Positions 1-64,000 of a stretch of 64,000 nt of DNA are shown piece after piece. Position 1 is the stretch's first letter, and each line of letters begins with the position of its first letter. The DNA lies in NCBI GenBank assembly GCA_009841255.1, contig VXMD01000032.1:1-64000 (forward strand), written 5' to 3'. Origin of the DNA: Candidatus Poribacteria bacterium. GTDB lineage: Bacteria; Poribacteria; WGA-4E; WGA-3G. Position numbers and translations under genes: made by a program. The notes below the pieces were generated by a model. The model was given only the letters and a program-made list of their open reading frames with translations, did not search any database and was not told the DNA's origin.

Positions 1-648
1 ATTCAGTTTTCCGGTAGGAGAGAACTCCGAAAATGTTACACTTTCCGCCAAATTATTTTTTTCCATAACGGAGAGACAAGGAAAAAGGTCTATAAACCCT
101 TACGGACACTATGTTCCAGTCAAATAACCCTTACCTACCAAATGTTACACCGGTGTAACATTTTAACGTGATAATTTATCAATATGTTATATGTTATTCA
201 ACGAAACAGTTTTTTTTCATAATTTTCATAGTAACGCCAAAAGCACTAATTTTTCCAAACAGGCGCTAAACCCACGCCACGACTACGTTTTCAAGGGATC
301 GGAGGATCCTCCAATTTTATACTTTCATAGTAACCCCCAAAAAATGAGACTGTCCCCAAGAGGCTCTAAACCCACGCCACGACTACGTTTTCAAGGGGTT
401 ACAACGCCCCTTTCTGAAATGCTTACTATGAATCACTATGAATCACTATGAAATTTTCATATGTCTATCCCGAACGAGCATCACCTTACTTTCCGTCCTT
501 CCCTTCAGATTTCGCTTCCAATCTGCCAAGACTCACCGAAAACTGAATGGCTCTGACATAAACACAGAATCTATTGACATTCGTCAATTTTCCAAGTATA
601 CTGAGTCATAGCAAGGAATTTCATCTCTTAAATAGGTCGGTGAGATTC
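1..648. other. Gene-free leading stretch with repeats
   Basis: No convincing gene is visible. The open frame at 191-451 is made of repeat sequence and has no ribosome binding site. Positions 91-99 carry TATAAACCC, the core word of the repeat family described at 221-455, so a degenerate further copy may lie in 60-150. A perfect 12-bp palindrome, GGAGGATCCTCC, sits at 301-312. I see nothing recognisable between 456 and the epimerase remnant at 649. Confidence 0.6.
221..455. repeat. MITE-like element with nested copies, ends related to TTTCATAGTAAC
   Basis: The word TTTCATAGTAAC occurs at 224-235 and 323-334. Its inverted partner TTACTATGAA begins at 423 and is followed by a short tandem array of a 10-bp unit AATCACTATG. 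Two near-identical 36-bp cores, each with a CTAAACCCACGCCACGAC segment, lie at 262-297 and 362-398. This looks like one element inserted in or duplicated inside another. A related element with perfect ends is at 17107-17223. No coding capacity is seen. Confidence 0.7.
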
Positions 649-1039
649 ATGCGGATTTTGATTATTGGGGGTACGGGGCTAATTAGCACAGCGATTACTC
701 GCGCGCTCGTTACGCGTGGCGACGATGTCACACTCTACAATCGCGGACAGAATTCCAACCGATCTGCTATTCGAGATTGCGCCAAAGACAGCCGAATGGT
801 GTAGAGAGAATTTCCAATACAACAATATCTTTGATAACGCCGCCGCAACAGCAGACCTGAATTTCCGCTACACGATTCCGTTCGTTGAGGGTGTGCGTCG
901 CATTGTTGCATGGCTTGATGCCCGCGAGCGTATTCACGACAAAGATGAACCCGAAATTTACGATAAAATTATTGAGAAATGGCGGTATCTCAGTACGAAA
1001 GAGGCTTTTTTCGAGGAAACTGACACTGCAAGGACGTAA
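649..1039 (+). pseudogene. NAD-dependent epimerase/dehydratase remnant with internal deletion
   Basis: The ATG at 649 opens a Rossmann start (MRILIIGGTGLIS, then ALVTRGDDVTLYNRG) typical of NAD-dependent epimerases. After about 35 residues the frame is lost near 750. In another frame, from about 752, a typical extended-SDR C-terminus follows (FEIAPKTAEW, FRYTIPFVEGVRRI) and ends at 1039. The ATP-independent catalytic middle of the protein, roughly 180-190 residues, is missing. A deletion that also shifted the frame explains both halves. The encoded protein cannot be functional. The family call rests on the glycine-rich motif and the C-terminal pattern. Confidence 0.8.
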
Positions 1040-1077
1040 ATGCAGGACTCAGTCCCTCCTTTTTTGAGGAAAGGCAT

Positions 1078-2022
1078 TTGAAAGTTTCTTACTTTGTGAC
1101 AATATTAGCGTTTTTTACAACGATAATGACACCATCCAACTTGCTAGCAGAAGGGTCTGAGGAGATGAATCCAAAGAAGGTGATATTTGAGACGGATATG
1201 TCTACCGACGTAGATGATGTCGGGGCACTGGCTGTGCTGCATGCACTTGCGGATAGTGGAGAGGCAGAAATCCTCGCTATTTCTTTCAATGAAGTACATC
1301 CGAGCGGTGCTGGTGCCATTTGTGCGATAAATACGTGGTATAACCGGGGTAACATTCCTATCGGTATCTATAAGGGCGATCTCGCCGATCCTGATGCATC
1401 CAGCTATCTGGATGCACTCACTAATTTCCCACACAACCTCCCTACCACTCCAACCCCCAGTTCCTTGGAACTCTATCGACAGGTGTTGCATGAACAACCG
1501 GACAACTCGGTAACGATTATCAGCGTCGGGTTTCTCAACAATCTCTACGACCTCCTGCAAACTGATGCTAACCTCGTTGCCCAAAAGGTTACGGAACTCG
1601 TGGTGATGGCGTTACTCATCGACGATCCGTACAATACGGTTCGTCACAGTCTGATTGATAAGTCGGAATACGTTATCCGCAATTGGCCGACACCGCTCGT
1701 TATCAGTCAGCATGGAGAGTCCGTACATACCGGTGCGAGACTTGCAGAGACACCTACTGAAAATCCGGTCCGGGAAGCGTATTATCAAAGGTTCAACAGA
1801 CAATACAGGGGACGTTCCAGTTGGGACCAGATCGCGGTTTTATACGGTGTGCGCGGTCTTAGTGACTATTTCACTGAAGTTACAGAGGGTAAAGGCAGGT
1901 TATCGAATGGGTATGCGTGGGAGATGAAACCCGGTTTCCGGTCTTATCTGGAAGTTCGGTTGTCGGATAGCGATTTTGTACGCATCATTGAAACTCTGAT
2001 GATTAAACCGCCGAAAAGATAA
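1078..2022 (+). CDS. Exported nucleoside hydrolase-like protein
   Basis: This 314-residue protein resembles the inosine-uridine nucleoside N-ribohydrolase family, which splits ribonucleosides into base and ribose using an active-site calcium. The N-terminal family signature is visible as TDMSTDVDDVGALAVLHALA near residue 40, equivalent to the DxDxGxDD calcium loop. A TIISVGFLNNL segment further on matches the second conserved block. The TTG at 1078 gives a hydrophobic signal peptide ending near LLAEG and has GAGGAAAGG just upstream; the ATG at 1126 would cut the signal peptide. The predicted site is periplasm or cell surface. The substrate is uncertain, because many exported members of this family act on other N-glycosides or are uncharacterised. 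Confidence 0.8.
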   Translation: MKVSYFVTILAFFTTIMTPSNLLAEGSEEMNPKKVIFETDMSTDVDDVGALAVLHALADSGEAEILAISFNEVHPSGAGAICAINTWYNRGNIPIGIYKGDLADPDASSYLDALTNFPHNLPTTPTPSSLELYRQVLHEQPDNSVTIISVGFLNNLYDLLQTDANLVAQKVTELVVMALLIDDPYNTVRHSLIDKSEYVIRNWPTPLVISQHGESVHTGARLAETPTENPVREAYYQRFNRQYRGRSSWDQIAVLYGVRGLSDYFTEVTEGKGRLSNGYAWEMKPGFRSYLEVRLSDSDFVRIIETLMIKPPKR

Positions 2023-2118
2023 TCTCAAAAGCACGCCTACATATTTTCTGCTTGTCGTCGTGTAATCAGTTATGCTTTTGTGCTTCACAACGAGCATACA
2101 AACGGAGCACCCGTCACA

Positions 2119-3192
2119 ATGGCAGACTTTTACACAATTGAGAAACGGGATGGGCGCTGGTGGTTCATCACCCCCGACGGTGCGCCGTTCTGGTCCATCG
2201 GCATGAACCATATCGACTCCGCTGCGTTGCGATATGTAGAATCGGATGGCGTGTGGAATCGCGAGTTCGGCAACAGCCAGGAACAGTGGCTACGCGCAGT
2301 CGCTGATGATCTGCGTGACTGGGGCTTTAACACGATCGGTTGGACCCAGGAAGTCGTGATTATCACCGAGGGCTATCACCGCCATTCGCGCTCCTTCACC
2401 TACGAGGAATACCAATGGGCGGATATGCCTTACTGCCATCTGTTACCTTTCACCGAGGCGCATCAGTGGCAAGTTGAGGTCCGTATGCCCGACCTGATGC
2501 GTTCCGATTTCGAGGAATGGTGCGACTACGTCGCCCGCGACGAATGCGCACGCCTGCGCGACGATCCCAAACTTATCGGCTATTTTTACTGCGATTGTCC
2601 GCAGTGGGTGCACACCTCGCCTGCAACGAAGTGGCGTGGATCATTAGTCGATCCAGGTCTTCTCGAATCGGAGGCGGGACGCCGTGAACTCTCTGCCATT
2701 GCGGAACGCTACTACAGGGTCACCCATGACGCTATCCGCCGGTACGACCCGAACCATCTGATTTTGGGTGACCGATGGGAGGCAAACGCAGTGCTACCCG
2801 AGGAAGTTGTCCAGGCAGCACTGCCCTACGTCGATGTGCTCAGTTTTCAATGTTTTGGGACGGTGGGAAATATCGTCACGAAAATGCAGCGCTGGGCAGG
2901 CTTCGCAGACCGACCGGTTCTGCTGGCAGACGCAGCCGGACATATACGCAGCCACAGTGACACGGGCTGGCCACCGACGGCGGACCGTTTGCACGATACA
3001 GATCACTATGGTCAGGTGATGGACGCGCTGTGGGATATCCCGCAATGCGTTGGATACCATCTCTGTGGTGCCTACATTAAGAATAACGCACGCAGATACG
3101 GTTTTCGCGACAAAGCAAACAATCAGATTAACGAGACAGTGGCGGGGATTCGCGCCGTCAACACCGAAATGCAACGGAGACAAAATCCGTGA
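2119..3192 (+). CDS. Agarase-like TIM-barrel glycoside hydrolase family protein
   Basis: About 357 residues. The ATG at 2119 is preferred because GGAG lies 11 bases upstream; a GTG at 2080 would add 13 residues. The opening pattern (IEKRDGRWWFITPDGAPFWSIGMNHID) is typical of agarase-like (beta/alpha)8 barrel proteins that begin with a 'what the reader sees' strand and then a barrel. Further barrel-like blocks are LRDWGFNTIGWTQE and RYDPNHLILGDRW. No signal peptide is apparent, so it may act in the cytoplasm or be exported by another route. I cannot identify the catalytic glutamates with certainty. The activity is inferred from fold resemblance only. Confidence 0.6.
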   Translation: MADFYTIEKRDGRWWFITPDGAPFWSIGMNHIDSAALRYVESDGVWNREFGNSQEQWLRAVADDLRDWGFNTIGWTQEVVIITEGYHRHSRSFTYEEYQWADMPYCHLLPFTEAHQWQVEVRMPDLMRSDFEEWCDYVARDECARLRDDPKLIGYFYCDCPQWVHTSPATKWRGSLVDPGLLESEAGRRELSAIAERYYRVTHDAIRRYDPNHLILGDRWEANAVLPEEVVQAALPYVDVLSFQCFGTVGNIVTKMQRWAGFADRPVLLADAAGHIRSHSDTGWPPTADRLHDTDHYGQVMDALWDIPQCVGYHLCGAYIKNNARRYGFRDKANNQINETVAGIRAVNTEMQRRQNP

Positions 3193-3240
3193 CACATATA
3201 CTCGATGCATACGGTGGCACAACCCGACTGAGGCAGGTCC

Positions 3241-4386
3241 TTATTTCAACCCTTTAGGCGCCAATTCCCCAATGGAACTTTCCAGAAGATCAGATGCTTC
3301 GGCAGGTATATGCTGAGCCGTTGGTGGAAGTGGCGTATCAAAGAAGTAGTCAGGGTCGATTTTCTGTTGTTGCCAGGTTTCGCGCATCTCTCGCCAAGCT
3401 CCGAAAAGCGTGCGCGGTTCGGGCATATCTTCGGCAATTAGATGATGCAATTTCTTCAAATTGTAGCAGGGCACTCCCGCAAACATGTGATGCTCAGTGT
3501 GCCAATTCATACGCCAATACAAAAACTCTGCTAAGGGATTGAGTTTGATTGACCGCGTGCACTTGCGGAAGTCAGGATCATTTTCCTTTAAACCACAGTG
3601 TTGGGGGAGAGAAACGGCGTAGGATCCCCAGTTTGCAATAAATGCACTGGCAGTGATAATGAGTGGGAAAACCCAATAACCCGTGGCAAGCGAAACAATA
3701 AGCAGCGTGCCGTGAAAAAGGAGTAGAACCCGAGACCACCACACCGAATTTTTATGTTCTTCGGGTTGGTCGACATGTAATGCCGCCAGCCACTCCTGAC
3801 TCGGAATTTCTGGTGGTCCTTCTTTGCCCAAGGCACTACGGAGAGTGCAGACAACTGCCGCAATAAGACCACCTTTGCTGAAGGTACGACCGGGTTGTGT
3901 GAGCAAATTGACGGTAAACAGTTGGAGAACGAACAGGGAACCCAACTTCGGTTCAAGGGGGAGAAGGTTTTCGCGATCCCCTTCCGGGTATAAAGTGTAG
4001 CGATGATGATAGGTATGGCTACTGGCGTAGTCGAAATGATCCCACCAACTGATGAGGCTAAATAGGCAAAGAAAGAATTCGTTCAGCCATTTGGTGCGAA
4101 ACACGGTGCCGTGTCCCAATTCGTGATTGGCTGTGCCTTTGAAAAAACTCGCGACTGTGCCATGCAGGAATAGGGCAATGCAGAAGCCGATCCACATCGC
4201 TTGCGACCAAAAGAGGTAGACGACACTGCCTGTCAATAGCCAGAGGGCAAGATGCCCACCTGCCTGAAACCAGCCTTGTACGTCGCTGCGTTTTGATAAA
4301 TTCCGTAAGGTTGTGCGATCTATTTTGCTCCGATACCACTTTACATAGAGCGTTTTCCGTACTTCAGCAAGGGGTTGATACGTCAT
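3241..4386 (-). CDS. Membrane fatty acid desaturase family protein
   Basis: This 381-residue integral membrane di-iron enzyme has three histidine boxes: HELGH at 88-92, HTYHH at 124-128 and HTEHH at 296-300. Several hydrophobic segments lie before, between and after them. The family introduces double bonds or hydroxyl groups into acyl chains or related lipids at the cytoplasmic face of the membrane. It is convergent with the agarase-like gene and divergent from the DUF5060 gene. The HTYHHRYTLYPEGDRE segment is unlike carotenoid ketolases, so I do not link it to the carotenoid locus. Substrate and regioselectivity cannot be read from sequence. Confidence 0.8.
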   Translation of the reverse strand: MTYQPLAEVRKTLYVKWYRSKIDRTTLRNLSKRSDVQGWFQAGGHLALWLLTGSVVYLFWSQAMWIGFCIALFLHGTVASFFKGTANHELGHGTVFRTKWLNEFFLCLFSLISWWDHFDYASSHTYHHRYTLYPEGDRENLLPLEPKLGSLFVLQLFTVNLLTQPGRTFSKGGLIAAVVCTLRSALGKEGPPEIPSQEWLAALHVDQPEEHKNSVWWSRVLLLFHGTLLIVSLATGYWVFPLIITASAFIANWGSYAVSLPQHCGLKENDPDFRKCTRSIKLNPLAEFLYWRMNWHTEHHMFAGVPCYNLKKLHHLIAEDMPEPRTLFGAWREMRETWQQQKIDPDYFFDTPLPPTAQHIPAEASDLLESSIGELAPKGLK

Positions 4387-4547
4387 TTGGATACCTCTTT
4401 ATTTTTAGCACTTAGGAGATTATACAGGGTGCCAATCGACATCCGCTTTGGGAAATGACTCACCAAAACCACACAAGGCGTTCTCTATGGACATCATATA
4501 ACTTTTCTGCAAAATTGACAACTTTTTTCCGTTTATGGAGGCACTTA

Positions 4548-6968
4548 ATGGTGAGGGATATTTTACCTATCGTGATTTTTGCGGTTGCGTTTTCGCTCGC
4601 GAATGCACAGAAATCGGAGGTGAATATGGTTGAACGTTGGGGAGTATATGAAGTAACTCTGAATGGACCGAGCACAGGAAATCCATTCATTGAGGTGGAA
4701 TTAACAGCAAAATTTAAACACCGTGATACAAACGAGGGGCAGACGTTTGAGCCTCACGGATTCTACGACGGAGACGGGGTTTACAAAATCCGATTTATGC
4801 CTGATGAAGTCGGCGAATGGACGTATACCACAAAAAGCAACGTCCCTGAACTCCACGGTCAAACAGGACAGTTTACGTGTGTTGCGCCGTCCGCGGGAAA
4901 TCACGGTCCTGTCCACGTCTATAAAGATTTCTATCTCCGCTACGCCGATGGTACACCGTATCATCAATTCGGAACGACCTGTTATGCTTGGGCACATCAA
5001 GGAGAGGCGATGGAGAAACAGACGCTCGACACCCTTGCCGAAGCCCCCTTTAACAAGATGCGGATGTGCATTTTTCCAAAAGATTACGTTTACAACAAAA
5101 ACGAGCCGGTCTACTATCCCTTTGAAGGGAAACCGCTAAAAGATTGGGATTTCACCAGATTCAATCCGGAATTCTGGCAGCATTTCGAGCGACGGGTGCG
5201 AGACCTCTTGGACCTCGGTATTGAGGCGGACATCATCCTCTTTCATACCTATGACCGATGGGATTTTGAAAATATGGATGCTGAAAGCGATGACCGCTAT
5301 ATCCGTTACGCCGTTGCGCGACTGGCAGCGTTCCGAAACGTCTGGTGGTCCCTCGCGAATGAGTACGACTTTATGCCGGCGAAAGCGGAATCCGATTGGG
5401 ACCGTTTTTTCCAGATTATCCGCGATTCTGATCCGCACCGGCGGTTACGTGGGATTCACAATGGCAGACGTTGGTATGACCATAACAAGCCGTGGGTGAC
5501 ACATACCAGTATCCAAACCTCCAACATGGCACAGGGTATCCGCTATCGCACGCAATACGGAAAACCTGTCATTTACGATGAGTGTCGCTACGAAGGCGAT
5601 ATCCCGCAAGGATGGGGAAACATTACAGCGGAAGAGATGGTACAGCGTTTTTGGGCGGGTACTATTTCGGGTTGCTATGTCGGGCACGGAGAGACATACA
5701 AACACCCGGAAGACCTCCTCTGGTGGGCGAAAGGTGGCGTGCTGCGCGGTGAAAGTCCACCTCGGATTGCCTTTCTCAAAGACTTCATGACAAGCGCACC
5801 AGCCTTTGAAACGCTTGAACCGATCGGCGATGACAAGGGACGGTATATCCTCGCGAAACATGGAGAATACTACCTCGCTTACACAACCGAACCGCAAACG
5901 ATAACACTGGACTTGGAAGGCGAACAGCCCTATAAAGTCGATCGCGTGGATACATGGAACATGAAGATTGTCCCTGTTGGCACGGCGCACCCCGGAGAAC
6001 ATACATTCGCTTCGCCGTATAACGGGGTTGCGTATCGCTTCACGCCATACGCACCGGGTGAGAAACTCCGTCCGGAGGCGAAAGCCTCCGCCGATGTGTT
6101 GCAAGGTAGTGCGCCGCTCACGGTGAACTTCTCAGCGGCAGGCGACGTGGCACACCATTGGAGTTTTGGGGACGGTGCAACGTCTACTGAATCGAATCCA
6201 ACGCACGTCTACGAAAATCTCGGCAGGTACGTCGCAACGCTCACGGTGATGGATCCGGAGGGTGACACGGCAACGACATCCCTTGCCCTCCATGTATTGC
6301 CCGAGGCACCGACTGACATCGGAACGCATACGGAATTCCCCGGTTCACGCGATGGGCTTGTTTTTCTCTGGCATGACTCACTTGAGGATAGTGGAGAGAT
6401 TGAGTCTCGCGGCGACGCAGAAATCGCTGCAGACAGACAGATGGATCTGACCGGCGGGGCATTTCTTACAAAGAACGTGAATGACAAGCTTTTGGAAGCC
6501 TGTCAGGCAAGCAACCAATTGACGCTTGAATGTCTCGTTACAACGGATACCTTGGATCAGAGTGGTCCGGCGCGGATTATCTCGTTCTCGAAGGATTCGA
6601 CCCATCGTAACTTCACTTTCGGACAAGATGGCAACCGTTTCGCCGTGAGAATCCGCACGCCGCGGACCGGGACGAATGCGTTGGGCGGTGAGTTTCATTT
6701 TGGGAAGATTGAATCGGGAAGACCGATGCACGTCATCGTCAGTTATTTCCCGGGGAATGTCTACTGCTATATTGACGGTGAACTCGCGCACGTTAGCAAC
6801 GGAACGCAAGGGGATTTCAGCAATTGGGAACGCTATCTGTTACTTTTCGGTGATGAAGCGAGTGGAGGCAGGAACTGGGAAGGCAAACTCAGCCGTGTGG
6901 CGATCTACAACCGATTCATCGGGGTGGAAGAAGCGGTGCATAAATTCAAACTGGTTCACGGTGAATAA
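4548..6968 (+). CDS. Secreted DUF5060/apiosidase-like glycoside hydrolase with PKD and LamG-type domains
   Basis: About 806 residues from the ATG at 4548, which has GGAGG six bases upstream and begins a clean signal peptide (MVRDILPIVIFAVAFSLANA); the ATG at 4455 would bury it. Order of domains: a DUF5060 beta-sandwich (VERWGVYEVTLNG to about residue 105), then a DUF4038/apiosidase-like TIM barrel (about 115-490, with WWSLANEYD), then a PKD domain (about 510-590, HHWSFGDGATSTESNPTHVY), then a LamG/concanavalin-like sandwich to the end. This is the layout of a secreted polysaccharide-degrading enzyme that binds a carbohydrate or matrix. The actual polysaccharide is unknown. Confidence 0.8.
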   Translation: MVRDILPIVIFAVAFSLANAQKSEVNMVERWGVYEVTLNGPSTGNPFIEVELTAKFKHRDTNEGQTFEPHGFYDGDGVYKIRFMPDEVGEWTYTTKSNVPELHGQTGQFTCVAPSAGNHGPVHVYKDFYLRYADGTPYHQFGTTCYAWAHQGEAMEKQTLDTLAEAPFNKMRMCIFPKDYVYNKNEPVYYPFEGKPLKDWDFTRFNPEFWQHFERRVRDLLDLGIEADIILFHTYDRWDFENMDAESDDRYIRYAVARLAAFRNVWWSLANEYDFMPAKAESDWDRFFQIIRDSDPHRRLRGIHNGRRWYDHNKPWVTHTSIQTSNMAQGIRYRTQYGKPVIYDECRYEGDIPQGWGNITAEEMVQRFWAGTISGCYVGHGETYKHPEDLLWWAKGGVLRGESPPRIAFLKDFMTSAPAFETLEPIGDDKGRYILAKHGEYYLAYTTEPQTITLDLEGEQPYKVDRVDTWNMKIVPVGTAHPGEHTFASPYNGVAYRFTPYAPGEKLRPEAKASADVLQGSAPLTVNFSAAGDVAHHWSFGDGATSTESNPTHVYENLGRYVATLTVMDPEGDTATTSLALHVLPEAPTDIGTHTEFPGSRDGLVFLWHDSLEDSGEIESRGDAEIAADRQMDLTGGAFLTKNVNDKLLEACQASNQLTLECLVTTDTLDQSGPARIISFSKDSTHRNFTFGQDGNRFAVRIRTPRTGTNALGGEFHFGKIESGRPMHVIVSYFPGNVYCYIDGELAHVSNGTQGDFSNWERYLLLFGDEASGGRNWEGKLSRVAIYNRFIGVEEAVHKFKLVHGE

Positions 6969-7061
6969 GAAGATCACGCGAATTCAAACGTCTGCGTTGG
7001 ACATCAAATAGGTTTTGTGGTCTACTAAGCATTGAAAATTTTAACGCACACGGAGAGAACC

Positions 7062-7784
7062 ATGCCAAACATTACGGAGATGAATCCTTCTGAATTCCGC
7101 GAATTGCTTCACACCCTCGTTAACGAGGAACTCTTCACATCGCGGGAACGGCTTGCTGCGTTACTTGCGAAGGATAGCCCTCAAGAGGCACTGGAGGCAG
7201 AGTTCTTTCATTTTCACGGTGACTATGTGGATTTCGCCTATTGGCTGGAGGACTACGAGGAAGATCCACTTAAAGGGCTTATACCAGATACACCGCTCGC
7301 TAAAAAACTCAAGCGACAACGTGAATACGTTCTCGCTCACCGAAAAACAACACTCAAAGAGCGGAAGTTTAGACGGATGGGGACTTACCTAAACAGCGAT
7401 CCAATGCCAGAGAAGAAAATCGCTGAGTTGCCGCCGGTCGAATACCGAAGGTTGCTTCGCTCTCTCGTCGCTGAAGAGCTGTTCCCGGTACGGGAGAGAC
7501 TCGTAGCGTTTCTTAAGCAGAATCCGACAGATCAGGAGTTAGATATTGCATTTCGAGAACTTTACATCGCTTATGAACTCTTGGAAGTTGCTTTTGAGGA
7601 CTACCACTATGATCCGGACGAAGGGTTGGAATTCCGTCCAGAAGTCATTGAGAGGATTGATCAAAGCATCGCGGAGATCGAAGCAGGAACAGCAGAACTA
7701 ATTTCACTTGAGGAGGTTGCCAAAGAGTTCGGGGTGAAATTAAACATCTATCCGATACACACGAGCGGCGGTGTCGTGGAATAG
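7062..7784 (+). CDS. Hypothetical protein made of two tandem copies of one domain
   Basis: A 240-residue acidic, helix-rich soluble protein, start chosen at 7062 because GGAGAG lies 5 bases upstream. I do not recognise a family. It is an internal duplication: residues 6-34 (FRELLHTLVNEELFTSRERL) match residues from about 128 on (YRRLLRSLVAEELFPVRERL), and both halves continue into an aromatic, acidic stretch (WLEDYEEDP / FEDYHYDPDEG). A short tail, LISLEEVAKEFGV, resembles antitoxin-type segments. The last 45 bases overlap, tail to tail, the amidohydrolase gene on the other strand. Confidence 0.6.
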   Translation: MPNITEMNPSEFRELLHTLVNEELFTSRERLAALLAKDSPQEALEAEFFHFHGDYVDFAYWLEDYEEDPLKGLIPDTPLAKKLKRQREYVLAHRKTTLKERKFRRMGTYLNSDPMPEKKIAELPPVEYRRLLRSLVAEELFPVRERLVAFLKQNPTDQELDIAFRELYIAYELLEVAFEDYHYDPDEGLEFRPEVIERIDQSIAEIEAGTAELISLEEVAKEFGVKLNIYPIHTSGGVVE

Positions 7785-8765
7785 CAGTGCGCGTTCATCA
7801 TCCGAGTATCCCGATGACAACCGTTTGAACGCATTATACATCACGTTGTAGGAGAAGGAGACCTTGTCGACTGGGAAGTTGCTTTCAAACATGCATCGTT
7901 CCGGACCGAACTGCTCGATGCAGTAATTCATGAAGGGTGCCATAGACTCGGCTAACTCTTCAGATCCGATAGGCTGTTCTCGTTCATGCCAATCGAAACC
8001 GGTGCGCGGCATTCCAATGCCTCCGAGTTTCATGTGAACGTTCGGACACGCCGCGACTGCGGCGATACCGTCTCGCCAATCCGCCAACACTTCATCATCT
8101 CGACCACCATAAGGACCGTCCCGCAGCAGACCACCGATATGGTTTGAAATGATTGTCAAATCGGGTACGGCTCTCGCGAAATCAGCGAGCTCCGGGAGTT
8201 GTGGTGCGTACATCCATGCCTCAAAAGACATCCCCATGCCTGCCAGCACGCGTGCCCCTGTACGAAAATCCTCACGCGCCAGTTGTCCTTCTGTTCTGTA
8301 AGCGGAAGCTCCTGCTATTTCAGGATGCGGATCCCACGTAACAGAATGACGGATACCGCGAAACCGATTCGGGCTTGCGGCTTGCAAGGCTTCCAGCACC
8401 GGCTCGACGCGTTCACCCAAGTTCAAGTTCGCGTGTCCGACGATTGCAGCGGCGGCACGACTCTCACCGTATAAACCACTCGCGCTCGCAGCTGCGAGTC
8501 CTTGCACGAATTCAACTTCGCCGACGGGACGCATCTCCTCCGGTCCATCGGCTCGATACATTGCTCTTGCCTCAACAAACACGGTAGAGCGAACATTGTG
8601 CCCACTGTCAATATCGGCGATTAACTCGTGGAGTAGATACCGTTGATACGGGATACGCTCGGTTCGGAAATCCCAAAAATGGTGGTGTGGGTCGCAGATT
8701 GGTAACTCTGGTTCCAAGGTTGGTTCCTCGGTTAAAGCGAGCCAGTCATTGTCTCCATACGGCAT
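7740..8765 (-). CDS. Amidohydrolase-2 (TIM-barrel metal-dependent hydrolase) family protein
   Basis: About 341 residues. The ATG at 8765 is chosen because GGAG lies 9 bases upstream; the upstream ATG at 8780 has none. The N-terminal CDPHHHFWDF motif is the metal-binding HxH signature of amidohydrolase family 2, and IISNHIGG and MFESNFPVDK correspond to the later conserved strands with His and Asp/Asn ligands. Relatives hydrolyse lactones or decarboxylate aromatic acids. The 3' end overlaps the convergent duplicated-domain gene by 45 bp. The substrate is unknown. Confidence 0.8.
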   Translation of the reverse strand: MPYGDNDWLALTEEPTLEPELPICDPHHHFWDFRTERIPYQRYLLHELIADIDSGHNVRSTVFVEARAMYRADGPEEMRPVGEVEFVQGLAAASASGLYGESRAAAAIVGHANLNLGERVEPVLEALQAASPNRFRGIRHSVTWDPHPEIAGASAYRTEGQLAREDFRTGARVLAGMGMSFEAWMYAPQLPELADFARAVPDLTIISNHIGGLLRDGPYGGRDDEVLADWRDGIAAVAACPNVHMKLGGIGMPRTGFDWHEREQPIGSEELAESMAPFMNYCIEQFGPERCMFESNFPVDKVSFSYNVMYNAFKRLSSGYSDDERALLFHDTAARVYRIDV

Positions 8766-9148
8766 TATGAATATCTCCATCGTTGTCGTTAGTTTAAAGT
8801 GCTCGTTCTGTCTCTTGACGTCCACTGTAGGGCATCTGGAGATTTTTGTCAAGCACTTTTTGATGAATAGTTATCAGCAAGGGTTTTCTACGAAAACCCT
8901 TCCAGTTAATAGTAACAAGAGGTATGTTTTACTTGGGGTGTTCCTCCAATATTACACTGGTATAACTTTTTTTAAGGGATGCTCCGATGATATACGTCAC
9001 ATAGTTATAAGGACCTTTATGATGTTTTATGAGAAATCAACAACGATGGATAGAAGTAATCGTTGAATGACGATGTTGACGAATAAATTAAATAAATTTC
9101 TCTGTAATTACGCTTTTTTTGCTTATGAAGTGTTTTAACACTGCCCTG
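8766..9148. other. Intergenic stretch with a perfect hairpin at 8879-8901
   Basis: No gene with a start signal is visible; an open frame at 8749-9066 lies antisense over the amidohydrolase start and has no known pattern. AAGGGTTTT and AAAACCCTT form a perfect 9-bp stem around CTACG. It is flanked by GTTATCAG and CAGTTAATAG, much like the hairpin with TTATCAGTTATTGG near 20579-20620. This suggests a dispersed repeat rather than a terminator. Confidence 0.5.
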
Positions 9149-9230
9149 TCAAATCCCTATGCTTCAGCTTGTGGGATGTAGACGACGTAGGGGTTTATCG
9201 TTGAAAAACTTATGATATTTCCCAAAAATG

Positions 9231-9239
9231 TGTTATAAT
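9231..9239 (+). promoter_or_regulatory. Extended -10 promoter of tnpB
   Basis: TGTTATAAT is an extended -10 (TG, one base, TATAAT) about 100 bases before the tnpB start. No good -35 is present at the usual spacing. Confidence 0.5.
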
Positions 9240-9337
9240 TAAAGTATCATGTTGGACCGACATGCAAAGCGTTACCTCTCGGTAATGTGTCTGCCATCCT
9301 ACTTTGCCGGGAATACAGATGTGATGCGTGAAAAACC

Positions 9338-10450
9338 ATGCGAAAAAGTTACAAATTCAAACTCCAGTCCCAAAAGAACGTCATCAAACTTGGCAACATG
9401 ATTGACGATATGTGGCAGATACATCTACATATCATGTTGTTGGCACGTCGGTATCGTCTTATGTTCGGTAAAGACATTTCTGCGTCTCGACTCAACAGAC
9501 ACATTACCAACCTCAAAAAGCGGACAAAACCGCAGTGGAGGTCCCTACCGAGTCAAGTTGTGCAAGATGTTGTGTTACGATATGGCAAATCACAAGACGC
9601 ATTTTTTCAGAACAAGAAAGACCGAAAAGCAGGACTCACGAAACGCAAAGTGGGTAGACCTAAAATCAAACCGCGCCACAAATATAACTCTATGACGTTC
9701 ACACAAGCCGGCTACATCCTTGAAGGCAATCGTATCAAAATCAATTGTATAGATACATGGTACTCTTTCCACGAACACCGTGAAATCAAAGGACGGATCA
9801 AGACGATCACAATCAAACGGGATAAGTGCGGAGACTACTGGCTATATTTTTCGTGCGAGAATGTTGACGATTCCAAACCCAAACCCAAGACGGGTAAGAG
9901 CGCAGGGTTTGATTATGGAAATAAAACATTCCTCACAAGCAACGAAGGTGATAAGATAGAATCTCCACAGTTTTTCAAACAATCACTCAATACGTTGCGA
10001 TCTCTCAACAAAGCACTCAGCCGTAAAGTCAAAGGTTCAGGCAACTACTATCGCGCGGCTCGTGCTTTGGCAAGGCTTCACCGAAAGATAGCAAGGCAAC
10101 GCCTGGATTGGCAGTGGAAACTTGCGACCGACCTTTGCACAGAGTTTGATACGCTTTGCTTTGAAACCTTGAACCTTGACGGTATGAAACGGCTTTGGGG
10201 ACGTAAAGTTTCCGATCACGCTTTCTACCAGTTTTTGCAGATATTGGAACAGAAATGTGCAAAACACGGCAAAAACCTTGTGAAAATCAGTCAGTGGACA
10301 CCGACAACAAAACCTTGCTCTAACTGTGGACATCACAACGAAAATCTTTCTCTTTCAGATAGGCAGTGGATATGCCCAGATTGTGGCTCACACCACGACC
10401 GAGACATCAACGCCGCCATCAATATCAAACGGGCAGGCTTAGCTGCCTAA
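9338..10450 (+). CDS. tnpB: RNA-guided endonuclease TnpB (OrfB)
   Basis: A 370-residue TnpB, full length for the family. TnpB is a nuclease guided by an omega-RNA (reRNA) made from the right end of its element. It cuts DNA at sites next to a short TAM and helps the element persist. The three RuvC acidic residues are all present: D192 in GFDYGNKTF, E276 in CFETLNL and D356 in HDRDINAA. The zinc-ribbon cysteines C327, C330, C346 and C349 are also present. It therefore looks intact and potentially active. The N-terminal helix-turn region (MRKSYKFKLQ) is typical. No tnpA accompanies it. Confidence 0.92.
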   Translation: MRKSYKFKLQSQKNVIKLGNMIDDMWQIHLHIMLLARRYRLMFGKDISASRLNRHITNLKKRTKPQWRSLPSQVVQDVVLRYGKSQDAFFQNKKDRKAGLTKRKVGRPKIKPRHKYNSMTFTQAGYILEGNRIKINCIDTWYSFHEHREIKGRIKTITIKRDKCGDYWLYFSCENVDDSKPKPKTGKSAGFDYGNKTFLTSNEGDKIESPQFFKQSLNTLRSLNKALSRKVKGSGNYYRAARALARLHRKIARQRLDWQWKLATDLCTEFDTLCFETLNLDGMKRLWGRKVSDHAFYQFLQILEQKCAKHGKNLVKISQWTPTTKPCSNCGHHNENLSLSDRQWICPDCGSHHDRDINAAINIKRAGLAA

Positions 10451-10535
10451 AGTGGAGTGGTTGTAAGACCTTCCCTCAAAAGAAGGCTTACCGCGAGGAA
10501 GCACAAGCCCCTACCTTCAGGTTGTGGGTACCTTT
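10451..10535 (+). ncRNA. Candidate omega-RNA (reRNA) scaffold at the right end of the TnpB element
   Basis: The 80 bases after the tnpB stop hold short complementary segments (CCTTCCCTC...GAAGG; GCTTACCGCGAGGAAGC) and end in the right-end hairpin at 10511-10530. In this family the same region is the 3' scaffold of the omega-RNA, with the guide being the host sequence just past the element, here starting near 10531. Inferred by position and by family knowledge; no transcript is shown. Confidence 0.5.
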
Positions 10536-10619
10536 GACTGGCATAATAAAGGCAAACTGGCGAAAAAAATCTTGAAATTGCGAGACTCACACTTGGGTGA
10601 AAGGGAGACGGTGGAAATA

Positions 10620-13600
10620 ATGAAGCAAGTAGATGTAGGAGGGAACTCCGATTCCCGACAGTGGATTAACGGACTCAAAAAATGTAAATCTTTGTACACC
10701 GCTTCGATAGCATGCGCCTTGTTGTTGCTGCCCTTCTTTATGAGCGTAGGGTGCGGTCCATTGGTAACCAGCGATCCACAATCTGGTCTTCCTCACGAGG
10801 GTTCCGAAACAAGTGCGGAGTCTGCCAAGACATGGCCCGTGGAACGGACACTCGTCAGCAACGAGGTCAATTGTATTGCGGCAGATTCGGACAATGTATG
10901 GATTGCGACAGCGCGGGGCGTTTCTCGTTGGGACCGTCAGCGGGATCAGTGGCTTCACTATACGATGGAAGATGGGTTGTCGAACGATATGGTGAACGCC
11001 GTTGCAATTGATGGGCAATGGGTCTGGTTCGCCACGGATGAAGGTGTGAGCCGTTACAATATGCTGACAAACACCTTTGCAACCTTCCGAACCATTGACG
11101 GTTTGGCGAGCGACGAGGTCTCCTCTATTGCGGTGGACGGGAATTACGTCTGGTTTGGAACATCCGACGGGTTGAACCGTTATGACAAAACGATTGACAG
11201 TTGGGCGGTCCGCACCCGAAAAGACGGTTTAGTCAGCAAAGTCATTACAGCAATCGCGGTCGAGCCAGAGTACGTCTGGGTCGGCACCGACAGGGAAATA
11301 AATCCGGATGAGCATGGATGGGATGAGGATCCGAGGTTCAGCAGAGGTGGGGTAAGCCGCTACCATCGAGATACGGATTCTTGGAATAACTATACGAAAT
11401 CAGATGGTTTGATAGACAGTGAGATCGCTACGATTGCGGTGGACGATGACAGCGTTTGGTTTGGTACCCAGAAGGAGGGTGTCAGTCAGTACAATCAAGT
11501 TGACCAGACGTTCATCAAAACATATACGAAAACGGATCTGCTGAAAAGCAATATGATCACCTGTGTCCGCGCAGATGGATTTCAGGTTTGGTTTGGAACC
11601 GCCAACGCAGGTGTACATCGATTTATTAAGCCTGTCAATACGTGGGTACATTACACCAAGGCAGATGGATTGTCCAGTAACCATGTGAGTTGGATTACGA
11701 CACAAGGCAACGATGTTTGGTTTGGTAGTAAGGAAGATGGGGTGAGCCGATTTGATAAAGTGAGTGGCGAGTGGACAATTTACAAGCAAGCCGATTTCCT
11801 TGCGAATAACGATGTCCGCTATATAACACGTGCTCCCGATGGGAACCTTTGGATGGCGACGGTCGCAGGGATTTCGATTTACTCTCCTCAAACACGCAAC
11901 TGGGAAATTATTTCCAGGAAAGATGGACTGCCGACCCCCTATGTCACGTCAATCCATATTAGCCATCAGCGGTCAGCGGTCAGCGGTCAGCCAAATAGCA
12001 GTCAGCAAGTGGAAACAGGTTCACCAGAAACCTCTTCACCGCCAGCCGATAGCCCACAGCCGACAACCATTTGGATTGGGAGCGATCGAGGGCTTGGCAC
12101 GCGCGCATACTCAGATAAAGAGTGGACATTTCAGAGCCCCCCTCGAACAGAGACGCAAGTCGAAGCTTTCGTGACATCAGTTGATACGGGCACTGCATCG
12201 CAGGATCACCGTGTCTGGATTGGTACGAGTTCAGGTCCCGCGGCGTATGATACAGTCTCTCAAGAGTGGAGACAACTGGCACTGCCAGACACACCTAAAA
12301 ACCCGCTCATATTATCCGTGCTTGCTCGTGATGAGAAGGTCTGGTTTGGAGGGGCGGCGGGTGTTTGGCGGTACGCAATTGCCGATGAGCAGATGCACCG
12401 TGTTGCCGAAGGTCTTCCCAATTCCTATGTCAATGTGCTGCTTTCTGTGGAACAGACGCTTTGGGCAGGAACACGTCGAGGTCTGGCAAAATATGATGAA
12501 ACTCGCCAGCGTTGGGTACCACTGCCCTTTAATGATCAATTGCCATCGCCCAATGTCACCGCCCTCGCTTCTCGAGATGGTATCCTCTGGATTGGGACAC
12601 CACAGGGTCTGGGGAGTTACACGATCGCTTCCGATTCCTGGAATTCCCTTTCAAACATCCCCTACAATGTTCGGGGTATTCTCTGTGATACAGATGAAAC
12701 ACTTTGGCTAGCGACGGATACCGGTCTTGTTGAATATGACACGCAAAACGGACGAGAAGTGCTACATCAATCCCGTCCGGAGCGGGAGCCGTTCCTTGAA
12801 ACAAGGGTTTCAAACATCAAATTTGATGGGGACTACATCTGGTTCAATAGTTGGGGAGCTTCTCCGAACGGTGCGCTTGTGCGGTTTCATCGTCCAACGG
12901 CAACGTGGCGGCGTTTCACACGCTTAGATATTCTGCAGTCCACTCAGAAAAGAGCCATGACGCTCATTCGTTGGACCTACGTCGATACTGATGCAGTCTG
13001 GTTCACAACGGACTACGGTGTTCTCCGTTACGATAAAATGGCGGATACGTGGCAACATTTTACGCCAGAAGATGGACTCTCTACAGGCGATGTGAATAGA
13101 ATTGATGTGAGTGAGCAGAGCGTCTGGGTCGTTCCGATGATAGGTTTGGAATTAAACCATTATAGTAAAGCGACTGGAACATGGGAGATCGTTGAACAGA
13201 GAGATAACCGCGAGATTGAGCGTGTAAAGGCACTGGGTGTTGATGGCCCGAATGTCTGGTTTTCATCTGGGCGTGGACTCACGCGTTACAATGAAATTAC
13301 GGGCGAATGGAAGGATTTCGGACCAAGGGATGGTCTGGCAGGTAGAGGCGGGGAATGGATTACTGTGGACGACGATTTTATCTGGGTTGCGCGTTCGGAA
13401 TGGGACCGGGGCAGCAATCGTCCGTTGTCACGATACGATAAGAAAACCAAAAAGTGGACAACGTTTTCAACGAATGACGTCCTTTCTGCGAATACCATTA
13501 GACGCATTATCTCAACAGAGAACGATGTCTGGATTCTCTATAGACCTTGGGAAGATGCGGGTGTTACGCGATACGACAGACGCACAAAGGAATGGACGAC

Positions 13601-14882
13601 AATCCGATCGGGACGTGGCACACTCGAACTGGCAGCCGATGACGATTATCTCTGGTTAGCTGCACCCAACGATGGGCTTCGACGCTTCCATTTTGCTTCT
13701 GGTACTTGGGCAAGGTTTAGAGATATCAAAGGGCTGCTCCATAACCATGTCGGCGAGTATGGACTTGCAGTGGATGAGGACTATGTATGGGTGGGGACTT
13801 TACGTGGGCTTTCCCGTTATGACAAGCGGAAGGAATCTTGGACCCCCTTGGCAGCACTGCCAACACTTATTGGACGCACCGTTCGAACGGTAGATGCAGA
13901 TGAGCGTTTCGTCTGGGTCGGTACTGAAGAGGGTATGTCTCGCTATGACAAGGTCTTAGGAACTTGGAAGAATTATCAGCAGGAGGGCGGATCCGAAAAC
14001 ATAGAAACCCACGGCGGTCATTGGCACCGGCATCGACGAAAAAAGAGAGACTGTCTTTCCGATGACGTTGTGAGTTCTATTGTCGTCGATGACCAATACG
14101 TCTGGGTCGGTACACGCGACGGGGCGAATCGCTTTGATAAGATAGCCCTGGAGTGGGATCAGTACAAAACTGAGCATGGATTGCCTGCGAATAATGTAAC
14201 TTCTGTCAGCAGCGATGCCGATAGTATCTGGGTTGGGACTAACTCCGGGATCGGAAAGTATCCCCGCACAGCGGATGATCGCAATGCCTGGATTACTTAC
14301 ACGTCGGGCACCGAGATCCAACCTTCCGCTGTATCCAAGGAGTTCGCAGAATCGTTGGTTACCGATCAAATTTGGTGTATCACGGCGAGCAAGAAACATG
14401 TTTGGGTCGGTACACGCCGAGGTGTCAGCCGATATGACATCAGTAGAGACATTTGGAAGACAATCACAATGGAAGATGGACTCGCAAGCGATGAAGTCAG
14501 TTGTATCGCTATTGATGGGGACAATGTCTGGTTTGGCAGCGACCGTGGTGTGACACTCTATAATGAAAAGACAGAGGTGTGGGCGGCGTATACGACAGAA
14601 GATGGACTTGCCAGCAATAAAGTTACCACTATCGGTGTTGATGACGCTGAAGTTTGGATTGGCACCTACAATGCCGGGGTCAGTCGGTTTGATCAGTTGA
14701 CAAATAGTTGGACGACTTACACTCGAGAGGATGGTTTGGCGCATAACGGTATCCTTTCGATGGCTGTAGATAGTCCCTACGTCTGGTTTGGAACTTATCG
14801 TGGATTGAGCCGCTTCGATAAACGCACAGAAATCTGGACAACCTTCACAGAGTCTCACGGACCCGAGGATATTTTAAGGTAG
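10620..14882 (+). CDS. Giant beta-propeller lipoprotein, about 29 Reg_prop-type repeats
   Basis: About 1420 residues. The ATG at 10620 gives a signal peptide ending in FFMSVGC, a lipobox, so the mature protein is likely membrane anchored. The upstream open frame (from 10524) runs into the right end of the TnpB element and is not taken. I count 29 units of the form 'VWFGT..GVSRYDK ... W..Y...DGL.SN.V..I..D', the Reg_prop repeat (PF07494) normally found in the sensor half of hybrid two-component systems. Here no kinase or output domain follows. Twenty-nine units would build about four seven-bladed propellers. A repeat-derived insert interrupts the array at 11961-12070. Ligand and partner are unknown. 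Confidence 0.85.
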   Translation: MKQVDVGGNSDSRQWINGLKKCKSLYTASIACALLLLPFFMSVGCGPLVTSDPQSGLPHEGSETSAESAKTWPVERTLVSNEVNCIAADSDNVWIATARGVSRWDRQRDQWLHYTMEDGLSNDMVNAVAIDGQWVWFATDEGVSRYNMLTNTFATFRTIDGLASDEVSSIAVDGNYVWFGTSDGLNRYDKTIDSWAVRTRKDGLVSKVITAIAVEPEYVWVGTDREINPDEHGWDEDPRFSRGGVSRYHRDTDSWNNYTKSDGLIDSEIATIAVDDDSVWFGTQKEGVSQYNQVDQTFIKTYTKTDLLKSNMITCVRADGFQVWFGTANAGVHRFIKPVNTWVHYTKADGLSSNHVSWITTQGNDVWFGSKEDGVSRFDKVSGEWTIYKQADFLANNDVRYITRAPDGNLWMATVAGISIYSPQTRNWEIISRKDGLPTPYVTSIHISHQRSAVSGQPNSSQQVETGSPETSSPPADSPQPTTIWIGSDRGLGTRAYSDKEWTFQSPPRTETQVEAFVTSVDTGTASQDHRVWIGTSSGPAAYDTVSQEWRQLALPDTPKNPLILSVLARDEKVWFGGAAGVWRYAIADEQMHRVAEGLPNSYVNVLLSVEQTLWAGTRRGLAKYDETRQRWVPLPFNDQLPSPNVTALASRDGILWIGTPQGLGSYTIASDSWNSLSNIPYNVRGILCDTDETLWLATDTGLVEYDTQNGREVLHQSRPEREPFLETRVSNIKFDGDYIWFNSWGASPNGALVRFHRPTATWRRFTRLDILQSTQKRAMTLIRWTYVDTDAVWFTTDYGVLRYDKMADTWQHFTPEDGLSTGDVNRIDVSEQSVWVVPMIGLELNHYSKATGTWEIVEQRDNREIERVKALGVDGPNVWFSSGRGLTRYNEITGEWKDFGPRDGLAGRGGEWITVDDDFIWVARSEWDRGSNRPLSRYDKKTKKWTTFSTNDVLSANTIRRIISTENDVWILYRPWEDAGVTRYDRRTKEWTTIRSGRGTLELAADDDYLWLAAPNDGLRRFHFASGTWARFRDIKGLLHNHVGEYGLAVDEDYVWVGTLRGLSRYDKRKESWTPLAALPTLIGRTVRTVDADERFVWVGTEEGMSRYDKVLGTWKNYQQEGGSENIETHGGHWHRHRRKKRDCLSDDVVSSIVVDDQYVWVGTRDGANRFDKIALEWDQYKTEHGLPANNVTSVSSDADSIWVGTNSGIGKYPRTADDRNAWITYTSGTEIQPSAVSKEFAESLVTDQIWCITASKKHVWVGTRRGVSRYDISRDIWKTITMEDGLASDEVSCIAIDGDNVWFGSDRGVTLYNEKTEVWAAYTTEDGLASNKVTTIGVDDAEVWIGTYNAGVSRFDQLTNSWTTYTREDGLAHNGILSMAVDSPYVWFGTYRGLSRFDKRTEIWTTFTESHGPEDILR
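11961..12070 (+). repeat. AGC-rich dispersed repeat inserted in frame in the propeller gene
   Basis: Tandem CAGCGGT units begin here, then AGCAGTCAGCAAG, and a mirrored AGCCGATAGCCCACAGCC segment closes the insert. It encodes a Ser/Gln/Pro-rich loop (SAVSGQPNSSQQVETGSPET) unlike the surrounding propeller repeats. Related words occur at 14880-14913 and 29976-30003. Confidence 0.65.
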
Positions 14883-14996
14883 CAGTCAGCAATCAGCAGT
14901 CGGTTTTCAGTAACTGTTGTTGACATGAGAATCTTTTTTAAAAAAGCTAACACGCTGACAGCAAGGGACCAACAGTCGAAGCGATCTTCGCTGAAA
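14880..14996. repeat. AGCAGTCAGCAATCAGCAG dispersed repeat after the propeller gene
   Basis: The stop codon of the propeller gene is its first bases. TCAGCAATCAGCAG and GGTTTTCAG are mirrored by GCTGACAGC and GCTGAAAACT near 14955-14996. This fills the gap to the next gene and shares words with the copies at 11961 and 29976. Confidence 0.55.
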
Positions 14997-15007
14997 ACTA
15001 ATAAGAT

Positions 15008-16981
15008 ATGGAAATAAACAGAGATGACCGAAATTCCCGTATTCGTCTTCCCGTTAAAAGTTTCCTTTTGCTGTTAAACGTCTTGCTTTGCTATGTCCTC
15101 GTGTTCCGCGCTGATGCAGAGGATGCGTACAGTCTATTCGGTAAGTTGTTCCTATCCGGACGTGTCGAATATGATTTCACGAACAGGCGGAACTTCCTCG
15201 CAGATACAGAGGAGGAGCGTGTTAGGCAAGACAGTTTCGATTTTGACCGGCTTTTCCGGCGCGGCTTCCATAGTGTCATGGTGATTGAGGAGACCGCAGG
15301 GAGTGTCAAAAATATCTTGAGTCTTGGAGAGGTCCCGACGACCTTCACGAAATTCACCTTCGATCAGATCGACCTAAGCGGTGTCCGTTGGGAGGTCCGC
15401 TCCAATCGCACTGATTGGACAATCCTAATGGTGCCCGGTTTGCTGAATCGACTGAATGGACGTGAGGGAAGGGGCCAAAAATCTGGTATCGGCTTGCGTG
15501 AAGTCACAAAGTTCGGTAGATCTCAATTGGGGCTCTCCTGGTACTTCCGCGAGACACCCGTATGGGCGGTAGATCTGGAAACCAATTTCACCAACTACGG
15601 TATAAAAGCAGAGTTGGCTGTCACACCGAAGAGTGCGTTGCAAAAAAACTTAAGTTCACGTCTCGATGCGACGACAACAGTTCTCAAAGCATTTCAAACC
15701 GTTGGGGATACGATTTTTCAGGCGGAAGTGTATCGCGTGGGTCCGCGGTTTGATGCCTCCCGATCCGTCGGCGACAACGATGACCAGGACCGTTACTCCG
15801 ATAACACACCCCTTGACCCACCTTCCCTAATTATTCCCGGAGACCTTGATAAAAATAACAACGGTATCTTCGACTACGAGGATGATATTCTACTGTTCGA
15901 TGTCGATGAGGATTTCTTGGACGAAAGCGATCGGAATAACAACGGTATCCGTGACGAGGAGGAAAACGATAAGGATCCGAATTACGAGTTCGATGTTGGA
16001 CTGCAAGGAATCCGGTTGTTTATGAACCGTAAGATAAGTCGTCAGGCGAGTGTCGTTGACTTGGATCTTGGATTACAAATCGAAGAAAACCTCAGACTCA
16101 GAAATACGCCCTCCTCAACAAAAGCGTTCACCAATCTAATTTATCGGAAAGAACTCGCACGTGCCTCTTCAGTTGTTTTCGAGAATGAACTGAAATTAGT
16201 GAAGGACCGGATTCCCGATGAGACATGGTATTACGCTGGATTTCTAAGTGGAACAGAGGAAGGATTGTATCGGGCACAACCGGAAGTCCGAAAAATGGAA
16301 AGAAACGGGGAAGTGGAATTTTTCTATATCGATGGCGGCACCGAAGTCGAAAAACGTCGCAGAGACCCATTGCTCATGCAGAACGATCTGATTAACACCG
16401 CCAAGCTCACGTATGAATATTTGGGAATCGACCGGATGGTCACGACGGCTCGCGCCAAAATTCAATACGATTACGATTTCGAAAAAGACAATCAACATTA
16501 CGAAGTCGGCATTTTCAAAAGCCTGTACCGTCTGCGTCCTTCCAAGTCGCTGGAAATCAGTCCGATGTTCAAAACCACCGTTCGCAACGGCTTTCGGATG
16601 GCGGAAGATCGGCTTGAATACCTGTCCTTAACCGGGGAAATCGACGGTAGGCATGTCTCCCGCCGCTTCCGATTGCGCGAAATTGAACGCGCGAACGTAC
16701 GGGATATGGCTTCGGCACTCATCCTGAAGGTGGTCTATCAATTTACGAAGACGATCAAGCTCACGGGTGGTGGTCAAATTCTCCTGTTCAACGATATGCT
16801 TAAGAACGACAACGATTTTGTCCGTCAAGCGTTGTTGGCTGAAATGGAAAAGAGTTTTGTTGCGTACGAGAAGCGTATGTTTCTCCATATCGGTGCGCGC
16901 TACATAGATCAGCGCGCTATCGGGGATGTAAACGATCAGAACTATATGGAAATTTTTGTGCGCGTCTTTGGGAAGTTTTAA
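15008..16981 (+). CDS. Exported barrel-like protein with calcium-loop motifs
   Basis: A 657-residue protein with a hydrophobic N-terminus (SFLLLLNVLLCYVLVFRADA) as signal peptide. I do not recognise a named family. Most of the chain is alternating polar and aromatic beta-rich sequence, and it ends in YMEIFVRVFGKF, an aromatic C-terminus of the kind that targets outer-membrane barrels. Two acidic loops near residues 282-325 (DLDKNNNGIFDYEDD and ESDRNNNGIRDEEEND) look like thrombospondin-3 or EF-hand-like calcium sites. An outer-membrane role is inferred, not shown. It follows the propeller lipoprotein on the same strand, separated by a repeat. Confidence 0.6.
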   Translation: MEINRDDRNSRIRLPVKSFLLLLNVLLCYVLVFRADAEDAYSLFGKLFLSGRVEYDFTNRRNFLADTEEERVRQDSFDFDRLFRRGFHSVMVIEETAGSVKNILSLGEVPTTFTKFTFDQIDLSGVRWEVRSNRTDWTILMVPGLLNRLNGREGRGQKSGIGLREVTKFGRSQLGLSWYFRETPVWAVDLETNFTNYGIKAELAVTPKSALQKNLSSRLDATTTVLKAFQTVGDTIFQAEVYRVGPRFDASRSVGDNDDQDRYSDNTPLDPPSLIIPGDLDKNNNGIFDYEDDILLFDVDEDFLDESDRNNNGIRDEEENDKDPNYEFDVGLQGIRLFMNRKISRQASVVDLDLGLQIEENLRLRNTPSSTKAFTNLIYRKELARASSVVFENELKLVKDRIPDETWYYAGFLSGTEEGLYRAQPEVRKMERNGEVEFFYIDGGTEVEKRRRDPLLMQNDLINTAKLTYEYLGIDRMVTTARAKIQYDYDFEKDNQHYEVGIFKSLYRLRPSKSLEISPMFKTTVRNGFRMAEDRLEYLSLTGEIDGRHVSRRFRLREIERANVRDMASALILKVVYQFTKTIKLTGGGQILLFNDMLKNDNDFVRQALLAEMEKSFVAYEKRMFLHIGARYIDQRAIGDVNDQNYMEIFVRVFGKF

Positions 16982-17432
16982 AAAATTAGGACTTATGCAC
17001 AAAACAGATATTGAAGGATGAAAGGATGCCTCCTCCGCCCACACTTTAAAGCCGAAGAACCTCGCAAGCAAACGAAAAATCTTACGTAAGTTTCATACAA
17101 TTTCACAATTTTCATAGCAAAACCGAAAAATCATTAGATTTCGCGAAAGGCTATAAACCCATACCATGCTTGAGTTTTGAATAGTTTTCGTCAAAGGTTA
17201 CTATGAAGTTTGCTATGAAAATTTCGTGGGTCAAATTTATGACGCAATTACATCCCACCACGGGTTGATAACCCCTCGATTTCTATCATTACTGCGTAAG
17301 CCGTAAATAATCATCAACCTGAAGAAGAAACCGATGAACAAACAAAATAGCATCTCTTGGAATCTCGCCGCATTTATCCTTATCTTTATCGGTTTAGGTG
17401 CTTCAATCTACCTAAGGAGATGGAAGTTGGTT
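16982..17432. other. Intergenic stretch holding the 17107-17223 element
   Basis: No gene is supported. An alternative start for the next gene at 17334 would use the last 100 bases and add a second hydrophobic segment; this is not preferred. The rest holds the inverted-repeat element listed separately and AT-rich sequence in which I see nothing else. Confidence 0.5.
17107..17223. repeat. 117-bp MITE-like element with perfect 15-bp terminal inverted repeats
   Basis: AATTTTCATAGCAAA at 17107-17121 and TTTGCTATGAAAATT at 17209-17223 are exact reverse complements. Inside lies CTATAAACCCATACCATG, which matches the core of the 221-455 element. No open frame of note is present. Shape and size fit a non-autonomous element. 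Confidence 0.8.
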
Positions 17433-18485
17433 ATGAGAAAATTAATATACAGTCTATTGATCGGGATTGTTTTAGCGGGTTGTGGTGAAGATAACATGGT
17501 TGAAGAACAACCTGAGATAACCCAAACCGAAGCTGTTGATGGAACACCGTTTCGTGTGATTACTTGGGAGAAAGACGGCACATCGATGGTTTTGCTCCCC
17601 GCAGGTTCATTTGAAATGGGGGATCATTTCGGTGAAGGGGCGGCAGATGAACTCCCTGTCCACCAAGTGGAGTTGGACGCTTTTTACATGGACCGGTATG
17701 AGGTAACGATTGGACAATATAAACGGTTTTTAAAAGAAACAGCCAGCGGAACTTTACCGGACCAAACACCTAATTGGATAGCAGAAAAAGCGATTGTACT
17801 CGCACAAAAAGGTGTGCAGCAGTTAGTTGGTTTCACCACACCCACCGACAATCACCCTGTAGTAGGTGTCACTTTTAACAATGCCGAAGCCTATGCCCAG
17901 TGGGCAGGAAAACGGCTACCTACTGAAGCTGAATGGGAATACGCAGCACGAGGCGGGTTAGTGGGGAAACGGTATGTTTGGGGAAATCAGCCTCCCGCAG
18001 GAACAGACTGCAATTTTACCGGCTCCTTTGTTGGAGAACAGGCTGATGACGGTTATTTATATATAGCACCGGTCGGGAGTTATGACGCTAACGGCTACGG
18101 ATTATATGATATGGCAGGGAACGTATGGGAATGGTGTGCTGATTGGTATAGTGACAACTATTATGCAGGTTCTGCTTCCGACAATCCAAAGGGACCAGAA
18201 GCGGGAACGGAACGAGTATTAAGGGGCAGCGGATGGTCGAGTTATCTTCAACATTTACGTCTGTCCCGCCGTTTAAAACTCTCTCCGACAGCAACGGGAT
18301 TTCCGCAGGCAGTTGAATATTCAGGCTTGAAGAAACCGGTTTTGGATAAGAACATCCCTATAGAGAAGAAAAAACATAATCAGGAACAGAAACCACAAGC
18401 GAATCCAGGCTTGAAAAAACAGGTGCCCGACAATATCGTTTGGGTCGGCTTTCGATGTGTGGCAGATTTGATCATAGAAGAATAG
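17433..18485 (+). CDS. SUMF1/formylglycine-generating-enzyme-like lipoprotein
   Basis: About 350 residues from the ATG at 17433 (AAGGAGA 12 bases upstream). The N-terminus is a lipoprotein signal with lipobox LAGC; the ATG at 17334 would place a second hydrophobic stretch before it. The SUMF1 (FGE-sulfatase) fold is clear: MVLLPAGSFEMGD, FYMDRYEVTIGQYKRF, HPVVGVTFNNAEAYAQWAGK, RLPTEAEWEYAARGG, GNVWEWCADWY. Most such bacterial lipoproteins lack formylglycine-generating activity and act as binding or scaffold domains. The C-terminus has two related VLDKN/VPDNI segments with a Lys-rich insert before the usual GFRC end. Confidence 0.82.
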   Translation: MRKLIYSLLIGIVLAGCGEDNMVEEQPEITQTEAVDGTPFRVITWEKDGTSMVLLPAGSFEMGDHFGEGAADELPVHQVELDAFYMDRYEVTIGQYKRFLKETASGTLPDQTPNWIAEKAIVLAQKGVQQLVGFTTPTDNHPVVGVTFNNAEAYAQWAGKRLPTEAEWEYAARGGLVGKRYVWGNQPPAGTDCNFTGSFVGEQADDGYLYIAPVGSYDANGYGLYDMAGNVWEWCADWYSDNYYAGSASDNPKGPEAGTERVLRGSGWSSYLQHLRLSRRLKLSPTATGFPQAVEYSGLKKPVLDKNIPIEKKKHNQEQKPQANPGLKKQVPDNIVWVGFRCVADLIIEE

Positions 18486-18550
18486 TCCTATATCCTTCTT
18501 CACAATAAACATCTTTTCACTCTAATCGAACAAACATAGATAGGTCACTC

Positions 18551-20553
18551 ATGAAACATATATCCACAACAATTTTACCCCTAATTTTAGTCGGTGTATT
18601 CGCCTTGACTTGCGTGCTTTACGCACAAAACGAGACAACAGAGGATTATTGGAATCAGTTCCGCGGTCCAAACGGAAACGGTAAGGCAATGGCGAGTGAC
18701 CTCCCAATCGAATTTGAGGAAATTATGCATAATCAAGGAACTGCCAAGGCGTTGATTGTAGATATGGTGCGGGCAGCGGGCAGCGATTTAGAGATCAATG
18801 TCAATCCATTGTCGGATAGCCAGAAAAGATCCGGATTCACTGGAGCGAACGAAATAATTCAGGAGTGGATCAAGGAAAACGGGGAATCGATTATCGATAC
18901 TCGCAGCGGTCCATTTGAACCTACCGACCAATACGTCACAACCTACAAGGATGGCAAAATCTACGTTCATGTGCTTTCTTGGGATGGAAAGAACAATATC
19001 ACCCTCCCAGCCATCACCGATCGGGTGGTGAAGAACGCGTGGATTTTGGAACATCCTACAGCAGATGGTGCTTCGTGGGGCATTGTGAGACAGCATCCAT
19101 GGGGACTTTTGATCGTGGTCCCGGAGGAATACCAAAACGGTGTTGATGACATCATCGTTCTTGATATTGAAGGGGATCCCGATACGCTTAAGAAACCGCG
19201 GTTGGTTGAAGCAGATCCTTCGTCGGTCATTTATCTTTTTGGGGACAGCGCCAAGACAGATGGCGGTCTTGCGCACTTGCAGGCACAGGACTGGATTGAG
19301 GGTTGGAAAAACCATCCGCTTCACTTTCATGGAAGGTGAAACTCCAGGTGCCTTCTGATTATGAACTTACGCTAACCTATACTGCCGATGCCGATGCCAT
19401 AGGTTCGGCGTTCGAGATTATCACAGGACAAGGCAAAATTACTGGGACAATCCGCCAAACAACCGGATGGGCAGGGGATTCGCAGAATTTTGAAAGGATA
19501 CCACTTCAGGAGACATTGCACGTTCCCGAAGGTGAAAGTATAATTACGCTGCGTCTCATTGGAGAGGCAAACTCCGCAGATAACGTAAAAGTCCATTCGC
19601 TTGAGCTGATTTCACCCACCGCGGCAAAGGTAATGATTGACTCAAGGAAGAAGGCTCAAGAGATGCGAGCGAGTACCGATTGGTTCGTTGAGGCGAAATA
19701 TGGCGTGATGTTCCACTGGTCAACAACGACGCAGCCGCTACGTGGCCCACAAAAATCCTATCCAGACGCGGTGAACGCTTTTGACATCGATGCTTTCACC
19801 GACATGGTGCGTGAAACTGGTGCGGGCTACGTCATTTTCACTGCTGTCCACGGAATTATGCATTTCCCTGCTCCTCTGAAATCGATCAAAGCGGTTATGC
19901 CGGAACGCGCGTGTAGACGCGATCTAATTGGAGAGATGGCTGACGAGCTGCAAGAACATGATATACCCCTTATTCTCTATTTTCATCACGGCGTTGGGGA
20001 TACAGAATGGATAAAAACCGCTGGGTTTTTAAGTCCAGACAAGTCGGGATTTTTCAGAATTGAACGCGATATTCTTACCGAGATCGGACACCGATACAGC
20101 AAAAAGGTTGCGGGTTATTGGTTCGATGATCGGTATCCGCTCCAACCATTTGAAGAATTGTATGAAGCGACCAAAGTTGGGAATCCTGACCGTATTGTCG
20201 CTTGGAACAGCTGGATTCTCCCGAAAACGACTGAATTTCAAGAGTACTACGGTGGCGAGTTTGGCGGTGCTCTCGTAACACCACCGGCAAACTTCTTTGC
20301 CGAAAATAGCAGTGCCAGCGGACTACAACCACACGGTATGATTTTTCTCGACGACCCTTGGCAACATGGATACCCAGACACCGATATTGCCGCACCCCTA
20401 TTTACCACTCAGCGGCTTATTGATTATGTGCAGACCTGTATTGCCCAGAAGTTGGTAATTACGATGAATATGGGGATTACTCAGGATGGAAAGGTTTCAC
20501 CTGCAACTCTTGAACAAATGAGAACCTTACGACAAGCAATTCGAGAGGAATAG
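18551..20553 (+). pseudogene. Chimeric, frameshifted alpha-L-fucosidase-like gene
   Basis: The first frame (18551-19339) starts with a signal peptide and YWNQFRGPNGNGKA, the start of a PQQ/WD40-type exported protein. It then jumps at about residue 55 to the end of a GH29-like fucosidase (GSDLEINVNPLSD, WIKENGESIIDTR). The frame breaks at an A-run, 19307-19311. In the -1 frame the expected continuation WKNPSASLSWKVKLQV runs on through a beta-sandwich into a second fucosidase-like barrel (WFVEAKYGVMFHWS, GYWFDDRYP) that ends at 20553. Two events are visible: a fusion near 18715 and a one-base frameshift. The C-terminal part (19330-20553) could still be made only if it has its own start. Confidence 0.65.
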
Positions 20554-20578
20554 TTATTGGAAGAATGGTTCTCGGTAC

Positions 20579-20640
20579 GGATTTCTGCGAAATCCTTTCG
20601 GTTATCAGTTATTGGTTAAAGACACGAGCGTAACGAAGTG
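20579..20640. repeat. Hairpin plus TTATCAGTTATTGG dispersed repeat
   Basis: GGATTTC and GAAATCC pair around TGC at 20579-20595, followed by GGTTATCAGTTATTGG and an AACGAAGTGG segment related to words at 25470. It sits between convergent genes and may also end transcription of the fucosidase remnant, though no U-run follows. Confidence 0.45.
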
Positions 20641-20709
20641 GTCTCTGTTACCACACAACTCTTGTTCGATAATCGAGAACTGGCAACTTGAACGAAGATA
20701 GTCTCTCCG

Positions 20710-21678
20710 CTACGATTCCTCCGACGTTTCTGACGCGTTCTGTTGCACACGTAAGGCTTCGAGTTCGGTCCGAAAAGTCGGCATGTCATTGATTCTCACT
20801 GCCCCGATAGCACTAATGACAGGATCGTAAGCACTTGCCCCGCTCCCTCCAACAAACAGGGCAACATCTTCTTGAATTCCGCGTCGAATTTTCCGTAATT
20901 CATTTGCCATAAGTGGATCGTCTGTGGGGTAAACGATGCTCAACCCGATCGCTTTTGCCCCATTTTGCCCTGCACACCCTACAATCTCTTCAGCTGGTAA
21001 GTTTGGACCGAGGTAGGTGACGTGCCACCCGCGCGACGCTGCAGTTGTTCCGGCAATTAATGCGCCAATTTCGTGGAGTTGACCCCGCGGTGTCGCAACC
21101 ACTAAATTTGGCATTGCGGCGGATACATCAGATCCCTGGCATATACTGCCCAACAGGGTCCGGACAACTGCGGCGGCAAGGTGTTCGTGTGCGATCCGTA
21201 ACGTTCCAGCTTTCCACTGTTCACCAATTTCCTGCATCAGTGGTGTGATCAACTTTTCAAGGAAAACAGGTTGGCTAAAGGCGACTGATGCAGCAAAGAG
21301 CGTTGATTCGAGTGCTTGCATCTCAAATCTCTTAACCGCTGCAATGCACGAAGCAATATAAAAATGAAGGGATGTTTCCTGTGAGACATCCTCTTTTGCG
21401 ATTGCAGCGGACTGCGCAACCGTCCCACCCGTTCCAATGAGTTCCAGAAGTTCTTCGGTCGATAGATTTGCTATTCGTCCAATACTATGTCCTGCCTGAG
21501 TCGCGAGACGAAGCAACGTGAGTCGCGATATATCCGCGTCGGAATAGAGACGACGATTCGTTTCGGTTCGCAACGGTGTGACGACGTTGTATCGCTTTTC
21601 CCATGCCCGAATGATAAGTTGTGTTAATCCTGTCTGAATGGCAACGGTTTTAATACCGTGTTTATGTTGATCCGTCAT
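20710..21678 (-). CDS. carH: CarH/LitR-like MerR-family B12-dependent photoreceptor repressor
   Basis: 322 residues. Residues 8-75 are a MerR-type winged helix (KTVAIQTGLTQLIIRAWEKRY, TNRRLYSDADI). Residues about 105-185 are the four-helix B12-capping domain and carry the W-x9-EH signature of photosensing members (W155, E165, H166). Residues about 190-300 are a B12-binding Rossmann domain with the ligand His at H202 in GQLHEIG and GGSG at 277-280. In CarH, adenosylcobalamin makes a DNA-binding tetramer in the dark and light breaks it, freeing carotenoid genes. The usual acidic residue two before the His is Q200 here. It is divergent from the carotenoid operon, which strongly supports the role. 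Confidence 0.85.
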   Translation of the reverse strand: MTDQHKHGIKTVAIQTGLTQLIIRAWEKRYNVVTPLRTETNRRLYSDADISRLTLLRLATQAGHSIGRIANLSTEELLELIGTGGTVAQSAAIAKEDVSQETSLHFYIASCIAAVKRFEMQALESTLFAASVAFSQPVFLEKLITPLMQEIGEQWKAGTLRIAHEHLAAAVVRTLLGSICQGSDVSAAMPNLVVATPRGQLHEIGALIAGTTAASRGWHVTYLGPNLPAEEIVGCAGQNGAKAIGLSIVYPTDDPLMANELRKIRRGIQEDVALFVGGSGASAYDPVISAIGAVRINDMPTFRTELEALRVQQNASETSEES

Positions 21679-22105
21679 CAGCCCTTTCCTTTTTTACTTT
21701 TCTCCTTGTCATCTTAGGATCCAGTATAACATTATAGTGGATCCGAAAAATAAATAGACATTCGTCCCTGCCCTGGTAGGCGAGGTTTCTAACCTCGCCG
21801 GTGCAGAGTGTTCTATTAATTCTAAACTTTACTATAATATATGTTATTTGTCAATAGTTTTGTCTAAATTTTAGAATTGAACAGAGAAAGTATCCTAATT
21901 TCCTTACCAAATAGGTTATCTACGGTGGGTATTAGTTGCGTAATCTTGTGCTATTGTCCTACATAATTTCTATACAAAATTCGATTTATGATAAAATTGT
22001 ATAAATTATTTCTTGACAAATTATAGACAATATGTAATAATAGTGTACATAGAGATTTATGCGCTAATTTAAAAAATCATACCGATGTGAAGGAAATAAA
22101 TATCA
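21679..22105. promoter_or_regulatory. Divergent carH / idi control region
   Basis: This 427-bp AT-rich region separates the photoreceptor gene from the carotenoid operon. For idi, TTGACA at 22013-22018 and TAATAA at 22035-22040 are 16 bases apart. Just upstream is an imperfect inverted repeat, left arm ATAATTTCTATACAA (21963-21977) and right arm TTGTATAAATTAT (21997-22009), a good candidate operator. For carH on the minus strand, TTGACA lies at 21854-21849 with a poor -10 17 bases on. A REP-like hairpin sits at 21779-21799. Confidence 0.65.
21779..21799. repeat. REP-like palindrome GGCGAGGTT-TCT-AACCTCGCC
   Basis: A 9-bp perfect stem with loop TCT. The same design (a GGTT arm, a TCT or TCCT loop, an AACC arm) recurs at 41179-41194, 41217-41236, 41743-41764 and 56673-56687. 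Confidence 0.7.
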
Positions 22106-22645
22106 ATGATACAAGAGCATGTCATACTCGTAGATCATACGGGCAGAGAAATTGGCACCCAAGAAAAAATACAAGCACATCGTGAGGGTAAATTACACAG
22201 CGCGTTTTCGATTTTTGTCTTTAACGCCCTGGGTGAATTATTGCTTCAGAGACGGGCATGGACGAAATACCATTCCGGTGGATTATGGACGAATACCTGC
22301 TGTAGTCATCCACGTCCCGGCGAAAACTATTATCGCGCAGCGCGACGACGGCTCAATGAGGAAATGGGTTTCGATTGTGAATTGACCGGGCTTTTTAGTT
22401 TTATTTATCACGTCCAACTCGACAATAGCCTATTTGAACACGAACTAGACCACGTCTTTGTTGGACACTATAACGGTCAACCTATTCCGAATCCAAACGA
22501 AGTTGATGATTGGAAGTGGATGAACATAAAAGCATTGAGGCAGGATGTTCAGGAAAACCCTAAAGATTACACGTACTGGTTCAAACTGACGCTGGATCGC
22601 GTTGTTACACAAACCCGAACAATCAATTTTTCCCATGAAACTTAA
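22106..22645 (+). CDS. idi: Isopentenyl-diphosphate delta-isomerase, type 1
   Basis: 179 residues. It interconverts IPP and DMAPP, the C5 units for carotenoids, in the cytoplasm. The Nudix-fold type 1 enzyme is recognised by WTNTCCSHPRPGE (catalytic Cys), RRLNEEMGF and ELDHVFVGHY (catalytic Glu). The start at 22106 has GAAGGAAAT 8-10 bases upstream. It opens the carotenoid operon and lies directly behind the candidate CarH operator, so the light switch would set C5 supply together with the pathway. It overlaps the next gene by 11 bp. Confidence 0.93.
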   Translation: MIQEHVILVDHTGREIGTQEKIQAHREGKLHSAFSIFVFNALGELLLQRRAWTKYHSGGLWTNTCCSHPRPGENYYRAARRRLNEEMGFDCELTGLFSFIYHVQLDNSLFEHELDHVFVGHYNGQPIPNPNEVDDWKWMNIKALRQDVQENPKDYTYWFKLTLDRVVTQTRTINFSHET

Positions 22646-23231
22646 CAGGTTTATTCTTCTGAACTTGATATGGGTACTGCTTTTTTTCTTGTGTTCCATT
22701 GGTATCACTGCAGATGAATCGGTGGAAGTGTTGCTGAAGCGTGCGCGAGAAGAATTTTATGCCTCCGTTGAAAACAAAAAGCGTATTGAACCGGCGATCA
22801 AACTTTTTGAACGGATCGCGCGAGAAAAACCGAAGTACGCTGGACGTGCAGAGGTCTACATGGGTACGCTTGTTGCTCTCAAAGGGAAGCACGCGTTTTT
22901 TCCCCACACCAAACTCAAGTGGACAAAGCGCGGTTTAGCAATCATAGATAGTGGCTTAAAGAAAGCTCCAGAAGACATTGAGGCACTGTTCATTCACGGA
23001 GCGGTCTGTTACCATCTTCCGTTCTTCTTTCAACGTGGTGACGATGCACAACGGGATTTCAAGGAAATTATCAAACAAATGCCCTCACAGATGCATACAT
23101 ATCACTCCGAATTAGTTGTAAATATCATTACGTTCTTGCTTGAGAAGGCGAAACTGACAGATGATGAGAAAGTATATCTCCGGGCACTCAAAGACAAATT
23201 GGAGTCCGGGTATCCAGAAGCGCAGCAATGA
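22635..23231 (+). CDS. Exported helical-repeat protein in carotenoid operon
   Basis: About 198 residues from the ATG at 22635, inside the end of idi. The N-terminus (FILLNLIWVLLFFLCSIGITA) is a signal peptide. The mature part is helix-rich and TPR-like: ESVEVLLKRAREEF, IEPAIKLFERIAREKPKYAGRAEVYMGTL, GLAIIDSGLKKAPEDIEALFIHGAVCYH. I recognise no named family. It overlaps the cyclase gene by 4 bp (ATGA), so it is translated with the operon. A role in the carotenoid membrane is possible but only by position. Confidence 0.65.
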   Translation: MKLNRFILLNLIWVLLFFLCSIGITADESVEVLLKRAREEFYASVENKKRIEPAIKLFERIAREKPKYAGRAEVYMGTLVALKGKHAFFPHTKLKWTKRGLAIIDSGLKKAPEDIEALFIHGAVCYHLPFFFQRGDDAQRDFKEIIKQMPSQMHTYHSELVVNIITFLLEKAKLTDDEKVYLRALKDKLESGYPEAQQ

Positions 23232-23911
23232 AATTTGAATATCTTCTGTTTAATCTTGTTATTATTGTTGGACCTGTTGTATCCCGATTCAGTCGTCAGA
23301 TTAGACAAATTTCGCACTGGCGATTGAAACTACTTGTGAGTGGAATTGTCATGATTCCGTATATTATATGGGATGCCATTGTCGCTGGGTCGCATTGGTG
23401 GTTCAACGCGGCGTATACCCTCGATTTTCGATTGTTAGGTTTGCCAATTGGGGAGTGGCTCTTTTTTCTCACCGTTCCATTTGGATGTTTGTTGGTATGG
23501 GAGACGCTACCCAGTGCTGATAGCTGGTTAGTCCAATTGAAATTCCTTCGGTACATCAGAGCGGTTTTATATGCTGCACTACCAATCGGTGTATGGATTT
23601 TTAGTACGGGTAGGCAGTACACAGGATTGGTTCTATTTTGTTTTGCACTTGTCGGATTGGTGGATATGTTATTAAACGTTAATCTGCTTCTACAACCGAA
23701 AACCTATCTCTATCTCGGAATTGTCTCCGGTTTGATTTTGGTGTTCAACGGTTACCTCACGGCGCGACCGCTTGTTCTGTATGGTGAGGCATATCAGAGT
23801 GGCTACCGGATTTTTACAATTCCTATTGAGGATTTCGGGTATGGCTTCACGTTAATGCTGTTTAACACAATGCTTTACGAAAAATTGAAGGTAGCTTGGT
23901 ATGAAAAATAA
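23228..23911 (+). CDS. Fused CrtYc/CrtYd-type lycopene cyclase
   Basis: 227 residues with about six or seven membrane segments. Two cyclase half-domains are fused in one chain. The first has WDAIVAGSHWWFN and GLPIGEWLFFLTVPF, equivalent to the PxE(E)xxF motif. The second has YRIFTIPIEDFGYGF, the matching motif of the other half. Heterodimeric and fused enzymes of this family cyclise one or both ends of lycopene to beta rings. With CruF downstream acting on an open psi end, gamma-carotene (one ring) is the expected product. It overlaps both neighbours (4 bp upstream, 11 bp downstream). Confidence 0.85.
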   Translation: MKFEYLLFNLVIIVGPVVSRFSRQIRQISHWRLKLLVSGIVMIPYIIWDAIVAGSHWWFNAAYTLDFRLLGLPIGEWLFFLTVPFGCLLVWETLPSADSWLVQLKFLRYIRAVLYAALPIGVWIFSTGRQYTGLVLFCFALVGLVDMLLNVNLLLQPKTYLYLGIVSGLILVFNGYLTARPLVLYGEAYQSGYRIFTIPIEDFGYGFTLMLFNTMLYEKLKVAWYEK

Positions 23912-25382
23912 ACGAGTGGCAATCATCGGTGGTGGACTTGGGGCATTAAGCGGTGCGATTCGTCTCGCGCGGTTAGGATTCTCTGTCCAACTATTTGAGA
24001 AAAATCCGAAGATTGGAGGGAAGGTCAACGAAGTAATTTTGGAAGGCTACCGGTTTGATACAGGAGCATCTCTGTTAACGATGCCTTTTGTGATTGATGA
24101 ATTGTTCGATTTTGCTGGTTTTAAGCGGTCAGATTATCTCGATTTTGTGTCAATTGACCCGATATGCCGATACTTTTTTTCAGATGGCTCAGTGATGGAT
24201 GCGAGTGCCGACACAGCAAAGATGAAAACTGCGATTGAGGAACTATCGTCTGATGACATGGAAGCGTATGAACGGTTCTTGAAGTATGCGGAACGTATTC
24301 ACGACCTAACAGCCGAAATCTTTATGTTTATACCGATCCATGAATTCGGGAAACTCATGCGCCTTCGGTATTTTCGGACACTGTTCAGGCTTCATCAAAT
24401 TGATCCATTTCGGACGGTTCACCAGAGTGTATCCCGTTTTTTTTCAGATCCGCGCCTCGTTCAACTGTTTGATCGTTACGCGACCTACAACGGTTCAGAT
24501 CCGTTCCAAGCCCCAGCGACCCTTAACATCATTCCGTATATTGAATACGGATTGGGTGGGTATTACATCCAAGGGGGGATATATCGCTTGGTTGATGCTT
24601 TGAAAGCGGTGGCATGTGCGTTAGGTACCCAGATTCATACATCGGCGAAAGTTGAAGCAATCCGCCATGATGGTAAACGGGTGAGTGGGGTGCAAGTCAA
24701 TGGTGAGAGAATTGATGCCGACGCTGTGTTATGTGGTGCTGACGTTGTCGTTGCCTATCGCGAATTGATTGAGGGCCCCCAGCATCAACGGGAAAAACTG
24801 GAGCGATTGGAACCGTCGCTATCAGGAATGGTATTTCTTTGGGGGATTAAGGGGAAACACCCGCCTTTAGCACATCACAACATTATCTTTTCCAGCGACT
24901 ACCGTAGGGAGTTCAGACAGATTTTCAGGCATCAGCAAGTGCCAGATGAACCGACGATTTACATTGCCATAAGCAGTAAAGCAGATGCGGCACACGCGCC
25001 AACTGACGGCGAAAATTGGTTCGTGTTGTTGAACATGCCGTATTTGGTCCCTGGTCAGATGTGGGAGAAGGAGAAAACTCGGATGCGGCAGGTTGTACTG
25101 GATAGATTAAAGCAGCTGGGTTTCGACATCGCGGATCAGATTGAGGTGGAGCAGATTTACACACCAGAAGATTTCTCTGAGCTTTACGCCAGCAATCAAG
25201 GAAGTATCTACGGTGTATCGTCGAATCGGAAGACCACTGCTTTCAGGCGTTTACCGAACCGAAGCCGTCTCCTTGACGGACTTTACTTTGCAGGCGGTTC
25301 AGTGCATCCGGGGGGCGGAATTCCGTTGGTAATATTGTCTGGAAAGATTGCGGCGACATTAATTGCTGAAAACAGTTTTTAA
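23901..25382 (+). CDS. CrtI-family carotenoid desaturase, CrtD-like
   Basis: 493-residue FAD-dependent membrane-associated enzyme. The N-terminal dinucleotide-binding motif is VAIIGGGLGALSGAIRLA, and the C-terminal FAD motif is LYFAGGSVHPGGGIPLVILSGK. The middle (LAHHNIIFSSDYRREF, PTIYIAISSKADAAHAP, NWFVLLNMP) looks like the CrtD group that makes 3,4-double bonds on 1-hydroxylated carotenoids rather than phytoene desaturase. This fits the hydratase CruF in the same operon. Its last codons and stop lie in the start of the repeat at 25376. The CrtD versus CrtI call is from motif style and needs a tree. Confidence 0.78.
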   Translation: MKNKRVAIIGGGLGALSGAIRLARLGFSVQLFEKNPKIGGKVNEVILEGYRFDTGASLLTMPFVIDELFDFAGFKRSDYLDFVSIDPICRYFFSDGSVMDASADTAKMKTAIEELSSDDMEAYERFLKYAERIHDLTAEIFMFIPIHEFGKLMRLRYFRTLFRLHQIDPFRTVHQSVSRFFSDPRLVQLFDRYATYNGSDPFQAPATLNIIPYIEYGLGGYYIQGGIYRLVDALKAVACALGTQIHTSAKVEAIRHDGKRVSGVQVNGERIDADAVLCGADVVVAYRELIEGPQHQREKLERLEPSLSGMVFLWGIKGKHPPLAHHNIIFSSDYRREFRQIFRHQQVPDEPTIYIAISSKADAAHAPTDGENWFVLLNMPYLVPGQMWEKEKTRMRQVVLDRLKQLGFDIADQIEVEQIYTPEDFSELYASNQGSIYGVSSNRKTTAFRRLPNRSRLLDGLYFAGGSVHPGGGIPLVILSGKIAATLIAENSF

Positions 25383-25596
25383 TTTTACCTTGCGGTTCGG
25401 TCAGGTGGGTTTGATACATAGACTGCCTCTCCGTATATCCTGCTTCGCAGTGAGAACCACTTCGTTACGGACTACAATTGAGAAAATTATCAAAATCAGC
25501 AGCCTGCAACAATACGCAGAAACACGCAGGCGACTCGACCGCGAGAAACCTCAAGTTACAAATATCGTCGTTACGCCGCAAGGAATAATTAAAGAT
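25376..25596. repeat. Inverted-repeat-bounded element between crtD-like gene and crtI
   Basis: The left end reads TTTTTAATTTTACCTTGCGG on the plus strand. The right end, GCCGCAAGGAATAATTAAAG at 25576-25595, is its near reverse complement. The middle holds GCCTGCAACAATACGCAG and a matching CGCAGGCG. The left end gives the crtD-like gene its stop codon and the right end gives crtI its ribosome binding site (AAGGA, 12 bases before ATG). Relatives are at 27178, 30048, 43339, 44935 and 60786. Confidence 0.75.
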
Positions 25597-27072
25597 ATGA
25601 AGCGGAAAATTGTCATCATCGGTTCAGGATTCGGGGGACTCGCAGCAGCGATTCGACTGCAAGCCAAAGGCATGCAAGTCACGCTTCTGGAAAAGAATGC
25701 GAAAGTTGGAGGGCACGCCTATCAACTGATTAAGGAGGGTTACACTTTCGACATGGGACCGTCGATTATTACCGCTCCTGACTTGATTCAACGCGTATTT
25801 GTGTGTGGTGGCGCGCGGATGGAAGATTACCTCGATTTGGTGAAACTTGACCCTTTTTATCGTATCTACTTCCATGACGGGACATCGCTCGATTACACGG
25901 ATGATGGCGAACAGATGAAACGGCAAATGACACAATTCAGCACGACGGACGCTAATAACTACGATTCTTTTATGGCGCATACCCGTCAACTCTACGATGC
26001 CGTCATCACGGATGGGTTAGGTGCAACGGCATTTGATTTACCGACGATGCTCGGTTTTCTGCCGCGTGCGCTGCGACTTCAAGCGTTGATGCCTGCCTAC
26101 GATTTCGTTAAGAAGTATTTTGATGATCCGCGTCACCGCTTCACGTTCTCATTTCACCCGCTGTTTATAGGTGGCAATCCATTCCGGGCACCTGCCGTTT
26201 ATCTGATGATCCCATATCTTGAAAAAACCGGAGGTGTCTGGTTCTGTAGGGGCGGTATGTATAGCCTCGTTTGCGCGTTAGCAGATGTGTTCAAGCAACT
26301 CGGTGGTATCGTCGAAACCGATACAGAGGTTGAACGGATCGTTGTTGAAAAGCAACGTGCAAAGGGTGTTATTGCGAACAGACAATTTTACGAAGCAGAT
26401 GGCGTTATTTCCAATGCGGATCTGTTCCATACTTACGGGGAACTTATTAAGCCCGAACACCGCAGGAAATGGTCGGACAAAAAACTCAGAAAGACCCAAT
26501 ATTCGATGAGTGCCTTCCTGCTCTATCTCGGCGTTCGTAAGAAATATCCACAACTGAAGCATCACACGCTCATTCTTTCTGAGAGATATAAGGGATTAAT
26601 AGACGACATCTTTGATAATAAGGTGCTTTCAGACGATTTTTCAATGTATCTCCATATCCCGTCGCAAACCGATCCGTCGATGGCACCGGAAGGTTCTGAG
26701 AGCATGTACATCCTGATTCCAGTGCCGAATTTGGAGAGCGGGATCAACTGGGAGAAGACGCAGGCAAGATACACGGACAGAGTGCTGGCGTTCTTGGAAA
26801 ATGACTTCGGACTGACAGATTTAAAGCGTTCAATTGAAGTACTTGAAACGTTTACACCCTCAGATTTCAAACGGGAACGGAATAACCATCTCGGTAGCGC
26901 GTGGGGTGTTGAACCAAAACTGACACAGACAGCGTATTTTCGACCGCGGAACCGAAGCGAAGATATAGAGAAACTCTACTTTGTCGGCGCAAGCACGCAT
27001 CCCGGTGCAGGTGTACCGGGTGTCCTGCTGACAGCAGAAACGACAGTAAAACTTGTCGTCAAGGACTTTTAA
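25597..27072 (+). CDS. crtI: Phytoene desaturase CrtI
   Basis: 491 residues from the ATG at 25597; the longer open frame from 25363 is repeat sequence and is not taken. FAD-binding start KIVIIGSGFGGLAAAIRL, then EKNAKVGGHAYQL, and the family end LYFVGASTHPGAGVPGVLLTAE. Segments LKHHTLILSERYKGLIDDIF and YILIPVPNLESGINW are typical of four-step phytoene-to-lycopene desaturases. It acts at the cytoplasmic membrane with FAD. Its Shine-Dalgarno is inside the upstream repeat. Paired with crtB downstream. Confidence 0.9.
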   Translation: MKRKIVIIGSGFGGLAAAIRLQAKGMQVTLLEKNAKVGGHAYQLIKEGYTFDMGPSIITAPDLIQRVFVCGGARMEDYLDLVKLDPFYRIYFHDGTSLDYTDDGEQMKRQMTQFSTTDANNYDSFMAHTRQLYDAVITDGLGATAFDLPTMLGFLPRALRLQALMPAYDFVKKYFDDPRHRFTFSFHPLFIGGNPFRAPAVYLMIPYLEKTGGVWFCRGGMYSLVCALADVFKQLGGIVETDTEVERIVVEKQRAKGVIANRQFYEADGVISNADLFHTYGELIKPEHRRKWSDKKLRKTQYSMSAFLLYLGVRKKYPQLKHHTLILSERYKGLIDDIFDNKVLSDDFSMYLHIPSQTDPSMAPEGSESMYILIPVPNLESGINWEKTQARYTDRVLAFLENDFGLTDLKRSIEVLETFTPSDFKRERNNHLGSAWGVEPKLTQTAYFRPRNRSEDIEKLYFVGASTHPGAGVPGVLLTAETTVKLVVKDF

Positions 27073-27177
27073 CTATCGACTCCTGGGCTGCGCTCCGCTA
27101 CGCTTACGCGCAGGTTTATGGGAAAGAATGAACATCTTGTAGGATAAACTTTTAGTTTGGACAGTTTTAACGAAGTC

Positions 27178-27266
27178 GTAGCCTGCAACAACGGCACAGG
27201 CGGCTCTACGGAAATGGACGTTATTGATCCAACATACCTCGCCGAACCGCAAGGAATAATTAAAAA
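27178..27266 (+). repeat. Same repeat family, directly before crtB
   Basis: GCCTGCAACAACGGCACAGG (27181) and CGAACCGCAAGGAATAATTA (27244-27263) match the repeat at 25376-25596. The end supplies AAGGA 11 bases before the crtB ATG. The earlier half of the gap, 27073-27177, shows no gene and is GC-rich then AT-rich without a clear repeat match. Confidence 0.75.
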
Positions 27267-28193
27267 ATGAAAATGTGGAAAGTAGAAGAGAATCGGGTTG
27301 CCTTTGAGTATGCGCGCAAGATAACCGCCCACTATTCAAAAAGTTTTTACGTCTCAGCAAAGATGTTGCCCAGAGAAAAGCGGTGGGCGACATACGCGCT
27401 ATACGGCTTTTGTCGGCACTGCGACAATTTGATCGACACACCACGTCAACGGACTGAAACAGAAATCGTCAGAGAGATACAAGGCTTGACAGAAGAATTA
27501 CAGGTTGCTTACAATACAGGTGAGTCTCAACATCCAATTATTCGTGCGTTCATTCTCGTTGCCAAAGCGTATAGTATCCCTATTGAATATCCGCTCGACT
27601 TGCTCAAGGGGGTTGCCATGGATGTCCAGAAGACGCGGTATAAAACATTCGATGAACTCTCTCTTTTCTGTTATCGGGTCGCGGCTGTTGTTGGTCTGAT
27701 GATGACCTATGTCCTCGGTTATAAGAACGAACGTGCTTTTGGTTACGCCAAGCAACTCGGTATTGCCATGCAACTGACCAATATCCTGCGTGACATCAAG
27801 GAGGATAAGGAGATGGGACGCATCTATCTACCACAGAAGGATTTGGTGAGATTCGGCGTATCGGAGCAAGAGATCTTAGAAGAAAAAATAACACCACAAT
27901 TGAAAACACTGATGAAATTTCACATTGAACGAGCAGATCGCTATTATGCTGAAGCGATACCGGGTATTTCTTTCCTCAAAACGGAATCGCAGTATGCGAT
28001 CTATTCGGCGGCTAAAATTTATCGAGGTATCTTAAGAAAGATCGAAGATCACGACTATAACCCGTTCTTAAGTCGGGTATTCGTGCCGTCGCGTCAGAAA
28101 ATTGGGATTCTGTTACACGAGGGGCTCCGGTCAAAATTTCTATCGGCACAGGAGAAACTATTTCCAGCACACTCAGGAATGATCAACAGATGA
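27267..28193 (+). CDS. crtB: Phytoene synthase
   Basis: 308 residues. It joins two geranylgeranyl-PP molecules to phytoene with Mg2+, the first committed step. Both Asp-rich motifs are present: D53-x3-D57 in FCRHCDNLIDTP and D176-x3-D180 in TNILRDIKEDKEMGRIYLP. It overlaps the acyltransferase start by 4 bp (ATGA). The repeat element forms its leader, so its translation start is repeat-derived. Confidence 0.93.
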   Translation: MKMWKVEENRVAFEYARKITAHYSKSFYVSAKMLPREKRWATYALYGFCRHCDNLIDTPRQRTETEIVREIQGLTEELQVAYNTGESQHPIIRAFILVAKAYSIPIEYPLDLLKGVAMDVQKTRYKTFDELSLFCYRVAAVVGLMMTYVLGYKNERAFGYAKQLGIAMQLTNILRDIKEDKEMGRIYLPQKDLVRFGVSEQEILEEKITPQLKTLMKFHIERADRYYAEAIPGISFLKTESQYAIYSAAKIYRGILRKIEDHDYNPFLSRVFVPSRQKIGILLHEGLRSKFLSAQEKLFPAHSGMINR

Positions 28194-28849
28194 TTCGTGC
28201 GCGGCACCGTCTTTGGGCGGACATTATCTTTCAACTGTATCTGACGTGGTCCTTCAAGCGGAATTTTTACGAGATCCAGGTGTTAGGAACACCCCCGAGA
28301 ATACCTGACGATCTACCAGTGCTTCTACTGCCAAATCACAGCACATGGTGGGATGGGTTTTTTGTTTATCTGCTCAACAAAAGGATCTTTCGTCGGACAG
28401 CTTATTTAATGATGTTAGAAAAGCAGCTATCGAAATACAAATTCTTTAGGAAAATAGGGGCTTATTCGATTGAACCGGAGCACCGACGGAGTGTTCTTGA
28501 ATCCCTTGAATACACCGTGGAATTACTGACTCAAGAGATGCCCCTCGTCACGGTTTTTCCCCAAGGACAACTGTTGCCGTGGCAGACGCGCCCTCTCGGT
28601 TACAAACGCGGTGTGGAATGGATTTTACAGAAATACGGGAAATCCGTCGCAGTGCTACCTTTGGCAATTCGCACTGAGTTTCTCGGTGAAAAGCGTCCAA
28701 GTGTATTTTTTTTGTTCGGCGATGTCCATCCGTTTAACGCAGAAACGTTTCAAGGGATGGATTGGCTTGAACAGACCGAAACTGGATTGTTAGACGATCT
28801 CGCTTTGCGGATTCTTCGCCAAGAAAAGGGACAAAATCTGCTGGATTGA
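28190..28849 (+). CDS. Acyltransferase, PlsC-like, probable carotenoid glycoside acylation (CruD-like)
   Basis: 219 residues. The acyltransferase signature H-x4-D is H50-D55 in LLLPNHSTWWDGF, and VTVFPQGQLLPW is the second conserved block (FPxG type). Enzymes of this fold acylate glycerolipids, and in carotenoid clusters (CruD of green sulfur bacteria, CrtO of staphyloxanthin) the sugar of a carotenoid glycoside. The neighbouring glycosyltransferase supports the second role. It is translationally coupled to crtB and overlaps the next gene (TTGA). Acyl donor unknown. Confidence 0.75.
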   Translation: MIRARHRLWADIIFQLYLTWSFKRNFYEIQVLGTPPRIPDDLPVLLLPNHSTWWDGFFVYLLNKRIFRRTAYLMMLEKQLSKYKFFRKIGAYSIEPEHRRSVLESLEYTVELLTQEMPLVTVFPQGQLLPWQTRPLGYKRGVEWILQKYGKSVAVLPLAIRTEFLGEKRPSVFFLFGDVHPFNAETFQGMDWLEQTETGLLDDLALRILRQEKGQNLLD

Positions 28850-30822
28850 AAGGTTGGTGTCCTTTGTTTAGCCTGATGCTTATCTCAATAGTGCTGTTGG
28901 CGGTTATTCTGGTAGTCACGTTGTTTAATGCGGCGACTGCACCGATGTTGAAAAAACCCGTCGGTCTTCAGCACTGCTCACGCGTCTCGGTGTTAATCCC
29001 AGCGCGCAACGAGGAAGCCAACGTCGGTGCCTGTATTGAAGGATTCCTGTCTCAAAACTACGATAACTTCAAGATTTACGTGCTTGATGACCAATCGACG
29101 GATCGCACGGGTGCGATTATTGAAAAATTCGGTAAACAGTATCCTGAAGTTCAAGCGATTCACGGTAAACCGTTGCCAGCCGAGTGGAGTGGAAAAAATT
29201 GGGCGTGCCATCAATTGAGCCAATATGCAGATGGGGAGATATTCATCTTCACGGATGCGGATAACCGTCCCGCCCCGAACGCGATTGCGAATACCGTTGC
29301 TTACATGCAGAAGTTGGAACTTGGGTTGCTCTCGGCGTTTCCAGAGAAAGTGACAATAACCTTGGCAGAAAAACTCGTCGTGCCGGTGGTTGACATGTTC
29401 GTTTATGCTGGGCTACCGTTATGGCTGACTTACTTGAGTCGTTTTCCGTCGCTTGCGGCGGCGAGCGGTTTGTGGATCGCCTTTACTAGCGAGGCATATC
29501 AACAAGTTGGCGGGCATCAAGCGGTGTCAAATCAAATTGTCGAAGACGTTGAACTCAGCCGATTGGCGAAAAAGAGGGGTATTAAAATTTTGACATCGGC
29601 AGGGACGCGCGTGGTCTCTTGCAGGATGTATCAGTCGTTTAGCGAGGTTTGGGACGGATTTTCCAAAAACCTGTTTGGACTGGTCGGCTACAAAACGATA
29701 CCGTTTTTTATTTTAATTTTCAGTCTGTTTACAATGTGTGTTCTGCCCTACATCGCTGTCTCGTTTGCGCCACTAAGAGGACCGGCAATCGTTGCTATCG
29801 CTATGAACACCGTTATCCGGATAGTGCTGGCACTCAAATATAGGCATCCCCTCTTTACCAGCGTAATTTTACATCCGTTTGGTGTGCTGTTGACGTTGAT
29901 GATCGGCATCAATTCGTTTTGCCAAGTCAGACGTGGGCGTCTGCAGTGGAAAGGACGACAGATTGACCCAAAAATAGCGGTCAGCAGTCAGCAATCAGCA
30001 GCCACGAAAAGAACTTCAAACAGGGAATTTAGTTATAATGACGAAAACGAAGCCTGCAACAATGCACAGAAATGCCCAAGCAAAAACCCCAAGCAAAACA
30101 CGCAGGCGATTCTTGAGAAAAGAGCCTCAAATAAGAACCTCACTGGACTACTCCACAAGGTAAAATTAAAATATAAAATAGGGGCACTTTATCTACTTTT
30201 AGGCGCAGGTGGATTGTGGCATGTGTTCGGTGTGTTCCAAGAAGCCATGCGCGTCCTCGCTTCACCGATCATGATCGGTTTGGGCGTATGGCTATTTTGG
30301 GAATGCTGGCGAGTATACCCACGGCATCAACGCCCAAAATTTTCCATCGTAAGCGTAGGGGTTGTTGTCGTGAGTTTCGGGATTGAATGGCTCGGTGTTC
30401 GGACAGGCGAGATTTTCGGTTCATATCAGTATGGAGAGACACTGCAGCCATCGATTGATGGTGTTCCCATCAGCATTGGGTCTGCTTGGTTTGTGACGCT
30501 CGTCGCTTCGACCGCTGTGGCTCAGAAGATTGCGCCGAAATCTCTCACAAAAGGTTCCCATTTCAAAATAGCACTTTTGGTGGCGTTGTTAATGGTCTGC
30601 TTCGACCTGCTTATGGAACCGGCGGCAGTGAAACTGGATTATTGGACATGGATGAACGACCCTATCCCTCTACGGAACTATCTGGTGTGGTTCGGATTGA
30701 GTTTTATCTTTGCGACCATCGGTTTACAAATTGGACTCTTTCGTCAGTTGTTGCCTCGGATCGCGATTCACCTCTATTTTGCCCAACTGATTTATTTCGG
30801 ACTTGTGGTTTTGAAACGTTAA
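28846..30822 (+). CDS. Fusion of a CruC/CrtQ-type glycosyltransferase and a CruF-type carotenoid hydratase
   Basis: 658 residues. Residues 1-30 are hydrophobic, then a GT2 domain (SVLIPARNEEANVGACIEGF, DDQSTD at 81-86, FTDADNRPAP) followed by more membrane helices to about 375; this part likely glucosylates a carotenoid hydroxyl. Residues about 442-658 are a CruF (PF04240) membrane domain with EWLGVRTGEIFGSYQYG and YWTWMNDPIPLRNYLVWFG; CruF adds water at C-1' of the open end. The linker, residues 376-441, is entirely translated repeat sequence. The start is TTG 28846 (overlapping the upstream stop) or ATG 28876. Whether the two halves are natively separate genes needs homologues. Confidence 0.75.
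   Translation: MKGWCPLFSLMLISIVLLAVILVVTLFNAATAPMLKKPVGLQHCSRVSVLIPARNEEANVGACIEGFLSQNYDNFKIYVLDDQSTDRTGAIIEKFGKQYPEVQAIHGKPLPAEWSGKNWACHQLSQYADGEIFIFTDADNRPAPNAIANTVAYMQKLELGLLSAFPEKVTITLAEKLVVPVVDMFVYAGLPLWLTYLSRFPSLAAASGLWIAFTSEAYQQVGGHQAVSNQIVEDVELSRLAKKRGIKILTSAGTRVVSCRMYQSFSEVWDGFSKNLFGLVGYKTIPFFILIFSLFTMCVLPYIAVSFAPLRGPAIVAIAMNTVIRIVLALKYRHPLFTSVILHPFGVLLTLMIGINSFCQVRRGRLQWKGRQIDPKIAVSSQQSAATKRTSNREFSYNDENEACNNAQKCPSKNPKQNTQAILEKRASNKNLTGLLHKVKLKYKIGALYLLLGAGGLWHVFGVFQEAMRVLASPIMIGLGVWLFWECWRVYPRHQRPKFSIVSVGVVVVSFGIEWLGVRTGEIFGSYQYGETLQPSIDGVPISIGSAWFVTLVASTAVAQKIAPKSLTKGSHFKIALLVALLMVCFDLLMEPAAVKLDYWTWMNDPIPLRNYLVWFGLSFIFATIGLQIGLFRQLLPRIAIHLYFAQLIYFGLVVLKR
29976..30174 (+). repeat. 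Repeat DNA translated as the linker of the glycosyltransferase::CruF fusion
   Basis: Starts with AGCGGTCAGCAGTCAGCAAT (AGC family), then GCCTGCAACAATGCACAG and CACGCAGGCG, and ends in CACAAGGTAAAATTAAAA, the same end as the repeat before crtI and crtB. Read in frame it gives a Gln/Asn/Lys-rich linker. Its end lies where CruF would need its own start, so it may once have been an intergenic leader. Confidence 0.7.
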
Positions 30823-30826
30823 AAAT

Positions 30827-31543
30827 ATGAAAAAAACGAACAAAGGGCTATTCATTGCGATAGCGATTATGGGACTGTGGGGGTTAAGTCTCTCACTTTT
30901 ACTCCGGCTTGATATTGTGCATATCAACACCGTGCTGATACCCATAGGGATACTTTGTCAGACTTTTCTTTATACGGGTCTGTTTATCACGGCACACGAC
31001 GCGATGCATGGATCCGTTTGCCCGACCCACCTACAAGCGAATAATATAATTGGGGCAATTGCTGTTGGCTTATACGCCCTATTTTCATATCGCAAATTGT
31101 TAGAGAAGCACTGGGCGCACCACCGAACACCCGCCAGTGACACCGATCCTGATTTTCACGATGGAAAGCACAGCGGATTCTTGGCGTGGTACCCTCATTT
31201 TATGAAGGAATACCTCAGTTGGCAACAGATAGTCGGTATGGCAATTGTTTTTCAAGTTATGGAATATGTTTTGGGGATCCCAACGTTCAACCTGATACTG
31301 TTCTGGGTTGCGCCGGCATTGCTTAGCACGTTGCAACTGTTTTATTTCGGGACGTATCTACCACACCGTCTGCCGACAGGTGGGTATGATAACCCCCATC
31401 GCGCGCGGAGCAACGCGTATTCAACGTTCTGGTCGTTTATCACCTGTTACCACTTCGGGTATCATTGGGAACACCACGAGTACCCTTATGTCCCGTGGTG
31501 GCATTTGCCAGCCGTACGGAGAATGAGGGCGCGCCGCCAATGA
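30827..31543 (+). CDS. crtW: Beta-carotene ketolase, CrtW type
   Basis: 238-residue di-iron membrane enzyme that adds the 4-keto group to beta rings. Histidine motifs: HDAMH 57-61, HWAHH 95-99 with TPASDTDPDFHDG, and HWEHH 213-217 in CYHFGYHWEHHEYPYVPWWHLP. YLPHRLPTGGYDNPHR is also characteristic of CrtW and separates it from general fatty acid desaturases. It lies 4 bases after the fusion gene and overlaps the deacetylase start (ATGA). Confidence 0.88.
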   Translation: MKKTNKGLFIAIAIMGLWGLSLSLLLRLDIVHINTVLIPIGILCQTFLYTGLFITAHDAMHGSVCPTHLQANNIIGAIAVGLYALFSYRKLLEKHWAHHRTPASDTDPDFHDGKHSGFLAWYPHFMKEYLSWQQIVGMAIVFQVMEYVLGIPTFNLILFWVAPALLSTLQLFYFGTYLPHRLPTGGYDNPHRARSNAYSTFWSFITCYHFGYHWEHHEYPYVPWWHLPAVRRMRARRQ

Positions 31544-32247
31544 ACCCTATCATCATAGTTGTTGGAACATTTGTAGCGGTGATGCTGCTGTGGTTGTTCT
31601 TTAGACCACCGTTCGGAAAAAATGTCGTTCACCTGAACACAGATCAACGGATTGTCGCTCTTACCTACGACGATGGACCGAATCCACCTTACACCGAGCG
31701 GTTACTTGATGTCCTCGCCAAGCACAACGTCAAAGCGACGTTCTTCATGATCGGGAATCGGATCGAGAAGCATCCGGAAACGGTAAGTCGGGTTATTGCT
31801 GAAGGGCATCAGATCGGCAATCACTCCTATAGCCACCCGCTGCTCGGTTTCCTGCCACCATTCTATGTCCGACGGGAAATTGAACGCACGGACAACCTCC
31901 TACAGAAATATCACCCCTACGGAGTTTTCAAGGCAGGTGCAGTTGTGTTTCGTGCACCGGTGTTGACGAGGTTTCTGCCGGTGGCGTGGGTGCTTGCGAA
32001 AGGGAATCGCGCCCACATCAGCTGCAACGTGTGGAGTTGGGATTGGACGACACAGAACCCCGACAAGATCACTGAAACGGTATTGAAGAAGACAAGTCCG
32101 GGTTCGATTATCGTCCTACATGACGGCAAAGCAGAGAATAAGAGTGCCAACCGTTCAGGGACGATTGAGGCGACAGATCAAATCATCACGGCACTTAAAC
32201 GGGATGGATATCAGTTCGTCCGGTTGTCAGATGTGGGTAATCCATAA
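31540..32247 (+). CDS. Membrane-anchored polysaccharide deacetylase (NodB domain)
   Basis: 235 residues. An N-terminal membrane segment (IIIVVGTFVAVMLLWLFF) is followed by a NodB homology domain of the CE4 type: TYDDGP (metal Asp), HSYSHP (metal His pair), VFRAP and IIVLHDG. CE4 enzymes remove N- or O-acyl groups from peptidoglycan, chitin-like or other polysaccharides outside the membrane. It ends the carotenoid operon, where its job is not obvious; envelope remodelling or acting on a sugar-bearing lipid are options. It is convergent with the selenoprotein gene, 7 bp apart. Confidence 0.85.
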   Translation: MNPIIIVVGTFVAVMLLWLFFRPPFGKNVVHLNTDQRIVALTYDDGPNPPYTERLLDVLAKHNVKATFFMIGNRIEKHPETVSRVIAEGHQIGNHSYSHPLLGFLPPFYVRREIERTDNLLQKYHPYGVFKAGAVVFRAPVLTRFLPVAWVLAKGNRAHISCNVWSWDWTTQNPDKITETVLKKTSPGSIIVLHDGKAENKSANRSGTIEATDQIITALKRDGYQFVRLSDVGNP

Positions 32248-32254
32248 CTGTTTC

Positions 32255-33847
32255 TTAATCGGTGACTTCTACAGAGATTTTCGCGTGAAAAGCGTTTATC
32301 TCTCCTATTCCACCCCATTGGTTCCCAGTCACACACAATTTAAAGCGTTGACCGCGCTCGAACTGATACGTAAGTTGCCCAGTTTGACCGGGGAATATGT
32401 TCCAGATTCTGGTCAATGCGTCAAGTGCCTTCCTGTATTCGTCACTTCTTTGACTGTTCCATACTTCAGGATCCATGCCGTCGGGAACTTTTTCTGTCGG
32501 TAGTTTTTTGTCTCCGTCGAGGAGGTGGAAACTTCCTATCGCCTCATCTCTACCGACTTGGATGTCAATGGTAAGTGTGCCACCGTCTTCAAACGTCGTG
32601 GTGTCAATGTAGACAACGGTGTAGTCTTGATGCACCGCTACCGGGGTGCGAAAGGTGTCCACCACTTCTTGTGAAGATTGTTCAGGTGTGAGGATAGTGT
32701 CGCCCAATCCTGGACGTTTTCCTTCCAGGGACGCTGTGAGAAAAAACAGATACGCTGCTATCTCGTCTTCAAACTCGCCCAAGCAATCGGGAAATTCGTT
32801 ATAGTCTATGCCCCCGAGCGGTTCAAATTCATGTGAGATAACCAAACAGTCCACCGGTGAACCTTTTTTCCAACTTTTTATAATTGCTTGTGCCAAGGCG
32901 TGTGTTGTGTCAAACGTCTTACCTTCACGCTCGCGTCGCCTTGCGATCGGTTCTCGCAAACTCGGGGTGCGTCCTAATTCCGCATTCGGGACCCACGTGT
33001 TGATGAAATTTTCGTTCAAAAATGTTATGATTCGATCTTCAGAGAGCTCACCTGCTCTCAGGCATTTGCCACTCCCTCAGCACGCCTCGTCGAAGAGCGG
33101 TCCATCTATTGAGATAACATGGATCGGTTTGTGTTGTGTCGGTGCTCTCTCCAACGCTTCCTCCAGCGATACCCAGTTAATTTGCTGAAATTTGTAAAAA
33201 CGCGCGGATAGTACGCGTTCCGCTGCTGCCTGCGTAATTGACGCCGTGAATTCGCCATTGTGAGGGGGGGTGTCAGTACAGAGTTCCATCTGTGGACAAT
33301 AGCCGATTTCCGCAAAAGTTCCGCCATCTTCTTGCGTCCAACCCGCATCAAAGTTCAGTGTCGTTGGCGGCACGTACATTTTAAAGGAGACAACCTTCTC
33401 TCGAATGTGGTCGATAACCAAGTGTCCGGTAAATTGGGACGGCGTAAACTTACCGCTCTCCATGATGAATTCTGCATGAACACGGAACACAATTTCAGCG
33501 AGTTCGTCATTATGAGCGCGCAAGCATGCCCACAACCCACGAGAATCGCCCGAATCAATCATCAGTTTCAGTTTAGGACGGGGATAGAGTTGCTTCAGTA
33601 ACGTTCGCGCGCCTTCTTCTTGAATCTCCCAACATTCACCCACCGCAATTGGTTCCGATGGCAAAAATGCTTGAAAAACCGAAGCAGGATATTGCTTTTC
33701 GGGTTCAGCGACCTGAAAGTTCGCTAACTCGTCCCATTCCACGTGGAAGTTATATTGTGTGTATTCGATCGGTGCGATGTAACCTTTGACGTTGACTTCT
33801 GCGCCCCCGCTAAGATTAAGTGTGATTTTGCTTCCTAAGGTTTCCAT
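32255..33847 (-). CDS. Selenoprotein with thioredoxin-like middle domain (in-frame UGA as Sec)
   Basis: One frame of 530 residues runs from ATG 33847 to 32255, interrupted only by UGA at 33077-33079 (residue 257). The frame is open before and after, and the protein pattern continues across it: LFDEAC-U-GSGKCLRAGELSEDRIITFLNENFINTW. This resembles thioredoxin-like proteins with a CxGxGKxLR-type redox site. Domain order: N-terminal beta-domain A (1-96), a middle region with the redox site (about 215-390), C-terminal beta-domain C (about 393-530). A SECIS-like hairpin follows the UGA. Without Sec readthrough the product would stop at 256 residues. It lies one base after the upstream gene in the guaB operon. 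Confidence 0.75.
33042..33079 (-). promoter_or_regulatory. Candidate bacterial SECIS hairpin after the UGA codon
   Basis: On the minus strand the UGA is followed 17 bases later by GAGAGC - AGGTGA - GCTCTC, a perfect 6-bp stem with a six-base loop that begins AGGU. This is like the loop of the E. coli fdhF SECIS. The loop begins 24 bases after UGA, within the range known for bacterial SECIS elements. The codons stay in frame through it. Confidence 0.6.
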
Positions 33848-33848
33848 T

Positions 33849-34472
33849 TCACTTCTCCACTACAGAAATTTTTGCGTGAAAAGCGTTTATGCACGGTTCG
33901 TCTTTCACCCAAACTCCAATAACACCTAACTTAAATAATTGACCCTTGTCGAAACCATGCTCAATTTGACGGGTGTCCCCGGGTTCACCCCATACCCAAG
34001 TAATCTTGTCTTTAGGTACTGTTTCTTCTGTGGAAAGTTCTTTATCGCCATCAAGCAAATAGAACGCCGCTTCACTATCTTCTCTACCGATTTCAACGTC
34101 AATGGTGAGGATGCCACCGTTTCCAAAGGCTGTGGTATCAATCACAACAACAGTCCAGTCCTGATGCCCTACAGTCGGTCCCCGAAAAACGTCCACCACT
34201 GTCTGCGGATGAAGTTGCTTCAGCAACTCCAGAGCACCCGCGTGCTTAATCTCCCAAGGTACACCGATAGAGATGGCTGCCTGAGGAAGAAAGTCGCAGA
34301 AAATTGAGGTGGGATACTGTTTTTCTGGTTCAGCGACTCGCAGATTTGCCAACGTATCCCAGTCTACATGGAAGTTGTATTGTGTATATTCAATCGGCGC
34401 GATGAAACCCTTGACAGACACTTCTGCGTCACTATCAAGACTGAGTATGATTTTGTTGTCAGAAGTTTTCAT
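33849..34472 (-). CDS. Paralogue of the selenoprotein lacking its middle (Sec) domain
   Basis: 207 residues. Residues 1-92 match the N-terminus of the downstream selenoprotein (FIAPIEYTQYNFHVDWDTLAN, VAEPEKQYP, LLKQLHP). Residues about 95-207 match its C-terminus (TVVVIDTTAFGNGGILTIDV, LLDGDKEL, INAFHAKISV). The whole thioredoxin-like middle is absent, and the join is near LHPQ-TVVDV. The function is unknown; the two beta-domains may bind a common partner. It lies two bases after guaB and one base before the selenoprotein gene, so the three genes are very likely one operon. Confidence 0.7.
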   Translation of the reverse strand: MKTSDNKIILSLDSDAEVSVKGFIAPIEYTQYNFHVDWDTLANLRVAEPEKQYPTSIFCDFLPQAAISIGVPWEIKHAGALELLKQLHPQTVVDVFRGPTVGHQDWTVVVIDTTAFGNGGILTIDVEIGREDSEAAFYLLDGDKELSTEETVPKDKITWVWGEPGDTRQIEHGFDKGQLFKLGVIGVWVKDEPCINAFHAKISVVEK

Positions 34473-34474
34473 TT

Positions 34475-35974
34475 TTATCCATCCTGCGTCGTTCTTGGGA
34501 TGATGTCGTGAACACCGCCTTCACGGATACTTGCTGAAGAGACTAACACGAATCTCGCTTTTTGACGGAACTCCGGTAGGGATATCGCGCCACAATTACA
34601 CATAAGCGATCGGATTTTTGCGAGGGTCGTTGTCAAACTATCGTTCATTTTTCCTGCGTAAGGGACATAGGCATCAGCACCCTCCTCGAACAACAATTCT
34701 GGACCTCCGCCCTCGTGGTAACGCTGCCAATTGGCGGCTCGCTTTGTTCCTTCGCCCCAATACTCTTTCACTGTATTCATACCCAATTTTCTTATCTTAC
34801 TTGGACTTTCATCAAATCTTGCGAAATATCTGCCCATCATCACGAAATCAGCCCCCATGGCAAGCGCCAAACCGATATGATAATCTTGGAAGATGCCACC
34901 ATCTGAGCAAAGTGGGACGTAAACACCGGTTTCCTTCAAATACAGGTCCCTTTGCCGAGCGACTTCAATGAGGGCGGTCGCTTGCCCACGCCCAATGCCT
35001 TTCTGTTCCCTCGTTATACAAATAGCACCGCCACCGATACCTACTTTTATAAAATCAGCACCCGCTTCCACCAGATACATAAATGCATCTCCGTGAACGA
35101 CATTCCCGCCGCCCACTTTCACAGTCCCATCGTATGTATCTTTAATGAATTTTATGGTGTCCGATTGCCATTCCGTATACCCTTCAGAAGAATCAACACA
35201 AATAATATCGACACCCGCGGCGACCAATGCTGGCACTCTTTCCTTATAATCTCTTGTATTAATTCCGGCACCAACGACGAGTCTTTTCTGGGAATCTATG
35301 GATTCAAGGGGATTTTTCTTATGGTCGTCGTAATCTTTCCTGAAGACCAAGTGTAACAGTTTACGATTTTCATCAACAATCGGTAGACAATTTATCTTGT
35401 GTTCCCAAATGAGGTCGTTGGCCTCTTCAATCGTAATTCCCTTTCGACCCACGATCAGTTGAGAAAAGGGAGTCATTAATTCGCTGACTTTCGTATTTAA
35501 ATCCACCCGACTCAACCTATAATCCTTATCCGTTATGAGTCCGAGTAACTCCCCTGCGGGGGAACCATCCTCGGTTATAGGAATCGTCGAGTGTCCTGTT
35601 TCTTGGGTGAGTTCCACGACATCTGCTATTGTGCTATTACACTTTAAATTTGAGTCGCTGACAACAAAGCCTGCTTTGTGGTTTTTAACGGCTCGGACCA
35701 TTGCTGTCTGCTCTTCAATGCTTTGGGATCCGTAAATAAAGGATATTCCGCCCTGTCGCGCCAGAGCGATTGCCAAATTGTGATTCGAAACAGCCTGCAT
35801 GATTGCAGAAGCAAACGGGATATTCACTTCCAGAGAAGGGTATTGTCCTACTTTAAATTTCACCAAAGGGGTTCTCAGGACAACGTTTTCAGGGATACAC
35901 TCCTTCGTGGTTAAGTTAGGTAAAAGCAAGTATTCGCTGAAAGTCCGGCTTGCTTCAGGAAAAAAGTGAGCCAT
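34475..35974 (-). CDS. guaB: IMP dehydrogenase
   Basis: 499 residues. It oxidises IMP to XMP with NAD+, the rate-limiting step to GMP, in the cytoplasm. The TIM barrel is split by a CBS-domain pair (about residues 95-210, [13 protein letters not shown]). The catalytic Cys loop is [20 protein letters not shown], and [24 protein letters not shown] is the phosphate-binding part. The late part with [17 protein letters not shown] fits a long, less common IMPDH type. A strong AGGAGGA precedes the ATG. It heads the operon with the selenoprotein. Confidence 0.88.
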
Positions 35975-36083
35975 TGTTCATTCCTCCTGTCAAAAAAGTC
36001 TGAACTATGATTTCTGTGATTTTCGACCAAAAACCCCTTTAAGCAATTTTCGGTATTAAATATGCACATTGTCTGTCGATGAC

Positions 36084-36110
36084 GGGCGGGGAAACCCCGC
36101 CCCTACGGGG
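36084..36110. repeat. GC-rich palindrome downstream of the HAD gene
   Basis: GGGCGGGG and CCCCGCCC pair around AAA (36084-36102), overlapped by CCCCTACGGGG. It sits between the guaB start and the HAD 3' end and belongs to the window's palindromic repeat background. Confidence 0.6.
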
Positions 36111-36212
36111 TCGAGATCTAACCGAGAATCAAAAAAACGGCAATTTATTATTGAATATTGCTAAAGTCACAAGAATCATATCAATCCCGGTCAGATTTGG
36201 GTTAGCACATAA

Positions 36213-36911
36213 TTACGCCAATTCGGAAACAATGGTGCATAATTCCGAGATGTCATCGATAGCGGTCCCTTGCCAGTTTTCGACATCCGGTCGGTGTGGA
36301 TCGTAGACATCCGATAAATCGGCACGTTTTAGTATCGGGAACATGCCGACCGCTGCCGCACCTGTCAATTCTTCACCACTTCCATCCCCAACGTAGAGGC
36401 ATTCTTGTGGTTGGATCTTCAATCGTTCGCACGCTATCTCGTAAATGCGACGTGAGGGTTTTCTTATTCGTTCTTCACATGAGAAAACGGGGACATCAAT
36501 GTATTGGGACAACGAAGATTGCAAAAAAGCGGATGGGATGGGCGGTCTGCAATTAGTGATAAGACCTAAAAGTAAGCCATCACTTTTTAGTGTGTCTAAT
36601 GTTTCTAAGACTTTGGGTTCGATGATGAGCGTGCTCTCTGAGAATTCATGATGTAGAGTGGCAGCCCGCTCAATCTGGGGCGTGTTCACTTCAATACTTA
36701 AGCGACAACATACCTCAAGTATATTGTCTTCAACGGCGTAATAGCCGTTTGAGGATTTATCATTGATTGTTTCCAGCATGACTTGCCGGAATTTTGGATA
36801 TGGAATATTAAGGGATTTTGCCATCTGAACTTGAATTTGGTCGTACGCTTGACTACTGAAATTATCAACCAGTGTACCATACAGATCAAATACAACGGCT
36901 GTGTAGGGCAT
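36213..36911 (-). CDS. HAD-superfamily hydrolase
   Basis: 232 residues. HAD motif I is VVFDLYGTLVDN at 7-18, motif II is GLITN, the motif III Lys is in RKPSRRIYEIACERL and motif IV is YVGDGSGEELTGAAAVG. The cap is a small helical C1 type, as in phosphatases of small metabolites. The usual second Asp of motif IV is replaced by G-S-G-E, so the metal-binding end deviates a little. The substrate cannot be told. It is monocistronic as far as visible. Confidence 0.82.
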   Translation of the reverse strand: MPYTAVVFDLYGTLVDNFSSQAYDQIQVQMAKSLNIPYPKFRQVMLETINDKSSNGYYAVEDNILEVCCRLSIEVNTPQIERAATLHHEFSESTLIIEPKVLETLDTLKSDGLLLGLITNCRPPIPSAFLQSSLSQYIDVPVFSCEERIRKPSRRIYEIACERLKIQPQECLYVGDGSGEELTGAAAVGMFPILKRADLSDVYDPHRPDVENWQGTAIDDISELCTIVSELA

Positions 36912-37261
36912 TTTTGTTCCTTATGCTAAAGTTTGGAAAATTTTTAGATGTAATGGGTATATTATGGTTAACCAACGGAGATTCAGTTTCTTCAGATTTT
37001 TAAGGAGTACTCGAGGGAACGTTGGACAGTTCGTAGATTGGACTGGATATAGTGGAATCCAACTTGTTCACACTTCAGACTGCAATGAAGGTCCGGTGCG
37101 ATTAGGGAATTTGGTCTGGGAATAGACCAAATTCGCAGCGCAAGTCGCGTGTGGACTTGCGGGACAATGTATTACATTCCGCACCTACCTGATTACCGGG
37201 GCGACAGAATTCAGAAATCCCACTGGCATACGCAATTGATGTCGATGGACAGTAGCGGGAC
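36912..37261. other. Gap between HAD and leuD with a structured repeat
   Basis: No gene seen. Holds the 91-bp structured repeat copy at 37095-37185 just downstream of the leuD 3' end. The rest, 36912-37094, is AT-rich and may contain the HAD promoter, which I could not assign. Confidence 0.6.
37095..37185. repeat. 91-bp three-armed structured repeat, copy 1
   Basis: Outer ends GGTGCG / CGCACC can pair. Arm 1 is GAATTTGGTCT with AGACCAAATTC (11 bp), arm 2 CGCAAGTC with GACTTGCG, arm 3 AATGTA with TACATT. Copy 2 at 41826-41916 has the same length, and the arm 1 differences keep pairing. Both copies lie just after the 3' end of a minus-strand operon. Confidence 0.75.
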
Positions 37262-37852
37262 CTATGACGGATTCTGGTTCTCATAAGCGGCAATATCGGC
37301 TTCATATTGCAAGGTCCAGCCGATTTCATCCAGTCCATTCAACAGGCAGTATTTCTCAAAATCGCCGATTTCAAAAGTGTGTGCGGTACCATCGGGACAA
37401 ATTACCGATTGCTTCTCCAAGTCTATCATCAACTGGTATCCCTCAGTGTCATGTGCCTCTTGGCTGAGCGATGCGATAACGTCTGCCGGCAAGGCTATCG
37501 GGAGAATACCATTCTTGTAGCAGTTATTCCGAAAAATATCGGCAAATGAGGGGGCGAGAATCGCCTTGAAGCCGTACTGCTGGAGTGCCCACGGGGCATG
37601 CTCTCGGGAACTGCCGCAACCGAAGTTCACGCCTGCGATGAGGATACTCACACCTGCGTAGCGTGGGAGATTCAGTACGAACTCTGGGTTCGGATCGCCA
37701 TTTTCAAGATAGCGCCAGTCGTTAAAGAGAAATTCACCGAAACCGGTTCGCTCAATGCGTTTGAGGAATTGCTTCGGGATAATCTGGTCGGTGTCAACGT
37801 TAATTCGGTCGAGTGGGACAACACGTCCCACATGTTCTTTGAATGCTTCCAT
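37262..37852 (-). CDS. leuD: 3-isopropylmalate dehydratase small subunit
   Basis: 196 residues. With LeuC it moves the hydroxyl of 2-isopropylmalate to the 3-position in leucine synthesis. Swivelling-domain signatures: [16 protein letters not shown] and [17 protein letters not shown], then [21 protein letters not shown]. Full length for the family. It is separated from leuC by the toxin-antitoxin pair but in the same direction. Confidence 0.93.
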
Positions 37853-37869
37853 ATTTTTCTCCTAAGGTT

Positions 37870-38277
37870 TTATTTATCTACTTCAATCGGTTCTTTTCGC
37901 CTTATGTCAGTTTGATCGAAATCCTTGTCGAAACTGATGAGTTGCAACTCATATTTCGTAGCGACAGCGTATTGGTAGGCATCATCAAAATCGAGGTTGA
38001 ATTTCTGGGCTGTCAGGTCAAGTGTTTTAAGATCTTCTGGAGGCAATGAGAGGATACTGGCCCCGTCAACAATTATATCCTCTAAAAACGAGTTAAAGAG
38101 CGCGAAATTCTTCAACTTATACAGAATAATACCTATGGAATGAAGCGACAAATCCGTTATGTAGATTGTGCTTAAATCAATATTCTGTAAGAATGATTGG
38201 ACATCATCGGCTTTGTCTTGCTCTAACAAGGCTTCAAGGAAAATATTGGTATCCGCGAGATACACTAATCCCTCCAA
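37870..38277 (-). CDS. PIN-domain toxin, VapC-like
   Basis: 135 residues. PIN-fold ribonuclease; acidic residues D9 (YLADTNIFLEAL), E15, D98/D99 (LDFDDAYQYAVA) and D117 (ISFDKDFD) would hold Mg2+. Such toxins cut RNA when the antitoxin is lost. Its start overlaps the antitoxin end by 13 bp. The active site looks intact. Confidence 0.82.
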   Translation of the reverse strand: MEGLVYLADTNIFLEALLEQDKADDVQSFLQNIDLSTIYITDLSLHSIGIILYKLKNFALFNSFLEDIIVDGASILSLPPEDLKTLDLTAQKFNLDFDDAYQYAVATKYELQLISFDKDFDQTDIRRKEPIEVDK

Positions 38278-38471
38278 TCTGATGCCTTTTTCTGAAGTTC
38301 AAGGGCTGTGTACTGGTCACGATACGCTTTTAATCCGCCAATCCATTTCAGGTTTGGTTTTTTTTTCCGTTTTGGATTTTTTTTCGTTAGCAGAAAATCA
38401 ATAAAATGCAAGGCTTCTTCCTGAAGCTCAGGCGGAAGCTGCCTGATTTTTTCAACGATGATAGATTCCAT
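38265..38471 (-). CDS. DUF2281-type antitoxin partner
   Basis: 68 residues from the ATG at 38471, which has GGAGG five bases upstream; a longer start at 38482 would place that SD inside the gene. The pattern IVEKIRQLPPELQEEALHFIDFLL followed by a basic stretch and WIGGLKAYRDQYTALELQKKA is the DUF2281/VapB-like antitoxin layout, with the C-terminal part expected to bind the toxin. It lies between leuC and leuD. Confidence 0.75.
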   Translation of the reverse strand: MESIIVEKIRQLPPELQEEALHFIDFLLTKKNPKRKKKPNLKWIGGLKAYRDQYTALELQKKASDWRD

Positions 38472-38543
38472 TGTTACCTCCATATTCCTTATACTTGAGC
38501 TGAAAAAATATCCGCCTTCCAATCTTCCGGTTTTCCACACTTC

Positions 38544-39947
38544 CTACTGAAACTTTCGGATATCCACGAAGTGCCCCGTTACAGCAGTCGCAGCCGCCAT
38601 CTGTGGACTCACCAAGTGCGTGCGTCCGCCTTTGCCCTGTCTGCCTTCAAAATTCCGGTTCGATGTGCTGGCACAGCGTTGCCCGGGCATCAGGATATCG
38701 GGATTCATACCGAGGCACATGCTACAACCGGCTTCACGCCATTCAAAACCGGCGGCACGGAAAATATCGTCGAGCCCTTCCGCCTCCGCTTGGCGTTTGA
38801 CAGCCTGTGAACCGGGAACGACCATCGCACTCACAGTGTCCGAGACTTTCCTACCTTTGGCGACTTCCGCGGCAACTCGTAGATCGCTGATACGGGAGTT
38901 GGTACAACTGCCGATGAAAACTCTATCTACGGCAATATCTGTGATGGGTGTGCCGGGTTTGAGGTCCATATACGCCAATGCGTGTTCGGTAGCAGTCTTT
39001 TCGTCGGCTGTCGCCATGTCCGCTGGATCCGGCACGCGTCCCGTTACGTCGGTCACCATCCCCGGGTTTGTGCCCCACGTCACCTGCGGTGCGATTTCTG
39101 CGGCATCGAGTTGCAAAGTTCGATCGTAGGTCGCACCATCGTCAGTAGGAAGTTGCTTCCAGCGTTCAACCGCGGCATCGAATGCCTCACCTTTCGGCGC
39201 GAAACGTTTGCCAGCGATGTATTCATAGGTCGTATCATCGGGTGCGATCATACCGGCGCGAGCCCCTGCTTCAATCGACATGTTGCAAACGGTCATCCGT
39301 TCCTCGATGCTGAGGGCACGGATAGCGGAGCCTGTGTACTCAACGACGGCACCGTTGCCGCCATCAATACCAATGTGTCCAATAATGGAGAGAATGATGT
39401 CCTTTGCAGTCACACCGTAGGGGAGTGTGCCGTCAATCCGAATCTCGAAGGTCTCCGATTTCTGTTGCAGGAGACATTGCGTAGCGAGTACGTGCTCAAT
39501 CTCGCTTGTGCCGATGCCGAAAGCGAGTGCGCCGAGTGCGCCGTGCGTTGAGGTGTGGCTATCCCCGCAAACAAGGGTCTTGCCGGGTTGCGTGATGCCG
39601 AGTTCGGGTCCGATGACATGCACAATGCCCTGCTCAGGGCTATCGATGTCATAGAGCGGGATGTCAAATTCAGCGCAATTTTCAGCCAGCGTTTCCATCT
39701 GCTTCGCCGCAATCAGATCGGTGACGGGCAACGACCTATCCGTTGTCGGGACGTTGTGATCCATCGTAGCGAACGTCAGATCCGGGCGGCGGACCTTTCG
39801 GTTGTTGAGCCTTAACCCCTCAAACGCTTGCGGGGATGTGACTTCGTGAACGAGGTGCGTATCGATATAGAGGATCGGCACCTCATCTGCGGCAGCGCGA
39901 ACGAGATGCGCCTCCCATATTTTTTCATACATCGTTTGTGTATTCAT
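38544..39947 (-). CDS. leuC: 3-isopropylmalate dehydratase large subunit
   Basis: 467 residues. Aconitase-fold subunit that carries the 4Fe-4S cluster; ligand Cys are in [13 protein letters not shown] and [12 protein letters not shown]. Other family blocks: [32 protein letters not shown] and [20 protein letters not shown]. It begins 49 bp after the caspase-like gene, and its ATG is at 39947. It pairs with leuD across the toxin-antitoxin insertion. Confidence 0.95.
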
Positions 39948-39996
39948 ATTTTGTTTTACCTCTAACTTGTAATGTTTGTGATCTGATTGCCTACGG

Positions 39997-40632
39997 TTAT
40001 ACGATTCTGGCTTTTTTATCTCCCCATTTCAGGTCAACTGATGGAGCACAAAGATGATCGCGATTATACATTAAAGCAGCCGCAGCCTCATCGTGTCCGC
40101 CGTCTTCCAACTCACTGATTTTTTGATTATAGTGTGCAATTACGCGATTGTATACCTCTTCCGCATTCAAACCATCAGCGAACGCTCGATCTATTTCAGA
40201 ATCACAATCAAAAAAGGCATCAGAAACATGCATAGAAACTATAAAGTCTTTATCATATCCAAAAAAGGCACGGCATCCATGATTTACAAAGTCTATCCCG
40301 AGTTTAGCAGCCGTTTGACAGGCAAAAAAGTGCACCACCTTGTTACACAATTCCTCAGTTCGAGAATTCGCTATGTCAAAAATGGGATTGTAATGCTCTC
40401 CCATATATGTTGTATCAGTGCCGTGTCCTACGCCGGTTACATAGACAATATCTTTCTGACATATCTCTGACTCAACGTAAATACGACGCGCAGTCCTGCC
40501 CTGACAACGTATAATTTCAAACCCTTTGGATTCCAAGTACGGGTAAACATACCGGTTTCGATAGTCGTAGGAGGCTTTTGTAATCTGATCGTAGCTGGAA
40601 TCAATAGCAAGGATTTTCAAGACAGGTTTCAA
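39997..40632 (-). CDS. Caspase-like (clan CD) cysteine peptidase fold protein
   Basis: 211 residues, TTG start at 40632. The sequence [14 protein letters not shown] (H70) followed 35 residues later by [14 protein letters not shown] (C105) is the His...Cys dyad arrangement of caspase/gingipain-like domains, and ILAIDSSY plus [10 protein letters not shown] are typical core strands. Bacterial proteins of this type process partner proteins, often in stress or defence contexts. It has a small companion gene 37 bp upstream and leuC downstream. No secretion signal. The assignment is by motif spacing. Confidence 0.6.
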
Positions 40633-40669
40633 GTCAACGCGTCGTCTTTATCAAGACAAGATAACGTTC

Positions 40670-41020
40670 TCATTTTCCGCTGTTACAGTTTTTTTCACAA
40701 GCACGCTCGATTAAACGTTCAATCATTCGCTGCTCGACCTCAATTAAGGTACATCCTATAGGCGTTCGGGCTTGCACTTCGTTAATAGCGCGTTTTTTGT
40801 CCAGTATCCCAAGACCAAGAATACCCATATCATATTGGGGGCGTTGTCGAATACGTTCCGCAACCAATTCGGCTTGTTGTTCAGGAGTCAATTGGACAAA
40901 CGAAAACCGTGCGGGTTCTTCTTCTACCACTTCCCGTAAAGAGAGCCATTGCCCGTTAGGTGCCATAGCCACTGGACGGCTCCAATGGTCTTCGCGAGGC
41001 ATTGGTGTGTTATTCGGCAT
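40670..41020 (-). CDS. Small protein paired with the caspase-like gene
   Basis: 116 residues, ATG 41020 with GAGGAG upstream. I do not recognise a domain. It has a Pro-rich N-terminus, a polar middle (FVQLTPEQQAELVAERIRQRP) and a helical end (TLIEVEQRMIERLIERACE) finishing in NCNSGK. Its gene precedes the caspase-like gene directly in the same operon, so it may be a substrate, regulator or inhibitor; this is only a guess from position. Confidence 0.55.
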   Translation of the reverse strand: MPNNTPMPREDHWSRPVAMAPNGQWLSLREVVEEEPARFSFVQLTPEQQAELVAERIRQRPQYDMGILGLGILDKKRAINEVQARTPIGCTLIEVEQRMIERLIERACEKNCNSGK

Positions 41021-41104
41021 GGATGTCTCCTCAATACTAAGTACTCATAATCAAGATGATGCTTTTCACTATATCACTCAGAGCCGTTAATAAAAACTGA
41101 ATTA

Positions 41105-41133
41105 ATTATACACATTGCAACTTAAAAATTCAA
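41105..41133 (-). promoter_or_regulatory. Sigma-70 type promoter for the caspase-like pair
   Basis: On the minus strand TTGAAT (41133-41128) and TATAAT (41110-41105) are exactly 17 bases apart, about 85 bases before the ATG at 41020. Confidence 0.7.
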
Positions 41134-41178
41134 GTGAAATAGCGCAGGTGTGTGTAAAGAGCCTCCAGTCTGATAGCC

Positions 41179-41236
41179 ACGGTTTCCTAACCGTATCGAA
41201 CACCCAGGCCCGGTAGGTGCGGTTTCCTAACCGCAC
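41179..41236. repeat. Two REP-like hairpins at the 3' side of the RAYT gene
   Basis: ACGGTT-TCCT-AACCGT at 41179-41194 and GTGCGGTT-TCCT-AACCGCAC at 41217-41236. They share loop and GGTT/AACC arms with the hairpin on the other side of the transposase at 41743-41764, which is in inverted orientation. Confidence 0.75.
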
Positions 41237-41248
41237 ATCGGGAGAGAA

Positions 41249-41721
41249 TTACTCCATCTCGAATTTATACCGCCAATATGGATAATCTCGCGATGATGCC
41301 ACTATGCCCTTTCTTACAGGATTCATGTAGCAATAATGAATAGTTTTGTTTAATGTTGTCTCCTTCCGAATTCCCCAATCGGTGTAACCTTTCTGCCAAA
41401 GGGATCCGTTTCAAGATAGATGTTTGTTAATTTGGCGAGCAGTGAAAAGCTTCAGGGAGTGCAAGACTTTTGAGAGTGTCTGTCCCTCTTCAAGTTTAAT
41501 GACCGTGTGTATATGGTCTGGCATTACCATGATGCATATCCATTCAAGACGGTTCTGTGTTTCTAACCAGTCAAATGTATCAAAGATAATTGATGCGACT
41601 TTGTTATCGGCGAGAATCTTCTGCCGTTGATGTGTGAAATAATGATGTGGTAATATGCCCCCGGTATTGAAACCCTACCTTTGTATCGGTTGTGGCTGCG
41701 GTATCTGGAAGGGGTGGTCAT
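41249..41721 (-). pseudogene. REP-associated tyrosine transposase (RAYT/Y1) pseudogene
   Basis: Reading the minus strand from 41721 gives MTTPSRYRSHNRYKGRVSIPG and, after a one-base loss near 41645-41651, ADNKVASIIFDTFDWLETQN, MPDHIHTVIKLEEG (the HxH motif), then LWQKGYTDWGIRKETTL (catalytic Tyr region) and HYCYMNPVRKGI. A TGA at 41411-41413 interrupts the frame where relatives commonly have Arg (CGA). Frameshift plus stop make it inactive. It is flanked by REP-like hairpins on both sides, the usual REP-RAYT layout. Confidence 0.8.
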
Positions 41722-41742
41722 ATCTGGTTTCTCTCATTATTC

Positions 41743-41764
41743 GGTGCGATTAGGAAATCGCACC
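41743..41764. repeat. REP-like hairpin at the 5' side of the RAYT gene
   Basis: GGTGCGATT and AATCGCACC form a perfect 9-bp stem around AGGA, the inverse orientation of the 41217 hairpin (loop TCCT). Confidence 0.75.
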
Positions 41765-41825
41765 TACTGGGTCTGGGCAAAATCTATGCGGTTGGAAAAT
41801 CGCCTCTACCGGAACTGGAATGTTC

Positions 41826-41916
41826 GGTGCGGTTAGGGGATTTAGTCTGGGGATAGACTAAATCCGTAGCGCAAGTCGCGTGTGGACTTGCGGGACAATG
41901 TATTACATTCCGCACC
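41826..41916. repeat. 91-bp three-armed structured repeat, copy 2
   Basis: Same length and plan as 37095-37185. Arm 1 is GGATTTAGTCT with AGACTAAATCC (41838-41848 and 41855-41865). The differences from copy 1 in this arm (A to G with T to C, and G to A with C to T) keep both base pairs. It lies 23 bases after the 3' end of the binding-protein gene. Confidence 0.75.
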
Positions 41917-41938
41917 TACCACGCCCGATTATAAATAG

Positions 41939-43087
41939 TTACTCGAAAGGCTTCAATATTCCGTCTTTTACGATTAGAACCCGCGGTGCATAAACAGCGT
42001 CTCCATCGGCATTAAAAGAGAACTTACCCAAAATTGTGTCAAAGTCTCTGATGTTCGCCAGTGCGTCCCGAACTGCCATTGCATCGGTGGATTGAGCGTT
42101 CTTAATTGCTTCCGCTAAAATATAGACAGAGGCATACGACGCCGAAGCAAAGGCGTTTGGCACCATACCGTAAGTCGCACTATAATTCTGAACGAAGGCT
42201 TGATTTCCCGGTGTGTCATCTGTGGGGAGCCACCCTATGAAAGTTATCGCATCTTCAGCAGCGGCACCCGCGGCTTCTACCTCAACACTGGTTAATGAAC
42301 TAATGATAACAGGCGCAGATATGCCGAGTTGGTGTATTTGAATCAGTATCCCCGGTTTTTCGGGTGGCAATGCGGAGATAAAAATAGCATCCGGATCCAA
42401 CGCTTTTATCCCAGTTAATTGTGCCGAGAAATCGGTATCGCCACTTTGGAAAACTTCGGTGGTGAGGACCTCAATACCCTTTGCAGTGAATGCTTCCTGC
42501 AATGCGATGTCTCGATCTGTGGAAAAGCCATCGGTTTCGTCATACATCGTAGCCACTCGTTGATAGCCGAGTTTTGCATGCGTTGCCTGGATGCCTTTAG
42601 GAACCACAACGTCTGTCGTGAGCGGGATACGAAAGACGAAATCCCCAATTGCGCTAAGACCTCGTTCACCGGATGTTGGACTAATTGCCACGACCTTGTT
42701 TTCTTGGGCGACCCAAAAAGCCGCTTGGGTCGCACTTGAAGATGCAGGACCGAGAATCACAGACAGACCGTCTTGGTGAATCAGTTTGTTGAAAGCGTCA
42801 ACCGCGCCGTCTGGGGTACTGGTGTCATCCTCAAGGATGAATTTAACTTTTGTACCACTGGGATATGCGTTGTTAATTTCATCGAGGGCAAGGTCAATGC
42901 CCTGTTTCATGAGTTCACCTGCGGAAGCTAAGTGCCCTGTCAAAGGTAAAACGAGTCCGATGGGAATCTCATTGCCCTTATCTTCTGTCTGGGATGTAGT
43001 CGGTTGGACAATTTGGGACATCCGCTCACAAGCGGAGAAGCCTATTATCAAAGTGGCAATTGTTAGGATAAATGTAAGTGATTTCAA
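41939..43087 (-). CDS. ABC transporter substrate-binding lipoprotein, LivJ-type
   Basis: About 382 residues from the TTG at 43087 (AAGGAA upstream); a TTG at 43120 would overlap the rnj stop. The lipoprotein signal ends in IIGFSAC. The fold is a type I periplasmic binding protein of the branched-chain amino acid family: IPIGLVLPLTGHLASAGELMKQGIDLALDEIN, SVILGPASSSATQAAF, ISPTSGERGLS. It likely catches an amino acid or amide outside the membrane. No permease or ATPase genes lie beside it in the window. It follows rnj. Confidence 0.88.
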   Translation of the reverse strand: MKSLTFILTIATLIIGFSACERMSQIVQPTTSQTEDKGNEIPIGLVLPLTGHLASAGELMKQGIDLALDEINNAYPSGTKVKFILEDDTSTPDGAVDAFNKLIHQDGLSVILGPASSSATQAAFWVAQENKVVAISPTSGERGLSAIGDFVFRIPLTTDVVVPKGIQATHAKLGYQRVATMYDETDGFSTDRDIALQEAFTAKGIEVLTTEVFQSGDTDFSAQLTGIKALDPDAIFISALPPEKPGILIQIHQLGISAPVIISSLTSVEVEAAGAAAEDAITFIGWLPTDDTPGNQAFVQNYSATYGMVPNAFASASYASVYILAEAIKNAQSTDAMAVRDALANIRDFDTILGKFSFNADGDAVYAPRVLIVKDGILKPFE

Positions 43088-43116
43088 TTTGATCTGTTCC
43101 TTTCTTTTTATACTTA

Positions 43117-44934
43117 TCAAACCCGCATGACGACTGGGAAAATGAGCGGTGTTCGTTGCATCTGTTTCGAGAAGAACCGGCGGAGCGCGCCCCGGATCTC
43201 GTCTTGGACTGTCTCCGTCTCCTGCTTCTGTTCATCGCTCAAGTTCTCAATGACGCTCCGGGTAATCTCTTTCGCTTCCTCTATGAGTTCTTCCGATTTA
43301 TCCATGTAGATAAATCCACGTGAGATAATTTCTATCTGTTTTTTAACTTTACCTTGCGGTTCGGTCAGGTGGGTTGAAATTTGAGAGTCGTTCTCTGTAG
43401 ATTCGCCCTCCATTTCATTAGGGGCTACGGTTCCCTCGAACTGCTGTCCGCTCTCTTCCTGACTGTTGGCTGCTGGTTCCGACTTGTTCTCACCCGTATC
43501 GCTGTGCAAAACGACGACTGGGACGACAATACCGTCTTCGGCGAGTTGGATACGATCGCGCAGAACAATATCCTCAAGTTCAAATTCTGGTTTGCCATCA
43601 ACAAGGACACGTCCGGAACGTCCCTCGCGCCCAAAGACCTCACAGGTCTCCGAGGTCAACTGAATGAGCTCACCATCTTCAGCGACCTTGATGTTGTCAT
43701 TCGGTATACCCACAGACTCAGCAAGTTCGGCATGCCGCATCAGGTTTTGATATTCACCGTGCATCGGTATGAAAAACTTAGGTTTCAGGAGGTTGAGCAT
43801 CAACTTCAGATCTTCGCTTGACCCATGACCTGATACATGAACGTCTGCATTGCGTTCATGGTATATCTTCGCGCCGCGTCTGAGTAGATGGTTGACGACG
43901 CTTCCGATAGCCTTTTCGTTGCCGGGAATGATCCGGGCAGACATGACGACGGTATCCCCCGGTTCTACTTTTAAAAACGGATGATTGTCAAGTGCCATCA
44001 ATGCCAATGCGGAGCGAGGTTCACCTTGGCTGCCGGTGCTTAAAATCATGACCTCGTGCGGTTTGAACATGGAGGCATCGCGCGCATCAATGAGGTAAGC
44101 CGGATTCAGGTTGAGGTACCCGAGTTCAGAGGCGATGCGGATATTGTTGAGCAGAGAACGTCCGCTGACGGCAACAAGCCGCCGGTGTATATTCGCCAAG
44201 TCAATGAATTGTTGGATACGGTGTAGACTTGAAGAAAATGTGCTGAGGAACAACTTCTGCTCAGTCTTCTGAAATATAGTGTCGATCGTCCCATAGATAC
44301 TTCGCTCAGAAGCGGTTTGTCCGGGTTGCTCAGCATTTGTGCTATCAGAGACGAGCAGAAGGACCCCTTCTTCCCCCAAACGCGCGAGCGTCTGAATGTC
44401 ACTTAACTTACCATCGACAGGTGTCATGTCGAACTTGAAATCACCTGTATGGACGATAATACCGGCGGGTGTGCGTAACGCAATCGCCACGGCATCTGGG
44501 ATACTATGCGTAACATGGATAAATTCGGCTGAAAAATCACCCAATTCGACCGTATCGCCGGGGGTAATCGTATTGAGTTGTGCCTTGCCGAGAACATTGT
44601 ATTCGCGTAATCTTCCGCTTGCGATCGCGAGCGTGAGTTGCGTGCCGTAGACCGGTACATCCAACTGCCGTAGCACGTAGAATAAGGCACCAATATGATC
44701 TTCATGTCCGTGGGTGAGTAGGATGCCGCGAATCTTTTCCTGTCGTTCAACCAGGTAGTGGATATCTGGGAATATAAGATCGACACCGGGCATGTCTGCA
44801 TTCGGTAGCATGAAACCTGTGTCAATGACGATAATGTCATTTTCGGTCTCATATACCATCATATTCAGCCCGAATTCGCCTAAACCTCCCAATGGGATAA
44901 TCGAAACGTTTCCTTTGATTTCTTCAAATTCCAA
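43117..44934 (-). CDS. rnj: Ribonuclease J with a repeat-derived insertion
   Basis: 605 residues. Metallo-beta-lactamase/beta-CASP RNase that works in mRNA decay and rRNA maturation. The zinc motif is H75-x-H77-x-D79-H80 (LLTHGHEDHIGALFYVL), with HVSGHGSSEDL and FFIPMHGEYQNL later. Near residues 480-530, between VVLHSDTGE and KKQIEIISRGFIYM, a Ser/Glu/Gln-rich stretch not expected in the family is encoded by the repeat at 43339-43440. The TTG at 44934 starts it, with AAGGA 11 bases upstream inside another repeat copy. Confidence 0.88.
   Translation of the reverse strand: MEFEEIKGNVSIIPLGGLGEFGLNMMVYETENDIIVIDTGFMLPNADMPGVDLIFPDIHYLVERQEKIRGILLTHGHEDHIGALFYVLRQLDVPVYGTQLTLAIASGRLREYNVLGKAQLNTITPGDTVELGDFSAEFIHVTHSIPDAVAIALRTPAGIIVHTGDFKFDMTPVDGKLSDIQTLARLGEEGVLLLVSDSTNAEQPGQTASERSIYGTIDTIFQKTEQKLFLSTFSSSLHRIQQFIDLANIHRRLVAVSGRSLLNNIRIASELGYLNLNPAYLIDARDASMFKPHEVMILSTGSQGEPRSALALMALDNHPFLKVEPGDTVVMSARIIPGNEKAIGSVVNHLLRRGAKIYHERNADVHVSGHGSSEDLKLMLNLLKPKFFIPMHGEYQNLMRHAELAESVGIPNDNIKVAEDGELIQLTSETCEVFGREGRSGRVLVDGKPEFELEDIVLRDRIQLAEDGIVVPVVVLHSDTGENKSEPAANSQEESGQQFEGTVAPNEMEGESTENDSQISTHLTEPQGKVKKQIEIISRGFIYMDKSEELIEEAKEITRSVIENLSDEQKQETETVQDEIRGALRRFFSKQMQRTPLIFPVVMRV
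43339..43440 (-). repeat. Copy of the crtI/crtB leader repeat, in frame inside rnj
   Basis: Minus strand: CAACCCACCTGACCGAACCG, then CAAGGTAAAGTTAAAAAA, the same end as before crtI and crtB. CTCCATTTCATTA and GGGCTACGG at 43408-43430 match 45002-45022. It is translated as part of the RNase J insert (THLTEPQGKVKK). Confidence 0.75.
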
Positions 44935-45028
44935 TTTTTAATGATTCCTTGCGGTTAAACAGCGCGAGTTTGAACTGTAAAGTGCCCTTCTCAAATCCGC
45001 TCTCCATTTCATTACGAGCTACGCAATT
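44935..45028 (-). repeat. Copy of the leader repeat directly before rnj
   Basis: The minus strand ends GTTTAACCGCAAGGAATCAT, then TAAAAA and the TTG start, with AAGGA 11 bases from the start exactly as before crtB. CTCCATTTCATTACGAGCTA at 45002-45021 is shared with 43408-43430. Confidence 0.75.
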
Positions 45029-45051
45029 GGTGATATAAAGTCTAACAATTA

Positions 45052-47607
45052 TTAAACAACAATGTTAATAAGATTACGGTTCGGGACGACGATGACTTTC
45101 CGAATCGATTTCCCGTCGATGAACCGCTGAACCCGTTCATCTGCGAGTGCGGCTTCCTCGATCTCTTTATCGGTTGTATCGGCAGGAAGTTGGAGTCGAC
45201 TGCGGAGTTTCCCGTTGACTTGGGCAACAATGGTTACAGTCGCACTGGTAAGCACGGATTCGTCGTGTGTGGGCCATTGTGAAAGCGCGATGAAGCCTGT
45301 TTCACCGAGACGGTGCCACAATTCCTGGGCAATATGTGGTGCATACGGCGAGAGCAGATGTAAGAAGATCTTCAAAATCTCCTTAGGCAGCGTTTTCGCC
45401 TGCGTGGCAGCGTTAACGAAAATCATCATCTGGCTAATTCCTGTATTCATCTTGTCGATGGACTCCGTGTCTTCGGTTACCTGTTTGATGGTCTTATGGA
45501 GCTCCCGCCAAAGTTCGGACTCGATTGTGCCAGCAACGTCGGTTAACTTTTCGCTGAGTTCCCCACTCTCTTCATCAATAACAAGCCGCCAGACGCGTTG
45601 AAGGAACCGGTAGACCCCCTCTACACCGGCATCTTGCCAGGGTGTGCTTGCTGTGACGGGTCCGATAAACAGGAGATAGAGGCGAATTGCATCTGCGCCA
45701 TATTTGTCAATAACATCATCCGAGTTAATAACGTTGAAGCGCGATTTGGACATCTTCTCCATTTGCGCGTGGAGCGGTACACCAGCGGTTTTCGCGACGG
45801 CTTTTCCGTTGTTCCGTTCAACTTCGTGCGGATAGTAATACTTCCCAGCACCGTCCTGATACGATTCAGCGAGGATTGTCCCTTGGTTCACCAAGCCTTG
45901 GAACGGCTCTTTCGTGGAGACCAATCCGCAATCGTAAAGGACCTTATGCCAGAACCGTGCGTAGAGCAGATGTAACACAGCGTGCTCTGCACCACCTAAG
46001 TAAAGATCAACAGGCATCCAATACTGTTCAAGTGCCGGATCGAAGGCGGCATCAGGATTGTGTGCGTCAAGGAAGCGGAGGTAATACCAGCAGGAACCCG
46101 CCCACTGCGGCATGATATTCGTTTCTCGTGTCGCGGTTTTTCCATCAGGTAGTGTCACATTCAACCACTCGGAGCCAGCGCGGGCGAGCGGTGGTTCACC
46201 ATCTTCTGTCGGCTTGTATGCATCAATAGGCGGAAGTTCTAAAGGCAATTCCTCATCTCGCAGTTGAACAATCGCTCCATCTTCCAAGTGTGCGAGTGGG
46301 AAGGGTTCACCCCAATACCTTTGCCGAGAGAAAAGCCAATCTCGTAGGCGATATTGAACTTGAGCAGCCCCTTTCCCTTCACTTTCGAGCCATGCGTTCA
46401 TTTTCTCTTTCGCCTCAGCAACGTGCAAGCCGTTAAGGAAACCGGAATTAACGCAAATACCGTCCCCCTCAAAAGCTTCCGCTTCAATCGGTTTTTCACC
46501 TCCGCTAATGACTTCAACGATGGGAATACCGAAAGTTGTGGCGAATTCATGGTCGCGTTCATCGTGTCCCGGAACAGCCATGATGGCACCCGTGCCATAC
46601 GTCATGAGGACGTAATCTGCAACCCAGATGGGGATCGGGGTGTTGTTGCACGGATTGATCGCATAGGCACCCGTGAAAACACCGGTCTTCTCTGTGGCGA
46701 GGTCTGTGCGTTGGAGATCGGTTTTGTTGACGGCTTCCTTGACGTAAGCGTTAACTGCGGATGCTGCGTCAGGGTGTGTTATCTCGGAGACGAGCGGATG
46801 TTCGGGGGCAAGGACACAGTAGGTTGCACCGAAGAGCGTATCTGGACGCGTTGTGAAAACAGTGAACGTGTCATCGCTATCTTTGACGTCGAAAGTGATG
46901 TCTGCCCCCTCTGACTTACCGATCCAATGCCTTTGCATCTCTTTGAGACCTTCGGGCCAATCCAATAGATCCAAGTCTTCCAGCAACCGATCTGCATAGG
47001 CGGTAATTTTGAGCATCCATTGCCGCATGAGACGGCGCTCAACCGGATCTCCTGTTTCGACATATTTTCCATCCTTAACCTCTTCGTTTGCGAGGACGGT
47101 ACTTAACGCGGGACACCAGTTAACAGGGACATCGGCGAGATACGCCAAGCCTTTTTCGTAAAGGCGGAGGAAAATCCATTGTGTCCATCTGTAATATTCG
47201 GGCAGGGAGGTGTCAATTTCGCGCGACCAATCGTAAGAGAAACCGAACCTTTGCATCTGCTGGCGAAAAGTGGTAGTGTTCCGTTGTGTAATATGTGCGG
47301 GATGTTCATTTTCACGGACGGCTGTCCGTTCTGTCGGAAGTCCGAAGGCATCCCAACCCATTGGGTGCATGACGTGGTAGCCCTGCATCCGCCGGAAATT
47401 CGCAAGGACGTCGGTGGGTAGGTAGTTTTTTGAGTGTCCCACGTGTAGCCCTGCCCCTGAAGTATAGGGGAACATTCCCAGCACGTAGAATTTCGGTTTT
47501 TTCGCGAGGGTCTCGATATCGTTTGGAATTTTGAATGCTTCTTTTTCTTGCCACGCGGCTTGCCAATACGGTTCTATTTCTGCCGGGACGTAAGGATGGT
47601 TTTCCAT
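45052..47607 (-). CDS. leuS: Leucyl-tRNA synthetase
   Basis: 851 residues. Class I synthetase that charges tRNA-Leu and has an editing domain. HIGH region: [25 protein letters not shown] (residues about 47-70); the CP1 editing domain includes [24 protein letters not shown] is in [13 protein letters not shown]; the anticodon-binding end follows. Full length, no odd features. Promoter at 47659-47687. Confidence 0.96.
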
Positions 47608-48091
47608 TTCGCGTTCGTCTCCTTTTTTATCCTATCCACAGTGGTTTTATGAATATAAATTTTACCACATCCGCGTTGTATTGTCAAGCGGACGATTCTT
47701 AGGCACAGGGTCATCTATGGTGAATTATGAAAATAAGTTTACATTAGAAGCGTAAACCCGTACCTCTACTAGCGAGGTTTCACCGCCCTACAGGAGAACT
47801 GATACCAAATCTGAAAAATAAAGTCGCATTATAGAGGGTGTGGAACTCTATGCGGTATCCGCATGTAAGAGCGCAATGAATTGCGCTACTACGAACGGGT
47901 TTTTCCTTAAAATAAGAAAATAAGAAACGTTCATTTAGAAATGGTATGAATAGTTGACGATTTGCCATAAACTTTTGAAAAAAAATCAAAAGTATTGTAA
48001 AATAATAGTGTTATACTTTATTCTATAAATGAGGAAAATGTCTCCATTTACAAGACCTTGATTGTCGCGTTAACGCTTGATGAGGGAACTT
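47608..48091. other. Intergenic stretch with leuS promoter and two hairpins
   Basis: Contains the leuS promoter. Two REP-like hairpins follow: ATGCGG-TAT-CCGCAT at 47850-47864 and AGCGCAA-TGAA-TTGCGCT at 47870-47887. A TATACT near 48013 could be the -10 of the PhoX-like gene, but no matching -35 was found. No gene. Confidence 0.6.
47659..47687 (-). promoter_or_regulatory. leuS promoter
   Basis: On the minus strand TTGACA (47687-47682) and TAAAAT (47664-47659) are 17 bases apart, about 50 bases before the leuS start. Confidence 0.8.
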
Positions 48092-49549
48092 ATGAAGAAC
48101 AAACTATCTCGACGACAATTTCTACGTTATGGCACACTCACAGCAACATCTGCAGCGGTCAGTTTCGGATTTTTAGGGTGTAGCCGAGCGTTGATTCAAA
48201 AAGTGCCAGGCTTTAGACCCCCTCCGCCTTATGAATTCACGTCGACACCAAATCGTCTCCTCGACCTTCCAGAGGGATTTACGGCACACGCTTTTTCGAG
48301 GACGGGTGAACTCATGGACGATGGACTGTGGGTACCGGGCGGACACGATGGTATGGCAGCTTATCCCGGTCCTAACGGCAAAACCATCCTGATCCGAAAT
48401 CATGAATTGACCGCCACTGCCAAAAACGTCGGACCCTTTGGATGGAATAACGAAAAGATTGAGCCTGCTGCGATTGACAAATTCTACGACGCTGGATCCG
48501 GTGAACTACCGTGTCTCGGTGGGACAACGACGCTTGTCTACGATACACGGACACAGACACTGGAGAAACATTTCTTGAGTTTGACAGGGACGATCCGGAA
48601 TTGTGCCGGTGGCCTCACGCCTTGGAACACGTGGATAACCTGCGAAGAAACCGTCCAGAAAGCAGAAGAGACATACGAAGTGGAACATGGGTATAATTTT
48701 GAGGTGCCGGTTTCTACCGACATAGGATTAGCCGATCCGATCCCGTTGAAAGCGATGGGACGTTTCAATCATGAGGCAGTCGCTGTTGATCCGAAAACTG
48801 GAATCGTCTATCAAACAGAAGACAGGGGCGATAGTTTAATCTACCGATTTATCCCAGAGAAGCCGGGTGAACTCGCGGCAGGTGGCAAACTTCAGGCACT
48901 GAAAATTCGTGATATGAAAAGCGCAGATACCCAAAACTGGAAAAGCAGGATGCAGAAGATTTTTCCGTGGACGTACAACCCGATTCCCGTCGGTGAAACT
49001 TTCGCAGTTGAATGGGTGGATATTGAGAACGTGGAATCGCCGGATGACGACCTTCGTATACAGGGTGCCGAAGGTAAAGACGCGGCGAAGTTCGCACGCG
49101 GAGAAGGGATTTGGTACGGCAATAGTCAAGAACTGGGAGAATTCTATATCGCCTGCACGAATGGTGGTATTGCCTACAAAGGGCAGATTTGGAAATACAT
49201 CCCAAGTCCTTCCGAAGGCACGAGCCGCGAGGCACAGGAACCCGGCACGCTTCAACTTTTCGTTGAACCAAATGACAGGAATCTCATGGAAAACGCCGAT
49301 AACCTGACTGTCACGCCGTGGGGAGATTTAATCATCTGTGAAGACGGTCCAGAAGAGGAGTTTCTGATTGGGATAACGCCTGAAGGACATCTCTATCGGT
49401 TTGCGCGAAATGCCGGTAATATGTCAGAACTGGCGGGGGCGACGTTCTCGCCGGATGGGACAACGCTCTTTGTGAACATTCAGAGTCATGGGATTACGTT
49501 GGCGATCACGGGTCCGTGGCATGAGATTCGACAGCGCAGACTCGTATGA
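48092..49549 (+). CDS. Tat-exported PhoX/DUF839-family protein
   Basis: 485 residues from the ATG at 48092 (GAGGGA upstream). Twin-arginine signal KLSRRQFLRYG with a hydrophobic stretch and a Cys (FLGC) that could be lipidated. The mature part is PhoX/DUF839-like: WVPGGHDGMAAYPG, ILIRNHELT, TPWNTWITCEET, GRFNHEAVAVDPKTGIVYQTEDRGDSLIYRF, LIICEDGPEEEFLIGI. Members are calcium and iron-dependent phosphatases, but most DUF839 proteins are untested. Located outside the inner membrane. Confidence 0.85.
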   Translation: MKNKLSRRQFLRYGTLTATSAAVSFGFLGCSRALIQKVPGFRPPPPYEFTSTPNRLLDLPEGFTAHAFSRTGELMDDGLWVPGGHDGMAAYPGPNGKTILIRNHELTATAKNVGPFGWNNEKIEPAAIDKFYDAGSGELPCLGGTTTLVYDTRTQTLEKHFLSLTGTIRNCAGGLTPWNTWITCEETVQKAEETYEVEHGYNFEVPVSTDIGLADPIPLKAMGRFNHEAVAVDPKTGIVYQTEDRGDSLIYRFIPEKPGELAAGGKLQALKIRDMKSADTQNWKSRMQKIFPWTYNPIPVGETFAVEWVDIENVESPDDDLRIQGAEGKDAAKFARGEGIWYGNSQELGEFYIACTNGGIAYKGQIWKYIPSPSEGTSREAQEPGTLQLFVEPNDRNLMENADNLTVTPWGDLIICEDGPEEEFLIGITPEGHLYRFARNAGNMSELAGATFSPDGTTLFVNIQSHGITLAITGPWHEIRQRRLV

Positions 49550-49575
49550 AACAGACCCGTTAGGGCTCGGCAATT

Positions 49576-50724
49576 TTAGATTTCCTTTGCGGCTTCCCTT
49601 TGTTCCACCCAGTGTGCATGTTTCTGGAGGGTCCGGATGTCGATATCCAATGAATGTGCCGCCTCGTTGAGAGAATCACATTCTGCGATGCGTTTCTGGG
49701 CAACCGCACGTAGAATTTCATGCTGATTCATATCTGTTATGTTGAGAAGTTCCCTGTTTTCGTCTGCCGTTGTGATATGAGAAGTTTGGAAATTACGCCA
49801 GAGTTCCGCGAGATGCGTTGAAAGTTCATGTATGATTGTCTGCTGGACCTCTGCTGGGAGCGTTTTCCAGAGAGAGAGCAGCGTTTGGACAAATTCCGGG
49901 TGGATAGATGTGTGTGCTTTTGGCGTCGGTGCGGCCTCAGATTTCTCTGAAACTGGGACGGTGAAAAAATTGTAGGGAAAATCTTTGATCTCAAGTTTGT
50001 CGGTTGTCGCCAGTGCGATAGCGGTTCTCACAGTGCTTCTGAGTTGTCGGATATTGCCGGGCCACGCGGCTTGTTCCAGACGGGCAAGCGCCTCTGATGT
50101 AATCCCTATAACACCTTTTCCACGTTTAGGCGTGAATGCATGAATAAAAGCGTCAACCAAAGGAGAAATATCTTCTGCCCGCTCTCGGAGGGGGGGAACG
50201 TGCAGCGTCATGTCCATAAGCCGGTAATAGAGGTCGGCTCTAAACTCTGTTTTCAAAACGGCTTCCCCAATATTCCTGTTTGTTGCGGCGATCACCTGAA
50301 AATCAGCCTCCAATTTTTCGTTCCCACCGATCCGTGTGAAAGTTTGTGTATCCAAAACCCGGAGCATCATTCGCTGCGCCTCCGCGGACATCTCGGTCAC
50401 CTCATCTAAAAAGAGGAACCCCCCGTTGACCCTTTCAAAGGCGCCTGTGCGTTGATGGCTCGCCCCGGTAAACGCACCTTCTTCATGTCCAAAAAGTTCA
50501 CTTTGCAGAAGTTCAGAGGTAAATCTCCCGCAGTTGATAGCGACGAAAGGGCCGTTGCGGCGCGGACTGCTTTTATGAATGTATTGTGCCACCCCTTCCT
50601 TTCCGACACCGGTTTCGCCCGTAACGAAAAACGAAAGGTCTGATGCGACGACCCGCTGAACCGTGTGATAGATGTCTTGCATCGGTTCTGATGGCAGTTC
50701 GATAAATGTTGGCGGAATGTTCAT
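49576..50724 (-). CDS. Sigma-54-dependent activator without a sensor domain (PspF-like)
   Basis: 382 residues from the ATG at 50724; a longer frame to 50919 only adds translated tandem repeat. Central AAA+ domain with Walker A GETGVGKE (36-43), ELFGHEEGAFTGASHQR (GAFTGA loop 83-88, contacts sigma-54), FLFLDEVTEM, and R-finger regions. The C-terminal DNA-binding part (IAECDSLNEAAHSLDIDIRTLQKH) is Fis-like. No receiver or PAS domain, so activity is probably set by partners. It faces two sigma-54 promoters across the tandem repeats, its likely target. Confidence 0.88.
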   Translation of the reverse strand: MNIPPTFIELPSEPMQDIYHTVQRVVASDLSFFVTGETGVGKEGVAQYIHKSSPRRNGPFVAINCGRFTSELLQSELFGHEEGAFTGASHQRTGAFERVNGGFLFLDEVTEMSAEAQRMMLRVLDTQTFTRIGGNEKLEADFQVIAATNRNIGEAVLKTEFRADLYYRLMDMTLHVPPLRERAEDISPLVDAFIHAFTPKRGKGVIGITSEALARLEQAAWPGNIRQLRSTVRTAIALATTDKLEIKDFPYNFFTVPVSEKSEAAPTPKAHTSIHPEFVQTLLSLWKTLPAEVQQTIIHELSTHLAELWRNFQTSHITTADENRELLNITDMNQHEILRAVAQKRIAECDSLNEAAHSLDIDIRTLQKHAHWVEQREAAKEI

Positions 50725-50834
50725 GATGTGCTTCCTCACCCCTATCGCAAAATCTGACCTAAGTAGATGATAGCACACCTTATTTTTTTTCACAAGAAAA
50801 AACGCGTGATAGATGCACAATATCCTCAGTGACG

Positions 50835-50897
50835 CAATTTTTGCGGGTTGACATACAATTTTTGCGGGTTGACATGCAATTTTTGCGGGTCGTAAAC
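50835..50897. repeat. Three 21-bp direct repeats, candidate enhancer sites
   Basis: Unit CAATTTTTGCGGGTTGACAT plus one base, at 50835-50855, 50856-50876 and 50877-50897 (the third diverges at its end). The 21-bp period is two helical turns. It lies about 180-240 bp upstream of the sigma-54 promoters, the usual distance for activator sites. Confidence 0.75.
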
Positions 50898-51047
50898 AGA
50901 ACACGGATTCCGAAGGCATTAACTTTTTTGAGGAAACAAACTTTTAAATTGGAAGTCAAGGCTTCTGCTTGGAAACGGATAAACCGTGTGGATATAGGGG
51001 TTTCAGGGACGTTCTATTGTGAAATATCTTTAGAATCTCAGCGATTT

Positions 51048-51063
51048 TGGCGCAGAAACTGCT
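51048..51063 (+). promoter_or_regulatory. Sigma-54 promoter, distal
   Basis: TGGCGCAGAAACTGCT has GG and GC with exactly 10 bases between, as sigma-54 needs; one step weaker than the proximal one. Confidence 0.6.
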
Positions 51064-51077
51064 ATTTTTCAGCCTAT

Positions 51078-51093
51078 TGGCACGAAACTTGCT
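51078..51093 (+). promoter_or_regulatory. Sigma-54 promoter, proximal
   Basis: TGGCACGAAACTTGCT matches the TGGCACG-N4-TTGCW consensus fully, with GG and GC 10 bases apart. It would start transcription near 51104, followed by GGAGGT and the ATG at 51131. Confidence 0.85.
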
Positions 51094-51130
51094 TAAAGAG
51101 GTGTAGTCAATTCGTATTTGGAGGTGAAAT

Positions 51131-51611
51131 ATGTTCCGTGACGTTCTTTTAGACCGAATGATCTTTGCAGGTGTAACTTTCTTTGTGCTAGTCATAGGGG
51201 CGCAGCTGTATCGCTGGCACAGCTGCTCCACAACCGCAGTGACACTGGCAGCACCAGACGCAGTAGCACAGCAGGTGGCTCTAAAGAAAGAGCCGCACCC
51301 TACACAGGAGACGAGCAACTCAGCGGAACTGGAGGTATCCAAAACAGCGCAAACACACCTATCTAAGCAGGAGGCGCAAACGCTGCCTGAAGCAGCAAAG
51401 GCGTTCCTTTATCGCGAGATTTCCAAGGATCTTGAGACAATGGAAGTGTTTTTAGACAACAAAAGCAGCATCTGCCGAAAATGTCTATGTGTCGTCAGGC
51501 CAGTTGGGTCGGTATCCTCGCAAAGGAGCCCGCGGGGATCCAAATCCGAATCTTTGGGTTTACACAGTGGCAGACTATGAGATGATTTCGATTAAAGGAG
51601 AAAATCGATGA
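51131..51611 (+). pseudogene. Membrane-anchored protein gene with a one-base frameshift
   Basis: The ATG at 51131 (GGAGGT upstream) gives a single membrane segment (MIFAGVTFFVLVIGAQLY) and a polar linker. At the A-run 51461-51464 the frame turns poor. One base fewer continues naturally as AASAENVYVSSGQLGRYPRK then NPNLWVYTVADYEMISIKG. That frame stops at 51609-51611, overlapping the ATG of the STAS gene (ATGA), which argues that it is the real one. The fault may be a true mutation or a sequencing or assembly error. The family is unknown. Confidence 0.65.
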
Positions 51612-51961
51612 CAACTTTACTTCAGATGAAAGGCGGCGTTCCGATCGTGGAACCCACTGGAAATATCTTAGGAACCGCAGCGTCAGACTTACAAGCAGAA
51701 CTCATTTCACGGGTGAACGCGACGGACACGGCGTGTGTCCTGATTAATTTCGCTCACGTTCACAAAATCGACAGCTCTGGTCTCGGTGCGTTAGTCAGTG
51801 GTTACATTGAAGCGAGGCGGAAGCACGGACGTATCGGTATCATTAATATTGGCGGGAACATCAGAAATCTAGTCGTCCGGAGTCGGCTGATTCGTCTGTT
51901 TGAGCATTTTGAGAATGAAGATGCGGCAGTCGCCTCGCTCTCAACTGATACGTGGTATTGA
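51608..51961 (+). CDS. STAS-domain anti-sigma-factor antagonist
   Basis: 117 residues with the full STAS fold. The phosphorylatable serine is in INFAHVHKIDSSGLGALVSGYIEARR (S56 or S57). Such proteins bind an anti-sigma kinase when unphosphorylated. It is coupled by ATGA to the frameshifted membrane protein gene and so falls under the sigma-54 promoters; its kinase partner is not in the window. Confidence 0.85.
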   Translation: MTTLLQMKGGVPIVEPTGNILGTAASDLQAELISRVNATDTACVLINFAHVHKIDSSGLGALVSGYIEARRKHGRIGIINIGGNIRNLVVRSRLIRLFEHFENEDAAVASLSTDTWY

Positions 51962-52099
51962 GGGTGAGTGGTATTTTCCTGTGCCCACAGAGTCATTCAG
52001 TTTTCGGAATTTGAGTTGATTTTCGGAGAAGCGTATTTGGGAATCCGAATTCCTGCCTGCCAGAGAATTGAATGGCTCTGCCTGCTCACATTTTTTTTC

Positions 52100-52144
52100 T
52101 TGATTTTTCTGCGTAAGTATGGTATCCTCTTGACAACTACTTAC
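52100..52144 (+). promoter_or_regulatory. Promoter of the restriction-modification pair with an inverted repeat
   Basis: TTGATT (52100-52105) and TATCCT (52123-52128) are 17 bases apart. GTAAGTA (52113-52119) and TACTTAC (52138-52144) are exact reverse complements that straddle the -10, a possible operator. Confidence 0.6.
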
Positions 52145-52162
52145 ATAGAGGCAGATCATTGG

Positions 52163-53032
52163 ATGGCACAAATTAAAACAGACCTTTACCTCGGAGATTG
52201 CTTAGCGGTCCTCTCCGATTTTGATGAAGATTCATTCGACCTGATTATGACTTCTCCACCGTATGCGGATCGCCGATCCAAAACATACGGCGGAATCCGT
52301 CCCAATGAATATGTCAGTTGGTTTTTGCCGCGTGCTGAAGAACTTTTGAGAGTCCTTAAGCCATCTGGCACATTCATCCTGAATATCAAAGAGCAGGCTG
52401 TTAACGGGGAACGGCATACGTATGTGATCGAGTTGATACTTGAGATGAGAAAGCAGGGGTGGTTGTGGACAGAAGAATTTGTCTGGCACAAGAAAAACTG
52501 CTATCCGGGCAAGTGGCCGAACCGCTTCCGGGACGCTTGGGAAAGATGTTTACAGTTTAATAAAAGCAAGAAGTTCAATATGTACCAAGAGGAAGTTATG
52601 GTACCAATGGGAGATTGGGCGGAGAAAAGGCTAAAGAATCTCAGCGAAACAGATCAAAATCGGGATACATCAAAAGTGGGGAGTGGATTTGGAAAGAACG
52701 TTTCCAATTGGTTAGATCGAAAAATGGCATACCCAACGAACGTTTTACACCTGGCGACAGAGACAGGAAATCGAAAACACAGTGCAGTTTTCCCGAAGGC
52801 ACTACCTGAATGGTTTATCAAGTTGTTTACGAAAGAAAACGACTGGGTGCTTGATCCATTTGCAGGGGCGGGTACGACGTGTCAGGTCGCTCAAACGTTG
52901 CTTCGGAATTCCGCTGGCATTGAAATTTTACCGCAGTATTATCAATTAGCGAAAGAGAATATCAACTCACCACAATGTCTTTTATTTGAAGAGACTCAAT
53001 ATGAAACCCATTACACAACAAGAAATCGCTGA
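52163..53032 (+). CDS. Type II DNA methyltransferase, beta class
   Basis: 289 residues from the ATG at 52163. Motif IV TSPPY (LIMTSPPYADRRSKTYGG) precedes motif I DPFAGAGTTCQVAQ, the order of beta-class N4-cytosine or N6-adenine methyltransferases; the SPPY form favours N4-cytosine. LLRVLKPSGTFILNIKEQ and KHSAVFPKALPEWFIKLF are further family blocks. It protects host DNA at the target of the next gene. The ends overlap by 32 bp. Target sequence unknown. Confidence 0.9.
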   Translation: MAQIKTDLYLGDCLAVLSDFDEDSFDLIMTSPPYADRRSKTYGGIRPNEYVSWFLPRAEELLRVLKPSGTFILNIKEQAVNGERHTYVIELILEMRKQGWLWTEEFVWHKKNCYPGKWPNRFRDAWERCLQFNKSKKFNMYQEEVMVPMGDWAEKRLKNLSETDQNRDTSKVGSGFGKNVSNWLDRKMAYPTNVLHLATETGNRKHSAVFPKALPEWFIKLFTKENDWVLDPFAGAGTTCQVAQTLLRNSAGIEILPQYYQLAKENINSPQCLLFEETQYETHYTTRNR

Positions 53033-53741
53033 TTATGTTGAGGCAAACATTCAAGTCTTCCACCAGAAGAGGTTAGATAGTCTCCAAAGATTAAAGATGT
53101 TGGATGTGGTTAAGCGTAAAAATCCCTATCTATTCAAAGCGAAGGAGATTAACACAGCCCCAGAATTTATAAGGACTATTTTAGACGCTTTTTTGTCTTC
53201 ACAAGAAGAAGGTATCTTTGGAGGGTTTCTGGAGGAACTTGCGATTTTTATCTGCACCCAGGTCTATGGTGGTCAAAAGTCTTCAGCTGAAGGAATCGAT
53301 TTGGAGTTTGAAAAAGATAATATAAGATACATTGTATCAATCAAATCTGGCCCAAATTGGGGCAATAGCAGTCAAGTCGCAAAACTGCGGGATAACTTCA
53401 GGAAAGCCAAGCGAATTCTTAGAACAAATACATCATCAACAAATGTTGTCGCTGTCAATGGATGCTGCTATGGAAAAGATCGAAACCCAGATAAGGGTGA
53501 CTATTTGAAGTTGTGCGGACAACAATTTTGGAAATTCATATCGGGTGATGACAACCTCTACACTGACATAATTGAACCGTTGGGGCATCAAGCAAAAGAA
53601 AAAAATGAGCAGTTTATGCAGGAATATGCTAAAGGCATCAATAGGTTTACCGCTGAATTCATGGGAAAATTTTGCGATGCTGAGGGGAACATGCTTTGGG
53701 CGGAAATTGTCAAATTTAATTCAGCAGACAACACTCCCTAA
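53001..53741 (+). CDS. Type II restriction endonuclease, PmeII-like
   Basis: 246 residues from the ATG at 53001, inside the end of the methyltransferase gene. The pattern KKxNPYLFKAKEI, FGGFLEELAIFICTQVYGGQKSSAEGIDLEFEKD and YIVSIKSGPNWGNSSQ fits the PmeII family; the acidic residue in EGIDLEF with the Lys of SIKSG would be the nuclease core. Close pairing with the methylase supports a restriction role. The family name is from memory of the pattern. Confidence 0.75.
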   Translation: MKPITQQEIADYVEANIQVFHQKRLDSLQRLKMLDVVKRKNPYLFKAKEINTAPEFIRTILDAFLSSQEEGIFGGFLEELAIFICTQVYGGQKSSAEGIDLEFEKDNIRYIVSIKSGPNWGNSSQVAKLRDNFRKAKRILRTNTSSTNVVAVNGCCYGKDRNPDKGDYLKLCGQQFWKFISGDDNLYTDIIEPLGHQAKEKNEQFMQEYAKGINRFTAEFMGKFCDAEGNMLWAEIVKFNSADNTP

Positions 53742-53765
53742 AAACAAATTCCAGATACATTAATA

Positions 53766-56606
53766 TCAACGTACCCGTCTTTTTGCGGCTAAGAGTCGAG
53801 TCATCGAAGTTTCGGCAGGCTGTGAAGGTATTGTATCTTCTGTCGTATCTCCATTAGAGAAGATAGTCGCCTCTATCGGTGTTTGCATGACCTGGACATC
53901 TCCGGGACTTCTCACAGATTTCCCACGGAATCGGGCGAGAAACGCAGTGAGATATCTGTTCGTTATGCTGAAACGTCGGAAGATCATCTCTAACACAAAC
54001 AAAATGGCGGCGGCAATCAGTAGCACTCGGGCAAGTGAGATTTGCCTTTCGATGGGTGTTCCAGCAGGTGCCACTATTTGGGCTGGTGTTGGTTCGTAAA
54101 TACCAGTCGTGCCTGCAGCGAGCATCTTTAGCGAGGCGGTATCGACCTGAAACTCCGTGTATTCTGCTGGATAAAGGAGCGACAGGGTTTCAACACTTCT
54201 ACGCCCATCGCTCTCACGCTCAGCCGTGATGATATAGGATCCACTGTCTTGCGTCTGAAATGTGCCACTGTAACGTGTCGGCGTGACCTGTTGAATGCTA
54301 ACGACCTGGCTTGTGCGATCGGGACCTACAACGTGGACCTTGTAAGCGACTTCTGACGGGGTTCGCGTATCGATGTTCACCTCCGCCACGCCGTGATGCA
54401 TAGATACCCTGAGATCGAAGTCGGAGCCTGCACCTGCTACGGGGAGCGTCCAATTGACAACCTGTCCCCAAAATTTCCCGAAGTTGTGCCACGGAATCCA
54501 CGCTTTCGCCCATGCGGGTTTCACGTCGGATGTCCACGCGATTGCCTTCCCTAAGCCGAAATTCCAACCTGCAAGGATCGGTTCATCTTTATGCGAATAG
54601 ATGAACACCTGGGCAGTCTCTTTTTCACTCGTGGCAACATAACCATGAAGTGGTGGTGGCGTGCGGATACCTGACACAATTGATTCAGTTGTCGTAGCAA
54701 TAACGGGTTGAAAAGGTTCTTGAACGATATAACGCTGTGTTTCTTGGACGGCTTCCGTTAAAATCGCTGGCAATTGTTGAACGTTTTTCACAAAAACAGC
54801 ACGCCCGCCCCCGTTCTCTGCGAACTGTGTGAGGAGTTCCTTGTTCGCGTCGCCTATAGCGATTGTTGTGATACCGATCTGTGCTTCAGCAATTTGTTCG
54901 GCTAAGTGAAGAAAAGCGGACGTATCATCATCCGATTTACCGTCAGATAAGAGAACGATGTACTTCCGTTTCGCGTCATTTGCTTCGAGCATCTCATAGG
55001 CTCGCTTCGTAGCCTCTTTCATCTTCGTGGTGCCGCCTGTGGGTCTAAGCCGACTCACGGTCTGGCGGAGCGCGCCGTGATCAGATGTAAGATTTGAGAT
55101 AGTGTGAACGTCTACATTGAAACCGAGAATTCCCGCCTCATCTTCCTCATCAAGATTACGGATACCGGCACGAACCCCTTCAATTGCGAGTCCAATCTTC
55201 TGCCGCGTTTCGACGTAGTTTGCCATACTCCCTGATGTATCAAGCACGAAAACGATTGCGACAGCATCCTTGCGTTCACGCGGTGTCATCTCCACGGGGA
55301 GCGTGCGCTCCAACGCCGTATCGGTATATCCTCCGGGTCCATAAGCACGTTCACCGCCGATAACCACCAATCCGTGTCCGAGGTCTCGGACGTAATTTTC
55401 GATGTTCTGCAACTGTTCAGATGAGAGTGTCTCTGCAGAAACATTGCTCAGGATCAGGACATCGCTCCGCTGGAGTTCCACCAACTCCGCTGGTATCTCT
55501 GTTGGGGATATGGTCTCGACAACGAAGCCGTTCTCCTCAAGAACGGTTTCCAGTTCAGCGCGACGCCCAGAGTCCCTTTCCAACGGGTGGGAACCCCGGT
55601 TAGAAACCGCATCTACCTGGTCGGGGGAAACCGCAGTGTGTGCCAGATCCCCTTCTACATACAAGGCATGCAGTTTATCCTGAATTGTCACAATCGCGTG
55701 CCCCTGATTATTTTCGGGAATTTCATCGGTTACGTTCAGTTTCAGTGTGTACCTATAACTTCCGTCCTCCAAAAACTGTTCAGAGGTTAAAGGAAGGGCA
55801 TGTGTGCCGTCTAGCAATGTCCATTCAAACACATCAATTGATCGGTCCTCGCGAGACAGGGTAGCGACTAATGTGGGGATACTACCATCCGTTTCAATCA
55901 CTACATTAATCTCAAAACGTTGCCCTTTGCGCACCTGAGTCGGCACCTGTAATTGAACGACTCGGACCGCGTCGTTAACAGTGGTAAGCGGTATCGTTAA
56001 TATCTCGGCACCGCTTGCCGAGAGCAACGGTAGATAGTCTTTGAGGGATGTTCCACCCGTGTTGTGGATTCCGTCGCTAAATAGGACGATCCGTTGATGG
56101 TAATTCTCTGGTAATAAGGCGATTGCACGCTTGAGTGCGGTAAGTACATCGGTACCATCTCGTCGGACCGTTTGTTCTGCGAGGGTTTCCAGGGACACTA
56201 TCGGTACAATTTCCGTTGGTTGATCTTGTTTCTGACGGATTTCCAGTAGGACTGCGGCTTCCCTTGCAAAACTAATAATACCGAATGTGTCAGTCGGTTT
56301 CAATTGTGTAACAGTGGTGTCTATCTGTGTGCGCACCTGTTCGTATTGCGCGGACTGGATGCTTTCGGAAGTATCAATGAGGAAAACGACAGCAAGCCGT
56401 TGTTCTTGGTGGGTCCGGTGCAGGTTGGCTAAGGCGAGGATTGCACAGAGAAGGGCAGCTCCCCTAAGGCAGAAAGTTACGCGCTTTCGCCATTTCACTG
56501 TGCTAAGGTGTGCTCCCCGCTGCACAAAGATTAGCACCGGAATCGCCACAAGCAGAATTAGGAAGAGCGGAGTTCGAAAATCAAACATCTTTTTAATTAT
56601 GGACAT
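53766..56606 (-). CDS. Membrane protein with two VWA domains and a GATase-like domain
   Basis: 946 residues. N-terminal membrane helices (LFLILLVAIPVLIFV, LRGAALLCAILALANL) are followed by VWA 1 (LAVVFLIDTSESIQSA), a middle glutamine-amidotransferase-like segment (LVVIGGERAYGPGGY), and VWA 2 (DAVAIVFVLDTSGSMANYV with a complete MIDAS DxSxS). Further beta-domains and a C-terminal membrane helix (VLLIAAAILFVLEMIF) follow. This is the plan of large periplasm-facing VWA proteins near BatA-type operons, of unknown process. No AAA+ partner is next to it. Confidence 0.82.
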   Translation of the reverse strand: MSIIKKMFDFRTPLFLILLVAIPVLIFVQRGAHLSTVKWRKRVTFCLRGAALLCAILALANLHRTHQEQRLAVVFLIDTSESIQSAQYEQVRTQIDTTVTQLKPTDTFGIISFAREAAVLLEIRQKQDQPTEIVPIVSLETLAEQTVRRDGTDVLTALKRAIALLPENYHQRIVLFSDGIHNTGGTSLKDYLPLLSASGAEILTIPLTTVNDAVRVVQLQVPTQVRKGQRFEINVVIETDGSIPTLVATLSREDRSIDVFEWTLLDGTHALPLTSEQFLEDGSYRYTLKLNVTDEIPENNQGHAIVTIQDKLHALYVEGDLAHTAVSPDQVDAVSNRGSHPLERDSGRRAELETVLEENGFVVETISPTEIPAELVELQRSDVLILSNVSAETLSSEQLQNIENYVRDLGHGLVVIGGERAYGPGGYTDTALERTLPVEMTPRERKDAVAIVFVLDTSGSMANYVETRQKIGLAIEGVRAGIRNLDEEDEAGILGFNVDVHTISNLTSDHGALRQTVSRLRPTGGTTKMKEATKRAYEMLEANDAKRKYIVLLSDGKSDDDTSAFLHLAEQIAEAQIGITTIAIGDANKELLTQFAENGGGRAVFVKNVQQLPAILTEAVQETQRYIVQEPFQPVIATTTESIVSGIRTPPPLHGYVATSEKETAQVFIYSHKDEPILAGWNFGLGKAIAWTSDVKPAWAKAWIPWHNFGKFWGQVVNWTLPVAGAGSDFDLRVSMHHGVAEVNIDTRTPSEVAYKVHVVGPDRTSQVVSIQQVTPTRYSGTFQTQDSGSYIITAERESDGRRSVETLSLLYPAEYTEFQVDTASLKMLAAGTTGIYEPTPAQIVAPAGTPIERQISLARVLLIAAAILFVLEMIFRRFSITNRYLTAFLARFRGKSVRSPGDVQVMQTPIEATIFSNGDTTEDTIPSQPAETSMTRLLAAKRRVR

Positions 56607-56741
56607 CTGGGCGCCGCTCCATTACATTACGCGGCGGTTTCTGATCAATTTCAAGAAAGCTGAGCTGTGGGAGGGGTTTCTAACCCCGATTCTTAGCGAT
56701 GGAATCTCAGTAGAGAAATATAGTGGATTGAGAATTGTCCG
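56607..56741. repeat. Short gap with REP-like hairpin
   Basis: GGGGTT-TCT-AACCCC at 56673-56687, of the same design as 21779 and 41217. Also CTCCATTACATTACG near 56617, related to 45002. Confidence 0.6.
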
Positions 56742-58439
56742 CTATTGGTTGCGGAGTTCTTCGAAATACGCTTCTGCCGTTTGTGTTTCCGCAGCGTGCG
56801 ACATGTTGTAGCGTTCGCACAACGTGATATATTCCGCAATCAGCGTTTGCCGTTTCTGAGCGGGCATCTCGCCCCCAGCAACGAGCATCGCTTTGTAGGC
56901 AGGGATAGAGGCTTTTTCCACACGCGCTCGGATCTCCATCTTCTCAGCGCGTGCTAATGCTTGCTGAAAATAGTCAAAAATAGTCTGTGTGCTCTCTGGA
57001 TCTAAGCCAACGTCTTCTGGCGTTGGGAAACACCGTGGATGAAGACCTTTCGCCTCAACGTTGTCGTGGAGGAAGGTGATATACTCGAAGATCGGAGGTG
57101 CAGCGGCTTCGTAATGGAGATTCACAAATTCGGTTAAAAGTGCGTCGGCGTCGAGATGTGGGTTCCAGATGAGGTGTGAGATTAAGTAATTCCGTAGATC
57201 GGAAAATTCGCCTGTTAACCCGTTGCCGTTTGCCTGCATGAAGACACCTTTGGCGTTGTTACGTAAGAAATAACGAACATTCGGAGCAATACTCCGCAGA
57301 TTCGGGAACGGCAAATCGTAGGCTCGGAAATTGGTGTTATAATTCCATATCCAGATGTCTTCACAGATTTTCCCCCACGCAATGGTATCTTGACAGAAGG
57401 CTTGGTTTTGCTCGCAATCAGGATTGTCAATGGCGTGAAGGGTACAACATTCAATGCTACAGAGTTGAATTTGCACGTTGTGTCGCGGTGTCACCGTCTT
57501 CGGTGGTTTGCGGGTGTACCAATACGCCAACGTACCCACCTTGACATGCGGATGCGCTTTCTCAATTCGTTCTGCAACGGCATTGACGAAGGTCAATTGC
57601 GATCCCATCGGCGAGCCTTCTGCTACATTGAGTGCCTCACACGGTTCACATCGGCAGTATGCCGCCGTATCGGCTTGACTCACACTGATGTTGGTGGCTT
57701 CTGGCCGCTCCGTGAGCTGCTGGATTGCGGATTCCGCAGCAATTTCGATAACTTCCGGGTTCGTTACACACAGCTGCGGGCCCCCACCGTGTGTATCTGT
57801 ATCCCGATTTCCGTCTATGAGGGCATAATACTCAGGATGGCTTTCGCCATACGTGCCGTAAGGGACTAATGCGTGAAATGAGTGGTTGATCAGCTGCTGT
57901 TGGGTTTTTCCACCGAGGTTTTCTGCATCCGTGACGGTGTTAACTTTCCGTTTCGCCGCGAATCCTGGGACTTCCGAGTTCTCTCGGTAGTAACTCCATC
58001 GGAACGAAAAAGGTGGGGAGTAGGTGTAACTGCCACACAAGATTTTCAGCGTCGATGCATCGGGGACGTAGGTATGCTCAGCGGTCAAAAATCGGATACC
58101 GACGAGTTCCTCAAGGAATTGATACACGGCGTAGAGGGTTCCACGCGGTTTGCCCCCGTTAATTTGAATCCCCCCACTTTCAACGGCGATTTCGATATCC
58201 TCATCACCCAAGGCAGCTGATCCGTTGATGGTGATTTGTCCACGATTCGGAGCGTCTCGCTGTGTATTCAGTAGCAACGTCAGTCCGGTTGCTTGGCTGA
58301 ACCATTTTTGGAACTCTTCGGCAGCATATCGCTCAGAAGCGGTAGCGTCATCGGAGATAACGATGTGCCAATCCTGCACTGTTGAAATTGATAAAACCTC
58401 ACCAGAGGAGCGAAACACGAGAGTTTCATGCGTTGACAT
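56742..58439 (-). CDS. DUF4838-family protein
   Basis: 565 residues from the ATG at 58439 (GAGGTT upstream). The N-terminus, ASERYAAEEFQKWFSQATG then GGKPRGTLYAVYQFLEELVGIRFL, is the alpha-glucuronidase-like beta-sandwich that precedes DUF4838. The main domain has NISVSQADTAAYCRCEPC and WIWNYNTNFRAYDLPFPNL. DUF4838 proteins are suspected carbohydrate-active enzymes with no settled reaction. It is the last gene of an operon with a nucleoside-type MFS transporter (14 bp gap). No signal peptide is seen from this start. Confidence 0.82.
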   Translation of the reverse strand: MSTHETLVFRSSGEVLSISTVQDWHIVISDDATASERYAAEEFQKWFSQATGLTLLLNTQRDAPNRGQITINGSAALGDEDIEIAVESGGIQINGGKPRGTLYAVYQFLEELVGIRFLTAEHTYVPDASTLKILCGSYTYSPPFSFRWSYYRENSEVPGFAAKRKVNTVTDAENLGGKTQQQLINHSFHALVPYGTYGESHPEYYALIDGNRDTDTHGGGPQLCVTNPEVIEIAAESAIQQLTERPEATNISVSQADTAAYCRCEPCEALNVAEGSPMGSQLTFVNAVAERIEKAHPHVKVGTLAYWYTRKPPKTVTPRHNVQIQLCSIECCTLHAIDNPDCEQNQAFCQDTIAWGKICEDIWIWNYNTNFRAYDLPFPNLRSIAPNVRYFLRNNAKGVFMQANGNGLTGEFSDLRNYLISHLIWNPHLDADALLTEFVNLHYEAAAPPIFEYITFLHDNVEAKGLHPRCFPTPEDVGLDPESTQTIFDYFQQALARAEKMEIRARVEKASIPAYKAMLVAGGEMPAQKRQTLIAEYITLCERYNMSHAAETQTAEAYFEELRNQ

Positions 58440-58453
58440 AACGTTAACCTCAA

Positions 58454-59713
58454 TTACGTGCTTGCGGTGTCTTGTTCGATTGCATCTGCATCCGCCTGAT
58501 ACTTCTTTTCGTTGAATAGGAAAATAAAGACGATTGCGGCAAGGACTGTTACAACAATCGGCACTATAAAGATTTTCGCCCACGCGTGTCCACCTTCTGC
58601 ATAAGCGAAGTAGTCATGAACACGTCCACTGACAATGTGTCCTACCAACATCCCGAACCCGTTGGTAACAAAGAGGAGGAGTGATTGAGAACTCGCACGA
58701 ATATCTTGCGGACTCAACCGTTCCACGGCGATCATTCCACCGACAAAGAAGAATGAGTAACAGATACCGTGCAATGTTTGCGCACCGATTACCAGCCATA
58801 CCGGTTGCCCAATGGCAAAGATGGCGTAACGAACGGGCCATGCAAGGATACCCAAAAAGATAGTAAACCGCATGCCAAAACGCCGCAGACACGGAAATAG
58901 AAGGATCATCAGTAGCACTTCGGCAACTTGACCGAGACTCATCGCTAAATTGGCAGTACTATTCGCTAATCCAACACCGTGTTCTACCTCGGTTAGAAAC
59001 AGATAGGTCAAGTTGTAATAGAATGGGAGTTCAATAGCAACGACGAAGGAGATAATCAGTAGCACAGCGAAGTTTCGATTTGAAACAAGGGAGAAGGCTT
59101 CAAGAAAAGCGTAAGGATTTTTCGCCTCTTTGCTCGGTGGTGTATTTGGCAACGTCAGGCAGTAGGCACCCATAATGAATGAAAGGACGGCGCCGAAGAG
59201 GAGGCAATCGCCGACGTGTGGTAAGGTTGGCTCTTGTCCTTCCCAGAATCGGAGATACCAGCTCAGTATCCAGTTAATCGCGATCCAGCCGAGTGTGCCG
59301 AAGACCCGTATATTTCCGAATTTGTCTGACTGCCCCATGTGATGGAAAGCGATGGCGTTCGTCAACGCGATCGTCGGCATATAGAGAATGGCATGCAGGA
59401 AAATTGCGCCCCACATCATCGGGAAACTTGTCTGCTTCCATGCGAAAAGCAGGCAGACGCCCCCAAGCAGGTGAGAGATGGCGGCAAATACTTGCGCTGG
59501 CATTAAGCGATCGGCGACCCATCCTGCGATGATCGGAGAAATTATCGAACCGATAGCAGTTGTACCAAAGACGTAACTAATCTGTTTACCGGTAAACCCA
59601 AGATTTTGCATGTGCCCCGCAATGAGCACCGCCCACGCGCCCCATATCGCGAACTGTAGAAACATCATTCCCGACAATCGCGCGAAGGTTCCCAATTCTG
59701 TTTGTCTATTCAT
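58454..59713 (-). CDS. MFS transporter, NupG/nucleoside-symporter family
   Basis: 419 residues with about 12 hydrophobic helices. FLQFAIWGAWAVLIAGHMQNLGFTGKQISYVFGTTAIGSIISPIIAGWVADRL is the start typical of the nucleoside:H+ symporter family. It probably brings a nucleoside or sugar-like compound into the cell. It lies 14 bp after the cysteine hydrolase and 14 bp before the DUF4838 gene. The substrate is unproven. Confidence 0.8.
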   Translation of the reverse strand: MNRQTELGTFARLSGMMFLQFAIWGAWAVLIAGHMQNLGFTGKQISYVFGTTAIGSIISPIIAGWVADRLMPAQVFAAISHLLGGVCLLFAWKQTSFPMMWGAIFLHAILYMPTIALTNAIAFHHMGQSDKFGNIRVFGTLGWIAINWILSWYLRFWEGQEPTLPHVGDCLLFGAVLSFIMGAYCLTLPNTPPSKEAKNPYAFLEAFSLVSNRNFAVLLIISFVVAIELPFYYNLTYLFLTEVEHGVGLANSTANLAMSLGQVAEVLLMILLFPCLRRFGMRFTIFLGILAWPVRYAIFAIGQPVWLVIGAQTLHGICYSFFFVGGMIAVERLSPQDIRASSQSLLLFVTNGFGMLVGHIVSGRVHDYFAYAEGGHAWAKIFIVPIVVTVLAAIVFIFLFNEKKYQADADAIEQDTAST

Positions 59714-59727
59714 TTTTTACTTATTCC

Positions 59728-60768
59728 TCAAAAAATCGGCTCTGTTGACTGTACCACGTGCATTCCGGCATCCGAAACCTTAGCGAACACTTCGTCTGCG
59801 GGTTCCGTGTAATCCACCACGCCAGGTACAACAACGGGTGAAGTCAGGTCATCCACCAGGTAGATTTTCTTGGCTAATTCAGTATCCGTTTGCTGAATTT
59901 CTGTGAGTAGATCGCTAACTGTCCAAGCAACACAGTGGCTTTTCGCCTGTCCAGCGATAACGACTCGGTCGTATCCGAGAAGCATTTCAAGGAAAGCACT
60001 GTTTTTTTCGTCAATTGGCTTCCCATCTGGATCGTCGAGGACTTCCGGACGCAAGACTGAATAGTTCTCAGTCAATGGATTCCGCCCTTTGATTTCATAA
60101 TGTATCTGGGTCCTGCGAGCAATGGCGTGGAAAAAGCAGGCTTCGTCAACTGCGGAGACAACGGCATGCCCAATCCCACCGAGCATTGCATGGTAGGGCC
60201 ATATCGCGAGTGGATACTTTCCATCGGCAGTGAGGGTTTTAACGTAGTGTTCGCCGTACGCTTTGAGCCATGCGTATTGATTGGATTCTGGGACTTGGGG
60301 CGGAAAATTTATACTACCGACAACAGCGGGATTGACGCGCCAGTTGCCTGTCTCAATATCAGCCTGTGTAATTAGGGTCTGTAAGGGTGCGGGATGTTCG
60401 CCTGTGTCGTTAATCCAGAAAACCTCGTGGAATATCTGCATCGCCGTATGTGTGTCGAGTGTGCAAGCGATTTTGGTAATATGGGGTAGGTTGCGATAGA
60501 TAAATTGACACAAACGGATGTTGTCCTCTACCGCGCCATTGCCGGATCTGCCGCCGACAAAAAGCTCAAAACCGGGAATACAGAACGTATTTTGGACATC
60601 AACGAGCAATAAGCAGGTCCGAAAACCATCCTCGAATGCAGGAGGGATTGCATGTTCCTGCGCCCATGCCTGTGCCTCGCCTTGGCGTTCTTGATAAGGA
60701 ATCCGCCAGACGTGGTTTACCTGACCGGCATCAAAATGTGAAGGGACGGGCAGTTGAGGTATCAGCAT
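59728..60768 (-). CDS. Isochorismatase/nicotinamidase-family cysteine hydrolase
   Basis: 346 residues, longer than a plain nicotinamidase. Catalytic Asp D57 in TCLLLVDVQNTFCIPG and Cys C279 in VVIAGQAKSHCVAWTV; AIWPYHAMLGGIGHAV holds the region of the catalytic Lys and metal His. It hydrolyses amides or related bonds. With the nucleoside-type transporter it may belong to a salvage route, for example of nicotinamide-like compounds; that is inference. Confidence 0.82.
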   Translation of the reverse strand: MLIPQLPVPSHFDAGQVNHVWRIPYQERQGEAQAWAQEHAIPPAFEDGFRTCLLLVDVQNTFCIPGFELFVGGRSGNGAVEDNIRLCQFIYRNLPHITKIACTLDTHTAMQIFHEVFWINDTGEHPAPLQTLITQADIETGNWRVNPAVVGSINFPPQVPESNQYAWLKAYGEHYVKTLTADGKYPLAIWPYHAMLGGIGHAVVSAVDEACFFHAIARRTQIHYEIKGRNPLTENYSVLRPEVLDDPDGKPIDEKNSAFLEMLLGYDRVVIAGQAKSHCVAWTVSDLLTEIQQTDTELAKKIYLVDDLTSPVVVPGVVDYTEPADEVFAKVSDAGMHVVQSTEPIF

Positions 60769-60785
60769 CTCTTTTGTCCTTTGCC

Positions 60786-60821
60786 TTTTAATTTTCCTTG
60801 CGGTTCGATGAGGTGGGTTTG
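60786..60821 (-). repeat. Leader repeat upstream of the cysteine hydrolase
   Basis: Minus strand AAACCCACCTCATCGAACCG then CAAGGAAAATTAAAAGG. The repeat end is about 20-25 bases from the ATG here, and a second AAGGA nearer the ATG is the likely ribosome site. Confidence 0.65.
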
Positions 60822-60843
60822 CGCATTGACAACTGTTATTGAG

Positions 60844-60872
60844 ATTTTAGAGGATTCCGCAGTTTTTATCAA
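60844..60872 (-). promoter_or_regulatory. Promoter of the cysteine hydrolase operon
   Basis: Minus strand TTGATA (60872-60867) and TAAAAT (60849-60844), 17 bases apart. The mirror promoter for the opposite operon uses the same two hexamers. Confidence 0.75.
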
Positions 60873-60882
60873 TAAAAATCTC

Positions 60883-60911
60883 TTGATATATGCTACAAGA
60901 TGCGTTAAAAT
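60883..60911 (+). promoter_or_regulatory. Promoter of the receiver-pair operon
   Basis: TTGATA (60883-60888) and TAAAAT (60906-60911), 17 bases apart, about 50 bases before the ATG at 60964. Confidence 0.75.
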
Positions 60912-60963
60912 TAAAAAGAAATTCCTCAGTTAGTCTCTTTTGTGAATAAACATATAAAACGAA

Positions 60964-61563
60964 ATGAGAAAATTTTTTAATCCACTCCCAGACTTAGACG
61001 ACAGACTTGATCGCGTAGAGGATCGGATGCGGCAAGTGCGCAGGAGCCTTGACCGACAAGTAGACGAGGCACTCATTCCGCTTGATATTCAAGAGGACTT
61101 TAGCATCTCTGAATTGGAAGGCGATGTGATGCTCGTTTCACGCAACGACGATTTACACGACAAGGTGAGAAATCTCCTTCGCTCCGAAGGCTACGGGTGC
61201 GATATTCCTGAACGGACCTCGGAAGCCATCGGTCTGCTGAAATTATACAAATATCGGATGATAATTGCCGATTGTGTCCACCGGTCGCGGTGGCGACTCT
61301 TTGAATATGTCAAGCGGTATCAACCTTATGTGAAGATTATCACAATTGTTCCCAACGACGGGAGAGCGCGTGAAGCGATGACCTGGGGGAGTTACAGTTT
61401 CCTAATGGGACGAGATTTTGATCCAGAGCAGTTGCGCACGTGTCTCACAAGTTCGCTTAAATTGAAGCATCGCGTCTGCTGGTTATTAGCGCACGGCGAG
61501 CGTTGCAACCGCTCGTGTGTCGATAGTTTCCAATCTGATGAAGATTTCGGAGAAATTGAATGA
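60964..61563 (+). CDS. Receiver-like protein with C-terminal Cys motif (copy 1)
   Basis: 199 residues. Residues 1-40 are a charged helix (coiled-coil-like DRLDRVEDRMRQVRR). Residues about 50-170 look like a CheY-type receiver (GDVMLVSRNDDLHDKVRNLLRSEGY, MIIADCVH with a candidate phospho-Asp, VKIITIVPN). The end, VCWLLAHGERCNRSCVDSF, has three Cys in a C-x8-C-x3-C pattern. No output domain is known for this end. It overlaps its paralogue by 4 bp (ATGA). The family is not recognised. Confidence 0.65.
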   Translation: MRKFFNPLPDLDDRLDRVEDRMRQVRRSLDRQVDEALIPLDIQEDFSISELEGDVMLVSRNDDLHDKVRNLLRSEGYGCDIPERTSEAIGLLKLYKYRMIIADCVHRSRWRLFEYVKRYQPYVKIITIVPNDGRAREAMTWGSYSFLMGRDFDPEQLRTCLTSSLKLKHRVCWLLAHGERCNRSCVDSFQSDEDFGEIE

Positions 61564-62141
61564 AGCCCCGCACTGATGCTCACTCCCTCCTACAACAACG
61601 ACTGAAACAGGCGGAACGTCAGACGCACGTTGCTCGCTACCAACTTCAACGTAAGGTCAAGACGGCACTCGGACCGCTTGATATTCAGGAAGCGCAAGGG
61701 GTCTCACAAGTCCAAGGCGATGTGTTGTTTGTGGGTTATCATGCGAATGTCCGACGGAGGGTGGAAGATGTGCTCCGTTCTGAGGGATACCGATACGATG
61801 CTGTTGAGGCTGAAGATGCCCCGAGTTTTTTGCGACTTGCACGCTATCGCCTCGTTATTTTTGATTGGACCTCGCGCGGATATTGGCGAATTTTTAACGA
61901 CGTTCGCAGAAATAAAAAGCACATCAAAATCGTTGTCCTCGTCACGAGCGAAGCGCGTGCAAAGGCAACGATGGACGGCGGCGGTTATAGCTACATCTGG
62001 GGCGCGGAGTTCGATCCTGAGCAACTGCGGACGTGCTTGCGGAGTGCATTGCAACTACGGCATCCCGTCTGTGCGTTGCTTAAAAACAGCGAACCTTGCA
62101 ACCGATCATGTGTCTATAATTATGAACCGGATTTAGCCTGA
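61560..62141 (+). CDS. Receiver-like protein with C-terminal Cys motif (copy 2)
   Basis: 193 residues, clearly a paralogue of the gene before: PLDIQEAQGVSQVQGDVLFVGYH, RLVIFDWTS, FDPEQLRTCLRSALQLRHPVCALL. The Cys end is EPCNRSCVYNY, preserving the C-x8-C-x3-C pattern. Tandem duplication in an operon with a shared promoter at 60883. A metal or disulfide role for the Cys motif is inference. Confidence 0.65.
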   Translation: MKPRTDAHSLLQQRLKQAERQTHVARYQLQRKVKTALGPLDIQEAQGVSQVQGDVLFVGYHANVRRRVEDVLRSEGYRYDAVEAEDAPSFLRLARYRLVIFDWTSRGYWRIFNDVRRNKKHIKIVVLVTSEARAKATMDGGGYSYIWGAEFDPEQLRTCLRSALQLRHPVCALLKNSEPCNRSCVYNYEPDLA

Positions 62142-62202
62142 GAATAGAATAAATCCATTCCTTGGATTACATTAACCCAAGTTGCCACCGTTTATAGACA
62201 TA

Positions 62203-62230
62203 GCACTCCGCTGGAGTGCGGGGTTTTCCT
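62203..62230. terminator. Hairpin after the receiver pair
   Basis: GCACTCC-GCT-GGAGTGC followed by GGGGTTTTCC. Weak U-run, so a terminator role is only probable; a second palindrome CACCCC-TA-CGGGGTG lies at 62269-62283. Confidence 0.45.
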
Positions 62231-62380
62231 TGAAACAACGGTTTTCTACTCTCACTGCGAGGCAATATCACCCCTACGGGGTGGGGAAAAGACCGAAGAG
62301 ACCTTTCTGGAATGTGTAAAATCTGTTGGTAGCAAGTTGGATTACATTACGGCTAAGTTCACATTTTGACTACACGAAAA

Positions 62381-62926
62381 ATGGCAAAAAATTTAGAATT
62401 CAAGGGACAGTTTCAATCGCTTGATGGACTCTATCCGAAACTCGCTGATTTAAATGCGGTGCGTCATGAAACCGTACACCAAATTGATACGTATTTTCAT
62501 GTAACGCACATAAAAGACTCTTTGAGATCGGACGTGTGTGAGCCGCGGCTCAAATTGCGTGAAGCGAATGGTTGGTCTGAGGGGTGGCTCATCTATTATG
62601 AGCGTCCGAACCACGATGGGTCTCGCTATAGTGACTATCAACTCTGCGAAATCGCCGATCCGGGGTCCCTCAAAAACTTGCTAACCGTTGCGCTTGGGGT
62701 CAAAACAATTGTAAAGAAACAACGAGAAGTTTGGATGTTCAATCACACCCGTATTCACCTCGATACGGTTGCCGATTTAGGACACTTTGTCGAATTGGAG
62801 ACAGTGTTTCAGGAACAGACCGAAGCCGAGGCGATACATGAACATCAACACGTCAAAGCGGTCCTTCATTTAGATGCTGTGGATCCGATTGCGGTTTCTT
62901 ACAGCGATCTCGTTATGAAAAAATAA
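62381..62926 (+). CDS. CYTH-domain protein
   Basis: 181 residues from the ATG at 62381 (a TTG at 62366 adds five). The CYTH tunnel fold is suggested by ethe N-terminal NLEFKGQF (a variant of ExExK), the QIDTYFHV start, RLKLREANG, LIYYERP, VKKQREVWMF and VADLGHFVELETVF. CYTH enzymes act on triphosphates (adenylate cyclase class IV, thiamine triphosphatase, triphosphatase). A variant of the first Glu motif may alter metal binding. Downstream 67-residue gene follows closely. Confidence 0.78.
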   Translation: MAKNLEFKGQFQSLDGLYPKLADLNAVRHETVHQIDTYFHVTHIKDSLRSDVCEPRLKLREANGWSEGWLIYYERPNHDGSRYSDYQLCEIADPGSLKNLLTVALGVKTIVKKQREVWMFNHTRIHLDTVADLGHFVELETVFQEQTEAEAIHEHQHVKAVLHLDAVDPIAVSYSDLVMKK

Positions 62927-62944
62927 AGATTAGGGGAATTGAAG

Positions 62945-63142
62945 ATGCATCATTCGATATATCAGGAGATATTGGAAGAGTGTGAGAACATGGATAGTGT
63001 CAAACGGAGTAAACTCCTACGGATCTATTTGCACATTCCCTCCTTGCCGAGATTACGGGCTATACAGGCATCGTTGATGGAACTCAAAAGGACATTGCGG
63101 CGTAGAAATGGTTCACTGGTACGTTTTTCAAATGGGGAATAG
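62945..63142 (+). CDS. Small basic hypothetical protein
   Basis: 65 residues from the ATG at 62945 with AGGGGA upstream. Helical and Arg/Lys-rich (SVKRSKLLRIYLHIPSLPRLRAIQASLMELKRTLRRR). Not recognised. Follows the CYTH gene by 18 bp and is followed by a clear terminator, so it ends that operon. Confidence 0.5.
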   Translation: MHHSIYQEILEECENMDSVKRSKLLRIYLHIPSLPRLRAIQASLMELKRTLRRRNGSLVRFSNGE

Positions 63143-63203
63143 TCCATCGTATTTTCCGTAGCATAACACCACTTTTATAATGAACCGATTGTGTATTCTG
63201 AGG

Positions 63204-63233
63204 AGCGTGCTTTGATAGCGCGCTTTTTCTTTT
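63204..63233 (+). terminator. Rho-independent terminator after the CYTH operon
   Basis: AGCGTGC and GCGCGCT pair (one G-U) around TTTGATA, then TTTTCTTTT. Confidence 0.8.
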
Positions 63234-63251
63234 CGGAAGAACTCTAAAATA

Positions 63252-64000
63252 CTACAAGCGAGACAAAACCGCTTGCGTCAAAAGTGGAATCATCAGCTCA
63301 TGATGCCCTGTGAATGTATACCCTTTACCCCCCATCTCCGTCGGACGTTTGACGACATTCTCTACAGGGCGGTATTGTTGATTCATGTCGAAATTGGCAG
63401 CAGTAAACTGAGAGACGGTATGCCCTAAGTTCCGGGCGATGGTCAACGCCTTCAGAAACACTTCAGGCAATAAGACTGCCGAACCCAAATTCAGCACAAC
63501 GCCCCCGCCTTCCAGATCCTTTACTAACGCCGTTAGGATCCGGAAATCGGTGAAACTCGCGGCACCGATAGTGGCACCGTTCGCCGACGGATGCTGATGG
63601 ATAATATCCGTGCCGATAGCGACGTGTACTGTGATTGGCACATCGTATTGGATACCAGCGGAAGCCAGAAGGCTATACGCGTTATAGGGTGCGTCCATTT
63701 CAATGAGGCGTCTGCCGAGTGCTTCGCCCATCCCGATACCTGTATCTGCGGCGTGCTGCGTCGCTTCGTTCATCAAGCGTCCTGTTTCCTCCCACATCCC
63801 GAATCGCCCATCCTGGAGATAGGCGGCGACATCCTCTGAGGTCTCTCCAATAAGCGCGATCTCGAAATCGTGGATGCTACTTGCGCCGTTAAAGGCGAAT
63901 CCAGTAACCACACCACGTTTCGCCAAGTCAATTAAGAATGGGCTCAACCCGCATTTAATGACATGTCCGCCCATCATCACGATAACAGGTCTCTTGTTCT
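63252..64000 (-). CDS. Partial gene, uncharacterised Rossmann-like protein
   Basis: Open to the window end on its N-terminal side (the frame continues as NKRPVIVMMGGHVIKCG), so the true start is outside. About 249 residues are visible. Blocks GFAFNGASSIHDFEIALIGETSEDVA, VPITVHVAIGTDIIHQHP, VLNLGSAVLLPEVFLKALTIARNLGH and GYTFTGHHELMIPLLTQA are very regular and look enzyme-like. There is weak resemblance to deoxyhypusine-synthase-type folds, but I see no catalytic Lys region, so I do not name it. Confidence 0.65.
   Translation of the reverse strand, partial: NKRPVIVMMGGHVIKCGLSPFLIDLAKRGVVTGFAFNGASSIHDFEIALIGETSEDVAAYLQDGRFGMWEETGRLMNEATQHAADTGIGMGEALGRRLIEMDAPYNAYSLLASAGIQYDVPITVHVAIGTDIIHQHPSANGATIGAASFTDFRILTALVKDLEGGGVVLNLGSAVLLPEVFLKALTIARNLGHTVSQFTAANFDMNQQYRPVENVVKRPTEMGGKGYTFTGHHELMIPLLTQAVLSRL

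Follow-up and report, generated by a model that had tools for sequence, protein, structure and literature searches.

The window, a 64,000-nucleotide stretch of a Candidatus Poribacteria genome (contig VXMD01000032.1), carries on its minus strand at 32255..33847 a gene for a putative selenoprotein that resembles selenoprotein N (SELENON). The frame runs from an ATG at 33847 to a TAA at 32255, and its sole interruption is a TGA at 33077..33079; read through, it encodes 530 amino acids plus the stop, with selenocysteine (Sec) at residue 257. The initial annotation had joined two minus-strand frames of the same phase, with a UGA between them, into one gene, and this layout confirms it. The residues around the UGA are FDEAC-U-GSGKCLRAGELSEDRIITFLNENFINTW, and a TGC codon (UGC in the message) directly ahead of the TGA completes the motif Cys256-Sec257-Gly-Ser-Gly-Lys. 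The gene directly upstream ends with a TGA of its own at 33849..33851. Because TGA is the ordinary stop of this adjacent gene, the genome does not use code 4, and we ruled out that reading.

The upstream gene (33849..34472, minus strand) lacks the core of the selenoprotein: the N- and C-terminal modules are joined in frame, and residues ~89–393 are missing. In a relative (G032), eight tandem Sec copies (L144) fill the slot flanked by guaB and a polysaccharide deacetylase gene; the same slot in the window holds one intact copy and the core-less gene. The window locus is thus probably the remnant of a contracted tandem array.

We found relatives of the window protein in 64 of the 98 genomes searched. 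Among the full-length matches listed, there is one TGA and it is in the same place, apart from one further stop in two copies of a single genome. A pattern scan of contigs provided 136 copies of the site from 80 loci, all of which are named Poribacteria; the codon at the Sec site is TGA in 135 and Ser (TCA) in one, and is never Cys or Trp. Cys stands directly ahead of Sec in 183/183 contexts. Homologues run past the codon and do not end there. The Ser copy (L103:832, plus strand) is a natural full-length frame without a stop and lies beside a Sec-bearing copy. A search for Cys homologues with a CC-bearing pattern on genome contigs and with a profile against ~300 genomes outside the phylum found none.

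In 12 pairwise comparisons, omega was 0.16–0.24 upstream of the UGA and 0.09–0.16 downstream. Purifying selection is therefore at least as strong after the UGA as before it, and the part that follows the UGA is translated and selected. These data bear on the idea that the UGA is a true stop, which would leave two separate genes or a pseudogene with the downstream frame as a remnant. TGA does act as a stop elsewhere, and the internally deleted upstream neighbour demonstrates that decay occurs at this locus. We nevertheless consider this explanation highly implausible, as the same TGA is found in hundreds of copies, the downstream part is under purifying selection, and both the synonymous-site constraint on the hairpin and the complete Sec machinery described below speak against it.

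A bacterial Sec insertion (SECIS) hairpin, GAGAGC-AGGUGA-GCUCUC, is predicted at 33042..33059 on the minus strand. Its 6-bp stem, its loop starting with AGGU and its start 17 nucleotides after the UGA are exactly as the initial annotation described, and comparative pairing now backs a SECIS-type hairpin. All six pairs are formed in 177 of 183 distinct contexts, in either of two registers that are two bases apart. By comparison, resampling synonymous codons according to the family's own usage (500 trials) yielded 6.3 fully paired contexts on average and 13 at most. The constraint shows in individual codons: AGR encodes Arg +7 in 182/182 cases (29% elsewhere in the genes), GGT encodes Gly +9 in 130/130 (35% elsewhere) and CTC encodes Leu +11 in 172/183 (18% elsewhere). 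The apical loop reads [AG]G[GU]U in 162 of 163 distinct copies, and when one partner is slid out of register pairing falls from >99% to 31–78%. Compensatory changes are also apparent, with pairs 24/33 and 25/32 alternating between G-C and A-U by way of G-U intermediates. We measured covariation by shuffling codons among sequences within the same amino acid only (1,000 shuffles). Register 2, the larger class, was fully paired in 115 of 120 sequences against a shuffle mean of 99 and a maximum of 106; register 1 showed no covariation in this test (42 of 43; mean 41.1, maximum 42). The proof of the hairpin rests on comparison, since the window sequence by itself does not fold significantly (RNAfold z = −0.93, single sequence). 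An Rfam search of the window returned no match.

The host genome (5.7 Mb, 96% complete) contains selA, selB, selC and selD. A tRNA-Sec (anticodon UCA, 78 bits) adjoins selB (353 bits), selA scores 596 bits, and selD (361 bits; L056:1501-2424) is of the Sec type: an in-frame TGA occupies its catalytic codon, in the motif CAGUASK. Readthrough of the UGA as Trp or another ordinary amino acid would likewise keep the frame open, and one copy does have Ser at the site. We give this reading a negligible probability: the codon follows a Cys in a thioredoxin-like active site, a SelB-type hairpin with a GGU/GUU loop lies downstream, a dedicated tRNA-Sec is encoded, and none of the 136 sites has a Trp codon. 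The selenoprotein reading of the initial annotation is thus supported by the machinery in the genome, the retention of the UGA in homologues, selection past the UGA and the conserved hairpin. Of the two outcomes that it named as refuting, a genome lacking Sec machinery and homologues that all end at this codon, neither was observed.

The AlphaFold2 model of the window protein has a mean pLDDT of 87.4. It contains a core of ~residues 84–389 (32680..33600, minus strand), in which a beta-rich part with the motifs FR[IV]HAEF, FTG, N-x-D and P[QR]MEL is followed by a thioredoxin-like domain (~residues 203–375). This domain has the alternating strands and helices of the fold, and the vicinal Cys256-Sec257 pair sits in a loop before a helix. 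Foldseek placed it near DsbH thioredoxin-like proteins (2ju5, 7tkv; E = 3.4e-4, TM (target) 0.55), which supports the earlier suggestion of a thioredoxin-like redox centre. DsbH/DUF255 proteins are not known to have the vicinal Cys-Sec pair or the beta-rich region of SELENON. The remainder (32258..32680, minus strand) is predicted to form a C-terminal beta-sandwich module with a PPC/GOLD-like fold, for which Foldseek found GOLD and collagen-binding (PPC-like) beta-sandwiches; in paralogues this module is repeated, replaced or absent. We set aside a model of this module built from a single sequence, as its confidence was low (pLDDT 67).

The window protein has no match in Pfam or NCBIfam, and no credible match in the PDB by sequence or by profile. 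No family in these three collections covers the SELENON-like core. Strong Pfam and NCBIfam matches within the family come from extra TlpA-like tails; among the 46 members scanned, no NCBIfam selenoprotein model covers the core, and the matches that were found, in two members, come from the TlpA-like tail. Other bacterial thioredoxin-fold selenoproteins likewise place Sec within a motif of thioredoxin-like or redox type, followed by a SECIS, but the motif and sequence of the present family are different (PMC13188914, Table 1).

The pattern C-U-G-S-G-[KR]..LR...L....[IV]..LNE.F[IV]N.W of the bacterial family resembles the active site of human SELENON (SEPN1). For comparison, we used as a BLASTP query a 303-residue luminal segment of the human protein in its presumed sequence. 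This segment aligned with residues 121–375 of the window protein (E = 2e-30, 28% identity over 291 positions) and with the paralogue L035 (E = 1e-37, 31% over 262), in both cases with Sec on Sec. The presumed letters fit the published numbering at the positions that we checked against a paper, which are R291, Sec462 and R466 only: Arg291 and Sec462 are 171 residues apart, and Arg466 is Sec+4 (mutation table, PMC8967691). Arg291 and Sec462 are human disease-mutation residues, and when 46 diverse bacterial members are aligned their equivalents do not vary. The equivalents of His293 and Gly315 are likewise invariant in this alignment, and Asn340 and Arg469 have nearly invariant equivalents; the human numbering at positions other than 291, 462 and 466 is presumed.

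A selenoprotein could resemble SELENON by convergence, or only in a generic thioredoxin/DsbH-like domain. Thioredoxin-like folds are common, the structural neighbours are DsbH proteins, and one family member has a Pfam match to DsbH/DUF255 (E = 0.002). We regard this as improbable, as the alignment extends over 250–290 residues, includes the beta-rich part ahead of the thioredoxin domain and places Sec on Sec, and as the four residues equivalent to human R291, H293, G315 and U462 do not vary among the diverse members. We therefore prefer homology with SELENON. At a probability of roughly 0.9, we read the window gene from its sequence as a genuine bacterial selenoprotein of the SELENON superfamily, the UGA of which would be decoded by SelB and tRNA-Sec through the hairpin.

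The bacterial family and SELENON, which is found in animals and some algae, share a homologous core of ~250–290 residues (28–31% identity to the presumed human letters) and the active site Cys-Sec-Gly-Ser-Gly-[Lys/Arg], which is SCUG in the human protein (Sec462, R466), ACUG in the window copy and SCUG in many paralogues. They differ in several ways. None of 149 family members has an EF-hand pattern upstream of Sec, and the ER transmembrane anchor of SELENON is missing from the family; a hydrophobic N-terminal segment is absent from the window copy and present in 21 of the 149. Bacteria have no ER. The bacterial SECIS is inside the coding region, whereas that of SELENON is in the 3′ UTR. The bacterial proteins also have an extra C-terminal beta-sandwich or TlpA-like thioredoxin and occur as many paralogues per genome. 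As reported for algal SELENON, Sec is hardly ever swapped for Cys (PMC7539508). The bacterial family is homologous to SELENON and probably acts through the same active site, minus the EF-hand and the membrane anchor. The statement of the initial annotation that it knew of no named selenoprotein with this three-domain layout gives way to a bacterial SELENON homologue with an added beta-sandwich and many paralogues.

A profile of the core matched 65 of 85 Poribacteria genomes, with 1 to 16 matches per genome, ~419 in total and often in tandem. High copy counts are not assembly artefacts, because assemblies that consist of one to three contigs show them too (16 in G018, 12 in G005). Across ~300 genomes outside Poribacteria, the core profile found no strong match; the weak ones (best E = 7.8e-5) are probably generic thioredoxins. 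The contig patterns were tuned to this family, and their all-Poribacteria result does not prove absence from other phyla. Members differ in their tails: some end in a single beta-sandwich module, some in two, L037 and L076 in a TlpA-like thioredoxin, and still others carry other tails. A lipobox-like motif is present in 5 of 149 members, and the window copy has neither this motif nor a signal peptide. From these features, the family may comprise cytosolic (the window copy), secreted and lipoprotein variants; the lipoprotein-like members L080:4157-5401 and L127:62-1312 imply cell-envelope forms beside cytosolic ones. In the genome of the window itself, we observed a paralogue with a TlpA-like thioredoxin tail (L142:5121-6800, minus strand) and, beside it, a short ABC-2-permease-like gene with a similar tail (L142:6831-7541, minus strand). 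In the same genome, an ECF-type sigma factor-like protein has a selenoprotein-type beta-sandwich module as its C terminus (L139:4490-5818, minus strand).

We propose that the window protein may act as a Cys-Sec thiol/disulfide oxidoreductase. SelB and tRNA-Sec would decode the UGA under the direction of the hairpin that follows. Sec257 would most likely attack an oxidised thiol or a peroxide substrate, Cys256 would resolve the intermediate by forming a selenenylsulfide with it, and the pair would then be regenerated by a thiol reductant. The C-terminal beta-sandwich could bind a partner. The window copy would act in the cytosol, and secreted or lipoprotein forms in the envelope.

Human SEPN1-related myopathies involve mutations of SELENON, and Poribacteria are a phylum known for sponge symbionts. 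A 2007 survey described SelN as apparently animal-specific (PMC2375036), and a 2020 survey found it also in algae (PMC7539508). SELENON is not among the 119 prokaryotic selenoprotein families inventoried in 2026 (PMC13188914). Our literature search found no paper that joins Poribacteria with selenoproteins or describes a bacterial SELENON; subscription papers and preprints were outside this search, and we do not assert priority. Annotation normally treats UGA as a stop, so genes of this kind are likely to be entered as pairs of fragments and to escape notice. We lean towards the view that SELENON has a bacterial branch that is massively duplicated in Poribacteria, that gene exchange between symbionts and early animals is possible, and that the bacterial copies could serve as soluble models in which to study SELENON, whose structure and chemistry are unsolved. 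With up to 16 genes per genome, this may be the most extensively duplicated of bacterial selenoproteins. The family reopens the origin of a protein once called animal-specific, and SELENON chemistry would become open to direct assay in a soluble bacterial relative that shares its active site but has no EF-hand.
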